From Pirellulales bacterium (GTDB taxonomy: Bacteria; Planctomycetota; Planctomycetia; Pirellulales; UBA7805): DNA of 33,599 bases. Positions 1 through 33,599 of this stretch are shown here, piece after piece; position 1 is the stretch's first letter; every line of letters starts with the position of its first letter. Under the pieces are notes generated by a model. The model searched no databases and was not told where the DNA came from. It saw nothing but the letters and a program-made list of their open reading frames with translations. The stretch lies in the NCBI GenBank assembly GCA_029245145.1, contig JAQWPY010000011.1:1-33599 (forward strand), read 5' to 3'. Position numbers and translations under genes: made by a program.

Positions 1-2472
1 GTTTCGCGATTGCTCAAACAAGAATGTCTGAGTCGAAATCAGGCGGGCCTGCCTTTGAGCGAAGAAACGTGTCGGGCGAGATTTCCACAAATTGATCTCG
101 CCGCCGCCGATTTGCTCCCCTATTTGAAACTTAGCATCTCCGACGAACCGAGTTCCCCGGGAGCAACGCTTGCGCTCGACGATCTTGGCGATGAAACCAT
201 TACACTTCCCCTGCACTTTGACGATTACGAACTGCTTGAAGAAATCGGTCGCGGCAGTATGGGAATCGTGTACCGGGCGAAACAAATTAGCCGCCCTCGC
301 ATTGTTGCCGTGAAAATTTTGCGTTCAAAATTGATCGATGCCTCTTCGACAGCCCCGATTTATCGTTTTCAGCAAGAGATCAAAACCGCTACGAAACTGC
401 GACACGAGAATATCGTCTGTGTTTTTGATGTCGGTGAAAGCAGGGGACATCACTTTTTCACCATGCAATATGTACGCGGCCAAAGTTTGGCGCAAATGAC
501 AGTGGGGCGGCCCGTCGACAATCGCACAGCGGCCGAATATCTCGAACAAATAGCGCACGCAATTCACTATGCCCACCGCGGCGGCATTTTGCATCGCGAC
601 CTGAAACCTGCAAACATTATTATCGATGGCGACACGAACCGCCCCTTAGTCGCCGACTTTGGTTTGGCAAAAATTTCAGAGGGCGACCGCAGCATCACTG
701 CAGTAGGAGAAACGCTCGGTACACCAGCGTTTATGTCGCCCGAACAGGCGGTTAATGCCTCGCACGCAACCGCGCAAAGTGATATTTATAGCCTCGGGGC
801 CACACTTTATACCATTTTGGGCGGGAAACCTCCTTTTTGTGCAGCACGCTCCTCCGAAACGTTACGACAGGTCGTCGAGGAGTACCCTACCCCGCTTCGT
901 CGACTCAACCCCGATGTCGACAAGGACCTAGAAACGATATGCATGAAATGCCTTCTCAAGGCACCCGGTTCTCGATACACGACCGCTGGTGAACTCGCTG
1001 ATGACTTGGGACGTTATCTCAGGGGAGATCGCATTTCAGTTGGTAGGTGGGGGGAATATGTCGAATTCGTTCATCGCGCAAGACGCAATAAATCTGCAGT
1101 TATTCCGATATGTCTTTTTGTATTTTTGCTGATGGTCGGTTCCTTCACTCTCGGATATCGATTGCTTGTTGCATCGACTCCAGATCGGCAGGTATCGAAT
1201 CGGATGAACCGCGCCGAGCAGGTGGTGGGCGAGGCGATAAACGAGCTCATTGATGATTATTCCATCAACGCATCGCAAAAATCATCCTCGGAGCAAGCAT
1301 TGCTTCAGAGTTTTTACGAATATTATGTGGCGCTACTGAACGACTCTGATGACGTGGGCTCAAATGTGCAGTTCGAGGCTAATGTCTTGTTACAAATGGG
1401 GCGAATCCAGGCGAGCCGGGGACAATTCAGCGACGCAAAAGATCTACTGCAAACGGTAATCCGACGTTTAAGTGACGCTGGCCTCACCATCAAAAAAGAA
1501 GACGGCCAAATATTGGAAGCGACTTCACTGCACACTGCGGATATTTTGGCACACGTCTGGTTTCTTCTCGGAATTCTCGATGAGCAACTCGGAAATGTGG
1601 ATCTCGCGATGCTCGATTTCCAACAGTCTTTGAAAAACATAAAATATCTCGCGGACAATTCTCAAAATGGGATCGACTATCGATTACTTGTTGCGCGATG
1701 TAATGGAAGATTAGGTGCCATGGCCCTACTCCATCGACGATGGGCCACAGCAAAAGAATGCCTCGAGAAGGCAACAAAGGAATACCAGACACTTCTGGAA
1801 AAAGACCCCGACAATGTTTCCGCTTATTCGGGACTCGCAAATTGTTATTTTCTGCGCGGGAAATGGGAACGAATGCGGGGTAATCAACAAGCTTACCGTG
1901 AGTATCTTGAGGCATCGGTTCGAGAATTGCGGCACTTCGTCGATAAGCCGCAACGTGTGCATTCTTCCAAGGTAGTGCGTCCCCTGATTACCGGGTGCCG
2001 CGATCTAGGTGATCTTTACGCTCAGCAGAAAGACTATGGCACCGCAATCAAATGGTATGAGAAAGCATTTGATATGAGCCGAAAATCTTTTCGTGCAAAA
2101 CCTCCCAAAGATTTTCATGCGATCCAGGCCTCCGTGTTGACCCGCTGGGCCGAAGTACTAAGAGCGTCTGGTCACACCCAAGCCGCCTTTAAAAAATGCG
2201 AATTGGCATTCAAGACCTGGGAAGCAATCAACGAACAAGAACCCACCGTCCCCGAGTACCTTCTGCATCAAGCGGTCGCCATGGGACAATGCGCCCAGAT
2301 TCAACGAACACTCGGCGTGGATGACAACACCCTTCAAAAGCTCCAGCGGGCAAAAACAATGCTCTCACAACTTGTGCGCGAGCACCCGGGAGAGGCTCAA
2401 TTTTCGACCGCTCTGGAAAATATCTTGCATCTCCAGCAACAGCTGAAAGACGAAGAGGAACCCAATCCCTGA
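1..2472 (+). CDS. Serine/threonine protein kinase with C-terminal TM segment and TPR-like repeats (5' end probably outside the window)
   Basis: Kinase motifs: glycine loop 'IGRGSMGIVYRA', 'VAVKIL', catalytic loop 'ILHRDLKPANIII', 'ADFGLAK', 'GTPAFMSPEQ'. Hydrophobic TM 'SAVIPICLFVFLLMVGSFTLGY', then helical TPR-like repeats. The frame is open to the first base, so the listed TTG at 10 is not necessarily the start. Confidence 0.93.
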   Translation, partial: VSRLLKQECLSRNQAGLPLSEETCRARFPQIDLAAADLLPYLKLSISDEPSSPGATLALDDLGDETITLPLHFDDYELLEEIGRGSMGIVYRAKQISRPRIVAVKILRSKLIDASSTAPIYRFQQEIKTATKLRHENIVCVFDVGESRGHHFFTMQYVRGQSLAQMTVGRPVDNRTAAEYLEQIAHAIHYAHRGGILHRDLKPANIIIDGDTNRPLVADFGLAKISEGDRSITAVGETLGTPAFMSPEQAVNASHATAQSDIYSLGATLYTILGGKPPFCAARSSETLRQVVEEYPTPLRRLNPDVDKDLETICMKCLLKAPGSRYTTAGELADDLGRYLRGDRISVGRWGEYVEFVHRARRNKSAVIPICLFVFLLMVGSFTLGYRLLVASTPDRQVSNRMNRAEQVVGEAINELIDDYSINASQKSSSEQALLQSFYEYYVALLNDSDDVGSNVQFEANVLLQMGRIQASRGQFSDAKDLLQTVIRRLSDAGLTIKKEDGQILEATSLHTADILAHVWFLLGILDEQLGNVDLAMLDFQQSLKNIKYLADNSQNGIDYRLLVARCNGRLGAMALLHRRWATAKECLEKATKEYQTLLEKDPDNVSAYSGLANCYFLRGKWERMRGNQQAYREYLEASVRELRHFVDKPQRVHSSKVVRPLITGCRDLGDLYAQQKDYGTAIKWYEKAFDMSRKSFRAKPPKDFHAIQASVLTRWAEVLRASGHTQAAFKKCELAFKTWEAINEQEPTVPEYLLHQAVAMGQCAQIQRTLGVDDNTLQKLQRAKTMLSQLVREHPGEAQFSTALENILHLQQQLKDEEEPNP

Positions 2473-2643
2473 TCGGCGAGGACGACGACTGGGCGGTCCA
2501 CAAAGATGCCTAGATTATCCATCCTTCCTGCATCGCCGAATCGATAAACATTCCTCAAGCCTGAAACTTTCGCTGCCGAAGAAAGACTCGTATCTCCGCG
2601 CAGCCACTATGGCGGCGTCGCTTCGGGAACCGAGGTGTTTTCA

Positions 2644-3507
2644 ATGCAGGCAGGCGCTGAACAGAAGACCAAAGGCCGAACGCATCCACTCGGTGTCATG
2701 CGCTGGTTTGCCGACAGCGGCGCGGTGGTGATCGACTGGGTAACCGCTGTTGGCGGCGTATCTTTTTTCACGATACAGACCATTTCGTGGCTGATTAGCC
2801 GCCTGCCTCGCAAGGAAACCTTGCTGCCGAATTTCTATCAAGTGGGAGTTCGAAGCCTTCCGGTGGTTGCACTCACGGGCACCTTTATCGGCATGGTACT
2901 CGCCGTCCAAAGTTATGCACAATTCGCACACATTGGATTGCAAACCAGACTCGGAGGGGTGATCAACATGTCCTTGGTCACAGAATTGGGTCCCGTGCTC
3001 GCAGGGACCATGCTCGCGGGTCGCGTTGGAAGCGCAATGGCAGCGGAACTGGGAACCATGCGCGTCACCGAACAGATTGATGCACTCACGAGCATGGGAG
3101 CCAACCCGATCCATTATTTGGTTGTCCCCCGACTTCTCGCCTGCCTTTGCTTGATTCCTGCCTTGACGGTGGTAGCAAACTTCATGGGAGTCATCGGCGG
3201 AGCATTTTATAGTATTTTCATTCTTGATATTGATGCATTTTACTACTGGCATAATTCGCGATCGATCGTTGGTTTGTACGATTTATTTAGCGGAATATTC
3301 AAAAGCCTTTTCTTTGGATTTGCGATTGCAATTCTCGGATGCTATCGCGGATTCCATTGTGATCCGGGAGCCGAGGGTGTGGGGCGTGCCGCAACGGCCG
3401 CATTCGTACATGCTTTCGTCGCGATTATCGTTCTGGACCTCTTTCTCGGCATCTTTTTGATTGGTCTGCATAAACTGATTTGGCCCGCAGGCAGCCATAT
3501 TTTTTAG
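2644..3507 (+). CDS. mlaE: MlaE-family ABC transporter permease (lipid asymmetry / MCE system)
   Basis: 'VGVRSLPVVALTGTFIGMVLAVQSYAQF', 'ELGPVLAGTMLAGRVGSAMAAELGTMRVTEQIDAL', 'PRLLACLCLIPALTVVANFMGVIGG' are typical of MlaE. Followed by MlaF- and MlaD-like genes. ATG at 2644 preferred over GTG at 2635. Confidence 0.93.
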   Translation: MQAGAEQKTKGRTHPLGVMRWFADSGAVVIDWVTAVGGVSFFTIQTISWLISRLPRKETLLPNFYQVGVRSLPVVALTGTFIGMVLAVQSYAQFAHIGLQTRLGGVINMSLVTELGPVLAGTMLAGRVGSAMAAELGTMRVTEQIDALTSMGANPIHYLVVPRLLACLCLIPALTVVANFMGVIGGAFYSIFILDIDAFYYWHNSRSIVGLYDLFSGIFKSLFFGFAIAILGCYRGFHCDPGAEGVGRAATAAFVHAFVAIIVLDLFLGIFLIGLHKLIWPAGSHIF

Positions 3508-3534
3508 GAAACCACTCGCTTGTAATTTGACTTA

Positions 3535-4353
3535 ATGAATAATGACGCTACATCCGATGACCGTTCGTTTATCGAATTGCGCAATCTGTGCGTTAGTTTT
3601 GGCTCGCAAACGGTACTTCGCGATATCAATCTTCAGGTCGCCAAGGGAGAAACCATTGCCATCATTGGAGAGAGCGGTTGTGGAAAGACAGTGCTGATGA
3701 AAACGATCATCCGCCTGATTCTTCCCTCCACTGGTGAAGTTTTTTTTGATGGACAAAACCTCGCCAAAACAAACGAAAAGGAATTAACACTGCAGCGGAT
3801 GCGATTCGGTTTCGTTTTTCAGGCAGCGGCACTCTTTGACAGTATGACAATCTTTCAGAATGTCGCATTTCCGCTGACTCAGCACCGACTTCAAGACAAA
3901 TCAGAAATTAAAGACCTTGTCTTAAAACGCATTTCACAGGTTGGACTTCCAGAGTCTGTCCTGGACAAGAAGCCGGCAGAATTATCCGGTGGCATGCGCA
4001 AAAGAGTAGGGCTTGCCAGGGCACTGGCAATGGAACCGGAGGTGATTTTGTACGATGAACCAACAACCGGATTAGACCCGATTATGAGCGACGTGATCAA
4101 TGAATTAATCTTGAGAACACGCGCTCAACAACCGGTAACGAGTATTGTTGTTACGCACGACATGCGAACTGCACGCAAGGTTGCTGATCGTGTGGTAATG
4201 CTCTATCCCTTCAGTCGCCTGAAGGGCAAAGAAAACCAAATTATCTTTGATGGGCCGCCACGTGCGATCGACAATGCAAAAGACCATCGAGTAACAGAAT
4301 TCGTGAACGGCGAAGCTAGTTCTCGCCTGGAAGAAATGGCAATCGCTGACTAG
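3535..4353 (+). CDS. mlaF: MlaF-family ABC transporter ATP-binding protein
   Basis: Walker A 'GESGCGKT', signature 'LSGGMRKRVGLARAL', Walker B 'VILYDEPTTGLDP', H-loop 'VVTHD'. Confidence 0.95.
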   Translation: MNNDATSDDRSFIELRNLCVSFGSQTVLRDINLQVAKGETIAIIGESGCGKTVLMKTIIRLILPSTGEVFFDGQNLAKTNEKELTLQRMRFGFVFQAAALFDSMTIFQNVAFPLTQHRLQDKSEIKDLVLKRISQVGLPESVLDKKPAELSGGMRKRVGLARALAMEPEVILYDEPTTGLDPIMSDVINELILRTRAQQPVTSIVVTHDMRTARKVADRVVMLYPFSRLKGKENQIIFDGPPRAIDNAKDHRVTEFVNGEASSRLEEMAIAD

Positions 4354-4422
4354 CATGACATGCCAAACATTGAAGCCACATAGCCCACATACGGGTTAAC
4401 TACATTTTTTTGAGGCTCTATC

Positions 4423-5610
4423 ATGGATGAACGCGTCGCACAAGCACGAGTCGGCATTGTTGTCATTTCAGCCCTCATTTTGACAGCAATTCTCATTGTG
4501 CTCTTTGGTGATTTCCCTTCTATGTTCCACACGGGAAAAACCATTCGCGTCCGTTTCGCGAATGCTCCCGGTGTCAGCAAGGGAACACCGGTCCGCAAAA
4601 GTGGAATCCTCGTCGGTCGCGTGAGCAAAGTCGAGTTCATCAAAGACTCTCCCGATGTACTCGTAACGTTAAGTCTGAATGCCGGTACCCAGATTTATGA
4701 GGATGAAGAATGCTCTATCAACAATAGCTCTCTTCTTGGGAATTCTTTTGTCGAGTTTGTTCCCGGGCCAAAGACGTCCTCTAAACTCATTCCCGATAAT
4801 GCCGAAATCAAGGGCTTCTCAAACCGAAGTCCGCTGGAAATGCTCGGCGGCCTGGAGAACGATCTTCGCAACACCCTTAATTCAGTAAGCACCGCGAGTA
4901 ATCAGTTCGGCAAATTAGGACAGCAACTTAACAAGTTAGTTACGGATCACGATGAGAAACAATTTCACCGCATTGTCAACAAAGCAGAGCAAACACTCGA
5001 TGGCGTACACCTCACTATGACAAAATTGAATCGCATTCTTGGTGATGAGGCAATGCAAGAGCAACTGAAAGATGGATTACACAACATCCCAGCCGTCGTA
5101 CAACAAACGAGAGACACGCTTACCGAAATTCAAATTGCGGTTAAGCATGCGGATGTCAATCTTCAAAATCTTGAGGGTTTCACTGGCCCACTCGGCGAAC
5201 ATGGTGCGACGATTGTCGGAAGGCTAGATTCGAGCTTGGCAAAATTTGATTCGATTATGGATGAATTTGATCATTTTACGGAACGGCTGAACAGTCAGGA
5301 TGGAACTATCGGCCAACTGATGAACAATCCTGATCTGTACAACAACCTCAATCGTGCAGCAGGCAACATCGAGCGACTGACCACGCAGTTCGAACCGATT
5401 ATGGGTGATATCAGAATATTCTCGGATAAGATTGCCCGCGATCCGGCGCAATTAGGATTGGCAGGTGCAATCCACCATCGCCGGGACCAAGGAAAGTATC
5501 CTAATTTTGAAATCTCCGAAGAGCCGCCGCTCACGTGGCGCGACGATTTAAGGCCCCCAGCAAACTGGCGCACAGCGCCCCTGGAGCCTACCCCGATCTA
5601 TCGGCCGTAA
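4423..5610 (+). CDS. mlaD: MlaD-like MCE domain protein (substrate-binding component)
   Basis: N-terminal TM 'VGIVVISALILTAILIVLFG', then MCE-like 'KTIRVRFANAPGVSKGTPVRKSGILVGRVSKVEF', then a long helical C-terminus. Directly downstream of mlaE/mlaF-like genes. Confidence 0.9.
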   Translation: MDERVAQARVGIVVISALILTAILIVLFGDFPSMFHTGKTIRVRFANAPGVSKGTPVRKSGILVGRVSKVEFIKDSPDVLVTLSLNAGTQIYEDEECSINNSSLLGNSFVEFVPGPKTSSKLIPDNAEIKGFSNRSPLEMLGGLENDLRNTLNSVSTASNQFGKLGQQLNKLVTDHDEKQFHRIVNKAEQTLDGVHLTMTKLNRILGDEAMQEQLKDGLHNIPAVVQQTRDTLTEIQIAVKHADVNLQNLEGFTGPLGEHGATIVGRLDSSLAKFDSIMDEFDHFTERLNSQDGTIGQLMNNPDLYNNLNRAAGNIERLTTQFEPIMGDIRIFSDKIARDPAQLGLAGAIHHRRDQGKYPNFEISEEPPLTWRDDLRPPANWRTAPLEPTPIYRP

Positions 5611-5640
5611 AGTTGTGCCGATTCGTACCAGAGAGATTTT

Positions 5641-6153
5641 TCAAAGTGGAAAGCGACTGCCCGGTACCGGTTGCGGAGTGGGTATCTCCGGCGTAGCCGG
5701 AGACGGAAGCGGTTCCACCGACGGAGCGGCTGTCGCCGGAATGTCGGATTGTCTCCGGAGTTCCTCTGCTCGTTGGAGCAACTGATCGGTGGGCACTATC
5801 TGCGCGGGCTCCAGATCGTAGTTAAACAACCGGTTATCGTGAATTTTCCCCGGCGCGAAATGCTCGCTCACAAAATCGATGCCGGGCCACTGATACCACG
5901 GAGCTGGCACAGGCTGTAAAACAGTGAGCGTTTCGTAGCCTGCCTTGGCCAATTGAATTTTTCTCGTTCCATAATAGGTGAATCCTGTGGATACGGGCGT
6001 CCTACCGATTTCAACATCGTCTACCTTCACCACGGCACCTGGTGGATTGGAGGCAATCGTCAACCGTCGCTGCACACATCCGCTGAGGATCATACAGACC
6101 GTGAGACAACAAGCGATCCTGCAAAGTGGTCGTCTATCCACAGAAATCGTCAC
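5641..6153 (-). CDS. PEGA-domain putative lipoprotein
   Basis: Lipobox-like 'CLTVCMILSGC'. PEGA-like 'RRLTIASNPPGAVVKVDDVEIGRTPVSTGFTYYGTRKIQLAKAGYETLT'. Pro-rich C-terminus. The ORF extends to 6240; the GTG at 6153 (VTISVDRRPL...) gives a better signal peptide. Confidence 0.8.
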   Translation of the reverse strand: MTISVDRRPLCRIACCLTVCMILSGCVQRRLTIASNPPGAVVKVDDVEIGRTPVSTGFTYYGTRKIQLAKAGYETLTVLQPVPAPWYQWPGIDFVSEHFAPGKIHDNRLFNYDLEPAQIVPTDQLLQRAEELRRQSDIPATAAPSVEPLPSPATPEIPTPQPVPGSRFPL

Positions 6154-6506
6154 GGGATGCAATCCGTCAATAAAGTGCTGGGAGTACTCCGCTACCCGGC
6201 GAGCGGGCAAGACCGCCCGATGGTTCCTCGCAAACAACAAACAAAAGGGGCCGGAGTATAGATTTCTGACTCGCCGTACGCCATATCGATCTGACGCTCT
6301 CGCAACGTTGGTAAATGACTAGTACCTGATTCGCGTTACCGCTAGAATAGAGGGCCAGGATGCTTGCTAGCACCCTCCACCCTCTCCAGTAGACGCCCGC
6401 TCGGTATTTCCCTCCGCAAAAAAGAGACAGATGCTCGGTGCCGGAGAAAAGAAAGGCTTTGCCTGTTTGTCACTCGGGTAGCTGAGACGAATGTATCGGA
6501 TTTGGA

Positions 6507-7817
6507 ATGTCAGAACCTTCGACTCCTTTTGAAAAAGCGGTCCGGTATGCCTCCGTTTCGGATGTGGGCATGCGTCGAAAGAACAACCAGGACTCCAAAA
6601 ATCTCCTTGTCTCCAGCGATGAGGAATTTTGGAAGAAACGAGGCCACCTGTTTGTCGTCGCTGATGGTATGGGAGCGCACGCGGCAGGAGAATTGGCTAG
6701 CAAATTAGCCACCGACAGCATACCGCATGTTTATTCCAAAGATCTTGAAAAAGATCCGATCACGGCCCTACACCATGCGGTCATCACGGCAAACACAACC
6801 ATCTATCAACGTGGGCAGGCGGAATCTGAATTCACGGGCATGGGCACCACCTGCAGCACGCTACTGCTGCTTCCGGAAGGGGCCGTCATTGCCCACGTCG
6901 GAGACAGCCGCATCTATCGCCTGAGAAAGGGCCAATTTGAGCAACTCACCTTCGACCACAGCCTCGTTTGGGAAATGGAGGCTGCTGGTAAATTGTCGGG
7001 GAGCGATACCGACCTACACTTTCCGAAAAATATAATTACGAGATCACTCGGCCCATCTCCCAAAGTGCAAATCGACATTGAGGGTCCATTTCCAATATCT
7101 CCTGGCGACATTTTTCTGCTCTGTAGCGATGGACTGAGTGGACAAGTGAGTGATCTTGAAATGGGTGCCATTCTCAGTTCTCTCCCCCCTGCAGAAGCAG
7201 CGCAGCTGTTAGTCGATTTGGCTAACTTGCGAGGAGGCCCAGACAACATCACGGTCGTGATTGCTCAAGTCGATCATCCTCCGGTCGCTCAAACTGACAA
7301 TGGGTCCGTCGAAGAATCGCCTCCAAAATCGAGACTGAATATAATTGTACTTCTCGCTTTTTTATTAATCGCAGCGGTTTGCTTTGCCTTGGAACGCATG
7401 CAACTGCTTGAAAATCTATATCTGGCCGCCATCGCCGGAATCGGAGCGGTCGTCACCGCAATCGTAACCCTATTACAACACTTCGAAAAATCGGCGACGG
7501 AAACGGTCCCGGCGACTGCACCCCAACCGCTTGGCCGAGGTCCTTATCGCACCTACGCCTGCAATCCCACTCAGGAGACGGTAGACAATTTTTCCGGAAT
7601 TTCAGCTGAGCTTCGTAAAAGTGTCGAACAGATAGGCACGGAAGTCGACTGGCCGAAGTTTGATGAGTATGTCGGGGATGCTAATCTTTCTGCGCAGAAA
7701 GGCGAATTTACCGATTCGACCTACCACCACTGCCAGGGCATTTCTTTCCTTGTCGCCGCACTCAAATCGAATAAAGAATCTCTACTGGCAAGCGATTCAC
7801 ATATAGATCTCATCTGA
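6507..7817 (+). CDS. PP2C-family (PPM) protein serine/threonine phosphatase with C-terminal membrane segments and extra domain
   Basis: 'SDVGMRRKNNQDSKNLL', 'LFVVADGMGAHAAGELAS', 'GMGTTCSTLLLL', 'VIAHVGDSRIYRLR', 'LLCSDGLSGQVSD', 'RGGPDNITVVIAQVD'. Two hydrophobic segments around residues 275-330. Confidence 0.93.
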   Translation: MSEPSTPFEKAVRYASVSDVGMRRKNNQDSKNLLVSSDEEFWKKRGHLFVVADGMGAHAAGELASKLATDSIPHVYSKDLEKDPITALHHAVITANTTIYQRGQAESEFTGMGTTCSTLLLLPEGAVIAHVGDSRIYRLRKGQFEQLTFDHSLVWEMEAAGKLSGSDTDLHFPKNIITRSLGPSPKVQIDIEGPFPISPGDIFLLCSDGLSGQVSDLEMGAILSSLPPAEAAQLLVDLANLRGGPDNITVVIAQVDHPPVAQTDNGSVEESPPKSRLNIIVLLAFLLIAAVCFALERMQLLENLYLAAIAGIGAVVTAIVTLLQHFEKSATETVPATAPQPLGRGPYRTYACNPTQETVDNFSGISAELRKSVEQIGTEVDWPKFDEYVGDANLSAQKGEFTDSTYHHCQGISFLVAALKSNKESLLASDSHIDLI

Positions 7818-7928
7818 GTCGCTTTGGAAGAAGCTAAAAAGGGGCACAGATTCATCTTGACCATCTTTTAAAAGACTCGGAGAATTCAATCTGCTGACCC
7901 GACTTGTGAACGTGTTGTTTGGGAATTG

Positions 7929-9110
7929 ATGTACATATTTACTCGCTATGTGCTTTGGCAATTGATCTCGATCTTTCTTATTGCAATCAGTGCAATTACG
8001 ATCGTCATGTTGCTTTTTGTCATCATCCGCGAGCTTCATCTGCAGGGCTTGCAGTTTTCTCAGATTTACGAACTGATTCCTTATATTCTGCCCGATGCGC
8101 TTCGCTTTGCGATACCCGCAACATCGCTCTTTGCAGCGTGCCTCATCTTTGGACGTCTCTCCGCTGGAAACGAAATCATCGCATTGAAGTCGCTCGGCAT
8201 TTCTCCCTGGAGAATTCTCTGGCCCAGTTTTGCTGCCGTCGTCTTATTGAGCTTCACGACCGTCTGGCTGAATGATCTGGCTGTGTCCTGGGGCCGCAGG
8301 GGCGTGCAACGTATCGTCCTCGAATCGATTGAGGAAGTCGCTTATAGCCGATTGCGAAATCATGGGTCGCATACCACAAATCAGTTTTCGATCAATGTAA
8401 AATCGGTGGAAGGAAAAAGACTCATTGAGCCGACGCTCACCTTCAAGTCATCCGGTAAATCACCCACGGTGGTTATTCGCGCGGCATGGGCAGAATTACA
8501 ATCTGATGTTGAAAATGACTCCCTGACGATTCTCATGAACAACGGAAGTGCCGTGGGCGGAGGCATTGAGGGAGCCTTTCCCGATACGATTAAAAGAGTC
8601 ATTCCCCTCAATAGGGCCGCGAGGAAAAGTCAGTCGTCAAGCAGCCCATCCCAGATGGCACTGCATGAGATTCCAGACGAAATCACCAAACAGGAAACGC
8701 GCATCGAGGCTTTCGAACAGGAGCTTGCTGCGACGTCCGCTTTTCAAATGGCTTTGGGTAATTTCCAAGAGGTAAAAAGGGCGAATGAGTCGCTGGATAC
8801 CGCTATTGCGGGAGAAGAATCCAAACTGTTCCGTTTACATACCGAACCCCATCGGCGGTGGGCAGCGGGATTTAGTTGTTTGTTTTTTGTCGCCGTGGGT
8901 GCTCCACTCGCAATCCGTCGACGGAATGGTGAATTCTGGACAACCTTTTTTCTTTGCTTCGTACCGATCTTAATTGTGTACTACCCCATCCTCATGGTGA
9001 GCATCGAACAGGCAAAAAATGGTGATCTGCCACCCTACAGCGTATGGCTGGGCAACATCGCACTCCTTTTGTGGAGTATCTTTCTGATTCGCAGGGTCAT
9101 TCGACATTAG
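7929..9110 (+). CDS. LptF/LptG-family (YjgP/YjgQ) permease
   Basis: 'YVLWQLISIFLIAISAITIVMLLF', 'LIPYILPDALRFAIPATSLFAACLIFGRLSAGNEIIALKSLGISPWRILWP' is a typical YjgP/YjgQ N-terminus; C-terminal TMs 'FFVAVGAPLAIRRRNGEFWTTFFLCFVPILIVYYPILM'. Confidence 0.88.
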   Translation: MYIFTRYVLWQLISIFLIAISAITIVMLLFVIIRELHLQGLQFSQIYELIPYILPDALRFAIPATSLFAACLIFGRLSAGNEIIALKSLGISPWRILWPSFAAVVLLSFTTVWLNDLAVSWGRRGVQRIVLESIEEVAYSRLRNHGSHTTNQFSINVKSVEGKRLIEPTLTFKSSGKSPTVVIRAAWAELQSDVENDSLTILMNNGSAVGGGIEGAFPDTIKRVIPLNRAARKSQSSSSPSQMALHEIPDEITKQETRIEAFEQELAATSAFQMALGNFQEVKRANESLDTAIAGEESKLFRLHTEPHRRWAAGFSCLFFVAVGAPLAIRRRNGEFWTTFFLCFVPILIVYYPILMVSIEQAKNGDLPPYSVWLGNIALLLWSIFLIRRVIRH

Positions 9111-9297
9111 AGAAATATTGGCGGTGCTGATGTGTGACTGAATTCAGTGCTAGCATCAAGAGTGTGATTGGAAGCTTGCGGTTGTTCACGCCCACTGCGA
9201 TTGTTAGACTCGGGCCTTCTGTTTCCTGGGGACTCGCTCCATACCCATGAGTTGAGTCCTGGTTTAAGTACCATTGTGTGCGACAAGGAGGTCGCCG

Positions 9298-10893
9298 GTG
9301 CTCGCCCATAGGCCGATTCGGCATAAGCTCATTTTCATGCTGCTGCTGTTGGTGGTTTTTATCACCGCAGGTTTCTTGGCAAGTTTGACCGGAGTCTACC
9401 TCTACCGAAATATGGTCAAAAGTGTCAGCATGCGCGCAAAAGAGCTGCCGTATGCAAGTTCGCTTATGAGATGGGTAGGCGATCTGCGGGTCGTGGTGAA
9501 AGAGATAGAATCGATCGAGGACTATGGACAGCATCACGATCAATCTTGGCTGGAGATTGAAATATTACGGCGGCAATTCCTCGCTTCTCTGACAAATTTT
9601 CACAACAATTTGCAGGCGTATCGTTCGCAAATGAAGGAAAGCACCCGTCACAATAGTGCTGTCATCGGATCGAGCGAAGACGAACTGCAAACGGTTCGAA
9701 CAATCGATCAAATACTTCAAAGAATTAGTGAAACTACGCATAATCGCGAGTGGACCAACCACGCAAAATCGATTCAGCAACTGGATGATGACCTCACACG
9801 CCTACAACAGAGCAGTGCAAAGCTTCCTAGATTCCTTCATGATCGATTAGAGCATCTCTCCGGCAACGTCCGCGTACAATATCGGACGCTCATCTACACA
9901 ACATGGGCATGCATACTTCTCGCTGCGGTCACTATCGTTTTGTTCATTCGCCTGTTCGTTGCGTGGATCGTTCGTCCTCTCACAATCCTTATCGACGGAT
10001 CTCGATGCGTTGCCGCAGGCAACTTCAACTATCGTATTGCGCTCGAGGGCGAAGACGAGATGACCGAACTCGCAGAGGCGATGAATAACATGACGGACAA
10101 ATTCCAAATGGTGAGCAAAGATCTTCATCAACAGGTTGAACAACGAACCATCCAAATGGTCCGGAACGATAAAATGGCGAGCGTTGGATTTCTAGCAGCA
10201 GGTGTCGCTCACGAGATAAATAATCCCATGGCGTCAATCGCTTTGTGTGCCGACGCGCTCGAGCAAAGGATGAAAGATCACGAATTGGATAATGTCGAAC
10301 AGCGGGAAGCGACCCACAAATACATTCAAATGATCCAGGACGAAGCGTTTCGCTGCAAAGGCATCACCGATCAGTTACTCGATTTTTCCCGAAAAGGTGA
10401 TGATGTCGAGGAGCACACCGATCTTCGCGAACTGATCCAAGTGGTCGTTGATATGGTAGTCACCCTCACCAAATCTCAGAGGAAGCAGATTTCCTTCGAG
10501 GAATGCAAGTCGGTAATGATCGTGGCAAATCCTCAAGAAATAAAACAGGTCATCTTGAACCTCATCAATAATGCGATGGAGAGCGTGGAGGCCGGGGGGC
10601 ACGTCCGTATCAGGTTAGGAATTTGCGATGAGATGGCTGAAATTATCGTCTCAGACAATGGGTGTGGCATGACCGAAGAAGTGAGACAACATCTCTTTGA
10701 GCCCTTTTTTACCCAGCGCCGCCATGGTCAGGGTACTGGTTTAGGACTCACGATCGCCTGTGGAATCGTGCAGCACCATGGAGGGCAAATGGAGGCCATG
10801 AGTAAGGGTCCCGGTTCCGGTTCGCAATTCCGCGTACTCCTACCGCTCGCCGGTAACAACGTCAATGCGAACATGAGTCATCAGGCGGCCTGA
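9298..10893 (+). CDS. Membrane sensor histidine kinase with HAMP domain
   Basis: Two TM segments, HAMP 'RPLTILIDGSRCVAAGNFNYRI', H-box 'LAAGVAHEINNPMASI', N-box 'QVILNLINNAMESV', G-boxes 'VSDNGCGM' and 'GTGLGLTIACGIVQHHGG'. GTG at 9298 is preceded by AAGGAGG with 6-nt spacing. Confidence 0.94.
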   Translation: MLAHRPIRHKLIFMLLLLVVFITAGFLASLTGVYLYRNMVKSVSMRAKELPYASSLMRWVGDLRVVVKEIESIEDYGQHHDQSWLEIEILRRQFLASLTNFHNNLQAYRSQMKESTRHNSAVIGSSEDELQTVRTIDQILQRISETTHNREWTNHAKSIQQLDDDLTRLQQSSAKLPRFLHDRLEHLSGNVRVQYRTLIYTTWACILLAAVTIVLFIRLFVAWIVRPLTILIDGSRCVAAGNFNYRIALEGEDEMTELAEAMNNMTDKFQMVSKDLHQQVEQRTIQMVRNDKMASVGFLAAGVAHEINNPMASIALCADALEQRMKDHELDNVEQREATHKYIQMIQDEAFRCKGITDQLLDFSRKGDDVEEHTDLRELIQVVVDMVVTLTKSQRKQISFEECKSVMIVANPQEIKQVILNLINNAMESVEAGGHVRIRLGICDEMAEIIVSDNGCGMTEEVRQHLFEPFFTQRRHGQGTGLGLTIACGIVQHHGGQMEAMSKGPGSGSQFRVLLPLAGNNVNANMSHQAA

Positions 10894-10970
10894 TATGGAA
10901 AGTACACGAAACGACCAAAAGACAATTTTTTGTTGAGTGAAGGAGCACTGTCATTAAAAAAACAACGCAA

Positions 10971-12326
10971 ATGAGCCTCCGCATTCTTTTCGCCGATGAC
11001 GAAAAAAGCTTGCAGGAATTGATGCGGAGTGAATTACCGCGTATGGGACACGAGGTCACGGTCTGCGAAGACGGCCTCGCTGCAGTCGAGGCTCTCTCGA
11101 AGCAAACATTCGATTGCCTGCTCGTTGACCTTAACATGCCAGGACTCAACGGCATTGAAGTCATTGAGAAAGCGAGAGAGCTATCTCCCGATACTGATTC
11201 GATTGTCTTGACGGGAAAAGCGACTATCGAAAGTGCGCAGGCATCTATCCGAAACGATGTGTACGACTACCTCACCAAACCGTGCAAGCTGGTCGAACTT
11301 GAAAACTTATTTAAGCGCGTTGCTGAAAAGCGATCGCTACAAAATGAACGCACCGCGCTTGAACGCCAAGTAGAGCGATTACAGGGATCGGCGCGCTTGG
11401 TCGGCGAGAGCCCCAGCATGCAACAGGTAAAAGAATTAATTTCAAAAGTTGCGCCTACGAACTCGACCGTGCTCATCCTCGGAGAAACCGGCACCGGAAA
11501 AGAGTTGGCAGCGCGGGAGTTACACGAACAAAGCAAACGTTCGTCAAAACCTTTCGTACCCATCAATTGTGGCGCGCTGCCGGAAAATCTGATTGAGAGC
11601 GAACTTTTTGGACACCGCAAAGGTGCCTTCACTGGCGCGGATGAACACCGCAAAGGCCTGTTTGAAGTCGCCCATGAAGGCACGCTTTTTCTTGATGAAA
11701 TCGGCGAATTGCCAAAGGCGATGCAGGCCAAATTACTTCGATTTCTCGAGAGTGGCGAAATACGCCGTGTTGGCGAGAATGAGCCGTTGATTGTGGATGT
11801 CCGTGTTCTTTGCGCAACCCATCGCAACCTTGGAGACATGGTCGATGAGGGAACGTTTCGTGAAGACCTCATGTTTCGCATCAATACTTTTGAGATCCGG
11901 CTTCCCTCGCTCCGCGAACGGATGGAAGACCTACCTGCCCTGGTTGAGCACTTGCTAGAGCGATTTTCTTCTCACGCCAATTGCAAAAAGAAAATCTCGC
12001 CCGAAGCGATCGAAATTTTGAAATCACATGCGTGGCCGGGCAACATCAGAGAACTGGCAAACGCCGTACAACATGCGACAATCCTCTGCGAATCCGACCT
12101 CATTCTTCCCGAACACCTTCCGAATAACTTCGACGCGCGGCGCCCTCGCGAAGCATCGTTGGCTGCATTCGGTGCCCTGAGTCTTCGCGACTTGGAAATA
12201 CGGGCGATTGAGCAAGCGCTGCGAAGAAATGGCGGAAACAAGCCGAAAACGGCCGAAGAACTAGGGATCAGCCTGAAAACCCTCTATAACAAACTCAACC
12301 AATCGATCCTGAAAGACTCTGCCTAA
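10971..12326 (+). CDS. Sigma-54-dependent response regulator (NtrC/AtoC family)
   Basis: Receiver 'ILFADDEKSLQELM', 'CLLVDLNMPGLNGIEV', 'DYLTKPCK'. AAA+ 'GETGTGKELAARELHEQS', GAFTGA motif 'GAFTGADEHRKG'. C-terminal HTH 'ALRRNGGNKPKTAEELGISLKTLYNKL'. Immediately after the kinase gene. Confidence 0.95.
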   Translation: MSLRILFADDEKSLQELMRSELPRMGHEVTVCEDGLAAVEALSKQTFDCLLVDLNMPGLNGIEVIEKARELSPDTDSIVLTGKATIESAQASIRNDVYDYLTKPCKLVELENLFKRVAEKRSLQNERTALERQVERLQGSARLVGESPSMQQVKELISKVAPTNSTVLILGETGTGKELAARELHEQSKRSSKPFVPINCGALPENLIESELFGHRKGAFTGADEHRKGLFEVAHEGTLFLDEIGELPKAMQAKLLRFLESGEIRRVGENEPLIVDVRVLCATHRNLGDMVDEGTFREDLMFRINTFEIRLPSLRERMEDLPALVEHLLERFSSHANCKKKISPEAIEILKSHAWPGNIRELANAVQHATILCESDLILPEHLPNNFDARRPREASLAAFGALSLRDLEIRAIEQALRRNGGNKPKTAEELGISLKTLYNKLNQSILKDSA

Positions 12327-12374
12327 ATTTCCGTTCGAGTTGGTCGCAATTAAATTGAATCGTGCGTGCACATT

Positions 12375-12980
12375 CTAATCCACCTGCCGCACAACACCGA
12401 CGACCACTCCCAGGATTTTCGCATCCCGAACGTAAATGGGCTTCATGGTGGAATTAGCCGGTTCCAGGCGAACGCGATTGGCCTCCGGATACCATCGCTT
12501 GAGCGTGGCCTCACCTTCGTCGGTAATTGCAACCACAATTTGTCCCTTTCTCGCACTACGTTGCTTGCGAACAATCACGTGGTCCCCATCGGCGATGGCA
12601 TCTTCAATCATTGAATCACCGCTCACTTTGAGCGCAAAAAGATTTTTTTTGTCGAACATTTCGCCAAAATCAACTCTTTCGTCCTGCTCAACCGCCTCGT
12701 GTAACACACCCGCTGCGATCATCCCATAAAGCGGAAGACCTTTTTCCTCGATAGGCTCCTGGGAGAGATGAATCGCTCGCGACATATTCTTCTCTCGTGA
12801 GATCAGGCCTTTCTTTTCAATCGCTTTGAGATGACACATCACCCCGTTCGGGGAGCGAATTTCAAAATGGTCACCAATTTCTCGAACCGTGGGTCCGTAG
12901 CCTCGATTGCGAATTTTATCGCGTATGAACTCGTAGACGGCTTTCTGGCGTTTCGTCAGTACATCGGTCGGATTCGTCAT
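12375..12980 (-). CDS. lexA: LexA SOS repressor / autopeptidase
   Basis: N-terminal wHTH 'LTKRQKAVYEFIRDKIRNRGYGPTVREIGDHFEIRSPNGVMCHLKAIEKKGLI'. Ala-Gly cleavage site in 'GMIAAGVLHEA'. Catalytic Ser in 'KVSGDSMIEDAIADGDHVIV' and Lys in 'EATLKRWYPE'. The ORF extends to 13046; ATG at 12980 or 13001 is more plausible. Confidence 0.94.
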   Translation of the reverse strand: MTNPTDVLTKRQKAVYEFIRDKIRNRGYGPTVREIGDHFEIRSPNGVMCHLKAIEKKGLISREKNMSRAIHLSQEPIEEKGLPLYGMIAAGVLHEAVEQDERVDFGEMFDKKNLFALKVSGDSMIEDAIADGDHVIVRKQRSARKGQIVVAITDEGEATLKRWYPEANRVRLEPANSTMKPIYVRDAKILGVVVGVVRQVD

Positions 12981-13154
12981 CTCGATCACTTTCTGGCGCA
13001 TCCGGCGCCTCGGAGCAAAAAGCAATTGGTTATCCTGAGTCGGCAAAAACCGGTTAAAATACCCGTAGCACCAACGATACTGACGCTGCCTTCACGGCTC
13101 ATTGGTCAAAAAAAGTGGTGTTTTACCGCTATTTATTGCCTCTTCTTAGCCATA

Positions 13155-13174
13155 TACTATTCATTTATACACTA
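13155..13174. promoter_or_regulatory. Candidate LexA operator in the lexA/sppA divergent intergenic region
   Basis: TACTATTCATTTATACACTA: by eye 15/20 identical to the gammaproteobacterial LexA consensus-like TACTGTATATATATACAGTA, with one mismatch in each CTGT/ACAG half-site. Confidence 0.3.
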
Positions 13175-13354
13175 TATCGTCCTCTCAGGGCAAGGGAATG
13201 AACGTGAGATGTCGAAATTTGGATATTTCCCCCGTTCCACGGTTTTTCCTCTTTCGTTGCCCGCTCGCGGTTTGCTGTGCGTCTCGGGCGAAGAGCGTAT
13301 AATTCGGGCGCATCGGGCATCACCCGCCTCTCACCACTTTTTGTCGAGGTCCCA

Positions 13355-15169
13355 TTGAAATCTTCTCCACAATCGATCCGCCGCATCATTGGAATCTGCT
13401 CCGTTGTCCTGGCAATGCATGCCTACCATCCAAACAAGGCATGCGCCGCTGAGAGCCCCGACCAAAAGGCCGAGACGAGCGAAAAGCTACGGTTTGCCGT
13501 TCTCTCAGTGCAAGGACAACTCAACGAAGGTGCTGAAGCGGCAGTGCCTTTTGGTGGTTCACAAACCAACTTGGGTAAATTGATCAAGCGCATCGACCAA
13601 GCGGCTGCAGATGATGAACTTGTAGGCCTGATCCTAAAAATTCGAAGCCCTTCGATCGGTCGTGCAAAAATCGATGAGTTGCGGACCGCGATTAAACGCG
13701 TGCGAGATGCAAAGAAAAAAGTCTATGCCGATCTACAAATGGCAACGACCTCCGACTATTTGATCGCATCTGCATGCGATGAAATCGTAATGCCTCCGGC
13801 AGCTTCTCTGATTGTTACCGGTGTTCGAATCGAAGTGACGTTTTATAAAAAAATGTTGCAAAAAATCGGCGCGAAAGCTGACATCATGCAAGTTGGCGAT
13901 TTCAAAGGTGCCGGCGAGACCTATACCCGTTCGGAGATGAGCCCGGAGTTGAAAAAGCAGTACGAATCTTTGGCGACCGATTTTTATGATCAAATTCTTA
14001 CGACCATCGCCCGTGACCGGAATCTTCCACGCGAACGCGTGATTGAGTTGATTGACAAAGGGCTCTATATGGCTGGCGATGCAAAACAAAAAGGCCTCAT
14101 CGATCGCGTTGCATACCAAACCGATTGGGATACGTTTCTCAAGAAGACCGCTTCCACCGATGGGGAGGTCGAACTTCTGGATCGCTACGGAGAAAAGCAG
14201 ATCGACACCGATTTTTCTGGATTCGCAGGCATGATGAAGTTTATGAACCTTCTGATGGGCCAGTCCAACAAAACGAAATCGACCGCCGAACCGCAAATTG
14301 CAGTCGTGTATGTTGTCGGCGCGATCGTCCCCGGAAAAAGCACCAACACCCTGATGGGTAACAGCATTGTTGGATCGGAAACCATCATCAATGCGATTCG
14401 CTCGGCCGAAAAAAATGAACGGGTCAAGGCGATTGTTTTGCGAGTGGACAGTCCGGGGGGTTCGGCCCTGGCAAGCGATTTGATCTGGAATGAAATCCGC
14501 AAGTGCGAGAAGCCGGTGATCGCCAGCATGGGCGATGTCGCTGCCAGCGGCGGCTACTATGTCGCCATGGGTGCAAAACAGATTTTTGCCGATGAGGGGA
14601 CCCTCACCGGGTCGATCGGTGTCGTCGGTGGAAAGGTAGCCCTTGAAGACACATTCCATAAACTCGGCATCACAACCGACATCGTGAGTCGCGGCAAGAA
14701 TAGTGGTGTATTTTCACTGCTACAACCCTTCAGCGAGAGTGAGCGGCAGGCGCTCGGGGCAATGATGAAGAATATTTATGAGCAATTCGTAAGCAAGGCG
14801 GCACTGAGTCGAGGAATGGACCAAAAACAAATGGACCCTCTTGCCGAGGGCAAGGTCTACACGGGAAGACAGGCCAAGACGCTCGGACTCGTCGACGAAT
14901 TGGGGGGGTTACACGAAGCGATACTGGCAGCAAAAAAATCTGCGGGACTCAAGGCAGAAGATCAAATTGATTTATTGCCTTTACCAAGGCGTAAAACCTT
15001 TTTTGAAGAACTGCTCGATACTGAATCGATCAATTCGCAATCGCCACAGATTTCACTGAAAAATATCTCGTTACCGTGGACTCAGCTCCTCGCCGAGGTG
15101 GAAATCCTATCGCTCGTATTCCGCCACCCGGTACAAACTATCCTCCCCTGCCAAATTAGCATTCATTAG
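13355..15169 (+). CDS. sppA: Signal peptide peptidase SppA, 67K-like type (S49 family)
   Basis: Two S49-like halves. Catalytic region '[66 protein letters not shown]'. Signal-like N-terminus '[33 protein letters not shown]' from TTG at 13355, in frame with ORF 13277..15169. Confidence 0.9.
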   Translation: [604 protein letters not shown]

Positions 15170-15205
15170 CGTGAAACCGGACTTGAGGGAGTCGGCGTCA
15201 GTTTT

Positions 15206-16363
15206 TTAGCTGTCTGACGTTTGATTTGCCGTTACCACCAGGTTGTCGCGATGCACGACCTCTTCGTAGGGACAATACGAAAGAACATCCTCGATTTCGC
15301 TACTGCGAAGCCCCTTGATCCTCTCGATGTGATCCGAGTCGTAATTGCTGAGTCCGCGGCCGATTTCCTCGCCCCCCGGTCCCCGCAATCCCACAACATC
15401 TCCCTTGGCAAAGCCGCCCGCAATGCCCACGACGCCGATCGGTAAGAGGCTCTTTCCTTGCTGCACGACCGCCCGTTCGGCGCCCGCATCGAGCAGCAAC
15501 CAGCCTCGGGGCTGGACGGTATAACCGATCCAGCGCTTGCGCAGTGAAACGCTCTGCCCGGAAGGTACGAAAAGCGTTCCCACCGGTTCACCCGCCAGAA
15601 TCGCGCTCAGCTTTCCTTCGTCCATGCCATTTGCCAAAATCACGCTTTCACCGGCCGCTGTCACGATTCTTGCGGCCTCCAATTTACTCTGCATGCCACC
15701 GCGACCGAGGCTCGAGTTGTGCGGAAGGGCCAACTGCTTCACCGATTCGTTAATCTCAGTGACGGTACCGATAATCTGCGATTCTTTTTTTTGTGGATCA
15801 CCATCGTAAAGGCCATCGACGTCCGAAAGTAGAATTAATAAAGGCGCCCGGAGCAACTGTGTGACCAGTGCCGCCAGCCGATCATTATCGCCAAACGTAC
15901 CCAGTAGTTCGTCGACCGCGACCGTATCGTTTTCATTAATGATGGGTACGGTTCCGAATTCCATTAACGTCAACAGGGTATTTCGCACGTTGAGATAGCG
16001 CACGCGATCATCGAGATCATCGGCCGTCAGCAAAACCTGGGCAGCGCGACGACCGTGTGATGCAAAAGCCCGATCATAGGCCTCCACAAGTTGCGGCTGC
16101 CCGACGGCCGCGACCGCCTGAAGACGCGCCAAATCACCGGGCCGCTGATCGAGTCCCAAATGGGCCATGCCCGCTCCCACCGCCCCGGAACTGACCACGA
16201 CCACCTTATTGCCGCTCAACATCGCAGCATGAATCTGCTCCGCGAGCGAGGCAATCCGGTCCTGATTGAGTAAGCCGTCATCGCCGGTCAGCACTCGGGT
16301 GCCTACCTTCACCACAATCACATCAGCGAGTGCGGCGATTTCTTGCCGTAAAAGATCAATCAT
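15206..16363 (-). CDS. proB: Glutamate 5-kinase with C-terminal PUA domain
   Basis: 'VVKVGTRVLTGDDG', 'VVVVSSGAVGAGMAHLGL', 'FGTVPIINENDTVAVDELLGTFGDNDRLAALVTQLLRAPLLILLSDVDGLYDGDP', 'GRGGMQSKLEAARIVTAAG', PUA region 'GAERAVVQQGKSLLPIGVVGIAGGFAKGDVVGLRGPGGEEIGRGLSNYDSDHI'. Confidence 0.96.
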   Translation of the reverse strand: MIDLLRQEIAALADVIVVKVGTRVLTGDDGLLNQDRIASLAEQIHAAMLSGNKVVVVSSGAVGAGMAHLGLDQRPGDLARLQAVAAVGQPQLVEAYDRAFASHGRRAAQVLLTADDLDDRVRYLNVRNTLLTLMEFGTVPIINENDTVAVDELLGTFGDNDRLAALVTQLLRAPLLILLSDVDGLYDGDPQKKESQIIGTVTEINESVKQLALPHNSSLGRGGMQSKLEAARIVTAAGESVILANGMDEGKLSAILAGEPVGTLFVPSGQSVSLRKRWIGYTVQPRGWLLLDAGAERAVVQQGKSLLPIGVVGIAGGFAKGDVVGLRGPGGEEIGRGLSNYDSDHIERIKGLRSSEIEDVLSYCPYEEVVHRDNLVVTANQTSDS

Positions 16364-16567
16364 GTGCCATTTTTATTCTTGTAGACGTCAAATTATGCAA
16401 AGCTGCTTCGCCCGGTGCTGCTACCGCTTGCCGGAAGCCAAAAAAACTTCATCGGCCTGTTTTGATCTATCCATTGTCTCCGAGAGTTTTCTCGCCAGCA
16501 AGGACAGAAACCCCTTTGAAATACAGACCATCACGTACCGTTTTTCGATTTATTCCTGTTGGTTCGT

Positions 16568-16622
16568 CACGGGGCAAGCAATCATCTTCTATGATTCACG
16601 AATAACTTTGACTCGCCCCGTG
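16568..16622. other. Nested inverted repeats in the proB/purF-like divergent intergenic region
   Basis: CACGGGGC (16568-16575) and GCCCCGTG (16615-16622) are perfect 8-bp arms enclosing AATCAT-cttct-ATGATT (16580-16596). Confidence 0.45.
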
Positions 16623-16844
16623 CGATGCTTGAGGACCGAGACAGCAATACTTATAATCTGCCGTGATTGCTCCCCATTTTTGTTGCGAGAACCCTAATAT
16701 CGCCTTGATAGATGAAATCGCCACATGTTCAATTCGTTCAATCTATTTCACGCCATTGCTTGTGGAATGACAAGGCAACACGAACTCCCACCTACTTTTG
16801 ATTCTTACGACAACCCTCAAATGCATTGCCGCTGAAAGTTATCG

Positions 16845-18764
16845 ATGAGTGACGAAATCGGACATTATTGCGGAATCGCTCTCATTCGGCTGAAAAAACC
16901 CCTCTCATACTACGCGGAAAAGTATGGTTCGCCACTTTGGGGATTCAATCGCCTGTTTTTACTCATGGAGAAACAACACAACCGTGGCCACGATGGCGCG
17001 GGAATTGGCTCTATGAAACTCAACATGCCCCCCGGAGAGGCCTTCATGTTTCGCGAGCGCAGCACCAGCTCGAAGGCACTCACGGAGATATTTGGTGGGC
17101 AGCATGCCAAATTCAATGATCTACTCGACTCGGGAACCGTGTCTCAAGATACTCCAGAGACAATCAAGCAGCACTTTGACTACGGGGGAGAAGTGCTTCT
17201 TGGACACTTGCGATACGGAACTTTTGGAGCTTATGGCGCAACTACCTGCCATCCATATTTCCGTAAAAGTAACTGGCCCGGTAAAAATCTGATGATTGCC
17301 GGCAACTTCAACCTTACGAATGTCGACGAATTAAATACAAAATTAGTCGAGCGCGGGCAACATCCGGTTTTCGATACCGACACACAGGCTATTTTAGAAG
17401 AGACGGGATACCATCTCGATGTGCAAAATGACCAGCTGAGTTCAGAGGCTCAATCACACGGTATTGCAGGTAACCAACAGGCTCAGTGGATCGCAGACCG
17501 CATTGACCTAGCAAAGATTTTTCGTCAGGCGGCCGCTCATTGGGATGGAGGTTATGCGCTCATCGGGATCGCAGGAAACGGAGATGCGTTTGCTTTACGA
17601 GACCCTCTCGGAATTCGACCAGCGTACTACATTGACGATGACGAATTGGTGGCCTGTGCCTCAGAACGGGCGCCACTCCTGACTGTCTTCGACAAGGAAA
17701 TTGAAGACGTGAAGGAAATCGATCCTGGTCATGCCCTGGTGATCAGGGCAAATGGAGATGTGCTTAACACCCCCTATGCAGAGAATCCTGGCAACAAAAA
17801 AGCCTGTTCTTTTGAGCGAATTTATTTTTCGCGGGGCAATGATCCAGACATATACAAGGAGCGCAAGGCGCTGGGAGCAATGCTTGTCCCACAGGTACTC
17901 GAGTCGGTGGGGAAAGATTTCTCCAGGAGTGTTTTTAGCTACGTGCCGAACACCGCTGAGAGTGCCTATTATGGATTCTTAGAAGAACTACGCATGGTAA
18001 GGCGGGCAGAAGTCAAACAATGCCTAATGGAAGCATACAAAAAGGGCGAGCTTAACGACGACCTCATTAACGATTTGGTAATGGACAATTGGCCCAAGGG
18101 AGAAAAAATTGCGAATAAGGATATCAAACTGCGAACCTTTATCAGTCAGGAATCGGGGCGGGCACAACTTGTATCTCACGTTTATGACATCACATACGGA
18201 GTCGTTCGTGAAAAGGAAGACGCCCTAGTCTGTATCGATGATTCGATCGTGCGAGGTACGACGCTCAAACAGAGCATCTTAAAAATCCTCGGGCGATCTC
18301 GTCCACGCAAACTTGTCATCGCCTCCACCGCGCCCCAAATTCGGTATCCGGATTGTTATGGAATTGACATGTCCGAACTCGGTAAGTTTGTAGCGTTCGA
18401 GGCAGCTATCGCACTGATATACGAACGAGGTGAAGAGAGCCTGCTTGCCGAAGTGGCCGACCAGTGTAGAGAGGCGCTGAACAGCAGCAAACCATCATTA
18501 ACTAATCACGTGAAAAGCATTTACAAAAACTTTAAAGCCACAGAAATTTCTGCAAAGATCACCGAATTGGTCAGCCCCGAGTGTTTAAGGGATGTCGTCG
18601 AAATCGATGTGATATATCAGAATATAGAAAATTTACACAAGGCATTGCCCCACCATACGGGCGACTGGTATTTCACCGGAGACTACCCCACACCGGGTGG
18701 TTATCGTGTTGTCCACAACGCGTTTCTCAACTTCTATCAGAAAAGAAGTGGTCGAAGCTACTAA
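16845..18764 (+). CDS. Amidophosphoribosyltransferase-like protein (divergent long PurF homologue)
   Basis: N-terminal Ntn candidate Cys 'GHYCGIALI', glutaminase-like 'EKQHNRGHDGAGIG', 'LLGHLRYGTFG', and phosphoribosyltransferase motif 'VCIDDSIVRGTTLKQSI' followed by 'STAPQIRYPDCYGIDM'. 639 aa, longer than canonical PurF. Confidence 0.85.
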   Translation: MSDEIGHYCGIALIRLKKPLSYYAEKYGSPLWGFNRLFLLMEKQHNRGHDGAGIGSMKLNMPPGEAFMFRERSTSSKALTEIFGGQHAKFNDLLDSGTVSQDTPETIKQHFDYGGEVLLGHLRYGTFGAYGATTCHPYFRKSNWPGKNLMIAGNFNLTNVDELNTKLVERGQHPVFDTDTQAILEETGYHLDVQNDQLSSEAQSHGIAGNQQAQWIADRIDLAKIFRQAAAHWDGGYALIGIAGNGDAFALRDPLGIRPAYYIDDDELVACASERAPLLTVFDKEIEDVKEIDPGHALVIRANGDVLNTPYAENPGNKKACSFERIYFSRGNDPDIYKERKALGAMLVPQVLESVGKDFSRSVFSYVPNTAESAYYGFLEELRMVRRAEVKQCLMEAYKKGELNDDLINDLVMDNWPKGEKIANKDIKLRTFISQESGRAQLVSHVYDITYGVVREKEDALVCIDDSIVRGTTLKQSILKILGRSRPRKLVIASTAPQIRYPDCYGIDMSELGKFVAFEAAIALIYERGEESLLAEVADQCREALNSSKPSLTNHVKSIYKNFKATEISAKITELVSPECLRDVVEIDVIYQNIENLHKALPHHTGDWYFTGDYPTPGGYRVVHNAFLNFYQKRSGRSY

Positions 18765-18822
18765 CTTCAAGCAAGGCAAGCTGAACATTTGAAATGTCAG
18801 TAACAAACCGCCAGCCCATTGG

Positions 18823-19467
18823 CTAAACTCGGACAAACTCTGATCGATAAATCGGCTTGCCGCTCAATCGCATTCTGCGTTCGAAGTGCGTTTGATAATC
18901 GAGATCGTGTTCTGCTTCTTTTGGGCTTACTGGGTGAGGCCCCTGCAAACGCTCATCGCTCCCCAGGGCGGCCAAACCTGCTTCGTACGTCTCGGCAACA
19001 TCAGTCCAAAAATGTACGACGCCTTCGGGGATGAGGGTGCGCGTCAACTCCCGAACAAAATCGGGAGTCAAAAGTCGCCGTTTAGAGTGCCTCTTCTTCC
19101 ACCAGGGATCGGGGAAATAAATATGTATTCCGGACAGAGATGCATCCGGAAAATGATCAGAAAAAATTTGGCGGGCATCCGCATGCAATATTCTGGCATT
19201 GGTTAACGCAGCGCGGGCCAGTTTCGTCGCAGCGAATCGCGCATATTTCAATGAAATTTCGATGCCTAGATAATTTGTGCCCGGAATGGCACTCGCCTGC
19301 CGCTGCAAAAACAATCCTTTGCCCGTGCCTATCTCGACTTCCAAAGATTGGCGCAGAGGGAAAATATGTGCTTGGTCCCACGGTTGCGGAAGACACTGGG
19401 AAGATAACAGGTGTGCCGATACATCGAGTTCCAATTTCGACTTACCCAGGGATCGGCGTCCCATCAA
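18823..19467 (-). CDS. trmB: tRNA (guanine-N7-)-methyltransferase
   Basis: SAM motif 'LEVEIGTGKGLFLQRQA', 'NYLGIEISLKYARFAATKLAR', and TrmB signature 'IHIYFPDPWWKKRHSKRRLLTPDFV'. Confidence 0.95.
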   Translation of the reverse strand: MMGRRSLGKSKLELDVSAHLLSSQCLPQPWDQAHIFPLRQSLEVEIGTGKGLFLQRQASAIPGTNYLGIEISLKYARFAATKLARAALTNARILHADARQIFSDHFPDASLSGIHIYFPDPWWKKRHSKRRLLTPDFVRELTRTLIPEGVVHFWTDVAETYEAGLAALGSDERLQGPHPVSPKEAEHDLDYQTHFERRMRLSGKPIYRSEFVRV

Positions 19468-19541
19468 ACGGCCTCGGATAATTGCAGAGTGATAGATCGT
19501 CGACTCTGTGCCTTCGATCCGTTATCTAGAAAAACAGCAAG

Positions 19542-20057
19542 CTAGCTGGGGCTCATCTCGCGAAGGGCGTCTGCAGGGAGAGGAATGCCCCGGATGGAGC
19601 CCTCGACCACAAGATTCTCATTCACAAACCCCATGAAGTCGCAAAGCACGAGGGCACCGCGGCGGGCTCGTTTCTGCTGACATTGAATCACCAGGCGATC
19701 CCCCGGACGGACTGCTCCACGAAAACGCACCCCATCCATGCCGCCGAATCCCATCATCTCACAACCCATCATGTCGTACTTCTGAACAAAATAGGATGCC
19801 AACTGGGCAGCCGCCTCACACATCAATACGCCCGGCATCAGCGGCAGGCCCGGCATGTGGCCTCGCACCCAAAAATCATCCATTGATGTATCCGCATAAC
19901 CCACGATCGATTTCGCATCGAAATCTTCGAAAACTACGGCCGTGAGTTGCTCGATCTCGTACCGCTGTGGATTGTACTTACGGATCAAATCGATGTCCGC
20001 AATGACATGGTCCACATCGTACTTCGAAAATGGAATGAGCGGCTCTTTGGTTGCCAC
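19542..20057 (-). CDS. fabZ: 3-hydroxyacyl-ACP dehydratase, FabZ-like
   Basis: Hotdog catalytic motif 'GHMPGLPLMPGVLMCEAAAQLASYF', 'FGGMDGVRFRGAVRPGDRLVIQCQ'. GTG start at 20057, 1 nt after the stop of the small basic ORF. Confidence 0.85.
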   Translation of the reverse strand: MATKEPLIPFSKYDVDHVIADIDLIRKYNPQRYEIEQLTAVVFEDFDAKSIVGYADTSMDDFWVRGHMPGLPLMPGVLMCEAAAQLASYFVQKYDMMGCEMMGFGGMDGVRFRGAVRPGDRLVIQCQQKRARRGALVLCDFMGFVNENLVVEGSIRGIPLPADALREMSPS

Positions 20058-20058
20058 G

Positions 20059-20157
20059 TTATGTCTTTACCCTTCTCCGCTTCGACTTGCGGGCTTTGCT
20101 ATTTGCAGGCCGCTTGCCATGATTTGCTTTTTTCGCGACTCTTCCAGGTTTTGCCAT
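20059..20157 (-). CDS. 32-aa highly basic small protein, ribosomal-small-protein-like (candidate bL37-like); not in the supplied ORF track
   Basis: Direct translation of the minus strand: MAKPGRVAKKANHGKRPANSKARKSKRRRVKT*. 8 Lys + 6 Arg, no Asp/Glu. GGAG 10 nt before the ATG (GGAGATGATGACAG-ATG). The stop TAA is separated from the fabZ GTG by 1 nt. 'KANHGKRP' matches my recollection of actinobacterial bL37 (not verified). Confidence 0.72.
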   Translation of the reverse strand: MAKPGRVAKKANHGKRPANSKARKSKRRRVKT

Positions 20158-20208
20158 CTGTCATCATCTCCGCATAAGACCAGAACAAAAGTATGGGAAC
20201 ACATACCG

Positions 20209-20251
20209 TGGGCTGTCTTGCCCATCGGGACGTCTTGGATTTTAGCGTCCC
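20209..20251 (-). promoter_or_regulatory. Two tandem hairpins in the putative 5' leader of the small basic ORF/fabZ transcript
   Basis: Plus strand: TGGGC-tgtctt-GCCCA (20209-20224) and GGGACG-(13 nt)-CGTCCC (20227-20251), 2 nt apart, about 50 nt upstream of the 20157 start. Confidence 0.4.
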
Positions 20252-20431
20252 TGCCTCAAACCCTGATTTTAACAGTCGCGGGAACCCAGGAAAAGATCGG
20301 GGGAAAACGAAGTGGAATTCCATTTTCTGTTCCCGTCCCTCCTCTCGGCTCAGGAAATGCTGTTGCTTTCACCTCTGCATAGGACCACGATCCCACGCGG
20401 CGTGATACGGGAGAAACCCGCCAATTCTCCC

Positions 20432-21442
20432 TCAAACAGCGGTTAATTCTTTTAAACGTGCAACCTTTTCGGCAGCCGATCCGGTGTCGATCGCCTCCGC
20501 GGCCAGGGTACGACACGTGGATAGCGTGAGATCGGGATCTGCCACCCAAAGCGCTGCCGCAGCGTTGAGAATGACAATATCGCGTGCCGGTCCCGGCTCC
20601 CCCGAGAGGACTCGACGAACCATCTCTGCGCTCTGCTCCGCATCTTCCACCCGCAACAATTCCAGATCGTGTCGCGCGATGCCGAATTCTTCAGGTGTCC
20701 ACTGAAATTCAGAGATCTGCCCCTCGGTAATCATCAGTACGTTGGTCGGTCCGGTCAGTGTCACTTCATCCAACCCATCGGCCCCGGTCACAATAAGGGC
20801 TCTCTCAGTTCCCAATCCACTCAAGGCGTCGGCGAGCAGAGGTCTTAGCTCTTGCTTACCCACGCCGAGAAGTTGGAAAGGCGCACCTGCCGGATTACAA
20901 AGTGGTCCAAGGAGATTGAAAATTGTGGGGAATTCTAACTCTTTGCGCACCGGTGCCACATGCTTCATTGCCGGATGCAACATCGGTGCGAAACAAAAAC
21001 AAATACCGACTTGCTCCAGACATCGTTCGACGACGGAGACCGGCGGATCGATACAAACGCCGAGCGCTGCCAGTACATCGGCCGAACCTGTCTTGCTTGT
21101 GATGCTGCGATTGCCGTGTTTTGCCACTGGCCTTCCCGCCCCTGCGACGACAAATGCTGCAGCAGTACTGATATTGAATGTTGCCGACCCATCACCGCCG
21201 GTACCACACGTGTCGATCAGACCGTCTCGTCGCGACTGAATAGGGGTCATGTTACTCCGCATCGCAGACGCGGCGCCCACTACCTCGTCCACCGTTTCGC
21301 CACGTGTATGCAGAGCGGTCAGAAAGACCGCAACCTGTTGATGCGACCATTCGCCCTGCATCATGCTGTTAATCGCCTGATCCATTTCCTCGCGCCCGAG
21401 AAACTCCCCCGAGACAACGCGGCCCACAAGTTGATCAATCAT
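20432..21442 (-). CDS. trpD: Anthranilate phosphoribosyltransferase
   Basis: 'DTCGTGGDGSATFNISTAAAFVVAGAGRPVAKHGNRSITSKTGSADVLAALG', 'FCFAPMLHPAMKHVAPVRKELEFPTIFNLLGPLCNPAG'. ATG at 21442 (MIDQLVGRVVSGEFL...) preferred over upstream 21655. Confidence 0.95.
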   Translation of the reverse strand: MIDQLVGRVVSGEFLGREEMDQAINSMMQGEWSHQQVAVFLTALHTRGETVDEVVGAASAMRSNMTPIQSRRDGLIDTCGTGGDGSATFNISTAAAFVVAGAGRPVAKHGNRSITSKTGSADVLAALGVCIDPPVSVVERCLEQVGICFCFAPMLHPAMKHVAPVRKELEFPTIFNLLGPLCNPAGAPFQLLGVGKQELRPLLADALSGLGTERALIVTGADGLDEVTLTGPTNVLMITEGQISEFQWTPEEFGIARHDLELLRVEDAEQSAEMVRRVLSGEPGPARDIVILNAAAALWVADPDLTLSTCRTLAAEAIDTGSAAEKVARLKELTAV

Positions 21443-21654
21443 GTCACACCCTTTTATCACGTTGCGTGCGCGGAACGCACGCGCCAAAAAGTCTCTCTTG
21501 TGGAATGATTGTAATGCGCTGCGGACCATAGGTAAGGTGTTGAGGGGCGACTGGCTCCTCTTGTGATTCAAGTGGCTGCTCCCTAGAATCTGCTTCATTC
21601 GGGACGATTTGCTGCCCGCGTACCACAAATCTGCGGAATGGAACCGGGGATTCA

Positions 21655-22584
21655 ATGCCCAAGAAGGTCATTCTTGATGTCGATCCGCATATCGATGCGG
21701 CTCTCGCTCTTGCACTTGCGCTTTTCGATCCCGAACTCGAGGTGGTTGCCGTCACCGCGACGGCAGGCTGTGTCGATGCAGCCCAGGCGACGCGTAACGT
21801 ACAAGCAATCATCGAGCAACTCGACCCACCGCGCCTTCCGAGAATCGGTGTGGCGGGAGAAGTCGAGAGCGGCTACCTGGGAGATCTCCACCATCTCTAT
21901 GGAAAAGATGGACTAGGCGGAACCTCGTTAGCGGTTTCGGAACTCCATCACCGCCATCCGGCAGACAAGGTGATCTGTGAGGAAATACGAAAAGCCCCCA
22001 ATGAAGTCGCAATTGTCGCTCTGGGGCCTTTGACCAACTTGGCGTTAGCCCTCACGCGGGAACCGGACCTGGAAGGATCGATCGGTGAAATTTATATCCG
22101 GGGTGGCAGCATCGTGGGAGGCGATGTGACTTCCGCGGCCGAATTCAACATTTACTGTGATCCTCGTGCTGCCCGCCAGATTTTTCACTCAGCAACCACA
22201 AAAACGCTGATTCCTCTCGATGTGACTCAGCAGATGGTCATGACGTACGACCAATTGGATGAAATCTCCGATATAACGACAAATTGCGGTCAGCTTCTCT
22301 CGACCCTTCTACCGTTTATCTTTCGTTCGTATCGCGCCGTCTGGGGACTCGAGGGCATTCACTTACCGAGCGCTGTGGCGATTGCCATCATCTTGCACCC
22401 GGAACTTTTCACGAGAAAGTCTCTCTATGGAGACGTGGAATCATCAGGAGACCTGACATTCGGCTCAACGATTTTTGATTGCCGCCTCCACCCGGACAAC
22501 CAACCGAACATGGAAGTGGTTACCGACATCGATGTCACTGCAACCATGGATTACATTCTTCGGGGCTTGGCAAGTGCGACTTAG
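21655..22584 (+). CDS. Inosine-uridine preferring nucleoside hydrolase family protein
   Basis: N-terminal Asp motif variant 'VILDVDPHIDAALALALAL', 'VAIVALGPLTNLALALTREPDL', 'IYIRGGSIVGGDVTSAAEFNIYCDPRAARQIF', 'IPLDVTQQMVMT'. Confidence 0.9.
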   Translation: MPKKVILDVDPHIDAALALALALFDPELEVVAVTATAGCVDAAQATRNVQAIIEQLDPPRLPRIGVAGEVESGYLGDLHHLYGKDGLGGTSLAVSELHHRHPADKVICEEIRKAPNEVAIVALGPLTNLALALTREPDLEGSIGEIYIRGGSIVGGDVTSAAEFNIYCDPRAARQIFHSATTKTLIPLDVTQQMVMTYDQLDEISDITTNCGQLLSTLLPFIFRSYRAVWGLEGIHLPSAVAIAIILHPELFTRKSLYGDVESSGDLTFGSTIFDCRLHPDNQPNMEVVTDIDVTATMDYILRGLASAT

Positions 22585-22611
22585 TGAAAGCCTGCAACTG
22601 CGCCAGAAATC

Positions 22612-23757
22612 TCAACGGACGCTGTCCTCGAGTGGCCCCACCGTCACGGTTAATTCGGCTAACTGACCGTCGCGGAAGACGAGCATCGGCACCGGATTCC
22701 CTACGGGAGTCATGCTCACCTGATTGACCAGGTGTGCATCGCTATCGATCCAAGTTCCGTTGAATCGCAGGATCACATCACCGGCACGTACTCTGGCACG
22801 CGCTGCTGCCGAATTTGCCGTGATTCCCGTCACTTTGGCCCCGCGCGCCGTTTCGAGTCCCAAACGGACTGCCGCATCGTGACTGAATCGCGAATCGAGA
22901 CTGACGCCAAGAAATCCCCGGGCGACACTCCCCTTGTCGATCAATTGTTCAGCGACGTTCATCGCCATATTGATCGGGATAGCGAACCCGACCCCTTCAT
23001 TTCTTCCCGAAGTACTTGCAATTGCGGTATTCACCCCGACCACTTCGCCTTTGAGGTTTACCAACGGCCCCCCGCTATTGCCGGGGTTAATCGAAGCGTC
23101 GATCTGCAAAAAATCCTGGTATGTGACTCCATCCGTTGCCAATTCAAGATCGCGACGTCCCTTGGCACTGACAATCCCGTGCGTCACCGAATGATTCAAA
23201 CCAAATGGGCTGCCGATGGCGAGAATGTAGTCTCCAATTTCCAACTGCGCACTGTCCCCGATCCTTGCTGCGGTCAGTCGATCTGTATCCAATTCGAGTA
23301 CTGCAATGTCGGTGCCCGCATCGACCCGGATACTCGTGGGACGCAGTTCCCGACCGTCCGAAAGACGAATGGTTAATTCGTCGGCATCGGCATATCGAAC
23401 GAGGTGACGATTAGAGAGAACAAAAAATTTACCGCCTCTTTTGAAAATGACGCCCGAACCGGTCTCATCGGGTTGGCGATTTCTCCGCGAGCCTCCTGCG
23501 TTGATCTCAATATGGACGACGGTGGGTCGCACCACTTTAACGATCTTTTTTAGCAGGCTGATCTGCTTGGCCAGAACTTGTGTCTCCTCGGAAATTTCGC
23601 GATAGATCTGATTTCGCTTCGAATCGGTCATCGCGGGAGGCCGCACCTGAGAAAACGCCGCTTTGACGAAAATCAAAGAGAAGAAGCATAAAAGCGCAAG
23701 GGCGGTTGGCAAGACAGGAGAAGAGGTTAACTGACGGCGTGCTTCCTGCTGCACCAT
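22612..23757 (-). CDS. HtrA/Deg-family serine protease with PDZ domain
   Basis: Signal/TM N-terminus 'LPTALALLCFFSLIFVKAAFS'. His 'FVLSNRHLV', Asp 'AGTDIAVLELD', Ser 'ASINPGNSGGPLVNLKGEVVGVNTAIAS'. PDZ 'GFLGVSLDSRF...ANSAAARARVRAGDVILRFNG'. Confidence 0.94.
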   Translation of the reverse strand: MVQQEARRQLTSSPVLPTALALLCFFSLIFVKAAFSQVRPPAMTDSKRNQIYREISEETQVLAKQISLLKKIVKVVRPTVVHIEINAGGSRRNRQPDETGSGVIFKRGGKFFVLSNRHLVRYADADELTIRLSDGRELRPTSIRVDAGTDIAVLELDTDRLTAARIGDSAQLEIGDYILAIGSPFGLNHSVTHGIVSAKGRRDLELATDGVTYQDFLQIDASINPGNSGGPLVNLKGEVVGVNTAIASTSGRNEGVGFAIPINMAMNVAEQLIDKGSVARGFLGVSLDSRFSHDAAVRLGLETARGAKVTGITANSAAARARVRAGDVILRFNGTWIDSDAHLVNQVSMTPVGNPVPMLVFRDGQLAELTVTVGPLEDSVR

Positions 23758-23871
23758 GGGAACTATCCTTGACGGCTTTTTCAACGCTTCAGACGGGACC
23801 ACACGGATTGCGCTGCTTACTGACAGTCTCTACCACACGCGGCCACTGCAAATCGAATCGGCAGCGAGCGA

Positions 23872-24321
23872 TCAGGAAACATCCATCTCAATGTCACCGA
23901 TCGTCACATCCTTATCTGAACCGGAGTCGAGTACGCGACTCCAATCAGCATCACCCGCACCCTCGAGTCGGCCTTCTTCTGCTAGCCGCTGACACTCAAT
24001 ACAAGTGGTCGCGTAAGGCAACGCCTTGAGTCTCGCAAGTGGAATCTTTTTGTTGCAGTGCTCACAAAGTCCATAGGTGCCGTCGCGCATTTGCTCGAGC
24101 GCTTTTTCAATGCTACCTAATTCACGACTTTCCACCTCTGCCAGTTGGGAGTTGATCTCACCCTGCGCAGAGTCGAGGGCAGCATCAATCACATCTCCGC
24201 TCCCCTGCTGCTGCTGGAGATCGGACAGCAGGCTCAAGTCACCTGCCAGAGCTCGACGGAGTGCATCTCGACGAACGACCAGAACATCTCGCATCCGAAG
24301 AATTTCGTCTTTTCGCGCCAT
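23872..24321 (-). CDS. DksA/TraR-type C4 zinc-finger protein
   Basis: 'ALEQMRDGTYGLCEHCNKKIPLARLKALPYATTCIECQRLAE' is a C-x2-C-x17-C-x2-C DksA/TraR finger. ATG at 24321 gives MARKDEILRMRDVLVVRR. Confidence 0.9.
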   Translation of the reverse strand: MARKDEILRMRDVLVVRRDALRRALAGDLSLLSDLQQQQGSGDVIDAALDSAQGEINSQLAEVESRELGSIEKALEQMRDGTYGLCEHCNKKIPLARLKALPYATTCIECQRLAEEGRLEGAGDADWSRVLDSGSDKDVTIGDIEMDVS

Positions 24322-24761
24322 GGTGTGCTTTTCCTTCCAGCTGCAAAGACTGCTTCGCCCGCGAAAAGGACTTCGCGAACGCCTTCCTATAGTACGCAAC
24401 AGCCCCTTCCGAGGTTATTCGCTCTGCCCAGCGGATCAGCCCCCGGCAGGAACTGATAAGTCACAAATCGTTGTATGAAAACGTGTTAAGTTACTTGACC
24501 AGGGCCCGCTCAGCGGCCCCCGTCAAAGCCCTGACCATCACCGGACACACGCAGGACGTACATCGGCCCCGATTTGAAGCGCGGGCTTCGCCTTCGAATA
24601 ATCGACACATTGAGCCCAGACATACACTCGTTTTTCAGAAGAAGGCCATTTCGTGGCTGCAACCGGGTGAAGACCGACAAAATGGGTGCCGCAGAGAAAA
24701 CGGTAAACGAATGATGGCCCTGCTAGCCCGGGCACCCGGCCTGAAAAACACGGGATAGTGA

Positions 24762-25775
24762 TCAGACGCCCTGGGATGCTTTGACATCGGCAAAGTCGCG
24801 TAATCGATAATCGATCCCGACAAAATCGAGAATGCGACAGAGTGATCGCAAGGCGACCCCGAGCCCATCCGGGCCGCTGAAGCCTCCGAATTGCCCGCCT
24901 CCCTTGAGATGCGGTTCCAGATCAATAAAGACGCCCGGGATACCCCGGCGGCGCAACTTCTTGGTCAGCCCAGGCAAAACCTCTGCAAAATCCTTGAGAA
25001 TCATCTCGTGCCCGCTTTGTCCCTCTTCGGCCGGAACAAAATGACGAAGCGATTCCTCGTCAACGTGCTCGATCCTTTGCACCGTTCCGGGATGCCGGTA
25101 ATCCTTCAGATGCAGCCATCCGATGGCCTCCTTCATCGCTTCGTATTGCGAAAAGACGCCAGCGGCATCAAATCCTTGGGTTACCAGGTTTCCGCCGTCG
25201 AAGATGAGCATGAGCGCAGGATGGTTGACGCGTTGATGAATTTCACGAAGCAAATCGCCATTTTGACCAACCAGATTGGCTTCCACTTCAAGCCCGAATG
25301 TCAAATCGCTTCGGTGACATGCCTCGGCAATCTGACCCAACTGATCGACACACTGGGAGAGATGGTCTTCAGGCGGCGTACCCATCGGATGATAAAAGGA
25401 AAAACCTCGAATCAGTTTTGTCTCGAACGCGTGGGCCAAATCACACGCCTTGGTAACATCTCGCTCCAAATACTTCTTGAATGGCACATAAGGATTATTC
25501 GTTCCGTCATCGACATCCTTTAATTTCACCTTTCCAATCGGCGAACCGATTGACGAAACATTCATGCCGTACTCGTCTTCCAGGTGCCGGATCGCAGTGA
25601 CCTCGGTTTTCGTCAGCTTCATTACATTTTTAATGCCATTGCCGACATCGATAAACCGAACCGTATAGTATTCGAGACCCAGTGCCGCAAACGCAGCAAA
25701 CTGCTCAACTGCCGTTTTATGATTGGCCGCTTCGTCGGCAAATCCACTGAGAATAACTTCCGCTTTTTCAGCCAT
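24762..25775 (-). CDS. Sugar phosphate isomerase/epimerase (xylose isomerase-like TIM barrel)
   Basis: 'EVILSGFADEAANHKTAVEQFAAFAALGLEYYTVRF', 'LTFGLEVEANLVGQNGDLLREI', 'ALMLIFDGGNLVTQGFD', 'AIGWLHLKDYRHPG'. Confidence 0.82.
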   Translation of the reverse strand: MAEKAEVILSGFADEAANHKTAVEQFAAFAALGLEYYTVRFIDVGNGIKNVMKLTKTEVTAIRHLEDEYGMNVSSIGSPIGKVKLKDVDDGTNNPYVPFKKYLERDVTKACDLAHAFETKLIRGFSFYHPMGTPPEDHLSQCVDQLGQIAEACHRSDLTFGLEVEANLVGQNGDLLREIHQRVNHPALMLIFDGGNLVTQGFDAAGVFSQYEAMKEAIGWLHLKDYRHPGTVQRIEHVDEESLRHFVPAEEGQSGHEMILKDFAEVLPGLTKKLRRRGIPGVFIDLEPHLKGGGQFGGFSGPDGLGVALRSLCRILDFVGIDYRLRDFADVKASQGV

Positions 25776-25778
25776 TGA

Positions 25779-26150
25779 TCAACTCTCTGCCGGGGAAGGA
25801 CTCGGGTGCCGCACTGTAACTTTCGACGTGATTCCACCACGCGCACTGAAGGCTGCCTCGCATTGGAGGTGTCGAGGCTGAATCACCGAAACAAGATCTT
25901 CTACGATGCGATTGGTCACCGCCTCGTAAAAAATGCCCTGATTGCGGAATTGTTGCAAATACATTTTTAGACTCTTCAATTCCACACAAAGCTGATCGGG
26001 GCAATATGTAAAGGTCAGCGTACCAAAGTCGGGTTGGCCTGTCTTGGGACAGACTGAAGTGAATTCCGGACACTCGATCTGAATCGAGTAGTCACGATGT
26101 GGAAATGGATTCTCAAATGTCTCGAGGACTTTGCTGCTGGGATCAGGCAT
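25779..26150 (-). CDS. queF: NADPH-dependent 7-cyano-7-deazaguanine (preQ0) reductase, QueF type I
   Basis: '[58 protein letters not shown]' is the QueF signature with catalytic Cys in '[10 protein letters not shown]'. Confidence 0.96.
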
Positions 26151-26195
26151 CGAAAAAATAATTCCTTTGAAAACAACGCTTCGAACGAATCGTGG

Positions 26196-26217
26196 ACGTT
26201 CACTTCACGTTCACTTC
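26196..26217. repeat. 11-bp perfect tandem direct repeat upstream of queF
   Basis: ACGTTCACTTC x2, followed by a partial copy ACGTCA; begins 46 nt from the queF ATG. Confidence 0.6.
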
Positions 26218-26340
26218 ACGTCATTGTGGCATGATAAAGTCGCAGGCAAAAGAGGGCCGCAAATGCACCGACAGAGATCGTCAGTCTGCCGAGAATAAAA
26301 CAGCCAAACCTTTCGCTCCTGTGGTCGCCCGGCCATCTCA

Positions 26341-26685
26341 CTACGCCGTACCAAGCGTCTCACCGATACGACGGACTGCCGTCTGTAAAGATCGTCGCGC
26401 CATCTGAAAATTCATGTGCGTGGAAATATCAGGTTGCAATTCCGCGAATTGTTCATTTGCATTCTTCAAACGGTGCCACTTGCGCGTGGCCTGACCTAAA
26501 TATCCCTCGGCATCCCGTTTATCCCAAAACACCCCCAGCGCGTGAGTGTAATCGTAGAGCATGCGATGAACCTTCTGTAAATCCTCATCTTCCTCGGCCT
26601 CCTCGGAATGCTTGAGAAAGGTCCGCACCATCCAGACGTGGGTCAACAAGTCATCGACCTGCTCCATCTTTTCCGATGCACTCAT
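26341..26685 (-). CDS. Hypothetical all-helical protein (114 aa)
   Basis: ORF with ATG between two minus-strand genes: MSASEKMEQVDDLLTHVWMVRTFLKHSEEAEEDEDLQKVHRMLYDYTHALGVFWDK... No family recognised. Confidence 0.65.
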   Translation of the reverse strand: MSASEKMEQVDDLLTHVWMVRTFLKHSEEAEEDEDLQKVHRMLYDYTHALGVFWDKRDAEGYLGQATRKWHRLKNANEQFAELQPDISTHMNFQMARRSLQTAVRRIGETLGTA

Positions 26686-26723
26686 TCCCTTTTCTCCAAG
26701 TCCATGTATGACGCTGCGAACAT

Positions 26724-27911
26724 CTATGAAGATATCTCATCGCTTCCATCATCAAACTCCGAGTCCCTCTCCGTCGCGACCTCATCGGGCGAAGCGCCTT
26801 CACGCAGTCCATTTCTCTCCGTTTGAGGAGACTCGATTTCTTCGACTCCATGATGATGCGCATCGGTGGTCTCCGGCGATTTTATTTTATCCTGCTTCGA
26901 TACTTTCTTTTCGCCCTCACTCGCCTTCTTCTTTCCGGCAGTTCCTTTCGGTGAAAAGACGAGAACAATCGCAGAGCCGCCAATCACGAGAATTAATCCC
27001 GCAAAGAAAAATGGGCTGAGGGGGTCGCCCTCTCCCCTGGTCGTGAGCGCCCAGAGCGTGTTGACCACCGGCGCGCTACCGAAAACCAGCGGCATCACAT
27101 AGATCGGTTTACCACCCCAATTAAAGGCCATAATGATTCCCAAGGAACCAAAAACACCAGCCGCACCGGCTGCCAAACTCCACACCGTTCCGCTGAAGGC
27201 TGAGACACCACTTCCGCTAAAGGTTGCCCAACCCCCATCGACGCCTCCGGTCAGCATGACGGCAGGAATCAGAACTGCAATTGCAAAATAAGCCAGTCCG
27301 ACGCAAAGCAACGGCCGTAACCGACTTCCCTGCATTTTCATCTGGCCCTTATGGAGAAAAGGCCCGTAAGCGCCCCAGCAAACGACTGTCCCGGCGATGG
27401 AGGCGATCAGTCCGAGTATGAAAAGCGAGTTATTCGCCGCCTCCTGACTTGGGGGTGCCGGCTTAGTGATCAACACGGTCACGGCACCTAAAATGACCAT
27501 CATCAATCCGGCAATGAAGACCGAACCGATTTCTCGCGTCAAATTATTCATCTTGGCGGAAATCAGCGAGTTAATGATCGGGGCACCGCCAAAGACAATC
27601 GGCATCACAACCACAGGATTGCCACCACTCTTGAACGCCAGGATGATGCCGAGGGCCCCCAGAGCACCTGTCGCACCCGCCATCAAACTCCAAAAACTCC
27701 CCCCGACGGTCCAACTTCCTGCTTCACCTCGGGTGCGCAGCCAAGCGGCCGGTACCGCCACTGCAATAAAAAAGTAGGCGACACCAACGAAAAAAAAGGG
27801 GAGTAATCGGCCCCCACCCATCCCCTTGATGCCGTGATGCAGCACCGGACCGTAGAGTCCCCAACTGAGAACGGTTAATGCAATCGCACCAATGACCAAT
27901 AAAAATCGCAC
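26724..27911 (-). CDS. DMT/EamA-like integral membrane protein with two homologous 5-TM halves and charged C-terminal tail
   Basis: About 10 hydrophobic segments. Internal repeat: 'GLYGPVLHHGIKGMGGGRLLPFFFVGVAYFFIAVAVPA' vs 'GAYGPFLHKGQMKMQGSRLRPLLCVGLAYFAIAVLIPA', and 'WSLMAGATGALGALGIILAFKSGGNPVVVMPIVFGGAPIIN' vs 'WSLAAGAAGVFGSLGIIMAFNWGGKPIYVMPLVFGSAPVVN'. Confidence 0.85.
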   Translation of the reverse strand: MRFLLVIGAIALTVLSWGLYGPVLHHGIKGMGGGRLLPFFFVGVAYFFIAVAVPAAWLRTRGEAGSWTVGGSFWSLMAGATGALGALGIILAFKSGGNPVVVMPIVFGGAPIINSLISAKMNNLTREIGSVFIAGLMMVILGAVTVLITKPAPPSQEAANNSLFILGLIASIAGTVVCWGAYGPFLHKGQMKMQGSRLRPLLCVGLAYFAIAVLIPAVMLTGGVDGGWATFSGSGVSAFSGTVWSLAAGAAGVFGSLGIIMAFNWGGKPIYVMPLVFGSAPVVNTLWALTTRGEGDPLSPFFFAGLILVIGGSAIVLVFSPKGTAGKKKASEGEKKVSKQDKIKSPETTDAHHHGVEEIESPQTERNGLREGASPDEVATERDSEFDDGSDEISS

Positions 27912-27988
27912 GGCAGACCACTCCGGTTCGTTTGTTTGTTGTTAAAAATCAGTGTATCAGACCACGCATCTTCGGTGAGGGGGCCTAC

Positions 27989-30900
27989 TCATTCTGCACG
28001 GAGTGAGGCCATCGGAGAGATGTGCCGCATTGCACGTCCGGCCCATAGACTGACGAGAAGTCCGACGATGAGGACCACGAGAAAAAGTTGGCCCAAGGCA
28101 AGCCAGGGAATTTCTGCCCCTTCGAAAAGCAACTGCGGCAGCAAAGCCAACCCGGATGAGATGATCCCTAGAAAAAGTCCTGACATCAAAAGCAGAGCAT
28201 TCTCGAGTACGAGCAACAGCGACAACCGACGATGATTGAAGCCACACACAGTTAACAGCGCCAATTCGCGACGGCGGCTGAAAACGTTTCGTAGCTGTAC
28301 GGCGAGCAAACCGATGGTGCCCAAAAGTAAACCGAGTCCTCCGAGACTTTGAAATGCGGCAAGATACGTGTTTTGCACGGCAAACAGCGCCCGCAGGTGA
28401 TCGGATACCCCCACCGCATCGAGGCCAAAATCACTTAAACGCCGCTCCAATAAAGAACTCACAGCGGGCCGATCGCCGGGTGCAATCCCACCGATCAGGA
28501 AAGTGCGGTAGCCTTCCGTCTCTGGGAAGAGACGCAGTAATTGCGATTCGTCCACCAACAAGCTGCCCTGAAAGACGCTGTTTCTCAAAAGGCCGGCCAC
28601 TGCGAAGGTGATCTTTTGACCTTCATAATCGATCGTGAATTGCTCACCTAAACCCCCGTAAAGCCCTAAGCCGTAACGGGCCGTATTTTGATCGATGACC
28701 ACCGGAACGATGGGACTGCCCGATCGACCGGGACTCGCATCGCTCGTGAGCACTTGCCAGGACGCATCGCCCAGGTCGGACGCGTGGTAGGATCGTGGCA
28801 TATCACGCGGCACACCCAACAGGTTCGGATGCTGGGCGCGATAAAGATTCAAACAACTCGCATCATCCCCACGGTGCACGCGCAAGGAAGTCGCCTTCAA
28901 GTTTTTGAGTAATGATGCACTCTTCGCATCGGTCAAGCCCAACTCCTCCCGGCCTTCGGGCGTACCGAGGTCGAAATAAATCGGGATGGAGCTCTCGGCA
29001 ATCAGATCAAAATCGTTTTGATCGTGATCGCTGAGTCGAAATGCGCTGACGGAGGTAATGAGAAAGGTAGCGGCGGCAATCAGACTAATCGTTAACACAC
29101 TGCGCTGAGGATTTCTCTTGAGATTCAGAACCGTCAGTCGGTAGATACTCTCTACTCCCGGATGGCCACGATCACCTTGCCCCAGTCGTTGGCGGAGAAG
29201 GCACATGCCTGTGAAAAGCGACAAAGCACCCGCAAGAAAAAAGAGGGGGGGCCGAATAAGGGGCGTGCCGAAGACTGCGATGATCACCACGATTGCCGTG
29301 ATCAGCGCACTCCCTCCAAACCACCGGGTAGAAATGGCACTGCCTCGCGATTCGGGTAAGAAGTCGCCCTGAGAGAGTAACCTCCATCGAAGCGATGCCT
29401 TGCGCTGGCTCTGAAAAGACCAGAGGATTGCAATAAGGCATGCAGCGAAGCTCGAAAAAAAGCCGATGGAAAGGCTTTCGATCGATATGTGGAGTTCGAC
29501 AAAGCGTTCGCCCACTGCCTTGAGCCACCAACCCCTTAACCCGAAGAACACTATCAAGTTTGCGTAAAAAATGCCGCCCAGCAGGCCGATCGATGCGCCG
29601 CTCGCCACGATCACGAGCGATTGCACACCAACGAGTCGTACGATTCGACGAGAAGTGAACCCCAAACCGGAGAGTAATCCCCACTCGCCTGCCGCCTGGT
29701 CCAGATCGAGGCGAAATAAAAGAATAAGAAGCAAAAGTGATGCAGTAATGAGAAAAAGACTGAAGCAGAGAAACAAAATACCAAACGGGGTCGTGCCACC
29801 TGCAGCACGAAGCGCCTCGCTCCGGATGTCTCGAAATGCAAATTTCCCATCGGCTGCCAGCCGATTTTCGAGCAGACCTCGTAATCTTGTTTGTGCATGG
29901 TGCGTATTTGCATCGTGCATTGCAACCCGCAGGGAGGTGGTGCGGCCGAAACGACTTCCCCAAAGCTGCTCGCCACGTTTCAGTGAAATAAATGCCTTCG
30001 GAGTCGCACGATACGCATCCCAGTATGCCTCATCCTCATCCCCGACCCGAGAGGCATCGAACGGAAAGGGAGGATTCCAGTCATCGATTGAATCCTGATC
30101 GGTGACTCCCGCCAGTTCCGGCGTAAAATGCGGGTCGTTTACCCGAGTCGTTCGCTGCTGCTCATCAAAAAGAGGCACTACCGAATGCAGGCGAAACGAA
30201 GCCGTATGCTCGGTGACCTGCCCGTGGGTCGTTTCCGGATCGAAGTAGGTGATATCGATCGTATCTCCCGGACTCGCCTGGAGCCGATCCGCAGCCCACC
30301 GATTGAGTACAATTTCATCATCGTCCAGTTCAATTGCCTTTCCATCCGGCGAGAGAAGAGGCCCCCCACCCTCGACCGAATCGATCGCCGTCACCGTCGA
30401 GTAGGGAATGCGGCGAGATCCGGCAGTGATCCAGTTTGCCAAATAGGTGAGGACCGGCTGTGGGCGGTATTCCGTATCCCAGACATCGAGAGCGGCTTCT
30501 CGAACATCTTCCTGGATCATCATCCGCTCGGATGTTAAATCGAAGTATTTCGAACCCTCGGGACCAGCCGAGTGAAAACTTAACCGAAGTCCGTAGTCCT
30601 CCAACTGCGGGATGAATGAAGCGATTTCCGCGGAGTCCTCTAGCGTGCGCTTGTCACTTGCCAGAAGGAGCAGATTTGCTTTACCCGGTCGATCGAGCAT
30701 TTCCGCTATTGCTTCCAAAGGCACAAAGGCATTGAGTGGTCCTTGCTGGCTCGGGAATAATGAAAAATCGGCGATTTGATTCGCTGTAATTTCGGAAACG
30801 ACGAACGAACGCCGGCTGATCGTTTCGGTTTTTCGACCCAAAGGACTCTCTGCCGGAATCTTTGCCGGTAGCTCCAACTGCAGAATCACCCGGTCGCTCC

Positions 30901-31354
30901 AGTTTGCATCGAGATAGGCCCTCGAGGCTAAACGTCGGTTCAGCACAATTTCTCCGCTTTGCGGTTCGCTTGCCGAACTACCGTCACCGAGATCCCAAAA
31001 CGATTCACGGCAACCAAAAACTGTTACACCTGACACCAACTTGTCGCGTAGTGGATTGCTCAGCGAAGCAGGCACCATGATTGCCGTTTCGGCGACCACG
31101 CCGGATGAGGCAAGTCCGGACTGCGATTCAAGGCGATCTTTTAGATCCTCGGGGAAAAAGTTTTCCGAAATGGCAACCTGATCAATTCTTCCCAGTCGAT
31201 TGAGAATGAGATCGCGGAGACTTCCACTGACCGAGTCCCCAACCAGAAGTGCGCCCGTCAACACCGTGGTGGTGGTCGCCACGGCCAGAACGAGCGCTGC
31301 TTTCATCCGCCAACGTTGTTTCAGACTCAAGATGGCCAGGCGCAGTAGTGTCAT
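27989..31354 (-). CDS. Large FtsX-type ABC transporter permease with two MacB_PCD/FtsX units (about 1121 aa)
   Basis: N-terminal 'SLKQRWRMKAALVLAVATTTTVLTGALLVGDSVSGSLRDLIL'. FtsX core 1 'RLDLDQAAGEWGLLSGLGFTSRRIVRLVGVQSLVIVASGASIGLLGG', core 2 'VFSRRRELALLTVCGFNHRRLSLLLVLENALLLMSGLFLGIISSG'. ORF extends to 31507; ATG at 31354 (MTLLRLAILSLKQRW) preferred. Confidence 0.9.
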   Translation of the reverse strand: MTLLRLAILSLKQRWRMKAALVLAVATTTTVLTGALLVGDSVSGSLRDLILNRLGRIDQVAISENFFPEDLKDRLESQSGLASSGVVAETAIMVPASLSNPLRDKLVSGVTVFGCRESFWDLGDGSSASEPQSGEIVLNRRLASRAYLDANWSDRVILQLELPAKIPAESPLGRKTETISRRSFVVSEITANQIADFSLFPSQQGPLNAFVPLEAIAEMLDRPGKANLLLLASDKRTLEDSAEIASFIPQLEDYGLRLSFHSAGPEGSKYFDLTSERMMIQEDVREAALDVWDTEYRPQPVLTYLANWITAGSRRIPYSTVTAIDSVEGGGPLLSPDGKAIELDDDEIVLNRWAADRLQASPGDTIDITYFDPETTHGQVTEHTASFRLHSVVPLFDEQQRTTRVNDPHFTPELAGVTDQDSIDDWNPPFPFDASRVGDEDEAYWDAYRATPKAFISLKRGEQLWGSRFGRTTSLRVAMHDANTHHAQTRLRGLLENRLAADGKFAFRDIRSEALRAAGGTTPFGILFLCFSLFLITASLLLLILLFRLDLDQAAGEWGLLSGLGFTSRRIVRLVGVQSLVIVASGASIGLLGGIFYANLIVFFGLRGWWLKAVGERFVELHISIESLSIGFFSSFAACLIAILWSFQSQRKASLRWRLLSQGDFLPESRGSAISTRWFGGSALITAIVVIIAVFGTPLIRPPLFFLAGALSLFTGMCLLRQRLGQGDRGHPGVESIYRLTVLNLKRNPQRSVLTISLIAAATFLITSVSAFRLSDHDQNDFDLIAESSIPIYFDLGTPEGREELGLTDAKSASLLKNLKATSLRVHRGDDASCLNLYRAQHPNLLGVPRDMPRSYHASDLGDASWQVLTSDASPGRSGSPIVPVVIDQNTARYGLGLYGGLGEQFTIDYEGQKITFAVAGLLRNSVFQGSLLVDESQLLRLFPETEGYRTFLIGGIAPGDRPAVSSLLERRLSDFGLDAVGVSDHLRALFAVQNTYLAAFQSLGGLGLLLGTIGLLAVQLRNVFSRRRELALLTVCGFNHRRLSLLLVLENALLLMSGLFLGIISSGLALLPQLLFEGAEIPWLALGQLFLVVLIVGLLVSLWAGRAMRHISPMASLRAE

Positions 31355-31528
31355 TGAAACTCGGGCTCCCGGAGAGACTTTCGGCACGTTGACTCTCTTT
31401 ATAAACCATGCGAGGAACTCATTCAGCGTGCCAAAATGAAAAAAGTGATGCCACCGCTGGGATGCTTGAGACGCTTTCGCACCCGCGATACCTCGTCCTC
31501 CTATCAAGAACCGTCTAGAATCTGAGGC

Positions 31529-33205
31529 ATGAATATCTGGAGATCACGCGGCACCATTCTCTTTATTCTGCTTTGGCTTCCATTTTGGGGCTGGAGGGAC
31601 TCTGCCGCCGCGGAGTCCAACGCACAAGGGGCTCTGGCCACCGTCAACGAGCAAGCAACCCGGGTCGGATTGCGCATCATGGCCGAGGGTGGCAATGCGG
31701 TCGATGCAACCGTCGCGGCGGCATTCGCCCTCGGCGTCGTCGATTGCCACAACTCGGGAATCGGAGGCGGATGCTTTTTTGTTATCCGACTGAGCAATGG
31801 AAAACTTATTGCCCTCGATGGTCGCGAAACCGCACCTCGCGAGTCGCATCCGGAACTTTACATGCGCGATGGTCGCGTGGTACCGGAACGGAGTCGAACC
31901 GGCGCTCTGGCGGTGGGCACCCCGGGCGCCTTGGCCGCCTATGCCTCGGTGGCAGAAAAGTATGGGAGGCTGCCGCTCAAACAACTGATCCTCCCGGCGA
32001 TTGAACTCGCCGAGAATGGCTTTGTGGTAGACAGGGCGTTTGCCGCACGACTGGCCACAGAGAAAAAAAAACTGTCCCGGTTTCAGGAGACCCGCGATAC
32101 TCTGTTGCACAAGGATGGTTCGACTTACCGTCAGGGGGAGATCCTCCGACTTCCGGACTTGGCCGTCACCTACCGCGCCATTGCCGAACACGGCATCGAT
32201 TGGTTCTATCGAGGCCCTTTTGCGGAACAGGTCGACGCCTGGATGATAAAGAACGGGGGTGTGCTCGCCAAAAAGGACTTCGACCAGTATCGCATCGTCG
32301 AGCGAACCCCGCTCATTTCGCGATATCGCAACCGGACGATTGTCGGTTTTCCCCCTCCAAGTAGCGGCGGGGTCCATGTGGCCGAAATTCTCAATATTCT
32401 TGAGAATTATAATCTCGAACAGGCAAGCGAGAGCGAATACACTCACCTGACGGCCGAGGCGATGAAACTGGCATTCGCTGACCGGGCCTACTGGTTGGGC
32501 GATCCGGCGTTCACTCGCGTTCCCCGCGGCCTGGTCGATCCGGCCTACGCGAAGCGACTGGCAGAAGAAAATATTTTGACCGAGCGGGCGGGCAACGTCG
32601 AAACACATGGTATGCCGCCTCGTGCCGAGGAAGATATTTTCGGCAAACATACGACGCACATTGCAGCGGCAGATACCGACGGCAACTGGGTGGCCCTCAC
32701 CACAACCATCAACACATCTTTTGGATCGGGCGTCATCGTGCCGGGGACCGGTGTTCTGCTGAATAATCAGATGGATGATTTTTCGATCGCTTCGGGCACC
32801 CCCAATGCTTTCGGACTCCTCGGCGCTGAAGCAAATCGCTTGGAGCCCGGCAAACGACCTCTCTCGAGTATGAGTCCGACAATCGTTCTTGAGAACAAGC
32901 GTCCCGTACTCACCCTCGGCGCCGCCGGGGGGCCGAGAATCATCACCCAGGTCGTGTTAACGATCACTCGCGTCATCGACCGGAAAATGTCGCTACGCGA
33001 AGCGGTCGCGGCACCCCGATTTCATCACCAGTGGCGACCTCGCGATCTCTTTACCGAACGAGGATTGCCGCAAGCGGTACTCGAAGATCTTCGGCTTCGA
33101 GGCCACCGCCTTGCGCCGCTCGATTATGCCGGTGCTACCCAGTGCGTCGGTTACGGCGCAGACGGGCAATTGATCGGAATCACCGAACCGCGTCTCAGTA
33201 ACTGA
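31529..33205 (+). CDS. ggt: Gamma-glutamyltransferase (Ntn-hydrolase)
   Basis: 'GALATVNEQATRVGLRIMAEGGNAVDATVAAAFALGVVDCHNSGIGGGCFFVI', 'DGRETAPRESHPELYM', processing-site Thr in 'DIFGKHTTHIAAADTDGNWVALTTTINTSFGSGVIVPGTGVLLNNQMDDF', 'RPLSSMSPTIVL', 'GAAGGPRIIT'. Confidence 0.95.
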   Translation: MNIWRSRGTILFILLWLPFWGWRDSAAAESNAQGALATVNEQATRVGLRIMAEGGNAVDATVAAAFALGVVDCHNSGIGGGCFFVIRLSNGKLIALDGRETAPRESHPELYMRDGRVVPERSRTGALAVGTPGALAAYASVAEKYGRLPLKQLILPAIELAENGFVVDRAFAARLATEKKKLSRFQETRDTLLHKDGSTYRQGEILRLPDLAVTYRAIAEHGIDWFYRGPFAEQVDAWMIKNGGVLAKKDFDQYRIVERTPLISRYRNRTIVGFPPPSSGGVHVAEILNILENYNLEQASESEYTHLTAEAMKLAFADRAYWLGDPAFTRVPRGLVDPAYAKRLAEENILTERAGNVETHGMPPRAEEDIFGKHTTHIAAADTDGNWVALTTTINTSFGSGVIVPGTGVLLNNQMDDFSIASGTPNAFGLLGAEANRLEPGKRPLSSMSPTIVLENKRPVLTLGAAGGPRIITQVVLTITRVIDRKMSLREAVAAPRFHHQWRPRDLFTERGLPQAVLEDLRLRGHRLAPLDYAGATQCVGYGADGQLIGITEPRLSN

Positions 33206-33216
33206 GACCCACGCGA

Positions 33217-33599
33217 TCAATCGCGGGATCGCATGATGAAATAAAGAAGTGTCATCACCGCCTGCAGCGTGGCCGCGACATACGTGAGTGCTGCTGCGTT
33301 GAGTACCTTGTTGACGTACGACATCTCGGCCGCCGGCACAATGCCCAACGTAACCAATTCGTGCTTTGCGCGGGCACTGGCGTCGAATTCCACCGGCAGA
33401 TTCACGAGTTGGAAAAATACCACAACACTGAAGACGATGATCCCAAAGTAGAGCAGTGGCGGCCATTGAAAAATAAGGCCGAGAATACACATCCAGATTC
33501 CCGCGCTGCTACCGAAATTGGCGACCGGAACCACCGCGTTGCGGACCACCAGTGGTGCGTAATTCTTTGCGTCTTGAATTGCATGCCCAGCCTCGTGCG
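33217..33599 (-). CDS. YugP-like neutral zinc metallopeptidase (N-terminus cut by window end)
   Basis: The minus strand from the window end reads '...AHEAGHAIQDAKNYAPLVVRNAVVPVANFGSSAGIW...': HExxH zinc motif followed by the YugP-like membrane domain. The listed ORF starts only at an internal ATG. Confidence 0.88.
   Translation of the reverse strand, partial: HEAGHAIQDAKNYAPLVVRNAVVPVANFGSSAGIWMCILGLIFQWPPLLYFGIIVFSVVVFFQLVNLPVEFDASARAKHELVTLGIVPAAEMSYVNKVLNAAALTYVAATLQAVMTLLYFIMRSRD

Follow-up and report, generated by a model that had tools for sequence, protein, structure and literature searches.

A short planctomycete gene that very probably encodes ribosomal protein bL37, and a likely relative in ciliate mitoribosomes

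The Locus and Its Neighboring Genes

The window analyzed here, a 33,599-nt stretch of DNA from a Pirellulales bacterium, carries on its reverse strand a short ORF that encodes MAKPGRVAKKANHGKRPANSKARKSKRRRVKT followed by a stop (Table 1). Re-translation reproduced exactly the coordinates, strand and 32-aa length given in the initial annotation, as well as its composition, with 14 Lys/Arg among the 32 residues and no Asp or Glu. In-frame TGA TGA codons close the frame just 5' of the ATG, which leaves this ATG as the sole plausible start. The GGAG that had been reported upstream is present, and Shine-Dalgarno-like tetramers are enriched across the copies of this gene, preceding 47 of the 62 distinct bL37 loci against 9.7 expected. 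Among the 177 ATG ORFs of 24-60 aa in the window, no other combines at least 40% Lys/Arg with zero acidic residues, and 60 base-shuffled windows yielded no ATG ORF of 24-60 aa that was as basic. An Rfam search at the locus found no leader, and no convincing promoter or terminator was found there.

Table 1. Features of the bL37 locus, with positions in the window
Feature	Position	Strand	Basis
Probable bL37 gene, 32 aa + TAA stop	20059..20157	-	Sequence, full-length match to NF047429, conservation
Conserved core KKANHGKRP, codons 9-17	20107..20133	-	Alignment invariants
Basic C-terminal arm, codons 18-32, planctomycete-specific	20062..20106	-	Missing from 24-aa actinobacterial bL37; model m1c6dcb3cde4a
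GGAG, Shine-Dalgarno-like	20168..20171	-	Sequence; 10 nt 5' of the bL37 ATG
FabA/FabZ-like dehydratase gene, 171 aa, GTG start	19542..20057	-	PF07977, 78.8 bits

The upstream neighbor is trpD, and downstream a single nucleotide separates the TAA from the GTG of the next ORF (TAA-C-GTG). That ORF had been named fabZ, and the name stands only in part: the FabA-like domain PF07977 is there, but the scores fall below the FabZ equivalog cut-offs (76.8 vs 113 bits and 73.8 vs 155 bits). Of 30 genomes from the order, 29 have a FabA/FabZ-like gene 3' of bL37 in the same orientation, and trmB often comes next, so the proposed synteny holds, but the 1-nt junction that had suggested translational coupling is confined to the seven closest genomes, and elsewhere in the order the spacing ranges from about 37 to 480 nt. 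Coupling to the fabZ-like gene is plausible locally, but it is not what keeps the bL37 ORF. The persistent adjacency and the tight junction in seven genomes might also be explained if the ORF were a leader peptide for the fabZ-like gene, its translation mattering more than its product; we consider this very improbable, since the spacing is so variable, since bL37 persists outside the order, where the link is not seen, with no fabZ-like neighbor, and since the protein sequence itself is under strong purifying selection, with conservation that follows the amino acids. Elsewhere in the window, the reverse-strand ORFs 26341-26685 (114 aa) and 26724-27911 (395 aa) have no Pfam match.

Conservation and Selection

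Conservation in relatives and a bias toward synonymous substitution had been named as checks on this ORF, and both were observed. The ORF is present in 54 of 58 genomes related to that of the window; in four genomes from the order, complete in other respects, no match rose above noise. Between the copy in the window (L001) and those of six relatives (L002-L007), pN/pS was 0.02-0.09; L001 and L003, for example, differ by 13 synonymous changes vs one nonsynonymous change. Across 30 genomes, the codon-position entropy was 1.35 at third positions vs 0.48 at first and 0.39 at second positions. Taken as comparative sequence evidence, these patterns indicate that the ORF is a real, conserved gene whose protein is under strong purifying selection. 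Its short length might have suggested a chance ORF, a reading that we regard as practically discounted, as it is already refuted by the conservation, by the match to a curated family described below and by the shuffled controls. One genome (G002) carries two copies, 97% and 94% identical to that of the window; its contamination is 8%, which probably accounts for the duplication.

Family Assignment and Distribution

The 32-residue product matched the NCBIfam model NF047429 ("ribo_Plancto_bL37"), an equivalog model with a curated cut-off of 40, at 56.9 bits and over positions 1-32 of 32, with no notable difference from the family. Against NF047428, which models the actinobacterial or mycobacterial bL37, it scored 16 bits, below the cut-off of 30, and no Pfam family matched it at E values up to 10, so that bTHX, bS22/COX24, bL34 and bL36 are thus unmatched. 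Among 14 named control genomes, NF047429 matched Corynebacterium glutamicum alone. In the wide sense of the name, a small and basic protein with a [K]ANHGKRP core, the product is a bL37. We conclude from these matches that the gene very likely encodes the planctomycete form of 50S ribosomal protein bL37. The proposal of a longer bL37-like protein outside Actinobacteria is borne out by the score above the NF047429 cut-off and by the link to the actinobacterial form, which beats shuffled controls (see below).

The further suggestion that such a protein is routinely missed by annotation needs to be narrowed. NCBI already models exactly this family, which is known to its curators, and the present protein is an ordinary new member of it. 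In a survey of 199 genomes of the phylum, 57 matched NF047429 and 62 matched a wider profile at E <= 0.01, and several distant copies that are clear by eye, for example MAKNQRRPKKANHGKRPCSHHGRWKRRVKTPR, lie below the NF047429 cut-off, indicating that the curated threshold is too strict for the more divergent copies in the phylum. Such divergent copies occur among loci L043-L077 (e.g., L048, L051 and L056) and would probably go unnamed in annotation, so that NF047429 could usefully be broadened. Roughly two in three of these 199 genomes had no bL37 match, which may reflect either loss or divergence beyond detection. No bL37 was found in plasmids or phages.

Beyond the phylum, profile A1 at E <= 0.01 gave matches at the chance rate in Alphaproteobacteria (2 of 190), Chloroflexota (2 of 151) and Acidobacteriota (1 of 149). 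This profile recovers the short form of Actinobacteria poorly (4 of 120, whereas NF047428, run at a looser threshold, gave 26 of 120), so its negatives do not exclude short versions of bL37. One of the two Chloroflexota matches, in L121, a genome from the phylum of an Anaerolineales MAG, is a 26-aa GTG-started ORF, VSKKHDKRRQRRKKPANHGKRPLCGR, which with a Met start scores 29.5 bits vs the NF047428 cut-off of 30; judged by its sequence, it looks like a true actinobacterial-type bL37 in Chloroflexota.

Comparison with Actinobacterial bL37

Actinobacterial bL37 (NF047428; chains in PDB 5o60, 7kgb and 8crx) shares with the planctomycete protein the MAK- start, the KANHGKRP core and a strongly basic composition. 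In an alignment of 28 sequences, planctomycete and actinobacterial ones together, M1, N12, H13, G14, R16 and P17 are invariant. The comparison with bL37 that had been called for was made with hhalign, in which the planctomycete and actinobacterial profiles scored 36.5, against 15.9 for the best of 100 column shuffles, over 13-15 aligned columns only. The solved bL37 chains were recovered by a mixed profile, which itself contains bL37 rows, and weakly by a planctomycete-only profile.

The two forms differ in architecture. The actinobacterial protein, 24 aa long, consists of an N-terminal helix followed by the loop KANHGKRPN (PMC5876184) and has no C-terminal arm, whereas in the planctomycete protein the stretch N-terminal to the core is about five residues shorter and the core is followed by a basic arm of 15 residues. 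About eight residues precede the core in MAKPGRVAKKANHGKRPANSKARKSKRRRVKT, vs an N-terminal helix of about 13 residues, with a loop after it, in Actinobacteria, an arrangement that need not be a defining trait of the wider family. AlphaFold placed a helix at residues 20-31 with modest confidence (mean pLDDT 71.7, pTM 0.30, for a single chain modeled without rRNA). This predicted helix would lie on the opposite side of the core from that of Actinobacteria, and an identical fit in the ribosomal pocket cannot be assumed.

A Likely Relation to Tetrahymena mL102

A single-sequence search of the PDB with the planctomycete protein returned only the Tetrahymena mitoribosomal protein mL102, at E = 0.08, and profiles were therefore used. 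When the planctomycete-only profile was compared with all PDB chains, the top match was again mL102 (6z1p_AQ, residues 62-87, E = 3.8e-7), followed by M. tuberculosis bL37 (0.0016); the PDB is rich in basic ribosomal tails, yet the best unrelated chain reached only 0.18. The mL102 stretch scored 34.9 bits, and none of its 20,000 shuffled versions exceeded 15.0; against NF047429 it scored 25.3 bits (E = 1.4e-5), which is below the cut-off of 40. The actinobacterial bL37 profile did not find mL102.

The matching stretch, residues 62-87 of 109, is RNARPPKKANHGARPCSSVMRRLKKK, and it aligns with profile positions 3-28, so that the shared element includes the C-terminal arm as well as the core. In mL102, this element is embedded in a longer eukaryotic protein, and Tetrahymena mitoribosomes differ in having no 5S rRNA. 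The protein was placed between the central protuberance and the L7/L12 stalk, and was published as newly identified with bL37 unmentioned (PMC7326499). Our literature search found no paper linking bL37 with mL102. An unrelated protein of plant mitoribosomes is also named mL102. On the strength of these profile matches, we consider homology between mL102 and planctomycete-type bL37, in which the arm follows the core, rather probable; this would make bL37 a ribosomal component of wider occurrence, with an arm that could come near the A-site tRNA. A genome-wide pattern scan for the mL102-like motif ANHGARPC gave six loci, of which the only bL37 ORF was the one in Planctomycetota; the other five were chance frames and not bL37, so no alphaproteobacterial source was found.

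The small number of columns aligned with actinobacterial bL37 leaves some room for a basic RNA-binding micro-protein, such as an assembly factor, an RNA chaperone or an antimicrobial-like peptide, that resembles bL37 in the short core only; C. acnes bL37 as a free peptide inhibits the growth of staphylococci, and extra-ribosomal effects are thus possible (PMC10085706). We nevertheless regard such a micro-protein as improbable, because the identity in the core is far above shuffled controls, the sole solved match other than bL37 is itself a ribosomal large-subunit protein, and the gene was not found on plasmids or phages.

Proposed Placement in the Ribosome and Origin

The bL37 proteins of M. 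smegmatis and C. acnes lie deep within a pocket below the 5S tip that is lined by H39, H40, the H41/H42 joint, H72 and H89, and there they contact H89 on its buried face, at the peptidyl transferase center (PMC5876184; PMC10085706). No planctomycete ribosome structure was found. By homology, planctomycete bL37 most likely occupies the corresponding rRNA pocket, next to helix 89 and below the tip of 5S rRNA: its core loop would enter this pocket of the 23S rRNA, and the protein would stiffen H89 beside the peptidyl transferase center, as in mycobacteria and Cutibacterium. The basic C-terminal helix may leave the pocket, either clamping neighboring rRNA or reaching toward the A-site tRNA arm; this role is suggested more weakly, by likeness to the C-terminus of mL102, which reaches toward the A-site tRNA arm.

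The pocket also bears on the origin of bL37. In Borrelia, uL30 is extended at its N-terminus and fills the pocket with this extension, and bL37 has been proposed to derive from a longer uL30 (PMC10618245). The Borrelia element is part of uL30, a protein that is undetectable in Planctomycetota: none of the 199 genomes from the phylum had a uL30 (PF00327) match above the cut-off, with 13 of 14 control genomes positive, in agreement with the published absence of L30 from the PVC group (PMC7203096). With uL30 undetected in these 199 genomes, bL37 is independent of it here, and an origin by splitting of uL30 would require the later loss of uL30 in this phylum.

Significance

The interest of the locus lies in the wider distribution of bL37, its altered architecture and the lead to mL102, rather than in the ORF itself. 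bL37 has been described as confined to actinobacteria or mycobacteria (PMC5876184; PMC10618245). Its planctomycete form shows that the protein is more widespread than described, and that it has a changed architecture in a phylum in which uL30 is missing. If the relation to mL102 is true, bL37 would be common to Actinobacteria, Planctomycetota, some Chloroflexota and ciliate mitochondria. Should mL102 be the mitochondrial form of bL37, this ciliate protein would acquire a relative in bacteria, and its predicted location would be at helix 89.
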